This document shows, one piece after another, positions 1-64,000 of a DNA stretch of 64,000 nt. How positions within the stretch are numbered: position 1 is the stretch's first letter; every line of letters starts with the position of its first letter. This DNA is from Flavobacterium sp. ALJ2. GTDB taxonomy: Bacteria; Bacteroidota; Bacteroidia; Flavobacteriales; Flavobacteriaceae. The stretch is from positions 124,001 through 188,000 of the forward strand of contig NZ_JADNRC010000003.1 of assembly GCF_015594725.1 (NCBI RefSeq). Reading direction: 5' to 3'. The notes beneath the pieces are model-generated. The model was not told where the DNA came from, made no database searches, and saw only the letters and a program-made list of their open reading frames with translations. A program made the position numbers and the translations under genes.

Positions 1-33
1 CAACTTGTTAAAAGTACAAAAATAGATTAGTTA

Positions 34-1320
34 TTATTGCAATACTTGCTGCATTGCTTTTGCTTTCAACAAACACTCTTCATATTCGTTTTCAGGAATT
101 GATTGCGATGTAATAGCACTACCAACCGAGAAGGAAACATATTCTTTTTCCTGATTATATAAGATGCTTCGAATAACGACATTAAAATCAAAATCTCCTT
201 CTGGCGTAAAATAACCTACTGCCCCACTATACAAACCTCGTTTGGTTTCTTCTAGCTTGTCGATGATATTCATTACCGAAATTTTTGGTGCTCCAGTCAT
301 GCTTCCCATTGGGAAAGTTGTTTTCAAAACATCGATTGGTGAATATTGAGAATCTAGTTTTGAAGTAATAGTCGAAATCATTTGATGCACTTGCAAAAAA
401 GAATAGATTTTGCATAATTCTACCACTTCTACCGAACCTTTTTGAGCCGTATGCGATAAATCATTTCGAACCAAATCGGTTATCATGATATTTTCGGCAC
501 GTTCTTTTGGATCTGCTTCTAACTGATTTTTAGAATTTTCGTCTTCTATCATATCTTCAAACCGCTTTGAAGTTCCTTTTATAGGCTGTGAAATTATCTG
601 ATCTCCTATTTTCCGAATGTATCTTTCTGGCGAAGCTGATAATAAAAACTGTTTGTAATTTTTAAAAAAAACTGTTAATGGTGCTTGAGATATTTCATTA
701 AGTTTTACAAATTTCTCCAATGGATTGATAGCTGCATTTTCTGCATAAAACTCCATACAAAAATTAGCTTCATAAATATCTCCTCGATGGATATGCTCCA
801 AAACCGAATTTACTTTTGAAATATATTCTTGTCTAGAAATTCGCTGCTTTACCTCAACTTCATTCAGCGTAATATAAGGCTGAGACTCTACTTTAACAAT
901 CTCATCATAATCATCTTCAACCTCGTCATCACACATCAATAAATATTGAATTTCTAATTGATTGCCTTTTAACAAAAATATTTTTTTAGGCTGAAAGAAA
1001 AATAAATCAGGAAATTCTAATCCATCAAAATTAGATGATTGTAACTCTTCGATATCATTTTTTAAATCATAGGTCAGATAGCCAAAAAGCCAATCTCTAG
1101 TCATTTGTTGGTATTGTTTTAAATCCTCAAATGCACTATGGAAATCAGTTTTTATTGATGTAAAAGCATCGACAGCCAGCAAACAATCGAAACTTGAATA
1201 TTCTTGTGGATACAAATTACTATCCATAAAAACAACTTCTCGGTGTTGCTGCGCCCAAACTAAAAGTTGCTGTTTAAAGGCTGTAGGATTTGAAATATAC
1301 TTGTGAATTGAAACTCTCAA
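34..1320 (-). CDS. pabB: Chorismate-binding enzyme, aminodeoxychorismate synthase component I type
   Basis: A 428-residue protein whose C-terminal two thirds is a chorismate-binding domain. The conserved block GSMTGAPK is followed by a GLYSGAVGYF motif and, near the end, a run ending in NEYEECLLKAKAM. An earlier block, QPIKGTSKR, lies where PabB/TrpE/MenF proteins bind chorismate. The N-terminal part is poorly conserved, as is usual for PabB. The enzyme would convert chorismate plus ammonia to 4-amino-4-deoxychorismate in folate synthesis, working with a glutamine amidotransferase not encoded here. TrpE or MenF are the alternatives; length and lack of trp neighbours favour PabB. It is transcribed away from the DUF4349 lipoprotein gene. 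Confidence 0.82.
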   Translation of the reverse strand: MRVSIHKYISNPTAFKQQLLVWAQQHREVVFMDSNLYPQEYSSFDCLLAVDAFTSIKTDFHSAFEDLKQYQQMTRDWLFGYLTYDLKNDIEELQSSNFDGLEFPDLFFFQPKKIFLLKGNQLEIQYLLMCDDEVEDDYDEIVKVESQPYITLNEVEVKQRISRQEYISKVNSVLEHIHRGDIYEANFCMEFYAENAAINPLEKFVKLNEISQAPLTVFFKNYKQFLLSASPERYIRKIGDQIISQPIKGTSKRFEDMIEDENSKNQLEADPKERAENIMITDLVRNDLSHTAQKGSVEVVELCKIYSFLQVHQMISTITSKLDSQYSPIDVLKTTFPMGSMTGAPKISVMNIIDKLEETKRGLYSGAVGYFTPEGDFDFNVVIRSILYNQEKEYVSFSVGSAITSQSIPENEYEECLLKAKAMQQVLQ

Positions 1321-1525
1321 AAAATTATTTTTTTATCCGACAAAATTACGACAAAAAAAATCCTTCGATAAAGTAATCTCAAAAAATATTGGCATGCTTT
1401 TTATTATACCACTTTATAGCCATTTTATAAAATTGATACGATTATTGAGACAAAACTACTTATACCCTATTTAAAAAAAATATTACAGTAACCCATTTAT
1501 TAATCAATAATAATATCAATTACCC

Positions 1526-2425
1526 ATGAAAACAATTGCAAAACTTGGCATGACTACAGTAGTAATCATCACATTATTATTTTCCTGCAAAAAAGCAGAC
1601 TATTCTATTGAAGACTCAGCTGCAAAATCATCAACTAATACAACTGATATTATTTCTTCATCGGCTGCAGTCGAGAAGAAAGATAGTAATCATAAATTTA
1701 TTCGAACTGCAGATATAAAATTCAAGGTGAAAAATGTCGCAAAATCGACTTATGCGATTGAAAATGCTACTGTTAAATTTGGAGGTTTTGTTACATACAC
1801 CAATTTACAAAGTACAATTCATGACGAAATACAAACTAAAATAAGTCAAGACAGTACTTTGCAAACCACAAAATACTCCGTAATAAATAACATAACGATT
1901 CGTGTTCCCAACACGCAACTTGATGCTGTTATAAAAACGATTGCCAAACAAATTGATTTTCTGGATTATCGCGTTATCACAGCTGACGATGTTTCTTTAA
2001 AACTAGTAGCCAACCAACTTGCTCAAAACAGAAGCGCAGCAAACAATAAAAGAATTGAAAATACTATTGACACAAAAGGCAAAAAAATAAATGATGTTAT
2101 GGAAGCTGAGAATACGCTTGCTGCACAAAAAGAGCAAAACGATTCTAGCAAAATCGAAAAATTGTCTTTAAAAGATCAAATTAATTTTAGTACTATTACT
2201 TTACAATTATATCAAAACCAATCTTTAAAACAAGAAATAGTAGCTAGTAGCAAAGACAACAATACCTATAAACCAAATATTGGTATCGAAATTACAGATG
2301 CTTTAAAAAGTGGCTGGTACATGTTGCAATCAATAATTGTGTTTTTCTTACATCTTTGGCCGTTTATTTTAATTGGTACTGGTGGTTTTTTTATTTATAG
2401 AAAATATGTTAAAAAACACTCTTAA
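1526..2425 (+). CDS. DUF4349-type lipoprotein
   Basis: A 299-residue protein with a lipoprotein signal (hydrophobic stretch then FSCKK, lipidated Cys at about residue 21). A DUF4349-like body follows: an RTADIKFKV strand, 'GGFVTYT', 'ITIRVPNTQLDAVI', then a charged coiled-coil region about residues 170-220. A transmembrane helix lies near residues 265-290 and ends in the basic tail RKYVKKHS. This lipobox, extracytoplasmic domain and C-terminal anchor arrangement is typical of the family, whose function is unknown. It stands alone between divergent pabB and the DoxX-like gene, so context adds little. Confidence 0.75.
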   Translation: MKTIAKLGMTTVVIITLLFSCKKADYSIEDSAAKSSTNTTDIISSSAAVEKKDSNHKFIRTADIKFKVKNVAKSTYAIENATVKFGGFVTYTNLQSTIHDEIQTKISQDSTLQTTKYSVINNITIRVPNTQLDAVIKTIAKQIDFLDYRVITADDVSLKLVANQLAQNRSAANNKRIENTIDTKGKKINDVMEAENTLAAQKEQNDSSKIEKLSLKDQINFSTITLQLYQNQSLKQEIVASSKDNNTYKPNIGIEITDALKSGWYMLQSIIVFFLHLWPFILIGTGGFFIYRKYVKKHS

Positions 2426-2619
2426 ATATAACAAATCATACATTTATTTAAAGCATAAAATTTACTATATTTGATATAGTATTAAATAAATCCTAAAACA
2501 CATCCAATTAGAACACATAATTCGTAATAATTTAATAATTAAACATATTATTAAATTTATTAAAATAAGATAGTTTTATATCCAAAATCATTTTTTAACC
2601 TATAAAAATCATCTATATC

Positions 2620-2994
2620 ATGAAAATCGCCACTATCATTATCAGAACTTTAATTGGTCTTTTACTACTTTTTGCTTCGGTGAGTTACTTTTTACATTTA
2701 ATGCCTGAACCTGAAGTAACTGGGAATTTTAAAGCTTTCAACGTTGGTTTAATTGCATCAACCTACATAATGCCATTAGCAAAATCAATAGAATTAATTT
2801 GTGGTATTGCTTTTCTAACTGGGCGTTATGTAACTCTTGCCAATATTTTAATTCTCCCTATTACCATAAATATATTATTTATTAATTATTTTATGACTCC
2901 AGAGAATTTACCTATTGCTGGTTTGTTATTTTTAGGAAATCTATTTTTAATTTACAGATATTGGAATAATTATAAAAGTGTATTCACCGCTTAA
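2620..2994 (+). CDS. DoxX-like small membrane protein
   Basis: A 124-residue, four-helix hydrophobic protein. An N-terminal helix is followed by a short loop (HLMPEPEV), then helices containing YIMPLAKSIELICGIAFL and two further membrane segments ending in a short polar tail. Size and the 'K.IE...G.....GRY..LA' pattern resemble DoxX/DoxD-type proteins. No catalytic residues are evident and a molecular role cannot be assigned. It has its own 190-base upstream gap and ends at a bidirectional terminator shared with lpdA. Confidence 0.65.
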   Translation: MKIATIIIRTLIGLLLLFASVSYFLHLMPEPEVTGNFKAFNVGLIASTYIMPLAKSIELICGIAFLTGRYVTLANILILPITINILFINYFMTPENLPIAGLLFLGNLFLIYRYWNNYKSVFTA

Positions 2995-3013
2995 TTTAGT
3001 TCACTATTTTCCA

Positions 3014-3049
3014 TAAAAAAACCCGACTAAACAATTGTCGGGTTTTGTT
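3014..3049. terminator. Bidirectional intrinsic terminator
   Basis: The inverted repeat aaaacccgac / gtcgggtttt is flanked by an A-run on the left and a T-run on the right. It lies between the convergent DoxX-like gene and lpdA and can serve both. Confidence 0.85.
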
Positions 3050-3080
3050 TTACATCAAAATGCACTGTTGTGCATCATAA

Positions 3081-4484
3081 CTATATGTGTAATGCTCTGT
3101 TATCAGTAGCAGCCAATGCAGCCTCTTTTATTGCTTCTGCAAATGTTGGATGTGCATGACTCATTCTTGAAATATCTTCAGCAGATGCTTTGAATTCCAT
3201 TGCTGTCACTGCCTCTGCAATTAAATCAGCAGTACGAGCTCCAATCATATGTACTCCTAAAACCTCATCAGTTTTAGCATCGGCAATGATTTTCACAAAT
3301 CCATCTAAATCTCCACTTGCTCTTGCACGTCCTAAAGCTTTAAACGGGAAACTTCCAACTTTATATTCAGTACCTGAAGCTTTTACTTGCTCTTCTGTTT
3401 GTCCAACAGCAGCAACTTCTGGCCAAGTGTAAACAACACCCGGAATTAAGTTATAATCAATATGCGGTTTTTGACCTGCTAATATTTCAGCAACCATTGT
3501 TCCTTCTTCTTCTGCTTTATGTGCTAACATTGCTCCACGAACAACATCTCCAATTGCATAAATATTAGGAACATTTGTTTGTAAATGATCGTTTACTTCA
3601 ACTTGTCCTCTGTCAGAAATTTTCACTCCAGCTTTATCAGCATTCAATCCGTCTGTGTAAGGACGACGACCAACAGAAACTAATGAATAATCTCCTTCTA
3701 AAGTAATTGTTTCTCCTTTTGCATTTTCAGCCTGAACTACAACTGCATCACCATTTCTTTCTACTGATTTTACTTTATGAGAAACGTAGAATTTCATTCC
3801 TTGTTTTTTCAATACTTTAGTTAATTCTTTAGACAAAGAGCTATCCATTCCAGGAATAATTCTGTCCATAAATTCAACTACAGAAACTTGTGCCCCTAAA
3901 CGTAAATATACTTGTCCTAATTCAATACCAATAACTCCTCCACCAATAATAACAAGATGTTTAGGAACTTCTTTTAATGCTAATGCTTCAGTAGAAGTAA
4001 TGATTCTTTCTTTATCAATTTTAATAAAAGGCAAAGATGAAGGTTTAGAACCTGTTGCAATAATAGTATATTTAGCTTCAATAGTTTCTGATGTTCCATC
4101 TTCTTTTGCAACTGCAATATGTGTAGCATCTACGAAAGAACCTAAACCATTAAAAACGGTAATTTTATTTTTATCCATCAAGAAGTTAACTCCTCCTGCT
4201 GTTTGATCTACAATTGCTTTTTTACGAGCAATCATTTTCTCTAAATTAATTTTTACATCACCAGAAACTTCTATCCCGTGATCAGCAAAATGCTTAATCT
4301 CGGCATAATGATGTGAAGATGCCAATAATGCTTTTGATGGAATACATCCTACATTTAAACATGTTCCTCCAAGCGAATTGTACTTTTCGATTATAGCTGT
4401 CTTGAAACCTAATTGTGCGCAACGAATTGCCGAAACATATCCGCCGGGACCTGAACCTATAATGACTACGTCAAATGAACTCAT
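3081..4484 (-). CDS. lpdA: Dihydrolipoyl dehydrogenase
   Basis: A 467-residue flavoprotein disulfide reductase of normal length for the E3 component. The N-terminal FAD-binding motif is GSGPGGY (residues 11-17). The redox-active disulfide is in GGTCLNVGC (C42 and C47). The NAD-binding motif IIGGGVIGIELG lies mid-protein, and the C-terminal catalytic pair is HPTFAE (H445, E450). It reoxidises the lipoyl groups of 2-oxoacid dehydrogenase complexes or the glycine cleavage system. No E1/E2 genes are adjacent, so it probably serves several complexes. A TAnnTTTG promoter box is visible about 30 bases upstream. Confidence 0.96.
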   Translation of the reverse strand: MSSFDVVIIGSGPGGYVSAIRCAQLGFKTAIIEKYNSLGGTCLNVGCIPSKALLASSHHYAEIKHFADHGIEVSGDVKINLEKMIARKKAIVDQTAGGVNFLMDKNKITVFNGLGSFVDATHIAVAKEDGTSETIEAKYTIIATGSKPSSLPFIKIDKERIITSTEALALKEVPKHLVIIGGGVIGIELGQVYLRLGAQVSVVEFMDRIIPGMDSSLSKELTKVLKKQGMKFYVSHKVKSVERNGDAVVVQAENAKGETITLEGDYSLVSVGRRPYTDGLNADKAGVKISDRGQVEVNDHLQTNVPNIYAIGDVVRGAMLAHKAEEEGTMVAEILAGQKPHIDYNLIPGVVYTWPEVAAVGQTEEQVKASGTEYKVGSFPFKALGRARASGDLDGFVKIIADAKTDEVLGVHMIGARTADLIAEAVTAMEFKASAEDISRMSHAHPTFAEAIKEAALAATDNRALHI

Positions 4485-4513
4485 AGTTTTTGATTTTTTA
4501 TTTTTTAGCGATA

Positions 4514-4521
4514 CAAAATTA
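4514..4521 (-). promoter_or_regulatory. -7 box (TAATTTTG) for lpdA
   Basis: Reads TAATTTTG on the minus strand, 29 bases before the lpdA start codon, matching the Bacteroidota consensus TAnnTTTG. No clear -33 TTG was seen. Confidence 0.5.
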
Positions 4522-4810
4522 AGGAATTAAGTTTTGTTTAAACTTTAAAAGTTAGAGTTTTTTCTCAGGATTTACTGAACTATGGAAAACTTATTGTAAT
4601 AAATACATAAAAATGTTAAATTTTCTTTGAGATTTAGTAGAAAACGCAGATTTAGCAAATTAGGCAGATATTGTTTTTGATTTAAGATTGCTGATTTTTA
4701 AAACTGATTGAAAAATCAATCTCGTAGAATTATTTTAAAATCTCTCTCAAAGGTGCGAAGATCCAAGATATAAATTAAATACTCTGAATATTATTGTTTT
4801 TCTCCATTTT

Positions 4811-4875
4811 GTCACCCTTAGCATCTCGAAGCTTCTGGATAAAGTCAATGCAGGACTTCGACTCCGCTAAGGCAC
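4811..4875. repeat. Palindromic dispersed element
   Basis: Two nested inverted arms, ccttagc/gctaagg (4816-4822 with 4866-4872) and cgaag/cttcg (4827-4831 with 4856-4860), form a stem. The 13-base word cttcgactccgct recurs at 39010-39022. Confidence 0.5.
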
Positions 4876-4906
4876 AAAGTTGAACCTTAAAAAGACCCTT
4901 TGCGTC

Positions 4907-5365
4907 TTAAAAAGAAATCACCGTTGAATTTTTTACTTCACTAATCATGAACATACTTTGAGTACTGCCGATGTGTTGCAGGTTTGTGAGTTTAGTTACT
5001 AGAAACTCTCGGTATGCTTCCATATCTTTTACGAGAACCTTTAGGATATAATCGTAATCTCCGCTTACATGATGACATTCGAGGACTTCTTTTAACTGGA
5101 TAACTTCGCTTTCGAATTTGGTTAGAAATTCTTTGGTATGTTGAATAAGTTTTAGGTGGCAGAAAACGACAAATCCCTTTTCTATTTTAGATTTATCTAC
5201 TAAGGCTACATATTTATGAATGACTCCTTCTCGCTCTAGTTTCTTGATGCGCTCATAAACTGCTGTTACCGAAAGATCTAACTTTAAAGACAACTCTTTA
5301 GTCGTTTTCTTACTATCGGTTTGAAGCAACAATAATAATTTTTTATCTATAGAATCTAATACCAT
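4907..5365 (-). CDS. Lrp/AsnC family transcriptional regulator
   Basis: A 152-residue protein of standard Lrp length. Residues 1-60 form the N-terminal winged helix-turn-helix (LDSIDKKLLLLLQTDSKKTTKEL, then LSVTAVYERIKKLEREG). Residues 65-150 form the AsnC ligand-binding RAM domain, including HVSGDYDYILKVLV. Such proteins sense amino acids and control nearby metabolic genes. It is divergent from the methionine gamma-lyase-like gene across a 291-base gap, so it probably controls that gene and itself. The same arrangement (Lrp homologue beside mdeA) is known in Pseudomonas. Confidence 0.93.
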   Translation of the reverse strand: MVLDSIDKKLLLLLQTDSKKTTKELSLKLDLSVTAVYERIKKLEREGVIHKYVALVDKSKIEKGFVVFCHLKLIQHTKEFLTKFESEVIQLKEVLECHHVSGDYDYILKVLVKDMEAYREFLVTKLTNLQHIGSTQSMFMISEVKNSTVISF

Positions 5366-5419
5366 AATTATAAATCGTTTTTAGACTGAAAAATAATCTA
5401 TTTAAATCTTATCTCAAAA

Positions 5420-5451
5420 CAAAATTAGATAATAAATCTACCAAAACACAA
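5420..5451 (-). promoter_or_regulatory. Promoter of the Lrp gene
   Basis: On the minus strand a TTG (5449-5451) and TAATTTTG (5420-5427) are separated by 21 bases, the same spacing as in the peroxiredoxin promoter of this window. Confidence 0.5.
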
Positions 5452-5584
5452 ATTAATAGTATAAAAATCTAAACACACAAACTATGATTGATTATTATTC
5501 TAATATGTTATTAATTTGAATTATGATTGCTGAGCTACTCAGATTTTATAACCCAGTTAACCATCGGGATAGTTTCTTATTGTA

Positions 5585-5592
5585 TAGCTTTG
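5585..5592 (+). promoter_or_regulatory. -7 box (TAGCTTTG) for the PLP lyase gene
   Basis: TAGCTTTG fits TAnnTTTG and would give a leader of about 60 bases ahead of the start at 5657. The -33 region is poor, which is compatible with control by the divergent Lrp protein. Confidence 0.4.
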
Positions 5593-5656
5593 AATTAAAT
5601 AAAAATAAATAGTAACTAGAGGATGAAATGCATTCGTTCCTCATAATAACATAACA

Positions 5657-6859
5657 ATGGAAAATTTTAATCCAGCCGACAAGATTCAGGATTTGCAGTA
5701 TTTTGGGGAATTTGGTGGTGTAAACCCATCAATTTCAGACTCTTCAACTTATACTTTTCTTTCAGCAAAAACAATGTTTGACACTTTTGAAGGAAATATG
5801 GAAGGCTGTTATTTGTATTCCCGCCATTCATCGCCAAGCAATTTATATTTAGACCAAGCTCTTGCTGCTATGGAAGGAACTGAAACTGCTAATGTTTCAG
5901 CTTCAGGAATGGGTGCAATTACACCTACACTTATGCAATTATGCAATACGGGAGATCATATTGTTTCGAGTAGAACTATATATGGCGGAACGTACGCTTT
6001 TCTTAAAAATTTCACTCCAAGATTTGGTATAAAAACAACTTTTGTAGATATCACAAAGTTAGATATTGTAGAAGCTGCAATTACTCCAGAAACGAAAGTT
6101 TTATATTGCGAAACAGTAAGCAACCCTTTATTAGAAGTTGCAGATATTAAAGGATTATCTCGTTTGGCAAAAAAATACAATCTAAAATTGGTTGTTGATA
6201 ATACATTCTCTCCTTTATCTGTTTCGCCTGCAAAATTAGGCGCAGATATCGTGATTCATAGTTTAACAAAATACATAAACGGTAGTAGTGATACTGTTGG
6301 TGGTGTTACTTGTGCTTCAAAAGAATTCATAAATAGTTTAAAAAATGTAAATAGTGGTGCTAGTATGCTTTTAGGTCCTACTATGGACAGTTTACGCTCG
6401 GCTAGTGTTATGAAAAACTTACGTACACTACATATTCGTATCAAACAACACAGCCATAACGCTCATGTTCTAGCTGATAAATTTGAAAAAGATGGACTTA
6501 AAACCGTTTACCCTGGTTTAAAAAGTCATCCTAGCCATGAATTATACAAAACAATGATTAATCCTGAATATGGTTTTGGTGGCATGCTTACAATAGACGT
6601 TGGTTCTTTGGCTAAAGCCAATGAGTTAATGGAGTTGATGCAGGCACGAAATCTAGGATATTTGGCAGTGAGTTTAGGTTTTTACAAAACTTTATTTAGC
6701 GCTCCAGGAACCTCTACTTCTAGTGAAATTCCACTAGAAGAACAAGCCGAAATGGGTTTAACAGATGGTTTAATTCGATTTTCAATAGGATTGGATAATG
6801 ACATCGAAAGAACCTATCAGATGATGAAAGCCTGCATGGTCGAGCTTGGGGTTTTATAA
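5657..6859 (+). CDS. Cys/Met-metabolism PLP enzyme, methionine gamma-lyase-like
   Basis: A 400-residue fold-type I PLP enzyme. The cofactor lysine lies in HSLTKY (K205). The Asp that binds the pyridine nitrogen is in DNTFSP (D181). The phosphate-binding Tyr/Arg pair is in YLYSR (Y54, R56), and the substrate Tyr is in YGGT (Y109). A glycine-rich segment HSLTKYINGSSDTVGG matches the family pattern. The likely reaction is gamma- or beta-elimination of sulfur amino acids, for example methionine to methanethiol, 2-oxobutyrate and ammonia. Cystathionine lyase or synthase activities cannot be excluded from sequence. The divergent Lrp gene supports amino-acid-responsive control. Confidence 0.85.
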   Translation: MENFNPADKIQDLQYFGEFGGVNPSISDSSTYTFLSAKTMFDTFEGNMEGCYLYSRHSSPSNLYLDQALAAMEGTETANVSASGMGAITPTLMQLCNTGDHIVSSRTIYGGTYAFLKNFTPRFGIKTTFVDITKLDIVEAAITPETKVLYCETVSNPLLEVADIKGLSRLAKKYNLKLVVDNTFSPLSVSPAKLGADIVIHSLTKYINGSSDTVGGVTCASKEFINSLKNVNSGASMLLGPTMDSLRSASVMKNLRTLHIRIKQHSHNAHVLADKFEKDGLKTVYPGLKSHPSHELYKTMINPEYGFGGMLTIDVGSLAKANELMELMQARNLGYLAVSLGFYKTLFSAPGTSTSSEIPLEEQAEMGLTDGLIRFSIGLDNDIERTYQMMKACMVELGVL

Positions 6860-6913
6860 ACACGAAACATTTCTTTATAAATAAATTTTCTTAATTTTTA
6901 ATTAGTTTGTTTG

Positions 6914-6948
6914 AATCCGCTGGAGTTCGCTCTAAGCGGATTTTTTTT
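6914..6948 (+). terminator. Intrinsic terminator after the PLP lyase gene
   Basis: Arms aatccgc and gcggatt are followed by a run of eight T, 55 bases after the stop codon. Confidence 0.8.
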
Positions 6949-6967
6949 ATTATAAATTATACTTTTA

Positions 6968-7035
6968 TAGACTCCCTTAGATTGTTAGACTGGTTAGACT
7001 TTTTACTTTTTTACTGACATAGACTACTTAGATTT
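6968..7035. repeat. Degenerate tandem 'ttagact' repeats
   Basis: Five or six imperfect copies of (t)tagact/tagatt occur about every 9-10 bases. Similar text appears at 20649-20697, between small minus-strand genes. Confidence 0.4.
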
Positions 7036-7063
7036 CGGAATTCTGTAGCTTTTAAAAACCAAA

Positions 7064-7097
7064 AAAAATCCGTTCTGAAAATAATCAGACCGGATTT
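7064..7097 (-). terminator. Terminator of the amino acid permease gene
   Basis: The inverted repeat aaaatccg...cggatttt has an inner tctga/tcaga pairing. On the minus strand it ends in a T-run, 38 bases after the permease stop. Confidence 0.75.
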
Positions 7098-7134
7098 TAT
7101 ATTTGAATAGTTGTCTTTTACTAAAAACTAGATA

Positions 7135-9066
7135 TTACAACTTTACTAAATTAAGCTTACTATTTTTTCGACTAAAACCAAAATAAATACAAAGACCTAT
7201 AAGTAACCAAACTGTAAAGTAAATCCAGTTCCAAACGCTTAATTCTGCCATCATATAAAGACAACAAATTAAACCTAATAATGGAATTAAAGATAAATTT
7301 TGTTTAAAAGCCCAAACTGTTAATCCAACCAAAACGATTAAGAAAATCCACATTGGTATTTTATGTTTGAATAAGCTTAAACCGCTTTCGTATTTAATAG
7401 AATCCGCTACTGGTAAACCTGCAATTACGTTGGCATACTTTGCTTCATCTTTTTGATATTGCTTTAATATTAATTCTAAATCTGGTTTTTCGGTTGTAGC
7501 ATTAGCAGGATCAACAGTTACTAAATAATCATATACCATTTTTGTATGACTTTTATCCAAAGAGGTGATTATATCTGCCGATTCATTAATTTGAGTTTCA
7601 TTCATAATAAAACTCATTGTTGCTTTTTTGTTGTATCCAAAAGAAAACACCAATCCTATAATCAACAAAACTGGCATTATAAATTTTGAATTTACATAAG
7701 GTGTTCTAAATTTCCCTCTTGGAATATTTGGTTTGTTTTGCAACACTAAAACTCCTGCGCAAACCAATACAAAGGCAAATAAAGTTCCTATACTACACAA
7801 ATCGGTAACCATTGTAAGATTTAGAAATAGAGCTGGAACTGCAACCACAAAACCAGTAACAATAGTAGCGTATGATGGAGTTTTGTATTTAGGGTGCACT
7901 TTAGAAAAGCGCTTTGGCAATAATCCATCACGACTCATACTCATCCAGATACGAGGTTGTCCCATCTGAAAAACTAATAAAACACTCGCCATGGCCACTA
8001 CAGCACTTACTGCTATAATCCCCGACATCCATTTTAAATCTAATTTCTCGAATACAAAAGCAAGTGGATCTCCAACATTAAGTTGATTGTAACTCACCAT
8101 ACCAGTAAGCACCAATGCAATTGCGATGTATAAAACGGTACATATTATAATTGCCCACATCATTCCTCGCGGTAAATCTCGTTGTGGATCTTTACATTCT
8201 TCGGCAGTGGTTGAGATTGCATCAAAACCAATATAAGCAAAGAATACAGCCGAAACTCCTTTTAAGACTCCTGTTACTCCATTTGGTGCAAAAGGATCCC
8301 AATTAGCAGTGTCTACATAAAAAGCACCAACTGCAATTACCAAAAGCACTACACATAACTTAACAACAACCATAACATTACTCGCATTACGAGATTCTTT
8401 CATTCCACGATAAATCAATGCTGTAATTAAAATAATAATCAATAATGCTGGTAAATCGGCAACAAAATGAAATGAACCTATTAAAGGTGATGTTGTCCAA
8501 GCTGTATATGCTGCCTGTAAGCCCGGTTCTAGATTCTCAAATGCTTTTCCTCCATGCATTAAAGCTGTTGCATCTGTAAATCCATTAGAGGCTGTTAAAT
8601 AATCCATTTGAACCCATTGGGGCAAGTGGATGCCACCGCTGGCGAGCAATCCTGTGAAATAATCACTCCAAGATATAGCTACAGTTATATTACCGACAGA
8701 ATATTCCATTATTAATGCCCAACCAATTACCCAAGCTATAATTTCGCCAAAAGCAACATACGAATACGTATAAGCACTTCCAGAAACTGGAACCATCGAT
8801 GCAAATTCAGCATATGCAAAAGCTGCAAAACTACAAGCGATTGCTGTAAATAGAAACAAAAAAATAACAGCTGGTCCACCATCGGAACTAGCTTTACCAA
8901 TTGTACTAAATATACCTGCACCAACAATTGCTGCAATACCAAAAGCTGTTAAATCACGAGCTGTTAAATACTTACCTAACGAATCCGTTCCATTGGCATT
9001 ATTTTTCTCTACTTGACTTAAAATATCTTGTACTGTTTTTTTTCGGAATAGACTTGAAAATGACAT
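7135..9066 (-). CDS. APC-superfamily amino acid permease
   Basis: A 643-residue integral membrane protein, longer than the usual 450-500. The first helix carries the broken-helix motif GIAAIVGAGIFSTIG. Later helices contain FFAYIGFDAISTTAEE, the conserved segment of cationic-amino-acid-type permeases. The rest continues to at least 12 helices. A hydrophilic insertion of about 90 residues (roughly 490-580) separates two C-terminal helices. It presumably imports an amino acid; the substrate is not readable. It ends at its own terminator and its start is preceded by a 480-base gap, so it is probably monocistronic. Confidence 0.9.
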   Translation of the reverse strand: MSFSSLFRKKTVQDILSQVEKNNANGTDSLGKYLTARDLTAFGIAAIVGAGIFSTIGKASSDGGPAVIFLFLFTAIACSFAAFAYAEFASMVPVSGSAYTYSYVAFGEIIAWVIGWALIMEYSVGNITVAISWSDYFTGLLASGGIHLPQWVQMDYLTASNGFTDATALMHGGKAFENLEPGLQAAYTAWTTSPLIGSFHFVADLPALLIIILITALIYRGMKESRNASNVMVVVKLCVVLLVIAVGAFYVDTANWDPFAPNGVTGVLKGVSAVFFAYIGFDAISTTAEECKDPQRDLPRGMMWAIIICTVLYIAIALVLTGMVSYNQLNVGDPLAFVFEKLDLKWMSGIIAVSAVVAMASVLLVFQMGQPRIWMSMSRDGLLPKRFSKVHPKYKTPSYATIVTGFVVAVPALFLNLTMVTDLCSIGTLFAFVLVCAGVLVLQNKPNIPRGKFRTPYVNSKFIMPVLLIIGLVFSFGYNKKATMSFIMNETQINESADIITSLDKSHTKMVYDYLVTVDPANATTEKPDLELILKQYQKDEAKYANVIAGLPVADSIKYESGLSLFKHKIPMWIFLIVLVGLTVWAFKQNLSLIPLLGLICCLYMMAELSVWNWIYFTVWLLIGLCIYFGFSRKNSKLNLVKL

Positions 9067-9550
9067 AAGTGTACTTACTATTAATAATTAATTTATTTCT
9101 AACTTTTTGCTTTTATTTTGCAAATAATGCAAAAATCATCTTGAATTCAAATATATAAAACGATTTTGTTTTGAAACACTTTTGATAGACTTTTTATCAA
9201 TCTCTAATATTAACTAAAAAAAATGACATTGCAAAAATCTAATTTCTAGTTTTATAAATAAAAATTCATTAATTCATCATATCCTTTTATATGCACATCT
9301 TTTTTTACCAACAGTAAGTAAAAATCGAATATCTATTCTTCAACATTCAATTTATCTATATTCTTTCAGGTTTAATAGTAACCTAAAAAAAATTTCTTAA
9401 TAGATTCTTACTTAATGATGAGATGAAACAGCCATTAGGGCTTTGTTAGTTATAGATTATAAATAACAATTCATCAACTTATAATTAGAAGCAATTCTGT
9501 AGCGTTTTCAATTCTATAAAAAGAATTAGATAGTAATAAAAAACCCGTTA
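9067..9550. other. Gene-free gap upstream of the permease
   Basis: It contains a TATATTTG box on the minus strand at 9148-9155 that could drive the permease, about 80 bases from its start. A small hairpin aggtt/aacct lies at 9368-9384 with an A-run after it. Nothing else was recognised. Confidence 0.4.
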
Positions 9551-10495
9551 TTATATCTTTTGTTTTTTAACAAACTCGTAACTCTCTTCAATTGCTTTCT
9601 CTATATTAATTTGTTGTGCTATAAATTTATTCCTTTCAGATGGCTTTATATTGAATTTAGTACCATTTAAGTCAAAGTCTTTTATCATATTATAAACTGG
9701 CAGATTCATATGTATTTCTTGGTTATCAATTAAACATTCCAGAAATCGTACCGTTTTGGTCTGGCTTTTATTTATATAGGCTTCGAAACCATTTGGTAAA
9801 AACTTAATATTTTCGATTGGTAGATTTAAATCAAAGGCTAAAAATCCATAAATATCTTTAATTGTTTCTTGTGTTTCAAAATCTAAAGGTTCTTTTTGTT
9901 CAAGGTTATAAAACAATTCTCCTTGCAATACGATATCCTCCAATATCTCTTTCTCTAAATTCTTATCAGATAATCCCAGCTCTTCTCTACAATAATCTGC
10001 AAAACGGAAGATAGTATGTTTATGACTTATATTTAAGGTTAATATTTGTGTTTCGGGAACATAATTATTGGTTATATTTTGATATAATGATTTAAACTCT
10101 TTTATCGTTTTATCATTGCCAATCATTATCATTTTTGCCAGTAAAAATTCTATTTGCGTAACCTCTGCACGGTTAATTTTTATTTTACCTACATTATCTA
10201 AGTTTGCATAAATTGTTTGCAAATTATCTAATATCTGATTAAACAGGACAATTTTTTGTTCAAAAACTTTTTCATTACGACTACGTTCTTGTTCTGTTTC
10301 TGACTGTTTATTTAACAAAACCATTGTTATAACAGCCGCGAAGATGGTCCCGAAAATAGCCGCTGCAAACTCCTGAGATGCTTTTTGTCCTAAATTTTCA
10401 AATAAAGGTTCAAAGGCAAGAAAGGAAGAAAATGCAATTATAAAAACAAATAATGCATTTCTAAAATTTTTGTTTTTTCTCAAAAAATCAATCAT
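9551..10495 (-). CDS. Unrecognised membrane-anchored protein
   Basis: A 314-residue protein I cannot assign. It begins with two transmembrane helices (about residues 11-33 and 43-62). A charged coiled-coil-like stretch (about 63-105, NKQSETEQERSRNEK onward) follows, then a soluble alpha/beta region of about 200 residues without a familiar motif. The two-helix hairpin with a cytoplasmic domain resembles many orphan Bacteroidota proteins. It lies in a sparse patch between the permease and another orphan, flanked by long gaps and a decayed frame, which hints at accessory DNA. Confidence 0.7.
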   Translation of the reverse strand: MIDFLRKNKNFRNALFVFIIAFSSFLAFEPLFENLGQKASQEFAAAIFGTIFAAVITMVLLNKQSETEQERSRNEKVFEQKIVLFNQILDNLQTIYANLDNVGKIKINRAEVTQIEFLLAKMIMIGNDKTIKEFKSLYQNITNNYVPETQILTLNISHKHTIFRFADYCREELGLSDKNLEKEILEDIVLQGELFYNLEQKEPLDFETQETIKDIYGFLAFDLNLPIENIKFLPNGFEAYINKSQTKTVRFLECLIDNQEIHMNLPVYNMIKDFDLNGTKFNIKPSERNKFIAQQINIEKAIEESYEFVKKQKI

Positions 10496-11324
10496 ATCAC
10501 TCTTCTTTTAAAATATCCCTCAATATAACTATAATACGTACAATAAAATAATATTTAAAATTATTGATAACTACTTTTTTAATTAACCTAGTATATTGAA
10601 AATCAATATAGAGAACTTATAAAAAAGAGGTGACTAATCAATATCTTACACCATTTAAGTATACTAAGCCATTGCTTTACAAACAGGATTAGGTTAATTT
10701 AAACAATCAGAAAAATTTGTCTATAAGTATCAAAACAATAATAGATTATAACTAAATCTTTCTATTTATTAGACGAAGTATTTAGATTTTCGGTATTAAT
10801 TTAGCAAATAAAACATTACAAAAGATTTAGTAGCAAAAATCAACACCGCAATTGAAACATACCCTCCTATCTGAGTAAAAAAGTAAAATCTCTGTTACCT
10901 CTCTTTTTGATAGTACATTATTGGAAGACAAAATTTTGATAGCAGTTCTTTGACATAAGCCATTCCAATCTTAAAATCTGTATATTTGACTTTAAGAGAA
11001 GCAATTTAAAAAAAACAATACCAATCCATAATTGGGGATCTCTACTTAATCAGTTTAACTATATTAAAAAAAAGGATACCACTTTAATTAAAAAGTCATC
11101 CATTTATTTTTAAACTTACACACTTTTCAGCCTTAGAAAGTTTGTACTGATTGCTTTAAAAAGTGATATTTGGCGTTGGAATAATAATTCAGAAGGATTT
11201 TATTTTGAATAAATTAAAAAAATAAATCCGACAGAGGAATATACAAAATACGCATTACGTATGTTTTTGAGTTATACGATATGCTAAACCAAAAGCCCTC
11301 AAAATTGAACCTATCGAAAAATAA
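10496..11324. other. Long gap with a decayed coding remnant
   Basis: 829 bases lie between divergent orphan genes. The first half shows only AT-rich sequence. The second half holds an in-frame but interrupted reading frame, listed separately. Confidence 0.5.
10943..11287 (+). pseudogene. Decayed reading frame
   Basis: One frame reads for about 115 codons with only two internal stops (11111-11113 and 11210-11212). It yields protein-like text such as SDIWRWNNNSEGFYFE, then after the stop IKKINPTEEYTKYALRMF. There is no plausible start codon. I infer a degraded gene fragment; the family is unknown and chance remains possible in AT-rich DNA. Confidence 0.3.
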
Positions 11325-12347
11325 ATGAAAAAACCAATCACTCTAATTTTTATTTTACTACTTTTTATTTCGGCTAAAGCTCAAGAAAATGAAACATATC
11401 CTCAACTTATTGACGAGAAAGAAGACTATTATACAAATTACTCGTATGAAGATTATAAAAGTCAATATCATCAAGAATATACATTTTACTATAAAAGAGC
11501 CACAACTAAAGACAGTAAAAGTCAAATTAATAACTTACAAGACAGACTTCTTCCTTGGGAAATAATAGATAAATATAATCCAAAATATTTTTTCAATCAA
11601 ATTATCAATTCAATTAGAGTAGAAGATTTTGGAGATGACAAACTCAATATTTCAATGGTTTATGATTTAAGTACCGAACAATTAAAAGAATTTAAACAAA
11701 CACGAGGAATTGTAAATAAGGAAAAATTATTAGACTTATTGCATGTAAATATAATATCTACAGACATCATTAATACAACCACAAATAAACAAATTGAATT
11801 GGACAAATCTTGGACTTCTTTCTGTTGCAATCTCCTACCAAATGATACTCCTACCAAAGAGAGATTCATCTATTATACCTACATAAAAAATAAAAACACA
11901 AACTTCAAAAATCTATCAGGAACCATAACTGTTCAACTTGAGCTTCCAACAGCATATATAGTAAAAGAAATTACTAAAAATGACATCGGTAAAACCATAG
12001 AAATTGCAGAAAATCAAAAAATAAAACTCATTGAATTTGTTGACAATAAAATTCATTTTGAGATACTAAATAAAGAGAAACTAAAATCTGAAATTAAATT
12101 TACAAACGTTTCATCTAATGTAAAAAGCATCTATATGCCAAAATATTTATACCATTTTTTTCGATTAAACCCTAAAATAAAGCACTTAGAATTTGAAAAA
12201 GAATACCAGAAATTACTTGACATAAAAGAAGAAAATTTGGAAGAAAACATAGTCTATGTATACACTCTTAAAGGCAGACCTGAAAAATTTTATTTACTTA
12301 ATAAAAAAACAGTACTAAAGAAAGAAATAGTTTTAAAAATAAACTAA
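11325..12347 (+). CDS. Unrecognised exported protein
   Basis: A 340-residue protein with a clear signal peptide (MKKPITLIFILLLFISAKAQ, cleavage after AQA-type site near residue 20). A Tyr/Asp-rich segment (residues 24-55) follows, then a mainly beta-type domain without known motifs. No membrane anchor or lipobox is seen, so it is probably periplasmic or secreted. The start was chosen because the signal peptide begins directly at the first Met. It is an orphan in the accessory-looking patch next to the decayed frame. Confidence 0.7.
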   Translation: MKKPITLIFILLLFISAKAQENETYPQLIDEKEDYYTNYSYEDYKSQYHQEYTFYYKRATTKDSKSQINNLQDRLLPWEIIDKYNPKYFFNQIINSIRVEDFGDDKLNISMVYDLSTEQLKEFKQTRGIVNKEKLLDLLHVNIISTDIINTTTNKQIELDKSWTSFCCNLLPNDTPTKERFIYYTYIKNKNTNFKNLSGTITVQLELPTAYIVKEITKNDIGKTIEIAENQKIKLIEFVDNKIHFEILNKEKLKSEIKFTNVSSNVKSIYMPKYLYHFFRLNPKIKHLEFEKEYQKLLDIKEENLEENIVYVYTLKGRPEKFYLLNKKTVLKKEIVLKIN

Positions 12348-12439
12348 AAAAAAATCGAACGACAAGGGTCTTTTTTCAGATGGTGTTTCAGATAAGGTGT
12401 TTTTTATAGAATAGAAATGTAACTAAAAAGAAGAAAAAA

Positions 12440-12471
12440 AAGCTGCCTGAAAAATATTTTCCGGACAGCTT
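12440..12471 (-). terminator. Terminator of the distal tRNA-Ser gene
   Basis: Arms aagctgcc and ggacagctt (one bulge) are followed on the minus strand by a run of eight T, 22 bases beyond the tRNA 3' end. Confidence 0.7.
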
Positions 12472-12492
12472 CTTAACTTTTAAAACTTCTAC

Positions 12493-12580
12493 TGGCGGAG
12501 AAAGAGGGATTCGAACCCCCGGACCTGTTACAGTCAACAGTTTTCAAGACTGCCGCATTCGACCGCTCTGCCATTTCTCC
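12493..12580 (-). tRNA. tRNA-Ser (anticodon UGA), CCA encoded
   Basis: The minus strand folds as a class II tRNA with acceptor GGAGAAA/TTTCTCC, discriminator G, anticodon loop CTTGAAA (anticodon TGA), a long variable arm and T-loop GGTTCGAATCC. The 3' CCA is present in the DNA. It decodes UCA and related serine codons. It is the second copy of a tandem pair and has its own TATATTTG box 33 bases upstream. Confidence 0.97.
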
Positions 12581-12612
12581 AGTATATCGCATTCATTATC
12601 TGATTGCGAGTG

Positions 12613-12620
12613 CAAATATA
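12613..12620 (-). promoter_or_regulatory. -7 box (TATATTTG) for the distal tRNA-Ser
   Basis: TATATTTG on the minus strand, 33 bases before the tRNA 5' end, at exactly the same distance as in the duplicate copy. Confidence 0.6.
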
Positions 12621-12786
12621 AGATGCTTTTTTTGATTATAAAAACTTTTTTTTACCCATTTACAAAGAAAATAATATGCTGTAAAAAAACAAGAAACCAT
12701 CTCAAAACAAAAATTTGAAGCAGTTTATAAATTTTATAGCATTTTAATAACTAGGTTTTTGTAAAGTAAGTAAAGTATTAAAATGT

Positions 12787-12812
12787 AAAAAGCACCTCAT
12801 TGAGGTGCTTTT
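12787..12812 (-). terminator. Terminator between the two tRNA-Ser genes
   Basis: The perfect palindrome aaaagcacctca/tgaggtgctttt lies immediately after the 3' end of the proximal tRNA, with a T-run on the minus strand. Confidence 0.75.
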
Positions 12813-12814
12813 CG

Positions 12815-12899
12815 CGGAGAAAGAGGGATTCGAACCCCCGGACCTGTTACAGTCAACAGTTTTCAAGACTGCCGCATTCGACCGCTCTGCCATTTCTCC
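12815..12899 (-). tRNA. tRNA-Ser (anticodon UGA), CCA not encoded
   Basis: The 85 bases are the same as the mature sequence of the neighbouring copy (same acceptor stem, anticodon TGA and variable arm). The gene is followed by CGAA instead of CCA, so CCA must be added after transcription. Both copies sit in a duplicated block that includes the upstream promoter. Confidence 0.97.
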
Positions 12900-12931
12900 A
12901 GTATGTCGCTTTCGTTATCTGATTGCGTGTG

Positions 12932-12939
12932 CAAATATA
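12932..12939 (-). promoter_or_regulatory. -7 box (TATATTTG) for the proximal tRNA-Ser
   Basis: TATATTTG on the minus strand, 33 bases before the tRNA; surrounding bases are largely shared with the other copy. Confidence 0.6.
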
Positions 12940-13050
12940 GGACGCTTTTTCGATTATAAAAACTTTTTCAACGCTTTTTTTACATATTTTTTTACTCGAT
13001 TTTCAAGTACCTAATTATCAGTATTTACAAGTAAAATCTATTACGATTTA

Positions 13051-13449
13051 TTATTCTGGATTATCCAAAATTGACACTGGCTTTTTATTTTCATCCACTG
13101 CTACAAAAGAAAAAGTGCCTGAAACTACAGTTTCTCGAAGTTCAGAATACATTTGTTCCATAAAAATATCTACATGAATTTTACAGCTTGTTCTTCCAAC
13201 ACTAATAACTTTAGCTACTAATTCAATTAAAGTTCCTGCAGGAATCGCTTTTCTAAAATCAATTTGCCCTGTAGATATCGTTACTACTTTCTTTCGACTA
13301 AATCTGGTAGCACATATAAAAGAAACTTCATCCATAAGCTGTAGAGCAGTTCCTCCAAACAATGTATCGTAATGATTCGTTGTATTCGGAAAAACAGCCT
13401 TAAATATGTGCGTTTCAGATTTTGCAATTCTTTCTTCTAGTGTCCCCAT
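13051..13449 (-). CDS. Acyl-CoA thioesterase (hotdog fold)
   Basis: A 132-residue single hotdog-domain protein. The motif NHYDTLFGGTALQLMDEVSF contains the conserved Asn/Asp-Gly-Gly and the helix Asp/Glu of YciA/BFIT-type acyl-CoA hydrolases. FVAVDENKKPV follows near the end. It would hydrolyse acyl-CoA to free acid and CoA in the cytoplasm. It is the last gene of a compact minus-strand operon, five bases after ribB. Confidence 0.88.
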   Translation of the reverse strand: MGTLEERIAKSETHIFKAVFPNTTNHYDTLFGGTALQLMDEVSFICATRFSRKKVVTISTGQIDFRKAIPAGTLIELVAKVISVGRTSCKIHVDIFMEQMYSELRETVVSGTFSFVAVDENKKPVSILDNPE

Positions 13450-13454
13450 ATACT

Positions 13455-14588
13455 TTAGTAATTTACGTATTCTGTTATTTCAAGTCCATAACCTATCATT
13501 CCAACACGTTTTGTTTGTTCAGTATTCGAAACCAATCGAATTTTAGATATATCAATATCATGTAAAATCTGTGCTCCAATGCCATAATCTTTACTATCAA
13601 TGATTACTTTTGGGGCTTTCATTACTCCTTGAGATTGTAATATTTTAAGCTCTGTGATTCGACTCAATAAGTTTACTACTTGCATATCTTGATTAATAAA
13701 CAACACTGCCCCTTTTCCGTCCTCATTAATAACCTTGAACATATCATCTAATTGTTGCTCTGGATTATTAGTTAGAGTACCTAATAGATCATTATTTACC
13801 TGTGAAGAATTAATTCTCGTAAGGATTGACTCGCCTATACTCCAATTTCCTTTAGTCAATGCTATATGGATTTGATTATTGGTAGTTTGCTCATAAGCTC
13901 TTAAACGAAACGTACCGAAACGAGTCTCTATGTCAAAATCTTCTTTTTTAACAATCAAACTATCATGTTGCATTCTATAAGCAACTAAGTCTTCTATAGA
14001 AACCAACTTCAAATTAAATTTCTTTGCCACTTCTACAAGTTGAGGCAAACGAGACATTGTTCCGTCTTCATTTAAAATCTCACAAATTACACCTGCCGGT
14101 TTAAATCCTGCTAATCTTGCAAAATCAATAGCTGCTTCAGTATGCCCAGTTCTTCTTAACACCCCACCTTGTTTAGCTACTAAAGGAAAAATATGTCCTG
14201 GTCTTGCTAGTTCATGTGGTTTTGTATTAGAATCTGTTAATGCCAACACAGTTTGTGATCTATCGGCAGCAGAAATTCCTGTAGTTACTCCATTTCCTTT
14301 TAAATCTACCGAAACTGTAAATGCAGTTTCCATATGATCTGTATTGTTAGTAACCATTGGTTTTAAATCCAACTCTTTACAACGGCTTTCTGTTAATGGT
14401 GCACAAATTAATCCACGTCCGTGTGTTGCCATGAAATTAATCATTTCTGGAGTTACTTTTTCGGCTGCAGCAAGAAAATCACCTTCATTTTCACGATCTT
14501 CATCATCTACTACAATAATTACCTGTCCTTGACGAATAGCTTCGATTGCTTCTTCGATAGTGTTAAGTTGTATTTTATTTGTTGACAT
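13455..14588 (-). CDS. ribB: 3,4-dihydroxy-2-butanone-4-phosphate synthase with degenerate GTP cyclohydrolase II domain
   Basis: A 377-residue protein of RibBA length. Residues 1-205 are an intact DHBP synthase: acidic loop [10 protein letters not shown] (28-37), [18 protein letters not shown] (129-136) and RTGHTEA (146-152). It would convert ribulose 5-phosphate to the four-carbon riboflavin precursor. Residues 210-377 keep the RibA fold outline (ending with [15 protein letters not shown]). They lack the zinc-binding Cys cluster and the RCDCG-type motif needed for GTP cyclohydrolase II. The second half is therefore probably not catalytic. It sits between the lptF/G-type permease and the thioesterase in one operon. 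Confidence 0.93.
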
Positions 14589-14590
14589 AG

Positions 14591-16042
14591 TTAGGTTTTG
14601 TTTTGAGAAGAAATAAATCTCTCAGAGAATTTTTTAAATAACTTATTTAATGGCGCCAAAACAGCATCCATGCTTATTAATCCAATATCGTTTGTAGCGC
14701 GATACGTTAATAAAACAGCTAATGGCGTAAGTATAAAAGTTGACATCCATGCTCCCATAAAAGGAGTCAATCCGTCTTCTTGTGAAATTCTTTTTCCGAA
14801 GGTATTGATAAAGTGGAAAGTAATAAATATCAAAACCGCAAAAACTATTGGCAAACCAAGTCCTCCTTTACGAATAATTGCTCCTAGTGGCGCACCAATA
14901 AAAAACATTAAAAAACAAGCAAAAGCAATTACAAATTTCTCATAAAGTGCCGTAAGGTGTCGGTTAATATTTCGTTGCTTTTCTTTTAATTCATTTTTAG
15001 TAGAATCAATAGAATACATTGTACTTGTAAGATTGCTACTTGCTACCTTAAGTATTTCGGCCTTTTTATCATTGGTATAAAGCGACAAAAGATCGTTTGG
15101 TAGCGGTTTTTTCTTTTTATCAAGCTTTATTGTAGGCAATCCTTTAGCAATACCCACTTTTTGATTGATATTTTCCGAAAAGGAGAGGATTTCGCTGTCT
15201 AGGTTTTTAGTTAATGAATCTAAGGTATAGCGTAATTCGCTAGCATTAAGCATTCCGTTTGTATTACCAATATCTTGACTATCATCTACCTTATTTAATT
15301 CAGATAAATCGATATTGATAATTTGTTTTTTAAACGCCCCTTTTATAAAAGGCATCTTACTTCTATCTTCGTATTTCTTAGGCGTTACATCTTGATAATA
15401 ATAACCATCATTAAGCACCAGCTGAAGAATACTCGATTTATCATTACTTATTAATTCACCTGTTTTAGATTTAATAACCGTTTTATTTTCACCGCTATTA
15501 TTTGCCTTTTCATGAATAGTTACTCCAGTAAGATTATTTCCGTTTGGACCTGATTTTTTATTAACTTTAATATTATAAAAACCTACATCGCTAAATTGCC
15601 CTTCGGCAATAGCCATAGCGGGCTTGGCTTGTGCGATGCTTTTTCTAAAATTAATAAATTTATACTCCGCATATGGAATAACATTATTTGCAAAAAAGAA
15701 AGCAAGTATACTTAAAAAGCATATGAATACAATTAAACTTCTCATGGCTCGCTGTAGAGAAATCCCTGATGCTTTCATTGCGGCAAACTCATAGTTTTCT
15801 GCTAGATTCCCAAATGTCATAATCGAAGCCAGTAAAACCGATAATGGTAATACCAATGGAATAATTCGGGGCATCGAAAACAACAGGAATTTAACAACTA
15901 AAATTAAATCCAAATCTTTACCCGCCAATTCGGCTATAAACAGCCAAACAGTTTGAAGTATGAATATAAAAAATAGAATTACAAATACAGTAGTAAATGT
16001 AAGAAGAAAAGTCTTTAATAAGTATTTGTCTAAAATTTTCAA
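14591..16042 (-). CDS. LPS export permease, LptF/LptG (YjgP/YjgQ) family
   Basis: A 483-residue protein with three N-terminal membrane helices (MKILDKYLLKTFLLTF start, typical of the family). A periplasmic beta-jellyroll-like region spans about residues 125-345. Three C-terminal helices follow, with the conserved GAPLGAIIRKGGLGLPI segment. It would form the membrane part of the Lpt ABC transporter that lifts LPS towards the outer membrane. It follows lolA by seven bases and precedes ribB by two. Whether it acts as LptF or LptG cannot be told. Confidence 0.88.
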   Translation of the reverse strand: MKILDKYLLKTFLLTFTTVFVILFFIFILQTVWLFIAELAGKDLDLILVVKFLLFSMPRIIPLVLPLSVLLASIMTFGNLAENYEFAAMKASGISLQRAMRSLIVFICFLSILAFFFANNVIPYAEYKFINFRKSIAQAKPAMAIAEGQFSDVGFYNIKVNKKSGPNGNNLTGVTIHEKANNSGENKTVIKSKTGELISNDKSSILQLVLNDGYYYQDVTPKKYEDRSKMPFIKGAFKKQIINIDLSELNKVDDSQDIGNTNGMLNASELRYTLDSLTKNLDSEILSFSENINQKVGIAKGLPTIKLDKKKKPLPNDLLSLYTNDKKAEILKVASSNLTSTMYSIDSTKNELKEKQRNINRHLTALYEKFVIAFACFLMFFIGAPLGAIIRKGGLGLPIVFAVLIFITFHFINTFGKRISQEDGLTPFMGAWMSTFILTPLAVLLTYRATNDIGLISMDAVLAPLNKLFKKFSERFISSQNKT

Positions 16043-16049
16043 CCCGTAA

Positions 16050-16739
16050 TTAGTCTAGTTTATTGATATAGTAATTTGGATATTTACTTTGCACAAAGGT
16101 AAACTGATTTTTTGATAATGGCTGATTGGTTTTAAAAGAATTAACGGTTAATGTAGTTTTTGTTCCGTTCTTACCCATTTCAATTAAATTATAAATATGC
16201 TTTGTTTGTACATCAATCCCTAAAAGAATTTCTTTACGTTGATCTTTAGCACTTGTTGGATTTAATTTAATGTACTGGATTTTTCTTCCTTTTACATTCT
16301 GAACAATATCCATTGTGTATTTATAACCAGAATTAAAAAAAGTCAACATTTTTGAAGGTGTAATTGCATTATCATCTTTCTCGTTGACTCTAGAAATAGA
16401 GATTTCTTCGTCTTCTGGAACAATTGTATATGTTTTTTGGCCGTCAAAAATCTTTGTAACTCCCATAAAATTCAACACAAATTGATTTCCTTTTATGGTA
16501 ACATTTCCTTTACTGTCCTGATTAATGTTCTCTTTGGCATTATTCAAAGTGTATTTAAAATCAATTACAATATTATCGTAACTTTTTACCTTTGCAGTTA
16601 CCTGATCTAATAATTCTTTTGCTTTTTTATCTTGGGCCTGAGTAGAAAAAGTAACAAGGAATAAAAAAACAATTTGAAAAACCTTTTTAGTCAGGTTGTT
16701 TACATTATTTTTTTTGAAGTTTAGAATCGTTGATTTCAT
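16050..16739 (-). CDS. lolA: LolA-like outer membrane lipoprotein carrier
   Basis: A 229-residue exported protein. A signal peptide (about residues 20-36, ending TFSTQAQD) follows an extended polar N-terminus, so a later start is possible. The body has the LolA pattern: ELLDQVTAKVKSYDNIVIDF, 'GNQFVLNFMG', 'VIFDG.KTYTIVPEDEEI' and C-terminal beta strands. It would ferry lipoproteins across the periplasm. It is placed directly between ftsK and the Lpt permease, which fits an envelope role. Confidence 0.85.
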   Translation of the reverse strand: MKSTILNFKKNNVNNLTKKVFQIVFLFLVTFSTQAQDKKAKELLDQVTAKVKSYDNIVIDFKYTLNNAKENINQDSKGNVTIKGNQFVLNFMGVTKIFDGQKTYTIVPEDEEISISRVNEKDDNAITPSKMLTFFNSGYKYTMDIVQNVKGRKIQYIKLNPTSAKDQRKEILLGIDVQTKHIYNLIEMGKNGTKTTLTVNSFKTNQPLSKNQFTFVQSKYPNYYINKLD

Positions 16740-16742
16740 GAT

Positions 16743-19190
16743 TTAATTATTTTGTTCATTGTTAAAAAATTGATCAAGAGAACTTAAATCTAAAATATTT
16801 ACACTTCTAGCTTTACTACCTTCAAAAGGGCCAACAATTCCTGCAGATTCTAATTGATCTATCAATCGACCTGCACGGTTATAACCTAGTTTTAATTTTC
16901 TTTGTAATAATGAAGCCGAACCTTGTTGCGCATTTACAATAATCTCTGCAGCTTCTCTAAATAAAGTATCTCTTTCGGAGATATCCATATCAAGATTAGT
17001 GCCACTTTCTTCCCCAACAACCTCTGGAAGTAAATAAGCTGTTGCATATGCTTTTTGCGAACCTATAAAATCAGTAATTTTTTCTACTTCTGGTGTATCA
17101 ATAAATGCACATTGTACACGGACTACATCATTCCCATTTGAATACAATAAATCTCCACGTCCTATTAATTGGTCTGCTCCTTGCGTATCCAAAATAGTAC
17201 GCGAATCTATTTTTGAGGTAACTCTAAAGGCAATTCTCGCAGGGAAATTTGCTTTTATCAAACCTGTAATTACGTTTACAGATGGTCTTTGAGTTGCAAT
17301 TATTAAATGTATACCAATTGCACGCGCCAACTGAGCTAAACGAGCAATAGGGACTTCTACTTCTTTTCCAGCTGTCATAATTAAATCAGCAAACTCATCC
17401 ACTACTAAAATAATATATGGCAAGAATCGGTGTCCAGCTTCTGGATTTAATTTTCTTCCTTTAAATTTATCATTGTATTCTTTAATATTTCGAACCATTG
17501 CATCTTTTAATAAAGAATAACGGTTGTCCATTTCAACACAAAGTGAATTCAGCGTATTTACAACTTTTGCATTATCAGTAATAATAGCATCATCAAGATC
17601 TGGAAGTTTAGCCAGGTAATGTCTTTCTATTTTATTAAATAATGTTAGCTCCACTTTTTTAGGATCTACCAAGACGAATTTTACTTCGGCTGGATGTTTC
17701 TTGTATAATAATGAAGTTAAAACAGCATTTAACCCTACCGATTTTCCTTGCCCTGTTGCCCCTGCCATCAACAAGTGAGGCATTTTTGCTAAATCAACAA
17801 CAAATGTTTCATTTGAAATTGTTTTCCCCAAAGCAATTGGCAATTCCATTTCGGCTTCTTGAAATTTAGCCGACCCGATAACACTTTTCATCGAAACCAT
17901 CGTTGGATTCTTATTAGGAACCTCAATACCAATTGTTCCTTTACCTGGAATTGGCGCAATAATACGAATTCCTAATGCTGACAATGACAAAGCGATATCA
18001 TCTTCTAAACTTTTAATCTTAGAAATACGAATTCCTGCTTCTGGGACAATCTCATACAGTGTTACCGATGGACCTACTGTAGCTTTAATCTGCGCGATTT
18101 CGATTTTATAATTTCGAAGTGTATCTACAATTTTATTTTTATTCTCTTCTAATTCTTCCTGATTGATTGTAATTCCACCTGTAGAATATTCTTTTAATAA
18201 GTCAATCGTTGGAAACTTATAATTAGACAAATCTAAAGTAGGGTCGAACAATCCAAAATCGGCAACTAATCGTGATGCTAAATTTTCTTCGATTATATCT
18301 TCTTCTGGAGCTTGCTCTATCACAAAAGACTCTGAATGCGAAACTACTTCCTTTGAAGCGGGAGTAATATCCATTTTTATAGGCTTTAAAGCTGGATCCA
18401 AATTAATTTCGGATGAATGGGCAATAGTCGGCTTTAATGCTTCTTTGTTAATTTCAAATTGAGAATCTGGTTTTTTTAAATGAATATCATCTAACTCTTC
18501 ATTTTCTTTAATTGCAAATTCCTCTAAATTATAAGCTCCTTTCTCTGTTTTTACAGATGGTACTGAATTTAAATCAGAGCGAAGTTCTCTTTTAGTATTA
18601 TTGAAAAATGTCTGAATCTTATCCGGAGATATTTTGATTTTAAAAATCAAATAGATTATCAATCCAAAAAGCAAACTCAACAAAGTCCCTGTTTTCCCAA
18701 TATAATCTTGTAAAAACAAGTTTAGCTCATACCCTATTGTACCTCCTAATTCTGGAGCCGATGTAGCAAAAAAACCAAATAATACCGATATAATAATTAT
18801 TACAAATAGGTCCCAAAACCAAATATTCTTGAGCTTTTTCATTGAAAGTTCCAATACCAAAAACATTCCTGTTAAGAAAAGCAAACGAACGAATATAAAT
18901 GAAGCTAAACCAAATCCTTGATAAATCAATAAATCTGCTAGAGAAGCTCCGAATTTTCCAAGCCAATTTTGCACAGGCTCACTTCGATCTCCAAGTGCTG
19001 ATAACGCACTCTGATCTGCTTGTCCATAACTATAAAAGGAAATAAAAGCAACTAATAATGCAACTGAAAATAATACCAAAAGGGATCCCAAAACAATATT
19101 ATGCTGTTTGGTCATTTTCCAAGACGTAATAGCCCCAGATTTTGATTTATTTTTATTGTCTACTGTTTCTTTTTTTGTTGTTTTTGCCAT
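16743..19190 (-). CDS. ftsK: DNA translocase FtsK/SpoIIIE
   Basis: An 815-residue protein. Four or five membrane helices lie within residues 28-185. A low-complexity acidic linker covers about 200-320. The translocase motor has Walker A GATGQGKS (477-484) and Walker B VVDEFADL (596-603). A C-terminal winged-helix gamma domain (SLLQRKLKLGYNRAGRLIDQ) follows. It pumps chromosomal DNA through the division septum and activates XerCD at dif. The linker is short compared with that of E. coli. It lies three bases upstream of lolA in the operon. Confidence 0.96.
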   Translation of the reverse strand: MAKTTKKETVDNKNKSKSGAITSWKMTKQHNIVLGSLLVLFSVALLVAFISFYSYGQADQSALSALGDRSEPVQNWLGKFGASLADLLIYQGFGLASFIFVRLLFLTGMFLVLELSMKKLKNIWFWDLFVIIIISVLFGFFATSAPELGGTIGYELNLFLQDYIGKTGTLLSLLFGLIIYLIFKIKISPDKIQTFFNNTKRELRSDLNSVPSVKTEKGAYNLEEFAIKENEELDDIHLKKPDSQFEINKEALKPTIAHSSEINLDPALKPIKMDITPASKEVVSHSESFVIEQAPEEDIIEENLASRLVADFGLFDPTLDLSNYKFPTIDLLKEYSTGGITINQEELEENKNKIVDTLRNYKIEIAQIKATVGPSVTLYEIVPEAGIRISKIKSLEDDIALSLSALGIRIIAPIPGKGTIGIEVPNKNPTMVSMKSVIGSAKFQEAEMELPIALGKTISNETFVVDLAKMPHLLMAGATGQGKSVGLNAVLTSLLYKKHPAEVKFVLVDPKKVELTLFNKIERHYLAKLPDLDDAIITDNAKVVNTLNSLCVEMDNRYSLLKDAMVRNIKEYNDKFKGRKLNPEAGHRFLPYIILVVDEFADLIMTAGKEVEVPIARLAQLARAIGIHLIIATQRPSVNVITGLIKANFPARIAFRVTSKIDSRTILDTQGADQLIGRGDLLYSNGNDVVRVQCAFIDTPEVEKITDFIGSQKAYATAYLLPEVVGEESGTNLDMDISERDTLFREAAEIIVNAQQGSASLLQRKLKLGYNRAGRLIDQLESAGIVGPFEGSKARSVNILDLSSLDQFFNNEQNN

Positions 19191-19212
19191 TCTTATTTTA
19201 GGTACTAATCGC

Positions 19213-19593
19213 TTATATATTTTTTATATATGGTATATATATGGTTAATCCGATTGCTATTGCGGTCATTGCAGCAAAAAATACTGCGCCCGCAGCAATA
19301 TCTTTGATAAATCCGATTCTTTCATGATAATTGGGATGAATAAAATCGGCTACTTTTTCTACAGCCGTATTTAATCCTTCCACACTTAATACTAATCCTA
19401 TTGCTAAAATTTGAAAAAGCCATTCGGTACTTGTAATACGGAAATAAAAACCTGCAATGGTCATTATAATTCCTAACGAAAATTGTACCATAACGCTATG
19501 CTCGGTACATATTAGTTTTAAAGCACCTTTGTAAGCATAAGTAACGCTTTTTAATCTTCCTTTTAAAAAAGTATTCTCTTTTTGAAACTCCAT
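19213..19593 (-). CDS. dgkA: Diacylglycerol kinase family protein
   Basis: A 126-residue membrane protein with three helices. The DgkA signature segment EGLNTAVEKVADF is present, and the N-terminal FLKGRLKSVTYAYKGA and EHSVMVQ regions also match the family. It would phosphorylate diacylglycerol or undecaprenol in the inner membrane. In Bacteroidota and Gram-positives this small family often acts on undecaprenol. It sits between tpx and ftsK with short gaps. Confidence 0.9.
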   Translation of the reverse strand: MEFQKENTFLKGRLKSVTYAYKGALKLICTEHSVMVQFSLGIIMTIAGFYFRITSTEWLFQILAIGLVLSVEGLNTAVEKVADFIHPNYHERIGFIKDIAAGAVFFAAMTAIAIGLTIYIPYIKNI

Positions 19594-19602
19594 TCCTAGA
19601 AT

Positions 19603-20100
19603 TTATAGTGCAGCAAGTGCAGCTTCGTAATTCGGTTCGTTTGCAATTTCTGCAACTTGCTCAGTATGGGTAACTTTACCGTTTTCATCAACAACAATAA
19701 TTACTCTTGAGTGCAATCCTGCTAATGGTCCGTCAACAATTTCTAATCCATTTGCTTTACCAAAAGCTCCTGTTTGAAAATCTGATAAATTAACTACATT
19801 TTCTAATCCTTCAGCACCACAAAAACGTTTTTGAGCAAAAGGTAAATCTCTAGAAATACATAAAACTGTAGTATTCTCTAGATTACTTGCATTTTCGTTG
19901 AATTTTCTAACTGAAGTTGCGCAAGTTCCTGTATCGATACTTGGAAAAATATTTAAAACTAATTTTTTACCTGCAAAATTACTCAATGAAGCAACCGACA
20001 GGTCGTTCTGTACTAATTTAAAATCTACTAGTTGTGAACCAACTTTTGGTAATTCGCCTGAAGTATGAATTGGATTTCCTCCTAATGTTATTGAAGCCAT
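19603..20100 (-). CDS. tpx: Thiol peroxidase
   Basis: A 165-residue atypical 2-Cys peroxiredoxin of standard length. The peroxidatic Cys is in [12 protein letters not shown] (C60) and the resolving Cys in RFCGAEG (C94), the spacing typical of Tpx. It reduces hydroperoxides with thioredoxin. It is the first gene of the minus-strand operon running through ftsK to the thioesterase. A TACTTTTG box lies 22 bases upstream. Confidence 0.96.
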
Positions 20101-20122
20101 GATGTTTGTTTTTTATGAGGTT

Positions 20123-20130
20123 CAAAAGTA
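20123..20130 (-). promoter_or_regulatory. -7 box (TACTTTTG) for the tpx operon
   Basis: TACTTTTG on the minus strand, 22 bases before the tpx start codon; the -33 element is not obvious. Confidence 0.45.
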
Positions 20131-20327
20131 ATGATTAAAATTTGAATCTAAAAGAATTTGTTACGGGTTGTGGGAAGAATTAGTCGAGTTTCAAAAGAAC
20201 TAATTATTAGGTGTTTTATTGCCTTAGAACACTTGTTTTTCTGACTTTCCGGCTTTTTTTATTTCGATTATAACCTTTCTTGTCTGATACTTTAATTCTG
20301 CTCAGCTTGAAAACACTGGACATAAAA

Positions 20328-20354
20328 AAAACGCACCCGTAGAGAATGCGTTTT
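20328..20354 (-). terminator. Terminator after the small minus-strand gene
   Basis: Arms aaaacgca and tgcgtttt are bordered by an A-run, giving a T-run on the minus strand, 40 bases after the stop of the 85-residue gene. Confidence 0.75.
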
Positions 20355-20394
20355 TAGATAACCATAGTTTTTCTAACTATTTAAGCTAAATCAA

Positions 20395-20652
20395 CTATTT
20401 GTCGATTGACCCCAAAACACGTTTCATAAACGTATTCAAAGCTTCTTTTTTATCAGTTCCTTGAACTACCATTTTATGTACTTCTAATGCACCGTACATA
20501 TTAGAAATTAATTCACCAATTACATCTAATTCTTCATCTTTTAAAGACGGAATTTCGGTCATTGCTTCCAAAACCTCAATAGTTTCAATGATGTAATCCT
20601 GATCATTTTCTTCTATAAACTGCGTTAATTGTTTTATTACTGGTAATTTCAT
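20395..20652 (-). CDS. Small conserved acidic protein
   Basis: An 85-residue, wholly helical-looking acidic protein (MKLPVIKQLTQFIEENDQDY start). It has no signal peptide and no cysteines. I recall such proteins beside peroxiredoxin/thioredoxin genes in Flavobacteriia, possibly under the label DUF6952, but I am not sure of that name. It lies downstream of thioredoxin and peroxiredoxin on the same strand, so a role linked to redox defence is only a guess from position. Confidence 0.7.
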   Translation of the reverse strand: MKLPVIKQLTQFIEENDQDYIIETIEVLEAMTEIPSLKDEELDVIGELISNMYGALEVHKMVVQGTDKKEALNTFMKRVLGSIDK

Positions 20653-20756
20653 TTTTAGACTTCTTAGATATTTAAATATTTTAGACTTTTAGACTTTCTT
20701 GAATTTTAAAACAGCACTTATGCAATCTAAAATTATAAGCAATTCTAACAATCTAT

Positions 20757-21065
20757 TTAAGCAATTTCGTTTACTAACTCGATTAACACTTCTTGTTTGT
20801 TGGTTTGAGTCTCATTAACCAGTTTACCATTTACAAAAGTGGCAAATGTTGGTAAATTAGTAACATTTGCTAATTTTCTTGATTCTGGTGAATTTTCTGC
20901 ATCAACTAAAACAAAAGTTAATCCTTCTTTTTCTGCCGCTAATTTTTTGAATTTAGGCTTCATTATACGACAATTTCCACACCAAGAAGCCGAATATTGC
21001 ACGACAACTTTCTCATTTTTAGCAACTAAATCTGCTAAAGTATCTTCATTTAATTCGATTAACAT
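20757..21065 (-). CDS. Thioredoxin family protein
   Basis: A 102-residue single thioredoxin fold with active site WCGNC (C29, C32) and the cis-Pro segment NLPTFATFVNG. The CGNC motif differs from the classical CGPC and is common in Bacteroidota thioredoxin-like proteins. It is cytoplasmic, with no signal. It lies 173 bases downstream of the peroxiredoxin on the same strand and may be its reductant. A strong hairpin lies in the gap between them. Confidence 0.92.
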   Translation of the reverse strand: MLIELNEDTLADLVAKNEKVVVQYSASWCGNCRIMKPKFKKLAAEKEGLTFVLVDAENSPESRKLANVTNLPTFATFVNGKLVNETQTNKQEVLIELVNEIA

Positions 21066-21177
21066 ATCTTTTATTTTTTTAATGTTCTGAGGACTGAAAT
21101 ATTTAATATTCTAAGTTTTTAAGAACTTAATTTCCTTATTCTCAATCTCTCTTTTAAGGCAGTAGGCTTTTAAGTGA

Positions 21178-21210
21178 CTAAGGTTTTAAGAACAAATCTT
21201 AGAACCTTAG
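21178..21210. repeat. Strong hairpin between peroxiredoxin and thioredoxin genes
   Basis: Arms ctaaggttttaaga and tcttagaaccttag pair at 13 of 14 positions around a 5-base loop. It lies 28 bases after the peroxiredoxin stop and may act as a processing or partial termination site. Confidence 0.55.
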
Positions 21211-21238
21211 TCTCTTTATATCTTAAAACTTTTTAAAA

Positions 21239-21877
21239 TTAGTTTGCGCTTAAATACTCAGCTGTACTTGTTCTATCTGCGCTCATTGCTTCTTTTCCAG
21301 CTTCCCAGTTTGCAGGACAAACTTCTCCTTTTTCTTGGATATGCGTGTAAGCATCAACCATACGTAAATATTCGTTTACGTTACGACCTAATGGCATATC
21401 GTTTACACTTTCGTGGAAAATTTTTCCTGTTTCATCAATTAGGTAAGTAGCTCTAAAAGTTACATTTGAACCTTCGATAATAACTGAATCTGTTTCTTCG
21501 CTATACTCTGTAGAATCAATATCTAAAATTCCTAAAATGTTAGATAAGTTACGGTTTGTATCAGCCAAGATTGGGTAAGTTACCCCTTCGATTCCACCAT
21601 TGTTTTTTGGAGTGTTTAACCAAGCAAAGTGTACTTCGTTTGTATCACATGAAGCTCCAATTACGATTGTATTTCTTTTTTCAAATTCTGGTAATGCAGC
21701 TTGAAAAGCGTGTAATTCTGTTGGGCATACAAAAGTAAAATCTTTTGGGTACCAAAACAAAAGTACTTTTTTGTTATTGTTTACTGCTTCTTCAAAAACA
21801 TTGATTTTCAAATTGTCTCCCATTTCTGAGATGGCATCAATTGCAATACTTGGGAATTTTTTTCCTACTAAAGACAT
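21239..21877 (-). CDS. 2-Cys peroxiredoxin (AhpC/TSA)
   Basis: A 212-residue peroxiredoxin with peroxidatic Cys in FTFVCPTE (C51) and resolving Cys in GEVCPANW (C187), of typical AhpC/Prx1 length. It detoxifies H2O2 and organic hydroperoxides in the cytoplasm. It heads a likely three-gene unit with the thioredoxin and the 85-residue protein. It has a good promoter: TTG at 21939-21941 and TATTTTTG at 21910-21917 (minus strand). Confidence 0.95.
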   Translation of the reverse strand: MSLVGKKFPSIAIDAISEMGDNLKINVFEEAVNNNKKVLLFWYPKDFTFVCPTELHAFQAALPEFEKRNTIVIGASCDTNEVHFAWLNTPKNNGGIEGVTYPILADTNRNLSNILGILDIDSTEYSEETDSVIIEGSNVTFRATYLIDETGKIFHESVNDMPLGRNVNEYLRMVDAYTHIQEKGEVCPANWEAGKEAMSADRTSTAEYLSAN

Positions 21878-21909
21878 ATCTTTTGTTTTTAAGTTAATTA
21901 TTTATTTGA

Positions 21910-21941
21910 TACAAAAATAGCACATAAACCCATTTAGAAAC
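21910..21941 (-). promoter_or_regulatory. Promoter of the peroxiredoxin gene
   Basis: On the minus strand a TTG and TATTTTTG are separated by 21 bases, giving a leader of about 27 bases. Confidence 0.6.
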
Positions 21942-22012
21942 AATAGAATACGATTATAAATACTTATCTATTAATAAGTTTTACCTATAGAGAAGTAGTT
22001 GGTTTTTATAAA

Positions 22013-23626
22013 TCACTGAAGATCAATACAAACAGGTAGCTTTCCAACACACGTTTTATTTTCAATAATTTGAATTGCTGCATTTTTTTGGAACTCTACA
22101 AAATCCTGATATACTTCAACAAGTCCTAAAGCTTGTTTTGCATTTGGAATAATTGGTAAAACATATGGATTACCAAAAACATAGAGTATACATTTTTTTG
22201 ACTTTAATAACTTGCCTAATAGCACTAAAACCGACTCTTCGATGTCGAAATTATTAAGTGGCTTTGCTTTTGGCACAAACAAAGAAATTATTATTGTATC
22301 GAAGGGTTCTAAATCATTTTCGACTAAAGTGTTTATAGTAGCATCACCTGCTTTAATTGCAAACGCTGGACTTGGTAATTGTATATTTAGCGTTTTGAAG
22401 AAATCATTATCCTCAGTTTTATACAAACTTAATTTTGCAAGTGTATTGTTTTTATATGCCTCAAAAACTGTCTCAGAATTTGAGTTGTCAATTATTTTTG
22501 TGATACTGCTTTGTGCGATTTTATCATTTAATAACGCTGTTCTTTCAAAATCTAAAACTCCTAAACCTTTTTCTGTCTGATTAAGAATTCCTGCTTTTTC
22601 TTTGCATTTCCATATTCTGTTAAAGCTTTCTTCTATCCGTTCTGGTGATGCCTTTTCTAAAATTGCCTGAATGCCTTCTGGTACATTTTCGGCAAAACAC
22701 AACACATCATTTCCTGCATTAAATGCTTCCCACTCTAATTGCCCTTTTACATCATATAATTTAGACACACTATGCATATTTAATGCATCTGAAATAACTA
22801 AACCATTATAACCTAATTGTTCACGCAACAACGTTTCGATTATTGGCTTTGATAGCGTTGCGGAGGTATCTTTCCCTGAATTTAAAGCTGGAACTGCTAA
22901 ATGCCCAATCATAATCGAATCTACATTATTTTCGATTCCTTTTATAAACGGGTATAATTCGTTTTCTAATAATTCTTCTAGAGTTTCTTTTAAAACGGGT
23001 AATCCTAAATGCGAATCAATATTTGTGTTTCCGTGTCCTGGAAAATGTTTTAAACAACCCAAAACTCCAACATCTGACATTCCTCTTAAATATTCTAAAG
23101 CAAAATGTGCTACTTTTTCTTTGTTCTCCCCAAATGAACGGTAACCAATAACTGGATTATCTGGATTATTATTTACATCTGCTAATGGTGCAAGATTATA
23201 ATGAATTCCAACCGATTTTAAATCTAAACCAATTTGCTTACCTACTTCATAAACCAAATGCGATTGACTCTCTGGCAAAGCTCCAAGTGTAATTGCATAA
23301 GGATACTGTGGTGTTTTTTCGACACGCATTGCCAAACCCCATTCTGCATCAATGCTTATTAAAAGTGGCGTGGTTGCGCATTTTTGAAATCGCTCAATAC
23401 GTTCTTTTAACTGTTTATAACTATCATCATTGAAAACAATTTTTTTATTGCCTTCATAATTTGTTGCTGCACTGGCACGACTATGAAAAAAAGTAAGTCC
23501 ACCAATGTTATAGTCACGAATTAAACGTTCTGTTTCCTGAATATTTTCTTCGGTATCATTTATAAATACTGCAGGAAAGAAAAACTGCCCTACTTTTTGT
23601 TGTACTGTTTGTGGTATTTTGTTCAT
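22013..23626 (-). CDS. GH3 beta-N-acetylglucosaminidase, NagZ-like
   Basis: A 537-residue glycoside hydrolase family 3 protein. The NagZ hallmark is KHFPGHG (193-199) with the Asp-His acid/base dyad in IDSH (D204, H206). The nucleophile Asp is in VISDALNM (D280). A second, smaller C-terminal domain (about 345-537) is present, as in two-domain NagZ proteins. It has no signal peptide, so it is cytoplasmic. It would remove GlcNAc from GlcNAc-anhydroMurNAc muropeptides during cell-wall recycling. It is the last gene of an operon that also encodes an AmpG-like importer and a GHL10 glycosidase. Confidence 0.9.
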   Translation of the reverse strand: MNKIPQTVQQKVGQFFFPAVFINDTEENIQETERLIRDYNIGGLTFFHSRASAATNYEGNKKIVFNDDSYKQLKERIERFQKCATTPLLISIDAEWGLAMRVEKTPQYPYAITLGALPESQSHLVYEVGKQIGLDLKSVGIHYNLAPLADVNNNPDNPVIGYRSFGENKEKVAHFALEYLRGMSDVGVLGCLKHFPGHGNTNIDSHLGLPVLKETLEELLENELYPFIKGIENNVDSIMIGHLAVPALNSGKDTSATLSKPIIETLLREQLGYNGLVISDALNMHSVSKLYDVKGQLEWEAFNAGNDVLCFAENVPEGIQAILEKASPERIEESFNRIWKCKEKAGILNQTEKGLGVLDFERTALLNDKIAQSSITKIIDNSNSETVFEAYKNNTLAKLSLYKTEDNDFFKTLNIQLPSPAFAIKAGDATINTLVENDLEPFDTIIISLFVPKAKPLNNFDIEESVLVLLGKLLKSKKCILYVFGNPYVLPIIPNAKQALGLVEVYQDFVEFQKNAAIQIIENKTCVGKLPVCIDLQ

Positions 23627-23629
23627 TGG

Positions 23630-24079
23630 TTATAAAGTTTTTTTCATGCATACACTAGTATCCATAACATCATAAGGTGGATAATTTGGAATTATAGTAT
23701 AGTCTTGTTTTTGATATAAAGCAATTGCTTCAGGCTGGTTTATACCTGTTTCTAGTATAGTATATTTATAATTTACTTCGACTGCCCATTTTTCTAACTC
23801 CTTTAAAACGGCAGATGCAATTCCTCTTTTGCGATAATCAGGATGCACAAACATACGCTTGATTTCGGCAGTATCATTTTCTTTTTCTCTAAAAGCTCCA
23901 CAACCAATAGCTATTTCATCTTCATAAAATACGATCGCATGTTTTATTGTATCTATATGGTTAAACTGATTGTAAAAATCGTGATCATCTCCATCTCTAA
24001 TTTTTAAATCCTGATTTAATAAAACAACCAAATTTATAAAGTCAACATCTTCTGAATTTGTTCTTTTTAATGTAATCAT
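23630..24079 (-). CDS. GNAT family N-acetyltransferase
   Basis: A 149-residue acetyltransferase with the acetyl-CoA motif MFVHPDYRKRGIASAVLKEL (residues about 95-115) and a C-terminal NQPEAIALYQKQDY segment. Substrate unknown. It is separated by three bases from the NagZ-like gene, so an amino sugar or peptide from recycled cell wall is conceivable, but nothing in the sequence proves it. Confidence 0.88.
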   Translation of the reverse strand: MITLKRTNSEDVDFINLVVLLNQDLKIRDGDDHDFYNQFNHIDTIKHAIVFYEDEIAIGCGAFREKENDTAEIKRMFVHPDYRKRGIASAVLKELEKWAVEVNYKYTILETGINQPEAIALYQKQDYTIIPNYPPYDVMDTSVCMKKTL

Positions 24080-24106
24080 GATAACAAATACTTTAAAAAA
24101 TTATTT

Positions 24107-24448
24107 TCACTTGAGCTTGCTCTTCTTTTGTTTGGCTAACTGGCTTTTAGTATGTAAAGCTTTTTCTAGTCGGTTTTTAAATCGAAATAACTTTGGCATA
24201 CCTTCAATTCTATCTTCCTGTGTAATTACTTCGTAAATTAGAATTGCTTTTTCTAATATTCGAATTTCATTCTCGACATCATTTTGATTTTTATAAATAG
24301 TAGCCAATCTATCGTAAGAATGATTTCCTTTAAAACCTTCATTACTATTTTCTTCGTATAACGCAATTGCTTTCTCAATCTCTCCTGCTTTTTCAAGTTC
24401 AATTGCTTTCAGATTTCGCTCAACCTGTATGTTTTCATTGATTTCCAT
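24107..24448 (-). CDS. Small TPR-like protein
   Basis: A 113-residue helical protein with repeat-like pairs of helices (LEKAGEIEKAIALYEENSN and NDVENEIRILEKAILIYEV). These match tetratricopeptide spacing. The C-terminus is strongly basic (KSQLAKQKKSKLK). No enzyme motif. It lies inside the peptidoglycan-recycling operon, 22 bases downstream of the importer gene. Confidence 0.72.
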   Translation of the reverse strand: MEINENIQVERNLKAIELEKAGEIEKAIALYEENSNEGFKGNHSYDRLATIYKNQNDVENEIRILEKAILIYEVITQEDRIEGMPKLFRFKNRLEKALHTKSQLAKQKKSKLK

Positions 24449-24470
24449 AGGCGTTATATTCTAATTAAAT

Positions 24471-26006
24471 CTATTCTATCTTCTTACCAAAATCTTTTGG
24501 AAAAATTAAAAATCGGGAAAGAATTACTCCTGGTATTGTGGCCAAAAACACCCAAATAAAGAAATTTCCATATCCCAAGTATTCCTGAATATAACCACTT
24601 ACCATTCCTGGCAGCATCATTCCCAAAGCCATAAATCCTGTTGCAATAGCATAATGTGACGTTTTTGATTCTCCCTCTGCAACATAAATTAAGTACATCA
24701 TAAAGGCTGCAAATCCAAAACCATAACCAAACTGCTCTACGATTACTACAGCATATATATAATAAACTGATGAAGGGTGAAAATAGGATAGTAAAATAAA
24801 TCCAATAATTGGTAAGTGCATTGTCAAAATCATCGGAAGCATCCATTTAGTAAGACCGTCTCTTGATATCGCAATTCCGCCTAATACACCTCCTAGCATC
24901 AAAGCAATCAATCCAAAAGTTCCATAAATCAAACCAATATCTTCCGTATCTAATCCCATCCCTCCTTTTAGAACAACTTTTTGAGTTCCTTTGTTTGAAA
25001 CCAACTGATCTACAAATTTAATTCTAGCTTTGTTTAGATTCTTATATTCTTTTGGATCTTTATTTTCAACTTCTAGCAAAGGTTTTTTAGCATTTGCCAT
25101 TTCTGCCGATATTGGCAATTTAGAATAAAGCAATTGCAGTTCTGAATCTGAAAGCTTCTCTCCGTTGGTAACTTTTGAATTATAAATTCCTAAAGCTTTT
25201 ACCTGACTTTCATCTGAACCTGTTTCAACTAATTCATATTTAATCGGATCTACTAAAAACGGGGTTAGCATTTTCATTAATTGTGATTCTCCTAATCGAA
25301 ATAACAAAATAAAAGCAAGGACTAAAACAATTTGTTTCTTTCTAAAGAAACTTGCAAAAACTGAAGTAAAGCTTTGGTCTGCGATCTCTTTGGTAGTGCC
25401 TGCAGTAGTATTTTCTGTTTTTGGTGTAGAAAAATAATTATAAGTTGTAATTAGAGCCATTAGCAAACCAACAAAAATCATAGTATATGACCATGCTTTG
25501 CGGTTATCACCATATTTATGCTCTAGATAACCAGCTAAAAGGACTATTAATCCATTTCCTGCAAGCATTGAAATTCTATAAAATGTACTTCTAATTCCCA
25601 AGAAAAAAGATTGTTGCTCTTTTGGTAAAACCAATAAATAAAATCCATCACTAGCGATATCATTAGAAGCCGAAGCAAATGCTGCAACCCAAAATATAGC
25701 TAACGTTAATATGAAAAAATTATTCAGCGGAATAGTCAGTCCAACTAGTAAAAAAGCAATTGAAATAACGAATTGCATCGCTAAAAACCATTTTCTTTTC
25801 GTACCATGCAAATCTATAAAAGGACTCCACAAAGGTTTGATAACCCACGGTAGATATAATAAACTAGTATAGAGACCAATATCTTCATTGGTAATTCCTA
25901 GATTTTTGTACATTAGTACTGAGACCGAGATAATTACGATATAAGGAAACCCTGATGCAAAGTTTAATAATGGAATCCAAAACCAAGGTTTATTTTCTGT
26001 TTTCAT
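24471..26006 (-). CDS. MFS transporter, AmpG-like
   Basis: A 511-residue permease with 12 predicted helices. The early segments KPWFWIPLLNFASGFPYIV and LYLPWVIKPLWSPFID resemble the AmpG group, which carries muropeptides inward. A hydrophilic insertion of about 100 residues (about 245-345) lies before the second half. Its start overlaps the upstream GHL10 gene by 17 bases, implying translational coupling. Neighbouring DigH-like and NagZ-like genes support a muropeptide or glycan-fragment substrate. Confidence 0.85.
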   Translation of the reverse strand: MKTENKPWFWIPLLNFASGFPYIVIISVSVLMYKNLGITNEDIGLYTSLLYLPWVIKPLWSPFIDLHGTKRKWFLAMQFVISIAFLLVGLTIPLNNFFILTLAIFWVAAFASASNDIASDGFYLLVLPKEQQSFFLGIRSTFYRISMLAGNGLIVLLAGYLEHKYGDNRKAWSYTMIFVGLLMALITTYNYFSTPKTENTTAGTTKEIADQSFTSVFASFFRKKQIVLVLAFILLFRLGESQLMKMLTPFLVDPIKYELVETGSDESQVKALGIYNSKVTNGEKLSDSELQLLYSKLPISAEMANAKKPLLEVENKDPKEYKNLNKARIKFVDQLVSNKGTQKVVLKGGMGLDTEDIGLIYGTFGLIALMLGGVLGGIAISRDGLTKWMLPMILTMHLPIIGFILLSYFHPSSVYYIYAVVIVEQFGYGFGFAAFMMYLIYVAEGESKTSHYAIATGFMALGMMLPGMVSGYIQEYLGYGNFFIWVFLATIPGVILSRFLIFPKDFGKKIE

Positions 26007-27564
26007 CAGTTATTTCAGCTACGTTTACTTTAAAACCTTTTTTTAAATCTATTATAGTCGGAGCACTTTCATTAGCATAATAATCAATAAAAGTGATCGC
26101 ACATTCCTTATACTTCTTCATTTTTTTCTCTGAAAGAACAAAATAAATAGAATCGTCTATTTCATGAACTGTTAATTTATCAATAATCTGAGAAGGATCA
26201 TTGACATCTACTTTCCCTTCCATTTCTGCTCCATAAACAACTATATAACGTAGCTTAGTATTCAACGGATATTTAACCTTAAACGAATAATTAATACTAT
26301 CTTTTATAAACTCGCTAACTGTAGGCACATCAACCACAATCTTTTTAAGATTAGGAACCGCTAATGGAAGCGCTGGATATTTATATTGATTCTCCGACAA
26401 AAGACGCACCACATCTTGATTTTTATTAATTAGTAGTTTAGCACTAAAATAAGCACTTCCGGTTACGTTCTTAAAACTTCTGGCATAATCGACCTGATTT
26501 GGGATTTCGGTTGCAAGATTCCAGCTTTTATCGCTATCAGCTCTAATCTTATACGGACTGTGCCCAATATAAATTGCTGTATTATTAGAATTTTCAGACC
26601 ACCATTTTACCAGTTTTGAATAATTAGCTCTCGGATTATTCATGCTCCAATACAATTGAGGTATAATGTAATCAATCCATTTTTGATCCATCCATAAAAT
26701 AGGATCTGCATATAAATCATCATAATTAGACGTCGATTGTGTATCTGACCCTTTTGGATCTTTCGATTTATTACGCCAAACCCCAAAAGGACTAATTCCA
26801 AATTGTACCCATGGTTTACAGCTTTTTATTGCAATAGAAATCGTTTCAACAAAGTTACTCACATTCGCCCTGCGCCAATCGGCTAAACTAAGTCCGTTAC
26901 CGTATTTTTTATAAGAGCCTGTGTCGTTAAATTGTTTTCCTGGTATAGTATAAGGATAAAAATAATCATCAAAATGAATGGCATCAATATCGTAATTCTC
27001 AACAACTTCTTCTACAATAGTAGTTAAGTGCTCCTGTACTTCGGGTAAAGCTGGATCATAATATAATTTACCTCCGTATTCAATCATCCATTCTGGATGT
27101 TTAATTACGTCATGGTTGGAGTATAAACTATCTTTTTTTAAGTCAAATGTAGCTCTATAAGGATTCATCCAAGCATGAAATTCAAATCCTCTGATATGTG
27201 CTTGTTCAATCATCCATGCCAAAACATCATAATATGGTTTTGGTTCTTGTCCTTCTTTTCCTGTCAAATAACGTGACCAAGGAGCTAATTTAGTAGGGTA
27301 AATAGCATCACCAACACTTCGTATCTGTACTATTACAGCATTAAAGTTTAATTTTTTATATGTTTCTAAAATTTCAATATAATCAGCTTTTTGCTTTTCA
27401 GCATTATCAACTTTGCTTTTTGGCCAATCAATATTAACAACAGTAGCAATCCAAACCCCTCTAAACTCGTTTTTAGGATATTGAGACTTTTCCTGAGAAC
27501 TACCGTTCCACCCAAAAAAAATAAATAATAAAAAAAATAATATTATGTGCTGATTTTTATGCAT
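25990..27564 (-). CDS. GHL10 (DUF187) glycoside hydrolase, DigH-like
   Basis: A 524-residue exported protein. A signal peptide (residues 1-23) is followed by the GHL10 start EFRGVWIATVVNIDWP. A TIM-barrel body carries AIHFDDYFYPY and FGISPFGVWRNK, both characteristic of the DUF187/GHL10 family. E. coli DigH of this family cleaves denuded peptidoglycan glycan strands. A C-terminal beta domain (about 400-524) follows. It is the first gene of the five-gene operon and overlaps the importer gene, consistent with periplasmic release of wall fragments that the importer then takes up. Confidence 0.88.
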   Translation of the reverse strand: MHKNQHIILFFLLFIFFGWNGSSQEKSQYPKNEFRGVWIATVVNIDWPKSKVDNAEKQKADYIEILETYKKLNFNAVIVQIRSVGDAIYPTKLAPWSRYLTGKEGQEPKPYYDVLAWMIEQAHIRGFEFHAWMNPYRATFDLKKDSLYSNHDVIKHPEWMIEYGGKLYYDPALPEVQEHLTTIVEEVVENYDIDAIHFDDYFYPYTIPGKQFNDTGSYKKYGNGLSLADWRRANVSNFVETISIAIKSCKPWVQFGISPFGVWRNKSKDPKGSDTQSTSNYDDLYADPILWMDQKWIDYIIPQLYWSMNNPRANYSKLVKWWSENSNNTAIYIGHSPYKIRADSDKSWNLATEIPNQVDYARSFKNVTGSAYFSAKLLINKNQDVVRLLSENQYKYPALPLAVPNLKKIVVDVPTVSEFIKDSINYSFKVKYPLNTKLRYIVVYGAEMEGKVDVNDPSQIIDKLTVHEIDDSIYFVLSEKKMKKYKECAITFIDYYANESAPTIIDLKKGFKVNVAEITDENRK

Positions 27565-27747
27565 TTCAATTTTAATTTATACAGAATCCAAAAATAGTTT
27601 TTTTAGTGAAGCATAAAAGATAATTTATTGATAAAATTTACAACTCACAGAAATTTAAACTTCAACACATACAAATAGCATTCCATTTAATATTAAATAC
27701 CTATATATTAATTAGATACACTTATTTTATTCAAAATTAAATCTAAT

Positions 27748-28206
27748 TTAAAAACGAAGTTCCATTATAGTAAATTCTTGTCCAGATTTAAAAAAAGTGA
27801 TGCGCGTATCTCTCAATCCTAATTTTTCATAAAAAGACTTTTTGTTTACTCTGGCATTACACCAAATCCGCTTTACACCTCTATTCTTAGCTTGTTGCAG
27901 AATATAATCCATTAGTACTGTTGCGTTACCTTTCCCCTGCTCTTCAGTTAATGTTGCTAATTTTCTAAATTGCATCTCCTCATTACCTTCAAAACAAGAA
28001 ACAATAGCGACAAGCTTGAACTCATTATATAATCCAAAATGAATACCTAAATAATCTTCTTTTAACTGTACAAATTCTAAAGGCATATCTGGCCACATCA
28101 CCTTATGCCGAATTGCCCATGTTTCTGAAGCAGGAATTTCATTGATAATCATAATTACTTTTTGAAGGGCTAAAAATTCAAATTTAGCATTAATTATTTT
28201 ATCCAT
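27748..28206 (-). CDS. GNAT family N-acetyltransferase
   Basis: An acetyltransferase with FRKLATLTEEQGKGNATVLM (acetyl-CoA loop Q-x-x-G-K-G) and the C-terminal NARVNKKSFYEKLGL block. The frame is open for 152 residues, but the homologous part begins at MIINEIPASETWAIRH. The true start is therefore probably the Met codon ending at 28152, giving 134 residues. Such ElaA/YitI-like proteins have unknown substrates. It stands alone on the minus strand. Confidence 0.85.
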   Translation of the reverse strand: MDKIINAKFEFLALQKVIMIINEIPASETWAIRHKVMWPDMPLEFVQLKEDYLGIHFGLYNEFKLVAIVSCFEGNEEMQFRKLATLTEEQGKGNATVLMDYILQQAKNRGVKRIWCNARVNKKSFYEKLGLRDTRITFFKSGQEFTIMELRF

Positions 28207-28463
28207 CTTACACCAATATAATGTTTAACTTATAAACTCTTTTAGTGTGTTTTTTTTTTCAGAATTAACCTATATTAAAACTGGGTCTACAATTTTTTCC
28301 CCTATTTGACTCTCAAAAAAAAAATTACATTATAGTACATTTCAACTAATTACTATTGCTACTAGCAAAATCCTGAACAAAAACAAACAATATATGCCTT
28401 TCAATTTCGATATATAATAATTAATTTTAACAGCAAAATTTATCCCCCTAACAATCTACACGT

Positions 28464-29024
28464 ATGAAAAAGTTTTTTCTAATCACGCTGTTATCCATCA
28501 GTGTAAATTCATTTTCCCAATTACTCGAACTTGGCCCTATTCTTTCTTCTAATGTAACTTCAATTTCAACAAATGACTACAATTCTGATAGTTCAGGAAC
28601 ATCAATTGGTTTTGGAGGGTTTGCAAGAGTAAATTTATTAATGCTTTATGGACAAGCTGAATTTGGATATGCTCAATCTAAATTTACAGTCTCTGAATCT
28701 GGAGTCGCCAATACTGATTATAAATTATCCGGAACCGAAGCTACATTAATCGTAGGTTACAAAATTATTCCTTTAGGCAAACTAGGAAATATTAGACTAT
28801 TTGGTGGTTACAACTGGAAAAACTACTCCAATATTGACCGAAGCAATAACCTAAACTATATCGACATTATAAAAAACAACAATAGTATCCTTGGCGGAGT
28901 TGGTGTCGATTTATGGAAACTCACAGTAGATTTTAGATATTTAGCAGGAATTACAGATATTGATGCATCTAATTTAAAAGTAAAAACTACAGTTTCAAAT
29001 ATTAGCTTAGGATTTAAATTCTAA
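28464..29024 (+). CDS. Outer membrane beta-barrel protein
   Basis: A 186-residue protein with a signal peptide (MKKFFLITLLSISVNSFSQ). Eight or so amphipathic beta strands follow with alternating hydrophobic residues, ending in an aromatic residue (SNISLGFKF), the outer-membrane-protein insertion signature. It is a small OmpW/OprB-like porin or adhesin-type barrel of unknown role. It is a single gene with no close partner. Confidence 0.78.
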   Translation: MKKFFLITLLSISVNSFSQLLELGPILSSNVTSISTNDYNSDSSGTSIGFGGFARVNLLMLYGQAEFGYAQSKFTVSESGVANTDYKLSGTEATLIVGYKIIPLGKLGNIRLFGGYNWKNYSNIDRSNNLNYIDIIKNNNSILGGVGVDLWKLTVDFRYLAGITDIDASNLKVKTTVSNISLGFKF

Positions 29025-29129
29025 AATTAAATAATTTACTGTTTCCCGTTATCCTCAAATTATTTTCTTTTGTATTTTTATGAAATAAAACAACTATTAA
29101 AAACTTTTTTAACCTTAATCAATACTAGA

Positions 29130-29462
29130 ATGGGAAAATTTGTCATCACAAAAAGAACTAACGGAGAGTTTCAATTTAATTTAAAAGCCAATAACGGACA
29201 GACAATCCTAGCAAGTGAAGGGTATTCTGCAAAAGCAGGCTGTTTAAACGGCATCGAATCCGTAAAAACGAATTCTCAAGACGATTTGAAGTTTACTAGA
29301 GAAACAGCCAAAAACGGAAAACCTTATTTTAACCTAAAAGCAACCAATGGTCAAATCATTGGAACTAGCGAAATGTACGAAAGTGTAGCTGCAAGAGATA
29401 ACGGAATCGAATCGGTAAAAACCAATGCTCCTACCTCAATTACAGATGACCAAACTCTTTAA
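29130..29462 (+). CDS. DUF1508 (YegP-like) protein
   Basis: 110 residues from MGKFVITKRTNGEFQ, with two tandem YegP/DUF1508 repeats (GEFQFNLKANNGQTILASE and GKPYFNLKATNGQIIGTSE), each followed by GIESVKTN. The frame is open from 29070, but the upstream 20 codons are unrelated to the domain, so the Met at 29130 is preferred. The family is often stress-linked; function is unknown. A terminator follows. Confidence 0.9.
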   Translation: MGKFVITKRTNGEFQFNLKANNGQTILASEGYSAKAGCLNGIESVKTNSQDDLKFTRETAKNGKPYFNLKATNGQIIGTSEMYESVAARDNGIESVKTNAPTSITDDQTL

Positions 29463-29812
29463 TAAATAGTTTGAAACATATTTTAAAAAGCCAAAACCAC
29501 TCTAATCGGGTGGTTTTATTTTTGGGAAACAATTTGCTTCGCTCTTGTTCAATTTCTCATTATTTTATATCTTTTATCTCTAAAAAAGATACCGCTATGA
29601 TCTTAGTTTAAACTTTACCCCTTCATTAATAGCAATAAAACAAAACTCAAAATCAAATCTTAAATCGCCATCTGCCTATGTCAAAGCCCCTTTTTCTACA
29701 AACCCTTAATAAAACGTCAAAAGATATAAATTTATTTTTTAAAATAAAAACTAACAATTACTATGTTAAAATTATTTTTCGACTACATTTACTAATAAAT
29801 TTAATATAAATT
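29463..29812. other. Gap before the cold-shock gene
   Basis: After the terminator there is only AT-rich sequence, including the presumed leader of the cold-shock gene. No standard TAnnTTTG box was found; tacattta at 29782-29789 is a near match. No gene seen. Confidence 0.35.
29493..29523 (+). terminator. Terminator after the DUF1508 gene
   Basis: Arms aaaccac and gtggttt are followed by a T-rich run, 31 bases after the stop codon. Confidence 0.7.
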
Positions 29813-30004
29813 ATGAAAACAGGAGTAGTAAAATTTTACAATGAAGCAAAAGGATTTGGATTCATTACAGAAGAAGGTACAGGACAAGACATTTTTGTTC
29901 ATGCATCAGGCTTAAAAGAGCAAATTAGTGAAAATGATTCTGTTCAATTTGAAATAGTTGACGGAAAAAAAGGCAAAAATGCAGTTGAAGTTTCAGTAGT
30001 TTAA
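29813..30004 (+). CDS. Cold-shock domain protein
   Basis: A 63-residue CspA-type protein. The RNP1 motif is KGFGFI and the RNP2 motif DIFVHAS, in a complete five-strand cold-shock domain. It binds single-stranded nucleic acid and probably melts mRNA structure. A long AT-rich leader precedes it. It is monocistronic. Confidence 0.96.
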   Translation: MKTGVVKFYNEAKGFGFITEEGTGQDIFVHASGLKEQISENDSVQFEIVDGKKGKNAVEVSVV

Positions 30005-30475
30005 TACTGTTTAACATTAAAATTTGCATTAATTACGATTGCCTATTGGTTTAATATGAAGATAAAGAATACTATTCGATACACTCTCAATAATAAAACC
30101 CTACAAATCACTCACGACGATTAGCAAAACAAAAATCCTGTAGACAAATGTTTACAGGATTTTTTTATTACTAATAAAAACTTCCTCATATATTACACCT
30201 ACCCAAAACCAACTGTTTGCCTATAAATATTATATACTTTTTTAGTTTACCAACAAATAAATAATGTACAAACAACTACTACTCACAAAGCAAATCTTAC
30301 AGATTGGTGTATACTATTTTATAACTATATTTTTCTCTTGAATAAATTTTTAAATAAAATTGCTGTTATTTGCACCCTAAAGTTTATTTAAATAGGTAAG
30401 CTAGCCTTAATGGCTAAATTTAGAACTCAATATTTTTTTGAAAATTGAGCTAAAATCAGTCATCATATTTACGTT
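30005..30475. other. Gap between cold-shock gene and sigma factor operon
   Basis: It contains a strong terminator at 30132-30168. Just before the sigma gene there are two short hairpins: tagcc/ggcta at 30402-30416 and ctcaat/attgag at 30426-30449. No open frame of interest. Confidence 0.45.
30132..30168 (+). terminator. Intrinsic terminator
   Basis: Arms aaaatcctgta and tacaggatttt are followed by T7. The stem is nearly the same as that of the tmRNA terminator at 35781-35816. Confidence 0.8.
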
Positions 30476-30997
30476 ATGGACAATAAAAAGTTTATATTAA
30501 GTTTAAAAAAAGGTAATGAAGCTTCTTTCAAGGAAGCTTATCTAAATTACTACGATAAACTAATAAACATTGCCAAGCGATTTAATTTTACTGTTCTTAG
30601 CCCACAGGATTTCGTTCAAGAGACTTTTTTACGATTATATAATAAAAGAGAATTACTCAATGAAGATGTTTTATTTGATAAACAATTGTTTACAATATGC
30701 AAAAACATCATTATAAATCATCTTAATAGAGAAAACAAACTAATTCAGCTTGATCCTCTAGAATTTCAAATGGAGCAAGAAGATACTGAAACAGATATTT
30801 TTGAAGAAAGAAGAGAAAAATTATACAACTTCATAAATCTACTTCCCGAACAACAACAAAAAATATTCACGTTACACAAACTGGAAAATCTTAGTTATAA
30901 AGAGATTGCAGAAATGACAGATCTTTCTGAAAAGACCATTGCCAATCATATTTATCTTGCCAGTAAATTTATTCGAAAAAAAATAGAAGAACATTAG
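30476..30997 (+). CDS. ECF RNA polymerase sigma factor (FecI-like)
   Basis: A 173-residue sigma-70 family protein. Region 2 is residues about 10-75 (DFVQETFLRLYNKRELL). Region 4 is about 115-170 (LPEQQQKIFTLHKLENLSYK, then EIAEMTDLSEKTIANHI). It would direct polymerase to the operon promoter when released by the FecR-like protein encoded downstream. The order sigma, small ORF, FecR, STN-TonB receptor is the Bacteroidota trans-envelope signalling arrangement. Confidence 0.94.
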   Translation: MDNKKFILSLKKGNEASFKEAYLNYYDKLINIAKRFNFTVLSPQDFVQETFLRLYNKRELLNEDVLFDKQLFTICKNIIINHLNRENKLIQLDPLEFQMEQEDTETDIFEERREKLYNFINLLPEQQQKIFTLHKLENLSYKEIAEMTDLSEKTIANHIYLASKFIRKKIEEH

Positions 30998-31003
30998 GAA
31001 CTT

Positions 31004-31041
31004 TTATGTTCTCGTTTGTTATACATATAAACGGAACATAA
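31004..31041 (+). promoter_or_regulatory. Hairpin overlapping the start region of the small ORF
   Basis: Arms ttatgttc-t-cgttt and aaacggaacataa pair over 13 bp with a single bulged T and an 11-base loop. The stem ends one base before the ATG at 31043. It could block ribosome access or cause partial termination between sigma and the genes below. Confidence 0.55.
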
Positions 31042-31042
31042 A

Positions 31043-31252
31043 ATGCGTACTGAATCTTATAAAACTGATGTTATAACTAAAGAAGATGCAAGCTTTATTG
31101 TACTGCTTCTGCAGTTTATCATTTCTGATTGTATAATGAATTTTGATTTGAATAATAGTGATCATATTCTAAGAATCGAAACCAACAGAGATATTAAGGA
31201 AATGGTTTATGGTGTTTTTAATAAACAAGGATTTTATTGTCAAAAACTTTAA
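31043..31252 (+). CDS. Small protein between sigma and anti-sigma genes
   Basis: A 69-residue frame with an alternating pattern (ITKEDASFIVLLLQFIISDC, then NFDLNNSDHILRIETN and VFNKQGFYCQKL). This suggests a beta-alpha-beta ferredoxin-like fold such as an HMA-like domain that lacks the CxxC motif. It starts 45 bases after the sigma stop and ends 12 bases before the FecR-like gene, so it is co-transcribed. It might modulate the sigma/anti-sigma pair or be a metal- or heme-linked partner; no function can be claimed. Confidence 0.6.
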   Translation: MRTESYKTDVITKEDASFIVLLLQFIISDCIMNFDLNNSDHILRIETNRDIKEMVYGVFNKQGFYCQKL

Positions 31253-31264
31253 CGCACAAAAGAT

Positions 31265-32110
31265 ATGGACGAAAAAAAATTAGAAGAGGAATTAAAAAAG
31301 TTATGGGATGAAACTCCCGTTTCACATTCCGACACTGAAAAAGAGGATTCTTGGGAAGAATTTCAATTAAAAGCATTCCCTCCTAAAAAGCAAAAAAATA
31401 ACCCATGGCGTTATTATGCAGCAGCCGCGGTTTTAATTTTTGCTCTTGTTGGGACAGGACTATACTTTACTAATGACCCTATAAGTAATAATATTGAAAT
31501 TGTCGAAAATACAATTGAAAATACTACTTCTATAATCAAAATTATAGCCTTACCAGATAGTACAAAAGTAGAATTGAGTCCAAATTCTAAAATCATGTAT
31601 GCCGCTAATTTTGCTGCTAATAGAAAAGTAGAGGTAAATGGAGAAGCTTATTTTAAAGTTAAAAAAGATAAAAAGCATCCTTTTCAGGTATTTTGTAACG
31701 AAACTACAACTACAGTATTAGGCACCTCTTTTACAGTTAAAGGCTATCCTAAAAAAGAAGTGGCGGTGGAACTTTACGAAGGAAGTGTTGAGATGAGTGT
31801 AAAAAACCAGACTCAAAAATGGATACTGAAACCAGGAGAGAAATTCATTTACGGGAACGACGAAACCGCTTCGGTAACAGGATTTAATAGGTTTGTGGAT
31901 TTTGATAACGAAAAACTAAGCAATGTAAGCAGCTATATCGAGACAAATTATGGGTACAAAGTGATTATCCCAAAAGAATATGCTAACCAACGAATTACTG
32001 TGCGAATAAATAAAAAGGAAGATTTAAAAACAATTATTCTATTAATATCCGAAATGTATAACCTAAACTATGAAGTAAATGAAAAATTAAAACAGATTAC
32101 TTTTCAATAG
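31265..32110 (+). CDS. FecR-family anti-sigma factor
   Basis: A 281-residue single-pass protein. The cytoplasmic N-terminus (about 1-50) is followed by one membrane helix (YYAAAAVLIFALVGTGLYF). The periplasmic FecR domain carries LPDSTKVELSPNSKIMYA and VEVNGEAYFKVKKDKKHPF. The C-terminal DUF4974-type segment begins at FDNEKLSNVSSYIETNYG. It relays the receptor state to the sigma factor. All parts are intact. Confidence 0.94.
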   Translation: MDEKKLEEELKKLWDETPVSHSDTEKEDSWEEFQLKAFPPKKQKNNPWRYYAAAAVLIFALVGTGLYFTNDPISNNIEIVENTIENTTSIIKIIALPDSTKVELSPNSKIMYAANFAANRKVEVNGEAYFKVKKDKKHPFQVFCNETTTTVLGTSFTVKGYPKKEVAVELYEGSVEMSVKNQTQKWILKPGEKFIYGNDETASVTGFNRFVDFDNEKLSNVSSYIETNYGYKVIIPKEYANQRITVRINKKEDLKTIILLISEMYNLNYEVNEKLKQITFQ

Positions 32111-32118
32111 AAAAGAAA

Positions 32119-32151
32119 AAGGATGCACTAGCCGCGAAACTAAACATCCTT
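32119..32151 (+). promoter_or_regulatory. Hairpin between FecR-like and receptor genes
   Basis: Arms aaggatg and catcctt surround a 19-base loop, nine bases after the FecR stop. It has no T-run, so more likely an attenuator or mRNA stability element than a terminator. Confidence 0.35.
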
Positions 32152-32210
32152 CCCTTAGTCAAGATAGTATAAAACTATCCATTCAATAATATTCAAAAAT
32201 ACAAAAATTC

Positions 32211-34820
32211 ATGAAGCATATAATTTCAGCATGCTTTTTTTTACTCAGTTGGAGTATGTTCTCTCAAAACATAACCGTAACTGTAGATCAAACTGTAACA
32301 TTAAAAGATTTTTTTAAGCAAATTGAGAATCAAACCGATTACAAATTTGCTTTTACAGATCAGATTAATAAGAGTCAAAAGTATTTTACCCAAAAACAGA
32401 CATTTAAAAATAGTGAGATAAAAAACCTTATTAGTGAGCTTAATAAGATTTCATCCGTTCAATTTTCAATTGTAGGTAATAATATTTTCGTAAAACAAAA
32501 AGTTATAAAAGGAGCCAAAAAGAATAAACTGACCGGACAAATTCTTGATGAAAACAGAGAACCAGTTATTGGAGCTAATGTATTTGTTGAAGAAATAGAA
32601 ATAGGCGCTATAACCGATATAAATGGAAGGTATTCTTTAGACTTAGATAATGGGATTTATACTCTTTTGGTTAGTTACGTGGGGTTTAAGAATAAAAAAA
32701 AACAAATTACAGTTTCTCATGATTTAAAAGCTGATTTCAGCATGGAGTCAGATAGTCACGAATTAGAACAGGTAGTCATAACTACAAACAAGGCAGTTGA
32801 TGTAAGAAATACTCAGATGAGTGTTAATAAGCTTTCAATGGCTGAGATTAAAAGATTACCGACTGCAATGGGTGAAGCAGATCCTTTAAAATCATTATTG
32901 ACTTTGCCCGGTGTTACAAATTCCGGCGAAGCTTCATCTGGTTTTAATGTGCGTGGAGGTGCTGCTGATCAGAATTTGATTCTTTTAGATGGAGCTCCAG
33001 TATACGGAGATTCTCACATGTTTGGCTTCTTTTCTATTTTTAATGCCGACATCGTTAGCGGATTAGATTTATACAAAGGAGGGATTCCTTCTAAATTTGG
33101 AGGACGCGTTTCTTCAGTTCTTGATATAACTCAGCAAACAGGAGATCTTAATGAATATAAAGTAAACGGAGGTATTGGTCTTATATCAAGCCGCCTTTTG
33201 GTACAAGGACCTCTGAAAAAAGATGTTGGATCGTTTATTATTGCAGGACGTGCTTCTTATGCACATTTATTCTTGAAACTTACTGATATTAAGAGTTCTG
33301 TAATGTTTTATGATATTAATGCTAAACTTAATTATCGTTTAGGAGCCAATAATACAATTGCTTTTTCTGGTTACCTAGGAAATGATTTATTTGATATTAA
33401 TAACTTTTTTGCCAGTACCTACGGTAATACTATGGGAACGTTTAGCTGGAAACATAAATTTTCGGATAATTTAAACACGAACCTTTCTGTTTTTTACAGT
33501 GATTATAAATTTAATCTTACTATACCATTTCAAAAATTTGAATGGGATAGTAAAATTACTAACTACGGGCTTAAATATAACTGGAATCACACGATATCAG
33601 ACAATTTTAAACTGAACTATGGTATTGATGGTTTATATTATGATTTTAATCCGGGGACTATACAACCGTATGGTATTGGATCTTCGTATAATTATAATCA
33701 ATTAGATAAAAAATATGCTTTAGAAACTTCTGCTTATCTAGATGTCGAAAATCAGATTACAGAAAAACTGAATCTTCGTTATGGGCTTCGTTATAGTACG
33801 TTTTATCGTTTGGGTGGCGAAAGCATTAGTACTTACGAAAATGGAGAAGCAGTAGTGTACAATCCGTTATATCATATTTATGAAGAAGGAACACCAACCG
33901 GAAGTACCTATTACGGAAAAGGAAAAACCATAAGTAAGTTTAACAACCTTGAACCACGATTGGCATTATCATACGCTTTTAACGATGAAACTTCAGTAAA
34001 GGCGAGCTACAACAGAATGGCGCAATATATTCATATGTTGTCTAATACCCGCGCTCCGTTGCCTATGACGATCTGGACACCTAGCGGACCTTTTACAAAA
34101 CCACAAATGCTGGACCAATATGCAGTAGGATATTTCAAAAACTTTAAGGATCGTGAGTATTCTTTTGAAGGAGAATTATTTTATAAAAAAATCAAAAACC
34201 GTATCGATTACATTGATGGTGCAAATTTATTGGGTAACAATAATATCGAACAGGATATCCTGAACGGAGAAGCCAGATCGTATGGTATGGAGTTATTATT
34301 CAGAAAAAACACTGGTCGTTTTACAGGATGGGTTTCTTATACTTTGTCTAAGGCAGAACAAAAAACTCTTGGAAGAACACCCGAAGAGCCGGGTATAGCC
34401 AATGGCGATTGGTATTTATCAGGATACGACAAATTGCATAATTTGAATATTACTGCAAATTATGAATTCAACCGTAAATGGTCTTTTAATGCAAATTTCA
34501 CCTTACAATCAGGTCAGCCAGTAACATACCCAAACGGGTATTATGAATTTGGAGAAAGATATGTACCTAATTATACGTTGAGAAATTCAAACAGACTCCC
34601 TGCATATCATCATTTAGATATTGGTGCAACATATACCCCTAAACCAGATAAAAAGAAAGGATGGCAAAGCTATTGGGTATTTAGTATTTATAATCTTTAT
34701 AACAGACAAAATGCTGCATCGATGATGTTTTCACAAAATAATAATACGGGAGCTAATGAGTCCAGACAACTGTCTATTTACGGATTAGTACCAGGTGTTT
34801 CTTATAATTTTAAATTTTAA
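32211..34820 (+). CDS. TonB-dependent receptor with STN signalling domain
   Basis: An 869-residue outer-membrane receptor. Order: signal peptide (1-19), STN domain (about 20-98, TVDQTVTLKDFFKQIENQ), carboxypeptidase-regulatory-like domain (about 106-178, LTGQILDENREPVIGANVFV), plug (about 186-310, FNVRGGAADQNLILLDGAPV) and beta-barrel to the terminal SYNFKF. The STN domain contacts the FecR-like protein, so ligand binding would switch on the sigma factor. Ligand unknown. Its stop is four bases before the DUF4249 gene start. Confidence 0.95.
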   Translation: MKHIISACFFLLSWSMFSQNITVTVDQTVTLKDFFKQIENQTDYKFAFTDQINKSQKYFTQKQTFKNSEIKNLISELNKISSVQFSIVGNNIFVKQKVIKGAKKNKLTGQILDENREPVIGANVFVEEIEIGAITDINGRYSLDLDNGIYTLLVSYVGFKNKKKQITVSHDLKADFSMESDSHELEQVVITTNKAVDVRNTQMSVNKLSMAEIKRLPTAMGEADPLKSLLTLPGVTNSGEASSGFNVRGGAADQNLILLDGAPVYGDSHMFGFFSIFNADIVSGLDLYKGGIPSKFGGRVSSVLDITQQTGDLNEYKVNGGIGLISSRLLVQGPLKKDVGSFIIAGRASYAHLFLKLTDIKSSVMFYDINAKLNYRLGANNTIAFSGYLGNDLFDINNFFASTYGNTMGTFSWKHKFSDNLNTNLSVFYSDYKFNLTIPFQKFEWDSKITNYGLKYNWNHTISDNFKLNYGIDGLYYDFNPGTIQPYGIGSSYNYNQLDKKYALETSAYLDVENQITEKLNLRYGLRYSTFYRLGGESISTYENGEAVVYNPLYHIYEEGTPTGSTYYGKGKTISKFNNLEPRLALSYAFNDETSVKASYNRMAQYIHMLSNTRAPLPMTIWTPSGPFTKPQMLDQYAVGYFKNFKDREYSFEGELFYKKIKNRIDYIDGANLLGNNNIEQDILNGEARSYGMELLFRKNTGRFTGWVSYTLSKAEQKTLGRTPEEPGIANGDWYLSGYDKLHNLNITANYEFNRKWSFNANFTLQSGQPVTYPNGYYEFGERYVPNYTLRNSNRLPAYHHLDIGATYTPKPDKKKGWQSYWVFSIYNLYNRQNAASMMFSQNNNTGANESRQLSIYGLVPGVSYNFKF

Positions 34821-34824
34821 TAGC

Positions 34825-35664
34825 ATGCTAAGATTAAAAAAATACAATTTTAAAAGTAAAGGATTTACTTTATTTAGTCTTCTTTTTGTTTTACTTTTTC
34901 TGTCCTGTGACAAGGTTGTTGAGCTTGAATTAGAAACTGGAGAACCTAAAATAGTAATCGATGCTGAGATAATTTGGGAAAAAGGAACTAGCGGCAACAA
35001 ACAGACGATAAAAATAAGCAGAATGGCTCCTTATTACAGTGCTACTACACCAAAGGTTTCAGGAGCACAAGTAAGGGTCGAAAATAGTGATGGAGTTGTT
35101 TTTACATTTAATGAATCTGAGCCAGGAATATATACCTGTACTAATTTTGTTCCCGTAATTAATATGGAATATAAATTATTTGCACAAGTCGATGGACAAA
35201 GTCTAACGGCGAATGAAAAGTTAGTTTCTGTGCCGCCAATCGCCAAAATAGATCAGGAATTTATGGCCGACATATCGGGGCCTGATCTTATTGTAGTATC
35301 ATTTTATTATAAAGACCCAGCTGATCAGACTAATTATTACCTGACAGATTATAAAAGTAAATTATCTCCTTTTCCGGAATATACATCAACCAGTGATGAA
35401 TTTGCTAATGGAAATGAACTAGTCGAAAAATTTTCAGATGCAGATTTAAAACCAGGAATAACTCTTAACATAACACATCGTGCTATTTCTAAGAACTTTT
35501 ATAATTATATGAATCTAATTTTAGAGGTTACAAATTCAAACCCTTTTGCTGCAGTACCTGGTAATATTAGAGGAAATATAATCAATACAACTGATTCTAA
35601 TAATTTTGCTTTAGGCTATTTCAGGCTTTGTGAAGCAAACCGTACGACATATACAGTAAAATAA
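34825..35664 (+). CDS. DUF4249 lipoprotein
   Basis: 280 residues from MLRLKKYNFK, with a lipobox in LLFLSCDKVV. A DUF4249 body follows: ELETGEPKIVIDAEI, 'ISRMAPYYSATTPKVSGAQV', 'ANRTTYTVK' at the end. The frame is open from 34795, inside the receptor gene, but the Met four bases after the receptor stop gives the correct signal peptide. In Bacteroidota such lipoproteins pair with STN-type TonB receptors and are thought to sit on the cell surface as ligand-binding partners. Confidence 0.88.
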   Translation: MLRLKKYNFKSKGFTLFSLLFVLLFLSCDKVVELELETGEPKIVIDAEIIWEKGTSGNKQTIKISRMAPYYSATTPKVSGAQVRVENSDGVVFTFNESEPGIYTCTNFVPVINMEYKLFAQVDGQSLTANEKLVSVPPIAKIDQEFMADISGPDLIVVSFYYKDPADQTNYYLTDYKSKLSPFPEYTSTSDEFANGNELVEKFSDADLKPGITLNITHRAISKNFYNYMNLILEVTNSNPFAAVPGNIRGNIINTTDSNNFALGYFRLCEANRTTYTVK

Positions 35665-35780
35665 GATTTTAATTGAAGTTGATTTGTAAGTCATCTGACA
35701 TATAGAAATTTATGTCAGATTCATATTTTAATTAAAAATAGGGCAAAAAAATCAAGTTTCTGAATCCCTATGAAAAACAA

Positions 35781-35816
35781 AAAATCCTGTAAACATTAAG
35801 TTTACAGGATTTTTTT
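35781..35816. terminator. Bidirectional terminator for tmRNA and DUF4249 operon
   Basis: Perfect 14-bp arms aaaatcctgtaaac and gtttacaggatttt have A-runs and T-runs on both sides. It ends two bases from the tmRNA 3' end. Confidence 0.85.
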
Positions 35817-35817
35817 G

Positions 35818-36212
35818 TGGAGTCGCCGAGAATCGAACTCGGGTCCAAACAAGCAACTAAAGAGCTTTCTACACGTTTATTTCCTGATTAAATTTTCGAT
35901 ATTGTGCTCGGCCAGAAACAGCCACACAATACTTATCTTCTTAATTTCGAAATCCACCCGAAGCTCATGGAAATCTAGGTTTATTTTTACGGTTCCCCTG
36001 AATTGACCGCCACAAACCAAGGCTTTCAAGGAGAATCCAGCTTTCCTATCTGATAGGAACGTGGCTTAATCGTACTATAATTCGGATTATGCAGCTAAAG
36101 CGTAGTTATTTTCGCCGTGTAAAAGTGTTAAGATCTTATATTTACGAGCAAGGTCTCAATGCTCGACGTGCTTACTGTTCAATTCGACTTGCTGTCAAAA
36201 CCAGTCGACCCC
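35818..36212 (-). ncRNA. ssrA: tmRNA
   Basis: A 395-base tmRNA on the minus strand. The 5' acceptor strand GGGGTCG pairs with the 3' strand CGACTCC, followed by discriminator A. The T-arm is GAGTTCGATTCTC. The tag frame at 36116-36087 begins with GGC and encodes GENNYALAA before TAA, the expected proteolysis tag. CCA is not encoded (CAA follows the discriminator). A TAATTTTG box lies 28 bases upstream. It rescues stalled ribosomes together with SmpB. Confidence 0.97.
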
Positions 36213-36239
36213 ATTTCTTTTCAATAAAAATTGAGATTG

Positions 36240-36247
36240 CAAAATTA
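36240..36247 (-). promoter_or_regulatory. -7 box (TAATTTTG) for tmRNA
   Basis: TAATTTTG on the minus strand, 28 bases before the tmRNA 5' end; this end is processed, so the true start may lie between. Confidence 0.5.
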
Positions 36248-36327
36248 CGCTTTTTGAGCGATCAATCGAAATTAATTTTCAAAAAATATTCCATTTAATT
36301 TTAACACCTTAATCTGCAACCTAAATA

Positions 36328-37524
36328 TTAGTCGAGATCTTTAAAAACAAAAGGATAATCTCCAAAAATTGGTGCCAATTTACGAACCGCATATGTTTTG
36401 CGCGTAAACTTATTAGACAACGCAATAATAGTAACGTTTTCTTTTTGAAGCATTATATAAGAGGAGGTATTCCCATGCCACCATCCGTTATGAAAATAAA
36501 AATGTTGTCCCGAATACCAATTAATCATTCGAATACCAAGCCCGTAGTTCTTTTCACCCTTACGCTCATTACTATATCCTTCATAAACTTGTTTTAGCAA
36601 TTCTGGTTTTAAAAAATCAGGAGCATTTCTGGCTCTATCAAATTTTAATAAATCACGAGGAGTTGAATAAACATTCTTATCCCCATAAACAGCATCTAGA
36701 TAATCTATTCCAATTTCAACATTATTCCCTTTATAAGATGGAACGGCCGTCTTTCTATCTTTATCAATATCAAAAACATAAGTATGAGTCATTTCCAATG
36801 GCTTAAAAATCATTTGGGTCATCGCTTCTTTATAGCTTAGTCCTGTTATTTTCTCAATAATTAGAGCTAACATGGCATAATTGGTGTTGCAATAAGTAAA
36901 ACGCGTATCCGTTTTACATTCTAAACCAATATCTTTTGTAGCCATGATATCCAAAATATCCTGATTGGTTAATTGGTTATGTCTGTCCCAAATAGTTTTA
37001 TCCTTATCTGTAAAATAGGCATAATTACGCATACCACTTCTATGGTTTAACAACATCCTTACTGTTATATCTGGATAAGGAAATGTTTTTAAAATAGTAT
37101 TTATTTTTTGATCTAAATCAATTTTGCCTGCATTTACTAATTTTAAAACCGCTGTTGCTGTAAATACTTTACTAACCGAAGCAATATGCAACGGCGTATT
37201 CATATCTATCTCCGTTTTTTGATTTTTATTGGCATAGCCTTCATATTTTTCATAAATGATCTCGCCGTTTCTTGCTACCAAAAAACCTCCGTTCATGGTA
37301 TTGTTTGGCCAGTTTTTATTATAAAAATAATCAACTTTACTTTTTATTGCAGCTACATAATTTGCTGGAAGTTTTTTTTCATGAAGCAATGGCTTCATTT
37401 TAGGGAGTGTATCTTCTGCAGTTTCGCTAACAACTGCATTCGTATTTTTATCTTTTCCACAAGAGCTTAAAACTAAAATAAGGAAAAGGATTTGTGCTAT
37501 ATTTGCTTTTTTAATGAAATTCAT
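36328..37524 (-). CDS. Beta-lactamase-family serine hydrolase lipoprotein
   Basis: A 398-residue lipoprotein (lipobox VLSSCGK, C22) with a class C beta-lactamase/DD-peptidase fold. The nucleophile motif is SVSK (S116, K119), the second motif YCN (Y211-N213), and a C-terminal HNGWWHGN region takes the place of the KTG-like motif. It could be a periplasmic esterase, D-aminopeptidase or carboxypeptidase; drug hydrolysis is not implied. Single gene divergent from the dehydrogenase gene. Confidence 0.88.
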   Translation of the reverse strand: MNFIKKANIAQILFLILVLSSCGKDKNTNAVVSETAEDTLPKMKPLLHEKKLPANYVAAIKSKVDYFYNKNWPNNTMNGGFLVARNGEIIYEKYEGYANKNQKTEIDMNTPLHIASVSKVFTATAVLKLVNAGKIDLDQKINTILKTFPYPDITVRMLLNHRSGMRNYAYFTDKDKTIWDRHNQLTNQDILDIMATKDIGLECKTDTRFTYCNTNYAMLALIIEKITGLSYKEAMTQMIFKPLEMTHTYVFDIDKDRKTAVPSYKGNNVEIGIDYLDAVYGDKNVYSTPRDLLKFDRARNAPDFLKPELLKQVYEGYSNERKGEKNYGLGIRMINWYSGQHFYFHNGWWHGNTSSYIMLQKENVTIIALSNKFTRKTYAVRKLAPIFGDYPFVFKDLD

Positions 37525-37770
37525 GAGTTGGATTCTAGGAAAACAAATATATAGAATTGAATACTTTTGTTTATTTGCTTTTTCAAGATAAATATTCTGG
37601 TTTTAACACTGTTTTAAGCTTAATTTTTATCAGCCTATTGAACATCAGCTTATAATGAAATTAGCTCCGAAATTTTTAAAAAAAAACAACAAAACTTTAA
37701 CTATATTTGTTATATTTTAAACAAATTAGATTGATAAAGTTATATTTACTCAACGTTTAAACAGCAATAA

Positions 37771-38973
37771 ATGAAATTTGGAATTATAAAAGAAGGAAAA
37801 AACCCACCAGACAGAAGAGTTGTATTTTCGCCTAATGAACTGGCTCGTCTTAAACAATTTTATCATGAAGCTACTGTGACCGTAGAAAGTTCGGATATTC
37901 GAATTTTTACCGACACCCAGTACAAAAGCTTAGGAATAACTGTTACCGATGAGATTTCGGATTGTGATGTGTTTTTTGGGGTAAAAGAAGTTCCTATTGA
38001 AAATTTAATTTCAGATAAGGCTTATTTTTTCTTTTCACATACCATAAAGAAACAGCCCTATAATCGAAAATTACTACAAGCTATTTTAGCAAAAAATATT
38101 GAATTATACGATCACGAGACCATTGTTAACTCTCATAACCAAAGATTAATTGGGTTTGGTAAATATGCTGGTATCGTTGGTGTATACAACGGTATTCGTG
38201 CATTCGGAATTAAATTCGAATTATTCAAGTTACCTAAAGCTGAAACCTTGTCGGGTAAAGAGGCTTTAATTACTCATTTAAAACGCATTACTCTTCCTCC
38301 ACTAAAGTTTGTAATTACTGGTACTGGTAAAGTTGGCATGGGTGCCAAAGAAATCCTTGATGCTATTAAAATAAAAGAGGTAACAATTGATAATTACCTA
38401 ACAAAAAATTATAGTCAAGCTGTTTATGTTCAACTTGATGTTTTGGATTATAACAAACGTAAAGATGGTCAACTTTTAGATTATACGGATTTTTACGAAC
38501 ATCCTCAGGAGTACGTTTCTGATTTTGAAAAATTCACTCGAGTAACTGATGTTTATTTTGCTGGACACTTTCACGCAAATGCAGCACCAATGATTTTGAC
38601 CAGAGAAATGCTTCAATCTAAAGATTGTAAAATAAAAGTCGTTGCTGATATTTCATGCGATGTAAATGGCCCTATTGCCTGCACCCTTCGTTCATCAACA
38701 ATCGAAGAGCCTTTGTATGGCTATTTTCCGGGAGAGAACAAAGAAGTAGATGTTTTTCATCCTGCTGCAATTGTTGTAATGGCTGTAGATAATTTGCCTT
38801 GCGAAATCCCAAAAGACGCCAGCGAAGGTTTTGGTGAACTTTTTATGGAGCACGTAATCCCTGCCTTTTTTAACGGGGATAAAGATGGAATCCTACACAG
38901 AGCCAAAATAACAGAAAACGGTAAGTTAACGCCACGTTTTAGTTACTTACAAGATTATGTAGATGGGAAGTAA
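37771..38973 (+). CDS. NAD-dependent saccharopine/alanine dehydrogenase-like protein
   Basis: A 400-residue protein of the alanine dehydrogenase/pyridine nucleotide transhydrogenase fold. The N-terminal catalytic part is MKFGIIKEGKNPPDRRVVFS with the family Lys/Arg pattern. The Rossmann motif FVITGTGKVGMGAKEIL lies at about residue 188. ADISCDVNGPIACT and HPAAIVVMAVDNLPCEIP follow. This pattern is closest to lysine-forming saccharopine dehydrogenases, but the bacterial substrate is unproven. It is monocistronic and followed by a repeat-bounded terminator. Confidence 0.82.
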   Translation: MKFGIIKEGKNPPDRRVVFSPNELARLKQFYHEATVTVESSDIRIFTDTQYKSLGITVTDEISDCDVFFGVKEVPIENLISDKAYFFFSHTIKKQPYNRKLLQAILAKNIELYDHETIVNSHNQRLIGFGKYAGIVGVYNGIRAFGIKFELFKLPKAETLSGKEALITHLKRITLPPLKFVITGTGKVGMGAKEILDAIKIKEVTIDNYLTKNYSQAVYVQLDVLDYNKRKDGQLLDYTDFYEHPQEYVSDFEKFTRVTDVYFAGHFHANAAPMILTREMLQSKDCKIKVVADISCDVNGPIACTLRSSTIEEPLYGYFPGENKEVDVFHPAAIVVMAVDNLPCEIPKDASEGFGELFMEHVIPAFFNGDKDGILHRAKITENGKLTPRFSYLQDYVDGK

Positions 38974-39125
38974 TTAATGGTTAATTGTTAATGATTGAAT
39001 ATTAAAGTCCTTCGACTCCGCTCAGGATGACAATGGATGATATAAAAAATGAAACCCTGCAATGTAGTAACATTGCAGGGTTTTTCATTTATTACACATC
39101 ATTAACAATTAACAATCCATAATTA
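38971..39125. repeat. Element with about 25-bp terminal inverted repeats
   Basis: The left arm at 38971-38995 and the right arm at 39098-39125 are near-perfect reverse complements (ttaattgttaatgat versus atcattaacaattaa). The interior holds ccttcgactccgctcaggatgaca and a perfect hairpin. The left arm supplies the stop codon of the dehydrogenase gene. Confidence 0.55.
39052..39088. terminator. Bidirectional terminator
   Basis: Perfect 13-bp arms aaaccctgcaatg and cattgcagggttt, followed by T-rich sequence, lie between the convergent dehydrogenase and fumC genes. Confidence 0.8.
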
Positions 39126-39133
39126 ATAATTAA

Positions 39134-40531
39134 TTATTTAAGGCTTCCAACCATATCTTCTGGTTTTACCCAAGCATCAAAATCTTCTGGTGTTACATAT
39201 CCTAAACGAACTGCTTCTTCTTTTAGTGTTGTTCCGTTTTTATGTGCTGTTTGAGCTATTTCTGCGGATTTATAATATCCAATTTTAGTATTTAAAGCTG
39301 TAACAAGCATCAATGAATTATCTACTAATTCTTTGATACGTTTGTAGTTTGGCTCAATACCTTGTGCACAATGCTCATCGAATGAAATACAAGCATCACC
39401 TAATAAACGAGCCGATTGCAAGAAGTTTGCTGCCATTAGAGGTTTAAAAACATTCAATTCGTAATGTCCTTGCATTCCTCCAACAGAAATCGCAACATCA
39501 TTCCCCATAACTTGAGCACAAACCATTGTTAATGCTTCACATTGTGTTGGATTAACTTTTCCTGGCATAATAGATGAGCCTGGCTCATTTTCTGGAATAA
39601 TGATTTCTCCAATTCCAGAACGTGGTCCTGAAGCTAACATACGAATATCATTTGCAATTTTATTTAATGAAACTGCCAATTGCTTTAATGCTCCATGAGA
39701 TTCAACAATTGCATCGTGAGCTGCAAGCGCTTCAAATTTATTCTCAGCTGTTACAAATGGGTGTCCTGTGAATTTTGCAATATACTCCGCAACTTTTACA
39801 TCATATCCTGCTGGTGTATTCAATCCTGTTCCTACTGCTGTTCCTCCTAAGGCTACTTCTGATAAGTGATCTAAGGTGTTTTTAACTGCTTTTAATCCGT
39901 AAGTTAATTGTGCCGCATACCCAGAAAGTTCTTGCCCCAAAGTAAGCGGGGTTGCGTCCATGAGGTGTGTACGTCCAATCTTTACAACATTTTTATATTC
40001 TACAGCTTTTGCGTGAAGTGTATCTCTTAATTTTTCAACTCCTGGAATTGTAATTTCTACAACTGCTTTGTAAGCTGCAATGTGCATTCCTGTTGGGAAT
40101 GTATCGTTTGATGATTGTGATTTGTTTACATCATCATTTGCTTTTATAAATTGTTCCCCCTCTCCGATTTCAAATCCTTTAAGAACTTGTGCACGATTAG
40201 CAATTACTTCATTTACGTTCATATTACTTTGAGTACCTGAACCTGTCTGCCAGATTACCAATGGAAATTGATCTTCTAGTTTACCTGCTAATATTTCATC
40301 ACATACTGCTGCTATTGCATCTCTTTTTTCAACTGGTAAAGCACCCAAATCATGATTTGCAAAAGCTGCTGCTTTTTTTAAGTAAGCAAATCCTTCTACG
40401 ATTTCTTTCGGCATTGATGCTGACGCTCCTATTTTAAAATTATTACGAGAACGTTCTGTTTGTGCACCCCAATATTTTTCTGCTGGAACTTGCACCTCTC
40501 CCATCGTGTCTTTTTCTATTCTAAATTTCAT
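39134..40531 (-). CDS. fumC: Fumarate hydratase, class II
   Basis: A 465-residue fumarase of usual length. The superfamily signature is [15 protein letters not shown], the catalytic His lies in [16 protein letters not shown], and the substrate segments [12 protein letters not shown] and SSNDTFPT are present. It hydrates fumarate to malate in the TCA cycle without an iron-sulfur cluster. The start [16 protein letters not shown] matches the family. Monocistronic. Confidence 0.97.
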
Positions 40532-40582
40532 TTTAGTGTATTTATGTGTGTTATTATAAAAAATCTGATATTTAATACTGCT

Positions 40583-40690
40583 ATTCTCTAGCCCAGATGG
40601 AAGCGATATCCTTTTTTCAGGGCATTTTAGACCAAAAAAAATTAGCGGACAGCTGGTCCCGATAGCTATCGGAATAGCTCCAGAAACAAA
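40583..40690. repeat. Structured intergenic repeat ('agcccagatggaagcgatatcc' type)
   Basis: The text resembles an element I recall from many Flavobacterium intergenic regions. On the minus strand it begins ggagctattcc and ends near cttccatctgggct. It contains a perfect 14-base palindrome ccgatagctatcgg at 40659-40672. It could be a structured RNA or a mobile repeat. Confidence 0.5.
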
Positions 40691-40825
40691 TTCTAGGCAT
40701 ATTCGTTTTAAATTGACCTCAAAAATACGGATAATTACTATTTTATAAAAATTGATTTGGTTTTTTATTGGTAAGAAAAAATATTAGGCATACATTTGTG
40801 CTTACATTCAAAAATTCCGGAAAAC

Positions 40826-40990
40826 ATGTTTGAATTTTCACAGTATTTAGGCTTTTTACTTTTCTTAACCATCCTAACTATAGGGTTTTGGTTAATGTTT
40901 TTTCTTGTAGGTTTCGTTCAATATTGGATTGGCGGAGCTTTATGGGAAATGTACAAAGAAAGAAAAGCAAAGAAAGAGCAATCAATTTAA
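40826..40990 (+). CDS. Small membrane protein
   Basis: 54 residues from MFEFSQYLGFLL. One long or two short membrane helices (about 7-40) are followed by a basic tail (MYKERKAKKEQSI). The frame is open from 40796, but the first ten codons are unlikely to be used because the membrane segment begins right after the second Met. No family recognised. A terminator follows, which supports a real transcript. Confidence 0.6.
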   Translation: MFEFSQYLGFLLFLTILTIGFWLMFFLVGFVQYWIGGALWEMYKERKAKKEQSI

Positions 40991-41010
40991 TATTAATTTG
41001 ATTACTACAT

Positions 41011-41045
41011 AAAAAAGGACCCGTTTTCACGAGTCCTTTTTTTTT
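41011..41045. terminator. Bidirectional terminator
   Basis: Arms aaaaaaggac and gtcctttttt lie between the small membrane protein gene and the convergent TonB receptor gene. Confidence 0.8.
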
Positions 41046-41060
41046 ATTTACTGTATTTCC

Positions 41061-43508
41061 TTATCCAGGAAATTCTCCTCCTCCATCGTTATTATCGCCC
41101 TTAGGTCCTTTTTCTCTTTCATTTTTAGGTTTATTGAATCTATAAGTAAAGGAAAGATTAAACTGTCGCTTGCGAAATTGCATTTCTCCATATGAGGTTT
41201 GATTCTCCAAATACGTATAAGACTTCATTACTCTAGAATTAAAGATATCACTTATATTAAATGCTACCGTTGCTTTGTCTTTAAGAATGTCTTTGCTAAA
41301 AGCTGTATTCATACCAAACACACCTAAGTTTTTACCTTGTGCTGTTTTTTGTTCTCCATTGTACATCCCTGTTAACTGCCAATCAATTTTATATGGTAAA
41401 GTTAATTTTGAATTGATTCTTGCATACCAAGAGTTTGCCTTGTTATCAAGATTTTGTGTAACAACAACATTATTTGCATCTGTATAACTGTATTCTCCTG
41501 TAGTTTGTACGTTATAAAGATTAAAGTTACTGTTTATTCTCCACCATTTATATGGCGTATAATTAAGCGTGAATTCGAAACCAAATTTTTGCTCTTTTCC
41601 TAAGTTAATAGGTTTACTTAAAATAACTGGTATTCCATTTTCAAATCTGCCTGTTGGAGATCGTACAAAAGCAAACACGTCTTTTGTATCTTCAAAATAA
41701 GCAGAAGTATTAAAAGTTACTTTATCCCAACGCTTGATGTATCCAATATCATATTTATCTGTTAATGATGGATCTAAATCTGGATTTCCTTGAAAAATAT
41801 TAATATTACTTGAGAAATTTGATGCTGGGTTCATAAAACGTCCTCTTGGTCTTGATAAACGCTTGCTGTAACTAGCTGTAAAGTTACTTTGATCTGATAT
41901 TTCATAACTAACAAAGGCACTTGGAAACAAGTTATTGTATTTTTTAGTATTGAATTCTTTTGTATCTAATAAATTAACTTGAATATCAGTATCTTCCCAA
42001 CGCAAACCTAAAAGGTATGAAAATTTAGTATCCTTTATTTTAGCTCCAAATTGTGTATAAAGTGCATTTATATTTTCTTTATATTCTAAAGTGTTTGATA
42101 AACTATTTATTCTATCACCTACCCCATCTAAAACCAAATATTTATTATTTAAATCCCCAAAACTTCCTTTATATCCTGCTTCAAATCTACTTCCTTCACT
42201 TATCGGAAGTACATAGTCTGCTTGTAATTGTACTTGTTTCTGAACCTGATCGTTTAATGTATTATTTCCTCCCTGAGTTCCTGAAATTATACTATTATTA
42301 TTATCCGTATTTCGTGAAATAGATGCATCTACAGTAAGTTTATGCCCTTTATCATCGAAATTTTTTATCAAATTTGATGTGTACTCTACGTTTTCACTAG
42401 CTGTAACACCATCATTCAAACGGTATGTTGTTTTTGTAAAATTACGATTAGCATCAAATTCATTATAATTGATTAAATCGGTGTCGTCTCCTGAATTTTT
42501 TTGGTAATTTATAGCATTTGTCCAAAAAGTAGTTGGGTTAATTACCCATTCTACTCCTGCTCTTCCGTTATAATTCTTTCTAATTCTTTCGGTATCTCTG
42601 CTTTCATCTAAAAAATTTTTAGTTGTCCCATCAGGATTAAAATAGTGTGAATTAGTCAAACCTCCTCCTTCATTAGTTCTGTAGTTATATCCAGCTGTAG
42701 TGAAATAGTTTAGTTTTTCGGTTTTATAATTTGCATTTGCACTTACTCCATACGTTTCTGGAATTCCTGTTGATGCGATAAAAGTTCCGTTAAATCCTTG
42801 GTTTTTTCCTTTTTTAAGAATAATATTTATTAATCCCGAACCTCCTTCGGCATCATAACGTGCTGATGGATTTGTTATTACCTCAACTTTATCAATTGCA
42901 TCGGCTGGGATTTGTCGTAATGCTTCGGCAACATTTATAGCGTTTGATGGTCTTCCGTCAATTAAAATCCGAATGTTATCACTTCCTCTTAAGCTTACAT
43001 TCCCTTCTGTATCAACAGAAACTGAAGGTACATTGTCAAGAACATCACTCACCGTTCCGCCCTTTACAATCATATCCTGACCTACGTTATATACTTTTTT
43101 ATCCAATTTGATTTCGACTGTAGATTTTTCTGCACGAATTACAACTTCATTTAGCTGATTTACATCTTCTGACAAAGCAAATTGACCTAAATTGATGTTC
43201 TCTGTAATTTTCTTTTCTTTGATCTCGATTACCTTAAATGAAATAAATTCAATTTTAATATCATAAACACCTGGAGCGGCATCTACACTAAATTCTCCTT
43301 TATTATTAGTAATTCCTCCTGCTAATACTTTTGGATTTTTGGTGTTTATCAGAGTAATTGTAGCATACTCAAGTGGTTGGTTTGTTGTTTTTTCGACAAC
43401 CTTCCCTGTTACTTTTACTTTTGATCTTTGTGATTCAGGCTGCTGGGCAAAGCTGAGCATACTTGTAAAAAGGAATACAAGCATGATGATTAATTGTTTT
43501 TTTTTCAT
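41061..43508 (-). CDS. TonB-dependent receptor, OMP_b-brl type
   Basis: An 815-residue outer-membrane protein. Signal peptide 1-21 (ends SFAQQ). Carboxypeptidase-regulatory-like domain about 30-115 (KVTGKVVEKTTNQPLEYATI). Plug about 125-230 (VSLRGSDNIRILIDGRPSNA). A 14-stranded-type barrel continues to about 790, ending LSFTYRFNKPK, with a Gly/Asp-rich tail. It lacks an STN domain, so it is not a signalling receptor. No SusD partner is adjacent. Such single receptors often take up metals, peptides or siderophores; ligand unknown. Confidence 0.92.
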   Translation of the reverse strand: MKKKQLIIMLVFLFTSMLSFAQQPESQRSKVKVTGKVVEKTTNQPLEYATITLINTKNPKVLAGGITNNKGEFSVDAAPGVYDIKIEFISFKVIEIKEKKITENINLGQFALSEDVNQLNEVVIRAEKSTVEIKLDKKVYNVGQDMIVKGGTVSDVLDNVPSVSVDTEGNVSLRGSDNIRILIDGRPSNAINVAEALRQIPADAIDKVEVITNPSARYDAEGGSGLINIILKKGKNQGFNGTFIASTGIPETYGVSANANYKTEKLNYFTTAGYNYRTNEGGGLTNSHYFNPDGTTKNFLDESRDTERIRKNYNGRAGVEWVINPTTFWTNAINYQKNSGDDTDLINYNEFDANRNFTKTTYRLNDGVTASENVEYTSNLIKNFDDKGHKLTVDASISRNTDNNNSIISGTQGGNNTLNDQVQKQVQLQADYVLPISEGSRFEAGYKGSFGDLNNKYLVLDGVGDRINSLSNTLEYKENINALYTQFGAKIKDTKFSYLLGLRWEDTDIQVNLLDTKEFNTKKYNNLFPSAFVSYEISDQSNFTASYSKRLSRPRGRFMNPASNFSSNINIFQGNPDLDPSLTDKYDIGYIKRWDKVTFNTSAYFEDTKDVFAFVRSPTGRFENGIPVILSKPINLGKEQKFGFEFTLNYTPYKWWRINSNFNLYNVQTTGEYSYTDANNVVVTQNLDNKANSWYARINSKLTLPYKIDWQLTGMYNGEQKTAQGKNLGVFGMNTAFSKDILKDKATVAFNISDIFNSRVMKSYTYLENQTSYGEMQFRKRQFNLSFTYRFNKPKNEREKGPKGDNNDGGGEFPG

Positions 43509-43594
43509 TTTGGTAGTTTCTATTTGGCTTTTAGACTGTAAATGTAGCAGTAGGTTTAAAATGAAAAATCATAAAAATATGTTAACAACCTTCT

Positions 43595-43945
43595 TTATAA
43601 TATTTCTAAAAAAGACCTTACCAATTCTAAATCTCTTCCTATAATAGCTTTTCCTCCCTTAACAACAATTGGTCTTTCAATTAAAATAGGATTATCCACC
43701 ATTGCTTGTATAATTTCGCTATCACTCATTGTTTTACTTTTAAAATTATCCGTCCAGATTTTTTCTTTAGTTCTAACTAATTCAATTGGTTTTAAATTCA
43801 ATTTTTGAAGCAGTTCTGTCAATGTAGTAAATGAAGGAGTATCGGTAAGATAAGGAATTATCTCAAAGTCTTGTTTTGTGTTTTCGATAAAAGCCACACA
43901 ATTTCTTGATTTCCCGCAACGTGAGTTGTGATATATTTGTATCAT
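43595..43945 (-). CDS. arsC: Arsenate reductase / Spx family protein
   Basis: A 116-residue thioredoxin-fold protein with active site SRCGKSRNC (C10, C16) and the ArsC block ILIERPIVVKGGKAIIGR. It would reduce arsenate with glutaredoxin or glutathione-type donors. Many proteins of this YfgD/ArsC group are not proven arsenate reductases, and no arsenite exporter or ArsR gene is nearby. Confidence 0.85.
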   Translation of the reverse strand: MIQIYHNSRCGKSRNCVAFIENTKQDFEIIPYLTDTPSFTTLTELLQKLNLKPIELVRTKEKIWTDNFKSKTMSDSEIIQAMVDNPILIERPIVVKGGKAIIGRDLELVRSFLEIL

Positions 43946-44054
43946 TTTTATTTTTTTAAAGAAGTTAAGCTGTTTGAAATAAAAAAAGGTAAATTAGTCG
44001 TAGCAAAAATAAGATTTATGCAATAAATCGAAGTACTATTTTAAATTTAAATAC

Positions 44055-44978
44055 ATGTTTCTAGAACAAGGAGTTAAAAACGAAAACAGATTTTGGAAAT
44101 ATTTACTGGGTTCTGTCTTTATAATATCAGCATCATTTGTTGGGCAAATTCCGCTTACGCTTGCCATACTATATCAAACTATTGTTAATAAAACTCCATA
44201 TCCAACTAGTGAAACTGGTATAATGAAGATTTTTGAATCAAACGTAACTTTATTTCTCATCTTGATTTCGTTTGTATTTGCTTTGGCAGGAATTTATTTT
44301 GTAATACGTTACATACATCATCAAACTATTTTATCGGTTACTACCTCGAGACCAAAAGTCGATTGGAACCGCATCTTATTTTCATTTGCACTTTGGGGCG
44401 CTTTTACAGCTGTAATAACTGTTTTATTTTATTACCTAAACCCCGAAGATTTTGTCATTAATTTTAAACCTATTCCGTTCGCCATTTTATTTATAATTGC
44501 TACTTTTTTAATTCCTATTCAAACCAGCACCGAAGAATATGTTTTTCGTGGTTATTTAATGCAGGGGTTTGCCAATTTGGCTAAAAACAAATGGTTTCCG
44601 TTACTAATGACTTCTATCGTATTTGGGGTAATGCATATTTTTAATCCCGAAGTTTCTAAGATGGGATATATCATTATGGTATATTATATAGGTACTGGGT
44701 TATTTTTAGGAATTATTACTTTAATGGATGAAGGCATAGAACTGGCACTTGGTTTTCATGCTGCCAATAATTTAGTTGGGGCACTATTGGTTACCTCCGA
44801 TTGGTCTGTATTCCAAACACATGCTGTTTTTAAAGATATTTCTGACCCCTCAGCTAGCATTGATGTTATTTTACCAATACTCATCATTTACCCTGTCATG
44901 CTCCTTATATTTAGCAAAAAATACAACTGGACAAATTGGAAAGAAAAATTAACTGGTGAAATCGTTATTAAAAATTAA
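44055..44978 (+). CDS. CPBP-family intramembrane metalloprotease
   Basis: A 307-residue membrane protein with about eight helices. The CPBP/Rce1 motifs are TEEYVFRGYL (glutamate pair), FGVMHIFNP (His) and FHAANNLVG (second His). It may process membrane peptides or act as a bacteriocin-immunity-like protein; substrate unknown. It is followed after 32 bases by the MenE-like gene on the same strand. Confidence 0.9.
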   Translation: MFLEQGVKNENRFWKYLLGSVFIISASFVGQIPLTLAILYQTIVNKTPYPTSETGIMKIFESNVTLFLILISFVFALAGIYFVIRYIHHQTILSVTTSRPKVDWNRILFSFALWGAFTAVITVLFYYLNPEDFVINFKPIPFAILFIIATFLIPIQTSTEEYVFRGYLMQGFANLAKNKWFPLLMTSIVFGVMHIFNPEVSKMGYIIMVYYIGTGLFLGIITLMDEGIELALGFHAANNLVGALLVTSDWSVFQTHAVFKDISDPSASIDVILPILIIYPVMLLIFSKKYNWTNWKEKLTGEIVIKN

Positions 44979-45010
44979 GTCTGAAACAATTAAACTATAA
45001 TCAAACTCAA

Positions 45011-46060
45011 ATGTCAAAAATAACATATAAAAACGTTCACAATTTCTTCAAATTAAATGGAGATCATTTTAATGGGGAAGACTTGTCTAAAATAGCTTAT
45101 AGCTTCGTAAAAGAAGGAGAAGCTTACGAAAGAGCTATTGGGGAATTCCTTCTGGATTGGTTTGATAATAAATCCTATATCGAGATAACTACTTCAGGCA
45201 CTACCGGAGCTCCAAAGATAATTCAGCTACAAAAGCAAGCCATGATTGAGTCGGCTCTTGCAACGGGTGATTTCTTTGATTTACATCCTGGAAATAAAGC
45301 ATTACATTGTTTACCTACTCAATATATTGCTGGAAAAATGATGATTGTAAGGAGTCTAATTCTAGGATTAGATGTAGATTTTGTTGCGCCTAGCCTTCAC
45401 CCTCTTACAAACAATACTACCAAATATGATTTTGTGGCTATGGTTCCTTTACAGGTTCAAAACTCATTGCCTGAGCTTAAAAATGTAAAAAAACTTATTG
45501 TGGGTGGTGCTACAATGGATGCCATGCTTATAAATAGTGTGTCCAAATTAAAAACAAAAGTATACGAAACCTATGGCATGACCGAAACTATTACACATAT
45601 TGCTGCCAAGCAAGTAGGCGAAAAAGCTTTTACGGTTTTACCCCATGTTCAAATATCATATGATGATAGAAATTGTCTCGTTATAAATGCACCAACAATT
45701 TCTAGTGAAACAATTATCACCAATGATATCGTAGAATTAATAAGCGACCATCAGTTTGTTTTTCTAGGAAGAATTGATAACGTAATTAATAGTGGCGGAA
45801 TAAAACTAATCCCTGAACAAATAGAAGAAAAACTTTCAGGAAAAATAGAGGCTAGATATTTTGTAATTGGCGTTCCTGATACTGCTCTCGGTGAAAAACT
45901 AGTTTTAGTTATCGAAGGCGAAAAATACCCTATTGATACCGCAATCTTTGATAGTTTGGATAAATACCAGAAACCAAAAGAAATTATTTTTGTACCTCAA
46001 TTTAAAGAAACAGAAAACGGAAAAATCATCCGCAAGAAAAGTTATTTATATAATTTGTAA
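45011..46060 (+). CDS. menE: AMP-binding ligase, o-succinylbenzoate-CoA ligase-like
   Basis: A 349-residue ANL-superfamily adenylating enzyme, shorter than the usual 450-500. The P-loop TTSGTTGAPK, the core YETYGMTETITH, the hinge GRIDNVINSGG and the C-terminal catalytic Lys in NGKIIRK are all present. MenE activates o-succinylbenzoate with CoA in menaquinone synthesis, and short MenE proteins are usual in Bacteroidota. No other men gene is in the window, so the exact substrate rests on similarity. Confidence 0.8.
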   Translation: MSKITYKNVHNFFKLNGDHFNGEDLSKIAYSFVKEGEAYERAIGEFLLDWFDNKSYIEITTSGTTGAPKIIQLQKQAMIESALATGDFFDLHPGNKALHCLPTQYIAGKMMIVRSLILGLDVDFVAPSLHPLTNNTTKYDFVAMVPLQVQNSLPELKNVKKLIVGGATMDAMLINSVSKLKTKVYETYGMTETITHIAAKQVGEKAFTVLPHVQISYDDRNCLVINAPTISSETIITNDIVELISDHQFVFLGRIDNVINSGGIKLIPEQIEEKLSGKIEARYFVIGVPDTALGEKLVLVIEGEKYPIDTAIFDSLDKYQKPKEIIFVPQFKETENGKIIRKKSYLYNL

Positions 46061-46098
46061 TCCAAAAATTAATTAACAAAAAAAACAGATTTTAGTTT

Positions 46099-46167
46099 AA
46101 CCATATAAGTTATACAAGAAAATATAAGTTTTAAAAACTTAAATGGACTTACATGACTTATATGGTT
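46099..46167. terminator. Nested hairpin between menE and copper genes
   Basis: Outer arms aaccatataagt and acttatatggtt (12 bp) enclose an inner palindrome aagttttaaaaactt. T-rich sequence follows on the right side. It may end both convergent transcripts. Confidence 0.5.
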
Positions 46168-46259
46168 TTATTTTTAAATACAGCTTAGCTTTTAACCTTT
46201 TTCTATTTCAATAAAAATAGGCACCTACGAGGTTAAAAAATCCTGTTAGAATATAAAAA

Positions 46260-48515
46260 TCAATAATTAAGCATTAATCCAAATCCCCAACCCATATCGC
46301 TATCATAATGTGTGGAAATGCCTGAATTCTTAGTCAGAATATATTTTAAGCCTCCCATATATTCTTTATCTGTATTTACCATAAAAGCCATTCGTATTCT
46401 TGGTGAAATCGGAATGTCTTCTCGGGATAATTGGATTCTTACTTTTCCATCTGTAAAAACTTCGGCTTGGGCGATAACTAACCAAGGTAATGTATAATCG
46501 GCACCAATACTTAATACAGAACGATTGTCTTTAGTACTCTTTTGTCCGAACATGTTTTTCTCGACCTCATTGTGTCCGAATTTTCTATAACGCCAGTCAA
46601 ATCCTATAAATGGCATAAACCACTGATTTTTTCCAATATATCGACCTATATGAGTTTCAGTTTCATAACCATGCATATCATTATATCCCAATCTCCACTC
46701 GGTACCAAAACTCCAACGTGCATTTTGCATCATTGCTCTACCATCATTCCCATTAGTCGCAAAATCATTCTCTGCCATCAAATGATTCATATTACTTTCT
46801 TTTTGTAATTGTCTATACGCCCACTCTTTGTCTGGCAATAACGGATTTGGTACTGAGTTCTCATAACTAAAAACACGATTCATTCCCGCCATCATATGAT
46901 ATAAAATGTGGCAATGAAAAAACCAATCTCCATCGGCATTTGCACTGAACTCAATTGTATCTGTTTCCATTGGCATAATGTCCAATACATTTTTTAATGG
47001 AGAATGTTCGCCCTGACCATTTAATACTCTAAAATCATGACCGTGTAAATGCATTGGGTGTCGCATCATCGAATTATTGTATAATACGATTCGTAATGTC
47101 TCTCCTTTTTTAATTAAAATTTTATCCGATTCAGACAATACTTTATTATCCATACTCCACAAATAGCGATTCATGTTTCCTGTTAATTCAAAACGTAATT
47201 CTCTAACCGGAGCGTCTTGTGGTAATGTCGTTACCGTTGGCGATTTAAGCATGCTGTAATTTAAAGTTACAATGGTGGCAGAATCTGCTTCTTTTTGATG
47301 TTTGGAATGATCCATTTTTTCTCCATCAGCCATTTTCATAGGCTCTTCAGGAGTATGTTTCATTTCTTTATATCCGCTTCCTGTTATCTCGGGATACATT
47401 ACAGCATTCATATCCATTTTTTGCAAACTCATCCCCATTCCCATTTCATTCATGGTTCCGTCCATGTTCATCATGCCATTCATCATTTTCATTCCTTCGA
47501 AATAATCGAGTTTTGGCAAAGGACTTGTCAACTGTTTTATACCTGTTCCTAAATAAATAGAAGTAGATTTAGTTCGATCTTCTGGCGTTGCCAAAAACTC
47601 AAATGCAGTATCATCTACAGGAATTGTTACCACAACATCATATGTTTCTGATACGCCAATAATCAGTCGGTCTACCTCAACAGGAACTACGTCATTTCCA
47701 TCATTGGCTACGACTGTAATTTTTCCTCCAGCATATGTAAGCCAAAAATAAGACGAAGCACCTCCGTTAGAAATTCTCAACCTAACTTTATCGCCTGCTT
47801 TAAATGGTCCTGTAAATTCATTTTCTTTTTTGCCGTTAATCAAAAATGCATCATAATACACATCACTTACATCCATTGCCAGCATACGTTTCCATTCGTT
47901 GTTGACTTTCGTTTTAAAATGACCTGCCTTTATGGCTTCGCTATAACTTTGGGTTGTTCCTTTTTTAATAGCAAACCAATCCGAGGCATTATGCAACATT
48001 CTATGCACATTATCTGGGTTATAATCTGTCCATTCACTTAACATAACTGGAATTGTAGGCAAATCATCAATTCCTTTTCTAAACTCTGGATCGCCTATTT
48101 TTTTATTCATTATCAATGAGCCATACATCCCGATTTGCTCTTGCATTCCGCTATGGCTATGGTACCAATGTGTCCCGTTTTGGATAACTGGAAATTTATA
48201 CACATAAGTTGCTCCAGGTGCTATTGGCATTTGAGTAAGAAATGGAACTCCATCTTCCTGATTAGGCAAAAATATACCGTGCCAATGTAAAGAGGTACCT
48301 TCTTTTAACTGATTATGCACATGAATTTCGGCAATATCTCCTTCTGTAAAAGTAAGCGTTGGCATCGGAATTTGTCCATTAACAGCAATTGCTCTTTTAG
48401 TTTTTCCTGTAAAATTGACCAACGTATCTTTTACATATAAATCATACCTGACTATTTTTTGCGCGGTCGTGCTTATCGCAAAGAGCAATACTATAAGTAG
48501 TGAATAAATTTTCAT
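46260..48515 (-). CDS. Multicopper oxidase (CopA-type) with CopB-like C-terminal domain
   Basis: A 751-residue exported protein (signal 1-19). Cupredoxin copper ligands: HWHG (77-80), WYHSHSG (117-123), HPMHLHGHDF (486-495) and HCHILYHMMAGM (534-545). A Met/His-rich copper-binding stretch spans about 341-402. Residues about 597-751 are unlike multicopper oxidases. They resemble the barrel half of the copper-resistance outer-membrane protein CopB (TEWRLGYNDMHGYETET, VLSIGADYTLPWL). It would oxidise Cu(I) and bind copper in the periplasm or outer membrane. It is ten bases downstream of the CopA ATPase gene. Confidence 0.9.
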   Translation of the reverse strand: MKIYSLLIVLLFAISTTAQKIVRYDLYVKDTLVNFTGKTKRAIAVNGQIPMPTLTFTEGDIAEIHVHNQLKEGTSLHWHGIFLPNQEDGVPFLTQMPIAPGATYVYKFPVIQNGTHWYHSHSGMQEQIGMYGSLIMNKKIGDPEFRKGIDDLPTIPVMLSEWTDYNPDNVHRMLHNASDWFAIKKGTTQSYSEAIKAGHFKTKVNNEWKRMLAMDVSDVYYDAFLINGKKENEFTGPFKAGDKVRLRISNGGASSYFWLTYAGGKITVVANDGNDVVPVEVDRLIIGVSETYDVVVTIPVDDTAFEFLATPEDRTKSTSIYLGTGIKQLTSPLPKLDYFEGMKMMNGMMNMDGTMNEMGMGMSLQKMDMNAVMYPEITGSGYKEMKHTPEEPMKMADGEKMDHSKHQKEADSATIVTLNYSMLKSPTVTTLPQDAPVRELRFELTGNMNRYLWSMDNKVLSESDKILIKKGETLRIVLYNNSMMRHPMHLHGHDFRVLNGQGEHSPLKNVLDIMPMETDTIEFSANADGDWFFHCHILYHMMAGMNRVFSYENSVPNPLLPDKEWAYRQLQKESNMNHLMAENDFATNGNDGRAMMQNARWSFGTEWRLGYNDMHGYETETHIGRYIGKNQWFMPFIGFDWRYRKFGHNEVEKNMFGQKSTKDNRSVLSIGADYTLPWLVIAQAEVFTDGKVRIQLSREDIPISPRIRMAFMVNTDKEYMGGLKYILTKNSGISTHYDSDMGWGFGLMLNY

Positions 48516-48525
48516 TTTTCAGCTT

Positions 48526-51324
48526 TTAAAGTTTCAAACTTCTCAATCGCAATGCATTCACAATAACTGATACTGAACTAAAACTCATTGCCAAAGCTGC
48601 AATCATAGGAGAAAGCAATATTCCGAAGAACGGATATAAAACTCCCGCAGCAATAGGCACACCTAATATATTGTATACAAATGCAAAGAATAAGTTTTGT
48701 TTGATATTGCTCATTACAGCATGGCTCAGGTTTTTTGCTTTTACGATGCCTTGTAAATCTCCTTTTACCAAAGTAATCTTGGCACTTTCTATCGCAACAT
48801 CTGTTCCTGTTCCCATCGCAATTCCGATATCCGATTGTGCCAAAGCTGGTGCATCGTTTATTCCATCGCCCGCCATAGCAACAATTTTTCCTTCGGCTTG
48901 CAATTTCTCAATTACTTTTAATTTATCTTCTGGTAAACAACCTGCCTGAAAAGAGGTTAAATGCAATTCATCAGCAACAGCTTTGGCCGTATTTATATTG
49001 TCTCCCGTAAGCATAATTACCTCAACTCCTTGGTGCATTAATTCTTTTATAGCAGCTGCACTCGTCGCTTTTATAGCATCGGTTATCGTTACAAATCCCA
49101 CTACATTGGCATCTAAAGCGATATATGAAACTGTTTTTCCTAATTTTTGTTCGGTGATAATTTTTTCTTCGATAGCTCCAGAAACAATTGCTCCTACTTG
49201 CTCCATTAATTTTTTATTCCCTAATGCAAGCTTTTTATCAATAATAGTTCCAACAACTCCTTTTCCTGCAATGCTCTCAAAATCATCGACTTTTGTCAAA
49301 GAAACATTTTTAGCTTTTGCAAATTTCACTACGGCTTCTGCCAAAGGATGCTCGCTATATTGATTTAAAGAAGCTATATAGTGCAATAGCTCCTCTTCTG
49401 AGTATTGTAGTGCAACAATTTTCTCGACCGAAGGTTTCCCTTCTGTAATTGTTCCGGTTTTATCAGTAATCAGAACATTTATTTTATTCATGTTCTCTAA
49501 AGCTTCTGCATTTTTTATCAGAATCCCAGATTGTGCGCCTTTTCCAACTCCTACCATTACCGACATTGGTGTTGCTAAACCCAATGCACAAGGACAAGCA
49601 ATTATTAATACCGCAATTGCATTAATAAATCCGTAAACCATAGCTGGTTCTGGACCAAATTTTGCCCAGATAAAAAAGGTAAGTATCGAAATAATAACTA
49701 CAATTGGTACAAAATATTTAGCAATACTATCCGCTAATTTCTGAATTGGAGCTCTGGAGCGACTTGCATTATTAACCATTTGTATAATTTGAGAAAGTAA
49801 CGTTTCTGAGCCTACTTTCTCGGCAACCATAACAAATGATTTATTTCCGTTTATAGTTCCTGAGGATACTGTATCGCCTACTTTTTTATCTACTGGAATT
49901 GGTTCTCCAGTAATCATTGATTCATCTATTGTGCTTTCGCCATCCGTGATTTTTCCATCTACAGGAATTTTATCTCCGGGTTTTACTCGTAGTAAATCTC
50001 CTTTTTTAATATCATGAATAGCAATTACTTTATCGACTCCATCTAGTACCAAGGTTGCTTCTGTTGGAGCTAATTTCAATAATTCTTTTATCGCTCCACT
50101 AGTCTGGCTGTGCGCTCTTGCTTCTAGCAACTGCCCTAATAAAACCAGCGTAATAATTACTGTTGCTGCTTCAAAATAAAGGTGAATTGTTCCGTGATCC
50201 GATTTAAATTCTTCTGGAAATATATCCGGAAAAAACATTCCTACTATACTGAATAAAAATGCCATCCCAGTACCAATCGCAATAAGAGTAAACATATTTA
50301 AATTCCACGTTACGATTGATTTCCATCCGCGAACAAAAAACATCCAACCTGCATGAAAAATTACTGGAAGTGAGAAAAGCAATTGCACCCAATTCCATTT
50401 TCCAACATCCATTATCTTTAGTAACGGATTGTCGTGCATCATTTCTATCATCGCAATAAAAAAAATAGGTACTGTAAAGAGTATTGCTATTCTCATTTTT
50501 CGCAATAACTCTTTATATACTTTATTTTCTTCTGTATCTGTTGGTTCTACTGGTACTAGATCCATTCCACAAATTGGACATGAACCTGGCGAATTAGTTA
50601 TTACTTCTGGATGCATCGGGCATGTATATTGCTGAACTTGAACAGCTGCTGGTTCCTGCACTAGATCCATCCCACATACTGGACAGTCTCCCGCCTTATC
50701 ATACATTTTCTCCCCCTCACAATGCATTGGACAATAATATTTACCTCCAGCATGATTATGTGGCACGACTATTTTCTTTTTATCATGACCTGTAGTACTG
50801 CAACATGATTTAACTGACGATTTTTCATGCCCATGATTCATCGTCATTTCAATGTTGTACTTTCCTACAGCAGCTAAAACTTCTTGCAATTGCTCCGTCG
50901 GAATGTGTTTTTCCATTGCAATAGTCGCCAATGGAGGGTCTAAAATAACATTGGCTTCAATTCCCTCAATAGTATTTAATGTCTTTTCTACTTTAGTCCG
51001 ACACCCATCACAAGTCATTCCAGTAACGGTATAAGTATGAGTCATTGTTGCTTTCTTAGGCTCCTTTACATCAGTACTGCAACATGATTTAGCTACAGGT
51101 TTTTCATGCCCATGATTCATCGTCATTTCAATGTTGTACTTTCCTACAGCTCTTAATGCTTCTTGCAATTGCTCCGTCGGAATATGTTTTTCCATTGTAA
51201 TCGTTGCTAATGGGGGATTTAAAGTAACATTGGCCTCGATTCCTTCGATTGCATTTAATGCTTTTTCTACTTTAGTACGACATCCATCGCAAGTCATTCC
51301 TGTTATTGTATAAGTATGAATCAT
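48526..51324 (-). CDS. copA: Copper-translocating P-type ATPase with two HMA domains
   Basis: A 932-residue P1B ATPase. Two near-duplicate HMA domains have CxxC at C12/C15 and C105/C108. Each is followed by a His/Cys linker (NHGHEK...SCCST). Two heavy-metal-binding YHS-like segments follow ([12 protein letters not shown] and YTCPMHPEV). The core has [21 protein letters not shown] (transmembrane copper site CPC), [10 protein letters not shown] (phosphorylated Asp), SEHPLAEAV and [14 protein letters not shown]. It exports Cu(I) from the cytoplasm. It is co-transcribed with the multicopper oxidase. Confidence 0.96.
50790..51324 (-). repeat. Internal tandem duplication of the HMA module (279-base unit)
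   Basis: The first 93 codons of the ATPase (51324-51046) recur from codon 94 (51045 to about 50790) with high DNA similarity, including the His/Cys linker. Confidence 0.85.
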
Positions 51325-51412
51325 TGCTTTATTTTTTATGAAATTTAACTTAGTAAAGTTCTAAAATAATGCTTCTATAAGCTTGTACAATTTTGGTAAT
51401 GATTTATAAGAT

Positions 51413-51973
51413 TTACAAATCCTCTATTTGCTTGCGCTTTTTATCCTTTAACTGTTTATAATAACTTGGAGAAAATCCTGTTACTTTTTTAAATTGATTG
51501 CTCAAATGTCCCACACTGCTATATTGAAGCTGATAGGCAATTTCGCTTAAGCTTAGCTCATCATATATAAGTAGCTCTTTTACCTTCTCTATTTTCTGAG
51601 AGATGAAGTATTTTTCAATAGTTGTTCCTTCTACTTCCGAAAAAAGATTGCTTAACGAATTATAATCATGCTGTAGCTCATTGGACAAATAATGAGATAA
51701 ATTGGTGGTGAGGTCGTTATTTTTATAATGAACCAAATCGATAATTAAAGTTTTCGTTTTCTCAATAATCTTACTTTTTTTATCATCAATAAGCTCAAAG
51801 CCTAAAGAATGCAAGACATCTACCAAATTTTCTTTTAATGGATCAATTGTTGCTTCTTGAATTTCTACCTCTCCTAACTCGACTGCAATAGGATGAAGTC
51901 CGAGTTTTTCCAACTCTGACTTCACGACCATTTTACAGCGGCTACAAACCATGTTTTTAATGTATAACTTCAT
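51413..51973 (-). CDS. HMA-AraC fusion transcriptional regulator
   Basis: A 186-residue protein. Residues 1-70 form an HMA-like metal-binding domain (NMVCSRCK, C10 and C13). Residues about 85-180 form an AraC-type double helix-turn-helix (LLIYDELSLSEIAYQLQYSS, then VGHLSNQFKKVTGFSPSYY). The metal site in place of the usual sugar-binding arm suggests direct copper sensing. It overlaps the start of the upstream lipoprotein operon partner by one base and lies just upstream of copA, so it probably controls this locus. Confidence 0.88.
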   Translation of the reverse strand: MKLYIKNMVCSRCKMVVKSELEKLGLHPIAVELGEVEIQEATIDPLKENLVDVLHSLGFELIDDKKSKIIEKTKTLIIDLVHYKNNDLTTNLSHYLSNELQHDYNSLSNLFSEVEGTTIEKYFISQKIEKVKELLIYDELSLSEIAYQLQYSSVGHLSNQFKKVTGFSPSYYKQLKDKKRKQIEDL

Positions 51974-52833
51974 TATTTTATAATTTCTACAGTGCTTCCA
52001 CAGCTCAGCATTTTCGAACCATAATATGGGTTTTTTATTGCACTTTCTTTACTCAACCAGTTGGCTCCTTTTCCATTATTTGCCATAGGGCAGAATTGAT
52101 AATATGTTGGTGTTTCATCTTTTGAAACTTTTAATAGTGCATATATACTTTTAGATAATGTCCCAAAATGGTCTCTTTGGCGTGTTGCATCTTTAGTATC
52201 AACAATATGTTCTGCATCTTCTTTTAAACTTTTTAAAACTTTCATCCAAACCATATGAACATCCGTTGGTAAACTTTCCATTTTCACTCCATTAATAGCA
52301 GTTACTAATGTTTTGGCTTTTGCCGAAGCAGTAGCTCCATCTGTTTTAACCAATGCATCTTTGATTCCGAAATATGCCTCAAAAACTGGGTTTAAAGCTT
52401 TCTCTTTTAAATCAACATCTGAAGAAGTCATATTGTGATTTGAATGCATATCATGATTCATTTTCTCAGCAGGAACCATTGCCGTTTTTTTGTTGTTTCG
52501 CTCATATTGGCAACATTCAGGCAGTTTTGCATAAACATCATTTGGCGCTAAAAACTCGTTACTGTCATATCCTGCTAATGCTACTCGTTTTAAAATTTCC
52601 TCTTTATTTGTTTTGGTTGCATCATAAGTAAGCGTTGCCATTTTAGTATTTTCATTCCAATCTACTTCAGCAATATTTTTTAAATTCCCTGCTTTTTCAA
52701 TTACTTTTTTACACATTTCACAGTTGCCAAATACTTTTACTGTTTCGGTTTTTGCATTTTTTATTTTTGCATCACAGGCAGTGAATGATAGCAATGCAAC
52801 GACTGCTACCAATAACGTTTTTATCGATTTCAT
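51973..52833 (-). CDS. HMA-DUF3347 copper-binding lipoprotein
   Basis: A 286-residue lipoprotein (SFTACDAK, C20). An HMA domain has CxxC (GNCEMCKKV, C38 and C41). A His/Met-rich linker (KMNHDMHSNHNM) follows, then a DUF3347 domain (about 145-286) ending in a segment with CPMANNGKGANW. It is likely a periplasmic copper chaperone or scavenger. It overlaps the HMA-AraC regulator gene by one base. Confidence 0.88.
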   Translation of the reverse strand: MKSIKTLLVAVVALLSFTACDAKIKNAKTETVKVFGNCEMCKKVIEKAGNLKNIAEVDWNENTKMATLTYDATKTNKEEILKRVALAGYDSNEFLAPNDVYAKLPECCQYERNNKKTAMVPAEKMNHDMHSNHNMTSSDVDLKEKALNPVFEAYFGIKDALVKTDGATASAKAKTLVTAINGVKMESLPTDVHMVWMKVLKSLKEDAEHIVDTKDATRQRDHFGTLSKSIYALLKVSKDETPTYYQFCPMANNGKGANWLSKESAIKNPYYGSKMLSCGSTVEIIK

Positions 52834-52851
52834 TTTTTTATGTTTTATGCA

Positions 52852-52873
52852 TCAAGAATTTACAAATCCTTGA
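52852..52873. promoter_or_regulatory. Imperfect palindrome upstream of the copper lipoprotein gene
   Basis: tcaagaatttacaaatccttga pairs at 9 of 11 positions and lies 19 bases before the lipoprotein start. The inner tttacaaatcct recurs at 51412-51423, ahead of copA. It is a candidate operator for the HMA-AraC regulator. Confidence 0.3.
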
Positions 52874-52954
52874 ATATTATTACTATTATTTTTTTTGAAT
52901 ACCTAAAGTTACCCTTTTTCTATTAGACACACTTATGGCTGTCACAGAAAATTT

Positions 52955-53326
52955 TTAGCTTATTTTTGGCGGAGACCAAATCATATAAAAGCCTGAAGAT
53001 AAAGCGGCTTTATGAGAATGAAAGAATTGTTTTTTATTTGAGAAATTAAAACTTTTTAAAGCGATTTCTATAGGGTTTTCGGAAGTAAGTATCGAAATAA
53101 CCGAAACACAACGGCAATTATAATGATTGCATTTATCACCACAACCCTCTTTCTCTTTTTTATTAGAATTCGAATCACAACAACTATCAGTTGTTTTTGT
53201 TTGCGTATTCTCGTTCGTATGTTCCTTTTTTTCAGATTTCATACTACATGCTTCTGCTTGCGTTGGCACTAAAAATAAGCCAAGCAAGAAAACAAAAAAT
53301 AATATGTGCGTTTTTGAAATCATCAA
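52955..53326 (-). CDS. Exported Cys/His-rich small protein
   Basis: A 123-residue protein with a signal peptide (about 1-26). It has about nine Cys, concentrated in SCCDSNSN and EGCGDKCNHYNCRC, and a C-terminus with HSHKAA. It is not recognised as a family but looks metal-binding. It is next to the copper operon on the same strand. A TATCTTTG box lies at 53340-53347 (minus strand), 14 bases upstream of the start. Confidence 0.72.
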   Translation of the reverse strand: MMISKTHILFFVFLLGLFLVPTQAEACSMKSEKKEHTNENTQTKTTDSCCDSNSNKKEKEGCGDKCNHYNCRCVSVISILTSENPIEIALKSFNFSNKKQFFHSHKAALSSGFYMIWSPPKIS

Positions 53327-53390
53327 AATTTTTGAAATTCAAAGATACAACATATTTTTTTCAATGATAAAATTATGTGGCTGCTTTGAA

Positions 53391-53526
53391 AATGGAACGC
53401 GGATGACGCAGATTTACTGAAGTAAAGACGCGGATTAAAACAGATTTTTAAAGCAATCCGTAAAGAAAAAAATCCGCTTTAATCCTTGTTTTCGCGATAG
53501 CGAATCCGCGTCATCCGCGTTCCATT
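53391..53526. repeat. Inverted-repeat element with 19-bp perfect ends
   Basis: The ends at 53391-53409 and 53508-53526 are exact reverse complements (aatggaacgcggatgacgc). The interior contains ggattaaa and tttaatcc, and ttcgcgatagcgaa, which can form an inner stem. A related fragment cggattaaacagattta lies at 54879-54895. Confidence 0.75.
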
Positions 53527-53576
53527 TTTTAAACAATCAGAAGGAAAACCACAATTTAATTAGTGGCTAAAAATTA

Positions 53577-54836
53577 TTACACTTCAATCGTAATAACATC
53601 TTTAAGTTTGGTAGAAAACTTTGGAGATAATCTATCCTGTTTCATTTTCCATTGCCTTCCTAATGACTGTACTCCAAATTTAACTTTGTTATCACCAAAA
53701 CTTAAATTCATTTTATCGATAACACTCATCAATGGTTGATGCTTAGGATTGGAGGTATTAAACAAATTAAGTTGTGTTTCGTCATTTGGTGTTAAGCCCA
53801 TAACGACAACTCCTGCTCTTTTGTATGAATATCCACTTTTATAAATCTCCTTTAATCCTCTTTGTGCCGCTTGATTTAACTCAATTGTTGAGTTCGTTGG
53901 AAAATCTGTATTTATAGTAATGCTACGAGAATATTGCGCTTGGTCGTTTGCTAAATAATTCGTCTGAATAAAAACAGTTACCATATTGCAATGACAATTC
54001 TGGCGTCTTAATTTCTCGGCACACGAAGCTGTAAAAGTGCTTACCCTTTCTGAAATTTCATCGTAAGTTGCATATTTAGTTTCGAATGAACGGGTAGTTG
54101 CAATCATTTTTTTACTTCGAGGTCCTTCTAAATCAAGTGTTGGTTTCCCTTCTAAATCATGTTTTAATCGAAGTCCAACCACTGCCATTTCTTTACGTAC
54201 CCAGGCATCTGATAATTGTGTAAATTGATAAGCTGTCAAGATATTTTTTTGTTTCAGCCGTTTTGCGTGCTTTCTGCCTATTCCCCAAACATCCTCAATT
54301 TTTGTCCACTTTAATGCTTTAATTCTTTTTTCATCAGTATCAATCGTATAGACATTCTGAGTTCTTTCGGCAAATTTTCTAGCAATTTTATTGGCCACTT
54401 TTGCCAAAGCTTTTGTTGGAGCAAAACCTACACTTACAGGAATCCCTGTGCCTTTTGTAATCTTTTTTCGCATATCGAGTCCCACTTCATTCAAATCGAA
54501 TAATTCAAAACCTGTAAACTTCAAGAAGGCTTCATCGATGCTATACAATTCGATATCTGGAGTATAGGTTCTAAGGATATTCATTACTCGATTACTCATA
54601 TCTCCGTACAAAGCATAATTAGAAGAATACACATAAATATTTTTTTCTTTAAATAGTGCTTCAAATTTAAATGCTGGTGCTCCCATTGGAACTCCTGCCA
54701 ATTTAGCTTCATCTGAGCGCGCAATAACACAACCGTCATTATTAGAAAGGATAACTACTGGTTTTCCTATCAAATGTGGTTCGAATACCCTTTGGCAAGA
54801 GGCATAAAAATTATTACAATCGACTAAAGCAAACAT
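53577..54836 (-). CDS. umuC: Y-family DNA polymerase (UmuC-like)
   Basis: A 419-residue translesion polymerase. The catalytic motifs are MFALVDCNNFYASCQRVF (first Asp) and LYSIDEAFL (Asp-Glu pair). A little-finger domain with a UmuC-type C-terminal extension (about 345-419) is present. It would copy past damaged DNA in complex with processed UmuD. It lies 169 bases downstream of umuD on the same strand, with its own TATTTTTG box at 54944-54951. Confidence 0.95.
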   Translation of the reverse strand: MFALVDCNNFYASCQRVFEPHLIGKPVVILSNNDGCVIARSDEAKLAGVPMGAPAFKFEALFKEKNIYVYSSNYALYGDMSNRVMNILRTYTPDIELYSIDEAFLKFTGFELFDLNEVGLDMRKKITKGTGIPVSVGFAPTKALAKVANKIARKFAERTQNVYTIDTDEKRIKALKWTKIEDVWGIGRKHAKRLKQKNILTAYQFTQLSDAWVRKEMAVVGLRLKHDLEGKPTLDLEGPRSKKMIATTRSFETKYATYDEISERVSTFTASCAEKLRRQNCHCNMVTVFIQTNYLANDQAQYSRSITINTDFPTNSTIELNQAAQRGLKEIYKSGYSYKRAGVVVMGLTPNDETQLNLFNTSNPKHQPLMSVIDKMNLSFGDNKVKFGVQSLGRQWKMKQDRLSPKFSTKLKDVITIEV

Positions 54837-54943
54837 TTTATATTATATAAGATTAAAAACACACCTCTAAATCGCATACGGATTAAACAGATTTACTTCG
54901 TAAAAAAGCTGATGCAACGATTTTTTACTAATTATATCTTTGC

Positions 54944-54951
54944 CAAAAATA
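54944..54951 (-). promoter_or_regulatory. -7 box (TATTTTTG) upstream of umuC
   Basis: TATTTTTG on the minus strand, 108 bases before the umuC start, in the umuD-umuC gap. Confidence 0.35.
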
Positions 54952-55005
54952 GCCACCCAAGAAAGAACCTATTAGATCTTTTTTCTATTCTAATACAACT
55001 AAGAG

Positions 55006-55458
55006 TTAAAAAGATTTTATAGAATGAACTACAATCCCCCAAATCAAAAGTTCGTTTTCGGCTGTCACTTTTATAGGTTCGTAATCTTCATTTTCGGCAA
55101 TAAGCCAAACTGTATCTTTTTCTATTTTAATACGTTTCACTGTAAATTTACCGTCGACTTGACAAACTGCTATTTTGTTATTTTGGGGTTCTAAACTTTT
55201 ATCTATAATTAACAAATCGCCATCATTTATCCCAGCATCTTTCATAGAATGCCCTTTTACTTTGGCAAAAAAAGTAGTGTCTTTATTTTTAATAAATTCT
55301 TTATTGAGATCTATCGTTAATTCGATAAAATCATCTGCAGGAGAAGGAAATCCAGCGCTAATCCCTACATCAAAAAAAGGGATTTCTAATTTTGATGAAT
55401 AATCCGGAATATAAAATTCTAAGGCTATATCGTCGCTATTTAAACTTCGTAATTTCAT
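55006..55458 (-). CDS. umuD: UmuD-like self-cleaving peptidase (S24 family)
   Basis: A 150-residue LexA/UmuD-fold protein. Cleavage site A35-G36 in ISAGFPSPA, catalytic Ser in GHSMKDAG (S71) and Lys in KFTVKRI (K108), with the Ser-Lys spacing of 37 expected for UmuD. It has no DNA-binding domain. RecA-stimulated cleavage would yield the active form for UmuC. It lies upstream of umuC. A TAATTTTG box sits only eight bases before the start codon. Confidence 0.94.
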   Translation of the reverse strand: MKLRSLNSDDIALEFYIPDYSSKLEIPFFDVGISAGFPSPADDFIELTIDLNKEFIKNKDTTFFAKVKGHSMKDAGINDGDLLIIDKSLEPQNNKIAVCQVDGKFTVKRIKIEKDTVWLIAENEDYEPIKVTAENELLIWGIVVHSIKSF

Positions 55459-55465
55459 AGTTCCA

Positions 55466-55473
55466 CAAAATTA
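55466..55473 (-). promoter_or_regulatory. -7 box (TAATTTTG) for umuD
   Basis: TAATTTTG on the minus strand, with seven bases between it and the start codon, which implies a leaderless or nearly leaderless mRNA. A palindrome tagttatcaacta lies further upstream at 55512-55524. Confidence 0.45.
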
Positions 55474-55533
55474 CGGAAGTTATATTTTTGCCACTACTTT
55501 TTAACATTAAATAGTTATCAACTACCACATTCT

Positions 55534-56148
55534 TCAATTATTTGGTGCTGTTTTCTTGCTTAATCTTCTTCGGAATTTATGGTACGTATTATGGTATTTA
55601 TTATGACTTGGGTATTTACGATAGGAAATAAGGTTATTAAATATCAAAGCCACTATGAGCAATACGCTAACTCCTGTTAATACTGGTGACACTACATACC
55701 AATATCCTAAATCCTTTATCTGGCTAGAACCTGTAACTGCGATAAGCGCAGTTGCTCCTCCTGGTGGATGTAATGTTTTAGTTACTTGCATACAAACAAT
55801 AGAAAGTGATACCGCCAAAGGTGCAGTAATCCAGATAATATCTGGCGCTAGTTGTTGCACTGTAACACCTATAATTGCCGAAATAACATGACCGCCAACA
55901 AGGTTACGAGGTTGCGAAAATGGACTTCTAACTTCTCCATAAACCAAAACACTCGAAGCTCCAAATGACCCGATTAAATACACTAAATCTGAACCTAAAA
56001 AATGTTGTGTTTGCACAAAAGCAATTAATCCGATTCCAACAAAAGAACCTACAAAAGACCAGAATATTTCTTTAGAATTGATTAAAGTTTCTTTGTAAAG
56101 AATGTATCTCGTTTTACGATAGCTTCTCTTTATCTTGTTTTCTCCCAT
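55534..56148 (-). CDS. HPP family membrane protein
   Basis: A 204-residue protein with about four or five membrane helices. It carries the defining motif LHPPGGATALIAV and the segment GEVRSPFSQPRNLVGGH. Some family members have been linked to nitrite transport; the role here is unknown. The C-terminus is strongly basic and His-rich (SHNKYHNTYHKFRRR). It lies seven bases downstream of the ClC channel gene, so the two are probably co-expressed. Confidence 0.88.
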   Translation of the reverse strand: MGENKIKRSYRKTRYILYKETLINSKEIFWSFVGSFVGIGLIAFVQTQHFLGSDLVYLIGSFGASSVLVYGEVRSPFSQPRNLVGGHVISAIIGVTVQQLAPDIIWITAPLAVSLSIVCMQVTKTLHPPGGATALIAVTGSSQIKDLGYWYVVSPVLTGVSVLLIVALIFNNLISYRKYPSHNKYHNTYHKFRRRLSKKTAPNN

Positions 56149-56155
56149 AAATTAT

Positions 56156-57433
56156 TTATTTTGATATGCTTGGTAAAAATGTATAGACTGTATGCGGATA
56201 AATCATTTTTGCAGTATATTTAGAAATCAAGCAAACAACTAATATTGGGAAAAATAAAGTATAATCATTCGTTAATCCACAAACTAAAAAGATTGCTGTA
56301 AATGGTGCATGAATACTAGCGCTTAAAACTGCTGCCATACCAATTACCATAAAGTTTAACGGAATTACCTGTGCATTAAAAAAGGTATTTAAAACTGATG
56401 CCAAAAGTAATCCTAAAAATGCTCCTATAAAAAGACTTGGTGCAAAAACTCCTCCATCGCCACCAGAAGCTAATGTTATAGAGGTTACAATAGGTTTTAA
56501 AAGTAAAATACCAATAAATGTAAAAGTTAATGTAAGCGTTAACGGAATTGCCGAATTACTAAAAATTCCTTTTATAGCGTGATATCCTTCTCCATAAAGT
56601 TGTGGAAATACAAATAAGGAAACACTCAATACGATTGAACCTAAAATGATTTTATAATAATGTGTTTCTATCTTAGAGAACTGCCCTTTAAAAAACAATA
56701 CACAACGTGTTAAATAAACCGAGTTGATTCCTGCCAAAACACCTAAAAGTATAAAATACGGAATCGCTTTTAAGTGCCAGGTTGTAATTGTTACTGCGAA
56801 TAATGGCCCTTCGTTTAAAATCGTGATTAACCCAAAAGCAATAGAAACTGCAATTAAATTGGAGATTATAAATGCGCGGGTTACTTTTCTTGAAATTACT
56901 TCGATTGCAAATAAAATCCCTGCAATCGGACTACTGAATAATGCTGTAACTCCTGCCGCAACTCCTGCACAAATTAATTCGGTTTTATACTGGCGAAAAA
57001 CATTTTCTTTTTGTTGTGCTACTGAGCCGATTGTTGCTGTTGCTACAACTGTCGAAACTTCAATCCCTGTTGACCCTCCAAAAATAACAGTCAACAAACC
57101 ATTAATAAAGTGTGATGGAATTTTATAATTAGGCAAGTTTTTAGATTTTGATTGTGTACTTTCAAAAACTTCTTTGATTCCTTTATTCTCTTTTTTATTG
57201 AATAAATATTGACGTAAAAAATAAATTATTGATAACCCGAAAACCGGAAAAACAACATGAAAAATTGGATTTACCGTAGCTTGATGAAAAAATATCTCTT
57301 CATAATATTCTGTTATTTTCTTGAGAGAAATTCCTAAAAATGCGGAGAGAAAACCAATTAAAACAGAAACAATAACTAATTTTCGAAATTTAATAAATTG
57401 ATGATTCTTTTTGATTTTGGCCGTTTTGTTCAT
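56156..57433 (-). CDS. ClC-family chloride channel or transporter
   Basis: A 425-residue integral membrane protein with the ClC anion-selectivity stretches GGSTGIEVSTV (in place of GREGP), FSSPIAGILFAIEV and GGDGGVFAPSLFIGA. No C-terminal CBS domains. It may be a Cl-/H+ exchanger or a fluoride or other anion carrier. It is paired with the HPP protein gene. Confidence 0.92.
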   Translation of the reverse strand: MNKTAKIKKNHQFIKFRKLVIVSVLIGFLSAFLGISLKKITEYYEEIFFHQATVNPIFHVVFPVFGLSIIYFLRQYLFNKKENKGIKEVFESTQSKSKNLPNYKIPSHFINGLLTVIFGGSTGIEVSTVVATATIGSVAQQKENVFRQYKTELICAGVAAGVTALFSSPIAGILFAIEVISRKVTRAFIISNLIAVSIAFGLITILNEGPLFAVTITTWHLKAIPYFILLGVLAGINSVYLTRCVLFFKGQFSKIETHYYKIILGSIVLSVSLFVFPQLYGEGYHAIKGIFSNSAIPLTLTLTFTFIGILLLKPIVTSITLASGGDGGVFAPSLFIGAFLGLLLASVLNTFFNAQVIPLNFMVIGMAAVLSASIHAPFTAIFLVCGLTNDYTLFFPILVVCLISKYTAKMIYPHTVYTFLPSISK

Positions 57434-57543
57434 CAGAAGTTTAAACTCACTTTTTATAAGTGGTCTGCAAATTTAAAGAAACAGAACCATAATCATTTTA
57501 AAACACACGAATATTACATTTTTTTAACAGTAACGTAAGAAAA

Positions 57544-57933
57544 CTACCTTTCGTAAAACTCTATTGGTAAATCATCTGGGTCTGCAATAAAAGTAAATCG
57601 TTTGCTTGTAAATTCATCCACTCGTATTGTCTCACAATCGATATTTTTTGATATCAAAAATGCCACAACCTCATCTAGATTTGAAACTTCAAATGCCAAA
57701 TGCCGCAAACCTGCTGCTTCTGGTCTGGAAGTTCGTGCTGGCGGATTTGGAAACGAAAATAATTCAATAATATAATTTCCGTTTAAAGCTAAATCAAGCT
57801 TATACGACTGACGCTCTTCACGATAAACTTCTCTAATTATAGTTAAACCCAGAATCTCTGTGTAAAATAATTTGGACTTGTCATAGTCACTACAAATGAT
57901 GGCAATATGATGAACCTTATTTAATGAAAGCAT
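57544..57933 (-). CDS. VOC (glyoxalase-like) protein
   Basis: A 129-residue single glyoxalase/vicinal-oxygen-chelate domain of the YaeR/SMU1112c type: VHHIAIICSDYDKSKLFYTE start, YIIELFSFPNPPARTS and GLRHLAFEVSNLDEV, with metal-ligand candidates His and Glu in place. The reaction is unknown. Its start overlaps the acetyltransferase stop by one base. Confidence 0.88.
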   Translation of the reverse strand: MLSLNKVHHIAIICSDYDKSKLFYTEILGLTIIREVYREERQSYKLDLALNGNYIIELFSFPNPPARTSRPEAAGLRHLAFEVSNLDEVVAFLISKNIDCETIRVDEFTSKRFTFIADPDDLPIEFYER

Positions 57934-58508
57934 TAATTTTTATTTTCTGGTTCTTGATTTAATTTTCGGATTACTTTAGCTGGATTTCCAACTGCTAGTG
58001 AATTGTCTGGAATATCTTTTGTAACAACCGACCCCGCTCCTATTACGCAGCCTTTACCAATTTTTACTCCTGGACATATTACTGAGTTTCCTCCAATCCA
58101 ACAATCATCTCCTATAGAAACAGGTAATGTACTTTGATGCGTTTTTCTCAATTCTGCGTCAAGCGGATGTGTAGCTGTATAAATTTGAACATTTGGTGCA
58201 AAGAGTACATTCGACCCAATAGTAACTGGACCACAATCTAGAACAACACAGTTTACATTAAAATATACATTATCGCCACAGTAAATATTATATCCGTAAT
58301 CACAATGAAATGGTGGCTCTATATAAAACCCCTTACCTACATTTGGAATTAATTCTTCTAAAATCAGCTTAGCTTTTTTAGTCATACAGTATTCTGTAAC
58401 ATTTAAACGATGCAATAAATTTTTAGCTTTTCTACGATCTTTTACTAAAAATGGATTACCCGCTATGTAGTTATCTCCTGCAATCATTTTTTCTTTTTCA
58501 GTTTTCAT
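57933..58508 (-). CDS. Sugar O-acetyltransferase (Maa/LacA type)
   Basis: A 191-residue left-handed beta-helix acetyltransferase. The N-terminal Mac domain contains KEKMIAGDNYIAGNPFLVKD. Hexapeptide repeats contain IYTATHPLDAE (catalytic His) and GDDCWIGGNSVICPGVKIG. It acetylates maltose, galactosides or similar sugars with acetyl-CoA. It is translationally coupled to the VOC gene. Confidence 0.93.
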   Translation of the reverse strand: MKTEKEKMIAGDNYIAGNPFLVKDRRKAKNLLHRLNVTEYCMTKKAKLILEELIPNVGKGFYIEPPFHCDYGYNIYCGDNVYFNVNCVVLDCGPVTIGSNVLFAPNVQIYTATHPLDAELRKTHQSTLPVSIGDDCWIGGNSVICPGVKIGKGCVIGAGSVVTKDIPDNSLAVGNPAKVIRKLNQEPENKN

Positions 58509-58565
58509 AAATGGTATTATATTTTTTCTTAGCGTTTTTTTTTTATATAAAATGTTTCTTAAATC

Positions 58566-59024
58566 TTAAAGTAACTTTTTAAGAATAACGATTTGACCTA
58601 AATGATACACATCGTGTTGGATAATTCCATGGATATGCTCGTAATAGGTATGTCCATTATTGACATATATTTTATCTAAATCGGCATCATCAAAATTCTC
58701 TAAAAATGAATTCCATAATTCTTGTGATTTTTCTAAACTTTGAAGTGATTGCTCCCATGCTGCTTCTGATGAATCTAAAACAGGCACAAAATAATTATGA
58801 TCCGGAGTTATTATTACTTCTCCCTGAACACGTTTTAAAATGTTTCTTCTCCATTGTATAAGATGATTGATAATTTCCCAAATCGTATTTACATTAGGAT
58901 TTATTTTTCTGTAAGCTTGCTCTGCATTTACATCTTTTAAAGTATTTACTAAAGTAACTTCTAGCCAAGGATTTCCATTATAAATTGACTGATATAGATT
59001 CGAAATTCTTTTATTTTCTGACAT
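58566..59024 (-). CDS. DinB-like four-helix protein
   Basis: A 152-residue DinB/YfiT-superfamily protein. Metal-site histidines are placed as in the family: NHLIQWRRN (first) and HIHGIIQHDVYHLGQI (the other two). Members include thiol S-transferases; a specific role is not readable. It is divergent from the TonB receptor gene at 59164. Confidence 0.88.
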   Translation of the reverse strand: MSENKRISNLYQSIYNGNPWLEVTLVNTLKDVNAEQAYRKINPNVNTIWEIINHLIQWRRNILKRVQGEVIITPDHNYFVPVLDSSEAAWEQSLQSLEKSQELWNSFLENFDDADLDKIYVNNGHTYYEHIHGIIQHDVYHLGQIVILKKLL

Positions 59025-59072
59025 AATAAATCATTTTTGAAACACAAAAGCTAAGATACAAATAAGTTTTTT

Positions 59073-59102
59073 ACAACTCATCCTCGAAATTCTACAATTG
59101 GG
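59073..59102 (+). promoter_or_regulatory. LytTR-type operator upstream of the TonB receptor gene
   Basis: Half-sites acaactcat (59073-59081) and acaattggg (59094-59102) are 21 bases apart, matching at 7 and 8 of 9 positions the published LytTR pattern [TA][AC][CA]GTTN[AG][TG]. There are 33 bases to the TATATTTG box. Confidence 0.55.
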
Positions 59103-59135
59103 TCACTTACTATTTAAATGTTAAAATTAACAAAA

Positions 59136-59143
59136 TATATTTG
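59136..59143 (+). promoter_or_regulatory. -7 box (TATATTTG) of the TonB receptor gene
   Basis: TATATTTG, 20 bases before the start codon. No TTG at -33, consistent with need for an activator bound just upstream. Confidence 0.65.
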
Positions 59144-59163
59144 TCTCATCAAAATCAAAAAAC

Positions 59164-61371
59164 ATGAAAACCAAGTTTCTAGAATTAGAAAAAAACAGAA
59201 TAGGATTAAAGACCAAATCAGTTTTTACAATCTTATTTTTATTAATAAGTTTCGCTATTTTTTCTCAAAACACACTTTCTGGAAAAGTAGTTGACACAAA
59301 AGGAAAACCAATTACTGGGGCAAACATATATATTGATGGCACTTACGATGGAGCTACAAGTGCCGAAAACGGAGAATTCTCGTTTACAACTGAAACTTCT
59401 GGGAATCAAATATTAATAGTAAGTTTTTTAATTTATGAAACTTCAACCATACCGATAGATCCTGCCAATTTTAAAAATCAAACTATAAAGCTAAAAGAAA
59501 GCGTAAATTCATTAGATGCAGTTATTATTACTGCCGGAACTATGGAATCTGGCGATAAAGCTAGGGTTTCTGTTTTAAAACCTTTGGATATTGTTACCAC
59601 TGCTGGATCCGCTGGAAATATTATTGCTGCTTTACAAACCTTACCAGGAACTCAAAATGTAGGCGAAGACGGACGTTTATTTGTTCGTGGTGGAGAAGCT
59701 AGTGAAACGCAAACATTTGTTGATGGCATTAGAGTTTCTCAGCCTTATGGAGCATCAGTACAAAATTTACCAACCCGTGGTCGTTTTTCTCCTTTCTTAT
59801 TTAGCGGGATTGCTTTTTCAACAGGAGGTTATTCGGCAGAATATGGTGAGGCTTTATCTAGTGTATTATTATTGAATACTCAGGATGAACCTGATCAAAA
59901 CAAAACGGACATCGCCATGATGACTGTAGGATTAGGAATTGGAAATACTCAGAAATGGAAAAAAAGTTCTTTGAGTGTAAACGTAAGTTACATAAATCTA
60001 GCTCCTTATCAAGCTGCTGTAAAACAAGACGTCGATTGGAATCGACCGTATCAATCTTTATCTGGTGAGAGTGTATATCGCTATCATTTTAAAAATGGAA
60101 TTTTTAAATTATATACTGCTTTTGATACTGCTAAGATTGACCTTAATCAGAAAAACATAAATTTTGAAAACCCAATTCGAATAAATTTAGTGAATAACAA
60201 TTTTTACTTAAACACAGTTTATAATGGAACATTTGGCAGTAACTGGCAAATTACTTCGGGATTGAGTTATGGCTATAGCAACAATAAAAAAGATATTGAT
60301 GTAGCAAATATAAATGATGATGAAAATGCAGCTCATCTTAAATTAAAATTAAAGAAGAGTCTTTCGAACAGAGTGAAACTATCATTTGGTGCCGATTATT
60401 TTATTACTAAATACAATGAAGATTTTCAGGATAATGTAATACCTACAATTACTAATGGCTACGACTCAAATATTGCTGCTATTTATACCGAAACTGAAAT
60501 CTCGTTCTCTAGTAAACTAGCTGCAAAAGTTGGTCTTAGAGCATCTAATAACAGTTTACTTGATGAAACAGCATTAGCTCCAAGAATTTCGTTGGGATAT
60601 AAAATTGCGAAAAACAGCCAGTTTTCACTTGCTTATGGTGACTTTACACAAACTCCCGTTGTAGATTACATCAAATACTCTAAATACCATCAGTTTGAAA
60701 GCGAAAAAGCAGCTCACTATATTTTAAACTTTCAGTACAATAAAACTGGGCGTACTTTTAGAGCCGAAGCATATTACAAGGATTACAGCAATCTGGTAAA
60801 ATACAACACACAAACCATTCAATACAACTCTGTTTTTAGTAATGATGGTACTGGTTATGCTAAAGGATTGGATATCTTTTGGAGAGATAGCAAATTATAT
60901 AAAAATCTAGAATATTGGATATCCTACTCTTACATTGACACTAAAAGAGATTATAAAAATTTTCCAACAAGTGTAACTCCAGATTTTGTTGCTGACCAAA
61001 ACTTGTCTATTGTAACCAAATATTTTATTACAGATTGGAAATCTCAAATCGGGCTAACAAATAGTTTCAGCACAGGAAGACCTTACAACAATCCAAATGA
61101 AACAAAATTCATGAACGGAAAAACAAAATCATATAATAGTTTGAGTCTTAGCTGGGCTTATTTATTAACTACTCAAAAGATTTTATACTTCTCTGTTTCT
61201 AATGTTATAGGTACTCAAAATGTATTTGGTTATAATTATGCCAAATCTCCCGATGCAACTGGAGTTTATAACAGACAAGCCGTTACGCCTACTGCTGATC
61301 GTTTTTTCTTTATTGGCTTCTTTTGGACTATTAGCCAAAATAAAAATGAGAATCAGTTGAAGAATCTATAG
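59164..61371 (+). CDS. TonB-dependent receptor
   Basis: A 735-residue receptor. An unusual polar N-terminal extension (about 1-20) precedes the signal segment (VFTILFLLISFAIFSQN). A carboxypeptidase-regulatory-like domain covers about 38-120 (LSGKVVDTKGKPITGANIYI). The plug is about 125-235 (RLFVRGGEASETQTFVDGIR) and the barrel runs to the C-terminal FWTISQNKN. No STN domain. Ligand unknown. A LytTR-type direct repeat and TATATTTG lie upstream, matching those of the TPR/kinase operon that follows, so both are probably activated together. Confidence 0.93.
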   Translation: MKTKFLELEKNRIGLKTKSVFTILFLLISFAIFSQNTLSGKVVDTKGKPITGANIYIDGTYDGATSAENGEFSFTTETSGNQILIVSFLIYETSTIPIDPANFKNQTIKLKESVNSLDAVIITAGTMESGDKARVSVLKPLDIVTTAGSAGNIIAALQTLPGTQNVGEDGRLFVRGGEASETQTFVDGIRVSQPYGASVQNLPTRGRFSPFLFSGIAFSTGGYSAEYGEALSSVLLLNTQDEPDQNKTDIAMMTVGLGIGNTQKWKKSSLSVNVSYINLAPYQAAVKQDVDWNRPYQSLSGESVYRYHFKNGIFKLYTAFDTAKIDLNQKNINFENPIRINLVNNNFYLNTVYNGTFGSNWQITSGLSYGYSNNKKDIDVANINDDENAAHLKLKLKKSLSNRVKLSFGADYFITKYNEDFQDNVIPTITNGYDSNIAAIYTETEISFSSKLAAKVGLRASNNSLLDETALAPRISLGYKIAKNSQFSLAYGDFTQTPVVDYIKYSKYHQFESEKAAHYILNFQYNKTGRTFRAEAYYKDYSNLVKYNTQTIQYNSVFSNDGTGYAKGLDIFWRDSKLYKNLEYWISYSYIDTKRDYKNFPTSVTPDFVADQNLSIVTKYFITDWKSQIGLTNSFSTGRPYNNPNETKFMNGKTKSYNSLSLSWAYLLTTQKILYFSVSNVIGTQNVFGYNYAKSPDATGVYNRQAVTPTADRFFFIGFFWTISQNKNENQLKNL

Positions 61372-61511
61372 AAGGAAAGCTTCGAATATTTTCCTAACAT
61401 TGTGCTGAGAAGTCACAAATATTTCACCAATATTGTGAGGAAAAGAAACAAAGGCTTTATTCAGATTATCAAAAAACTTTGAATCTTAAAAAACCTTTGA
61501 ACCTTCCTTAA

Positions 61512-61541
61512 ACAACTCATCCCTAAAATTCAACAACTCAG
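61512..61541 (+). promoter_or_regulatory. LytTR-type operator upstream of the TPR/kinase operon
   Basis: Half-sites acaactcat (61512-61520) and acaactcag (61533-61541) have the same 12-base spacer and the same 33-base distance to a TAnnTTTG box as at 59073. Confidence 0.55.
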
Positions 61542-61574
61542 TACTATTAAATTTTAAGAGAATAAAATCTACAA

Positions 61575-61582
61575 TACTTTTG
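61575..61582 (+). promoter_or_regulatory. -7 box (TACTTTTG) of the TPR/kinase operon
   Basis: TACTTTTG gives a leader of about 55 bases before the TPR gene at 61644; no -33 TTG. Confidence 0.6.
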
Positions 61583-61643
61583 AAGTATAAACTAACAAGT
61601 GTTTCAATCATCAAAAAATAACTAATCTTTAAAACAAAAAATC

Positions 61644-62264
61644 ATGACAAAATTAATTACAGTTATCACATTATTTATTTGCAGTCTTTTATCTGCTCAA
61701 ACCCAATTTGAACAAGGAATGGGTAAAGCATTCTCTCTTTGGAAAGAAGGAAAAAATACTGAAGCATCTGATTTATTCGAAAGAATTGCTGCTGCCGAGA
61801 AAACAAACTGGCTGCCCAATTATTATGTTGCATTAGTAAATACAACATCCGCATTTAAAACTCAAGACAAAACACAAATAGACTTATTACTTACTAAAGC
61901 ACAAAATGCATTGAATGTTGAAATGATAAAAGATCAAAACAATGCCGAGCTTTATGTATTACAAGCTTTGATTTATACTGCTTGGGTTGTAGCTGACCCT
62001 ATGACTAACGGGATGAAATATTCAACGAAGACTATAGAAATGTACAATAAAGCCGAAGTATTGGCTCCTGAAAACCCTAGAGTTGTTTTTGGTAAAGCCG
62101 ATTTTCAATTAGGTGGTGCAAAATGGACAGGAGTTGACACCAAACCTTTATGTGCACAAGTTGACAAAGCTATTGGTCTTTTTGCTACTTTTAAACCTGA
62201 AACTCCTTTTTCTCCAAAATGGGGTTTAGAAAGAGCACTTGAAGTTCAAAAAACATGTAAATAA
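61644..62264 (+). CDS. Exported TPR-like protein
   Basis: A 206-residue protein with a signal peptide (MTKLITVITLFICSLLSAQ). A helical repeat region follows (FEQGMGKAFSLWKEGKNTEA, then ASDLFERIAAAEKTNWLPNY and LYVLQALIYTAWVVADPM), typical of tetratricopeptide-like periplasmic proteins. It starts the operon that continues 30 bases later with the histidine kinase. It may help the receptor or sense its cargo; unproven. Confidence 0.82.
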   Translation: MTKLITVITLFICSLLSAQTQFEQGMGKAFSLWKEGKNTEASDLFERIAAAEKTNWLPNYYVALVNTTSAFKTQDKTQIDLLLTKAQNALNVEMIKDQNNAELYVLQALIYTAWVVADPMTNGMKYSTKTIEMYNKAEVLAPENPRVVFGKADFQLGGAKWTGVDTKPLCAQVDKAIGLFATFKPETPFSPKWGLERALEVQKTCK

Positions 62265-62294
62265 GATTTATTAAAATATCTAAAAAAGAAAATA

Positions 62295-63626
62295 ATGCAT
62301 TTGAAACCGCATATAATTAAAGCTTTATTCATTGGAACAGTAATTTTCTTAGTATCCTTTTTAATCAAATTTATTTCGTTTGGAACTGAGGTTTTTACTC
62401 CATATTTATTTATTGCCTTTCTATATTGTATGTTGTATAGCACAACGCTATACATCGTTAACTCATCATTATTTGCTTTTTTAGATAAAGTTTTTAAAGC
62501 CAATCCTTATTCATTAAAGCGTATAATTATAGGTTTTATCAGTTCTTTTTTTTTCTCATTATTAGCCATATTTGTACTCCGAATTTTTTTAAAAGTTATT
62601 ATCGACAAACATTCAATAGTCGAATTTTTAGCTAATGAAGACTCTGAGAATTATATAGAATCTTCTGTAATTACTTTTATTGTATTAGTAGTTTTTCATG
62701 CCTTACACTTTTATAAAGTATATAATGAGAACCGTGTTAAGGAACAAAAAATTATTGCAGGAACTGCTTCCGCAAAATTTGAAACTTTAAAAAACCAGAT
62801 TGACCCACATTTTCTTTTTAATAGTTTAAATGTATTAAGTTCTTTAATAGAGGAAAATCCAGATAATGCTCAACGATTTACGACTTCATTATCAAAAATT
62901 TATCGTTACGTTTTAGAGCAAAAAGATAAGGAACTTGTATCGGTAGAAGATGAATTGGCATTTGCAAAAACGTATATGAATTTATTAAAAATGCGTTTCG
63001 AAAATAGTTTATTCTACGAATTACCAACCGAAGACATTCATCCAGATGCCAAAGTAGTTCCATTATCATTACAACTTTTACTAGAAAACACAGTAAAACA
63101 TAATGTGGTAAGTGAACAAAAACCATTACATATTCGAATATTTATCGAAAAGGATTATTTAGTCATTCAAAATGATTTTCAGAAAAAAGAAGTTTTACAA
63201 GATCGCCAGGGGGTAGGATTGCAAAACATAGTAAATCGTTACGGCATTATTACCAACCGAAAAGTCTTGATTGAGCAAAATAAGGAAACATTTACTGTAA
63301 AAATACCTATTTTAACAAAACAAGTTAGTGTCATGGAAACAAATGATTACAATGAAAACAATGCTTATTATAGAGCAAAAAAAAGAGTTGAAGAACTTAA
63401 AGGTTTTTATGGGAATTTAATTTCTTATTGTTGTGTAATACCGTTTTTAGTTTTTATCAACTTAAAATTCTCACCTGGTTTCCAATGGTTTTGGTTCTCA
63501 GCGCTAGGATGGGGATTTGGATTAGCAATGCATGCTTTTAAAGTCTTTGGATATAGCTCAAATTGGGAGGAAAGAAAAATTCAAGAAATTCTAAGAAAAG
63601 AAGAGAGAAAACAAAACTGGAGATAA
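62295..63626 (+). CDS. LytS/YehU-type histidine kinase with C-terminal 2TM domain
   Basis: A 443-residue sensor. Four membrane helices lie in about 8-145. The His_kinase domain has QIDPHFLFNSLN (phospho-acceptor H172), N-box LLLENTVKHN (261-270) and G-box GVGLQNI (306-312). After the catalytic domain a 2TM module (about 365-443) begins AKKRVEELKGFYGNLISY and ends NWEERKIQEIL. The location after the ATPase is unusual. Such kinases pair with LytTR response regulators, which fits the operators upstream. A stand-alone 2TM gene follows two bases later. Confidence 0.92.
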   Translation: MHLKPHIIKALFIGTVIFLVSFLIKFISFGTEVFTPYLFIAFLYCMLYSTTLYIVNSSLFAFLDKVFKANPYSLKRIIIGFISSFFFSLLAIFVLRIFLKVIIDKHSIVEFLANEDSENYIESSVITFIVLVVFHALHFYKVYNENRVKEQKIIAGTASAKFETLKNQIDPHFLFNSLNVLSSLIEENPDNAQRFTTSLSKIYRYVLEQKDKELVSVEDELAFAKTYMNLLKMRFENSLFYELPTEDIHPDAKVVPLSLQLLLENTVKHNVVSEQKPLHIRIFIEKDYLVIQNDFQKKEVLQDRQGVGLQNIVNRYGIITNRKVLIEQNKETFTVKIPILTKQVSVMETNDYNENNAYYRAKKRVEELKGFYGNLISYCCVIPFLVFINLKFSPGFQWFWFSALGWGFGLAMHAFKVFGYSSNWEERKIQEILRKEERKQNWR

Positions 63627-63628
63627 CT

Positions 63629-64000
63629 ATGGAAACCTATCGAAATAAACTTGATAAAAGTGAATTACGGGAACTGGCACATAAAAAAGTAAAAAAAATT
63701 AAAGGATTTTATGTCCATTTATTCTTTTACGCTCTCGGTCTTATAATTTACCTATTGAAAGTATATATCGGAATACGATTTGATTTTTTCCCTTTAAAAT
63801 ACTTCAATAGTTTTGTAATGACAATATGGACAATAGTTTTTCTATCATTGACAGTAGATTTATTTCTTACTTATAGAATATTTGGAAGAAATTGGGAAGA
63901 ACAAAAACTGAATACTATTCTAGAAAAAAAACAGTCTATAAAAAACACAAAGACAGTAGATACATATCATAATAAATACGATGACTGTTATCTTGAAGCT
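63629..64000 (+). CDS. 2TM-domain protein, cut by the window end
   Basis: 124 codons are visible without a stop. A 2TM module (about 15-95) begins AHKKVKKIKGFYVHLFFYAL and has RIFGRNWEEQKLN at its end, similar to the tail of the kinase encoded upstream. A polar stretch follows (NTKTVDTYHNKYDDCYLEA). The start is two bases after the kinase stop, so it is co-translated. What follows 64000 is unknown; a LytTR response regulator is expected nearby. Confidence 0.85.
   Translation, partial: METYRNKLDKSELRELAHKKVKKIKGFYVHLFFYALGLIIYLLKVYIGIRFDFFPLKYFNSFVMTIWTIVFLSLTVDLFLTYRIFGRNWEEQKLNTILEKKQSIKNTKTVDTYHNKYDDCYLEA

Follow-up and report, generated by a model that had tools for sequence, protein, structure and literature searches.

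TonB receptors and LytTR regulators are numerous in flavobacteria. The window analysed here (64,000 nucleotides, C3:124001-188000 of the 4.36-Mb genome of Flavobacterium sp. ALJ2) contains two direct repeats of identical spacing, one ahead of a TonB-dependent receptor gene and one ahead of an operon with a sensor kinase. The question that this locus raises is which protein acts on the two repeats, and what it does to the genes behind them.

Repeats and promoters in the window

Operator 1 (ACAACTCAT-N12-ACAATTGGG; 59073..59102, + strand), read directly in the sequence, lies ahead of the receptor gene and consists of the arms acaactcat (59073-59081) and acaattggg (59094-59102), with 12 bases between them and a period of 21; it reached 37.4 bits with the profile described below. 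Operator 2 (ACAACTCAT-N12-ACAACTCAG; 61512..61541, + strand), read in the same way, lies ahead of the TPR-kinase-regulator operon, and its arms acaactcat (61512-61520) and acaactcag (61533-61541) have the same N12 spacer and the same period of 21. At both operators exactly 33 bases separate the end of the repeat from a sequence that fits TAnnTTTG, namely the -7 box of the receptor promoter (TATATTTG; 59136..59143, + strand) and that of the operon promoter (TACTTTTG; 61575..61582, + strand); transcription would start at around 59148 and around 61587, respectively. Inspection of the sequence found no TTG at the -33 spacing in either of the two window promoters. The identical spacing, the 33-base distance and the missing -33 TTG, all claimed in the initial annotation, were thus borne out, and its coordinates were exact on re-reading.

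The LytTR arm consensus is [TA][AC][CA]GTTN[AG][TG]. This consensus, which the initial annotation had quoted, is fully matched by the right-arm consensus of the family, ACAGTTCGG, but the arms of the window itself fit it at only 7-8 of 9 positions, none of them exactly, and are among the weaker matches.

Genes behind the two promoters

The receptor gene (59164..61371, + strand) encodes a TonB-dependent receptor of 735 aa with CarbopepD_reg_2, Plug and barrel domains (Pfam), and its orthologs adjoin the operon in other genera; NCBIfam and Pfam models gave no indication of its substrate. The first gene of the operon (61644..62264, + strand) encodes a secreted-looking protein of 206 aa, which had been described as a TPR protein. 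This description holds in part: there is a weak TPR-like stretch, seen only as a weak match to the LcrH/SycD TPR-type model (E 2e-4), but no Pfam match at E<=0.001.

The LytS-type sensor histidine kinase predicted at 62295 (443 aa; 62295..63626, + strand) was confirmed by Pfam matches to His_kinase (PF06580, E 6e-26) and to a C-terminal 2TM domain (PF13239). Its H-box DPHFLFNSLN and N-box LLLENxVKHN are kept in 50 orthologs, and its N-terminal half is hydrophobic by eye, on which basis the protein has the features of the LytS/YehU type. A tandem 2TM protein (Pfam 2TM) follows on the + strand, at 63629..64000 in the window and reaching 64264 (L044), and past the window edge, in the numbering of the window, come another 2TM gene (64283-64642; Pfam 2TM) and a gene for a LytTR response regulator of 255 aa (64740-65507). 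The regulator that the initial annotation expected beyond 64000 is therefore present, at the end of the operon.

The regulator combines Response_reg (E 2.7e-14) and LytTR (E 5.1e-20) domains according to Pfam, and its phospho-acceptor Asp53 is invariant in the aligned orthologs. A sequence search of solved structures matched only the receiver half, and fold comparison then matched the LytTR half: the modelled C-terminal domain fits the solved LytTR domain 3d6w with Z 17.6 and 1.4 A over 108 residues; the model is that of an ortholog with 91% identity, with a mean pLDDT of 77 and values of 75-91 in most domain blocks. The nearest NCBIfam models are BtsR and LytR, and the regulator scores far below both equivalog cut-offs (107.9 vs 246 and 107.1 vs 375); it works like BtsR/LytR but is not a member of either equivalog. 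A Pfam LytTR search found 11 LytTR domains encoded in the genome, that of this regulator and ten others.

Conservation across Flavobacteriaceae

Of 100 genera sampled in the family, 58 have an ortholog of the TPR-like gene, and 56 loci from different Flavobacteriaceae genera were read for conservation of the site. Upstream of the TPR gene, a leave-one-out profile detected a site within 600 bp in 50 of the 56 loci and within 700 bp in 54; the best non-site score was 11.1, and most true sites scored above 25. The profile did not include the TTTG, which nevertheless stood at exactly offset 67 in 49 of the 50 sites found first, and at the same offset in 52/54 operon-side and 23/25 receptor-side sites. 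When the arm spacing was left free (10-40 allowed), 53 of the 56 loci chose period 21, and the gap to the -7 box was 33 bases in 51 of these 53. All the sites in the family loci were on the same strand as their genes. The repeats are thus conserved at orthologous loci, as predicted, in 54 of 56 genera, and both their internal spacing and their distance to the -7 box are fixed.

The arms, at 1.36 bit per base, and the -7 box, at 1.57, were rich in information, against 0.05 in the upstream flank; moderate information was carried by a tract of A between the arms and by a run of T ahead of the promoter. The family consensus is ACAaTTCATC-N4-AAAAAT-n-ACAgTTCGGTAA. The right arm agreed with the LytTR consensus at 8.5/9 positions on average and exactly in 31/54 operon-side sites, and the left arm at 7.9/9 on average and exactly in 7/54. 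A -33 TTG was seen in 5/54 operon-side and 3/25 receptor-side sites. The features of a LytTR direct-repeat operator found here are 9-bp arms, a 12-bp spacer (within the range 10-13), the consensus at family level, and a position close to a promoter without a good -35/-33 element.

Occurrence of the site and of the regulator

The loose core ACAAnT-N15-ACAAnT had 52 matches in the genome and its reversed control 37, a difference that is not significant. The full pattern (both half-sites plus N37-TTTG) had exactly two matches, operators 1 and 2, and none at one mismatch; the next best matches have 2 mismatches, and matches with 3 mismatches occur at control level (37 vs 29). The proposed genome scan for the full architecture thus returned the two window sites as its sole exact matches.

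Among 150 Flavobacterium genomes the full pattern was present in 103, and the reversed-pattern control in none (0/150). The regulator, called present at E<=1e-80, was found in 118 of these 150 genomes, and the exact site in 101 of the 118 regulator-positive genomes compared with 2 of the 32 others (Fisher p 3e-17). Reading 12 of the regulator-positive, pattern-negative genomes revealed a variant site in 10 of them, and in the other two a contig cut at or in the locus; both regulator-negative genomes with a site have broken contigs, which end before the TPR gene in one (G143) and inside the regulator gene in the other (G203). In one genome (G217; L239, L244) the regulator gene is unlinked and the site remains with the TPR-kinase operon. 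Because site and regulator are linked, their co-occurrence is partly a matter of descent; much of the association is the descent of one locus, and it shows specificity rather than independent gains. Among 395 genomes of the phylum, the full pattern was confined almost wholly to the same family and the reversed control was absent. Outside the family we found two matches in a single genome (G569) from another family of the same order, one lying immediately ahead of an ortholog of the TPR gene, and one match each in two genomes elsewhere in the phylum sample. The sites, with their fixed architecture, belong to one conserved genetic unit together with the kinase and the regulator.

Additional sites and cluster genes

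A site also precedes the receptor gene in 25 of the 56 family loci, and in nearly all the named Flavobacterium loci that contain the start of the receptor gene. In 16 of the 56 loci a third site follows the kinase gene, ahead of the 2TM genes. The large Flavobacterium genomes have, in addition, an unlinked gene with a perfect site (L230-L235), encoding a membrane protein of 219 aa that is DUF2306-like by eye and has no Pfam match. Several genera have added cluster genes for DUF2141 and DUF2306 proteins (Pfam, one example each), with the DUF2306 protein inside the cluster in L095, L116 and L121, which makes the unlinked DUF2306-like target independently plausible. In the genome of the window only a remnant of this target gene is left (51% over 58 aa, interrupted by many stops; L393, C5:161981 and 162047), and upstream of it lies a fossil site, AAAACTCATC...ACAATTCGG (C5:161981), of 31 bits and with the -7 box lost. 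The two-target receptor regulon that had been proposed is therefore supported in that both sites are conserved, but incomplete, since the third site at the 2TM genes and the unlinked target exist elsewhere.

Other neighbours were assigned by eye. In several genera, amidohydrolase-like genes occur within the operon (L112, L119, L120 and L126) and TonB-like energy-transducer genes lie between the receptor and the TPR gene (L087, L089, L092, L097 and L109); both are possible clues to the substrate. A DUF4331-like exported protein was repeatedly found 1-2 kb past the regulator gene (L099, L110, L124, L125, L130 and L131). Unlinked sites in single genomes were seen before a 351-aa protein without Pfam match (L236, ~1000) and before an alpha/beta hydrolase (L237, ~980).

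A second LytTR system

A second LytS/LytTR pair of the genome (C20; L053, 5701-5769) has CGTTTCACC twice at period 21, at the same distance to TAnnTTTG as in operators 1 and 2. On one side of these repeats is the LytS/LytTR operon and on the other a divergent gene encoding a 386-aa protein, VWA-like by eye; the site is conserved in 11 Flavobacterium genomes, always beside that kinase (L364-L366, L368-L370, L372-L374, L376 and L377). That a different arm occurs within the same geometry points to a general rule for the group, of which this system would be the first independent instance. As a tentative proposal, which we rate somewhat below an even chance, LytTR promoters of Flavobacteriaceae might share one geometry (21 bp, 33 bases, ~-60) in which the arm alone sets the specificity of each paralog. 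If this rule were true, sequence would be enough to read off the regulon of each LytTR system in the phylum.

Proposed mechanism and alternative explanations

Both repeats are very probably operators of the LytTR regulator whose gene closes the kinase operon; the regulator would activate the receptor gene and the operon. The LytTR regulon proposed in the initial annotation is supported by the presence of the regulator in the operon and by the conserved repeats, while binding and activation are predicted. A study on F. psychrophilum places the sigma-A box at -12 to -5 (PMC9723704). Counted from there, the repeats are centred at about -60, as they are for AgrA (PMC4227749). Activation is deduced from this site position together with the missing -33 element, because the repeats sit where an activator would sit on promoters that lack it. 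The arm consensus, the centre at about -60, the H- and N-boxes, Asp53 and the modelled LytTR domain together point to a phosphorylated, activating dimer. The LytS/2TM kinase would sense a signal, perhaps by way of the exported TPR-like protein and the additional 2TM proteins, and would phosphorylate Asp53 of the regulator. A pair of LytTR domains, centred at about -60, would then occupy two successive major grooves on the same face of the DNA and recruit sigma-A RNA polymerase to promoters without a -33 element. The bound regulator would thereby switch on the gene for the TonB-dependent receptor and also, in a positive feedback loop, its own TPR-kinase-2TM-regulator operon; the operon-side site fits the proposed autoregulation.

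The same sites could be read differently. The regulator might bind and repress, its occupancy at -75 to -46 holding the promoters off until a signal arrives, and there is a precedent in CoxC, a LytTR protein that represses (PMC11347149). CoxC, however, overlaps the -35 box, whereas the repeats here end about 33 bases before the -7 box, in the position of the AgrA activator, and only the few promoters counted above (5/54 operon-side, 3/25 receptor-side) have a -33 TTG; we consider repression unlikely. A rather smaller probability still is left to the sites being real operators of another LytTR protein, or of a direct-repeat binder of some other family with a spacing of two helical turns. In principle, the genome's ten other LytTR proteins are candidate binders, and several DNA-binding families use direct repeats, but the arm sequence and the 12-bp spacer are those of LytTR sites, and the site occurs only in genomes that carry the regulator, save for the two assemblies whose contigs end in the locus. 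The clearly different arm, CGTTTCACC, at the divergent promoter of the second system likewise argues against such an exchange, since it indicates that LytTR paralogs differ in specificity.

It is hardly credible, finally, that AT-rich sequence produced the repeats by accident, or that they are part of a core promoter used by an alternative sigma factor. The loose ACAAnT repeat is indeed about as common as its reversed control, but the full pattern is absent from the reversed controls of 150 genomes and the downstream box is an ordinary sigma-A -7 element; conservation at orthologous positions over dozens of genera refutes this explanation. Activation by the LytTR regulator of the operon is thus the reading that we retain, and the conserved sites support an outer-membrane receptor regulon across Flavobacteriaceae in which binding is predicted from sequence.

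Comparison with known systems

The open-access literature yielded no description of a LytTR operator or of a 2TM-domain kinase in Flavobacterium or Bacteroidetes, nor of DUF2141 with a TonB receptor, in agreement with the earlier claim that such a site had not been described in the family. As far as this literature shows, the present site is the first operator assignable to a flavobacterial LytTR regulator. The predicted regulon is compact and testable, comprising the receptor, the TPR-like protein, the kinase, the 2TM proteins, the regulator and a small membrane protein, and it is conserved across the family, F. psychrophilum included. Its arm sequence and fixed spacing offer a code for decoding other LytTR systems of the phylum.

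The arm of AgrA, ACAGTTAAG, presumably resembles the family arm consensus. AgrA of Staphylococcus aureus acts at agr P2/P3 on a pair of 9-bp direct repeats with a 12-bp spacer, centred at about -60 on weak promoters (PMC4227749). The system described here shares with it the LytTR response regulator, the 9-bp direct repeats, the 12-bp spacer and the centre near -60; it differs in phylum, in its flavobacterial TAnnTTTG promoter, in its output, a TonB receptor instead of a quorum system, and in its kinase, which is of the LytS type with a 2TM domain and not AgrC. The LytTR domains of CoxC and RcoM also bind direct repeats spaced by about two helical turns (PMC11347149), but these proteins use three repeats and are one-component sensors, CoxC being a repressor.

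The TAnnTTTG -7 box at -12 to -5 is shared with the TreeMM classes SM1-SM3 of F. psychrophilum (PMC9723704). That study describes sigma-factor motifs, and LytTR is not mentioned in its main text; both sites are present at the F. psychrophilum locus (L308). In lines of F. johnsoniae co-cultured with Burkholderia, mutations were found in the LytTR gene FJOH_RS09515 and in the neighbouring kinase gene RS09520 (PMC10197871). We considered whether this is the same system, and it is probably another pair, because the two locus tags are adjacent and here the 2TM genes separate kinase and regulator.

The systems YpdA/YpdB-yhjX and BtsS/BtsR-btsT of Escherichia coli are likewise LytS/LytTR pairs with direct-repeat operators, that of YpdB being two copies of GGCATTTCAT (PMC4847170), and with a small dedicated regulon. 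They control very few targets, mainly one transporter, whereas here an outer-membrane receptor is the target, the operon has an operator of its own, the arm sequence differs, and there are extra exported TPR-like, DUF2141 and 2TM partners. LytS/LytTR direct-repeat operators are thus already known as a kind, and what is new is a flavobacterial receptor regulon with such predicted operators.
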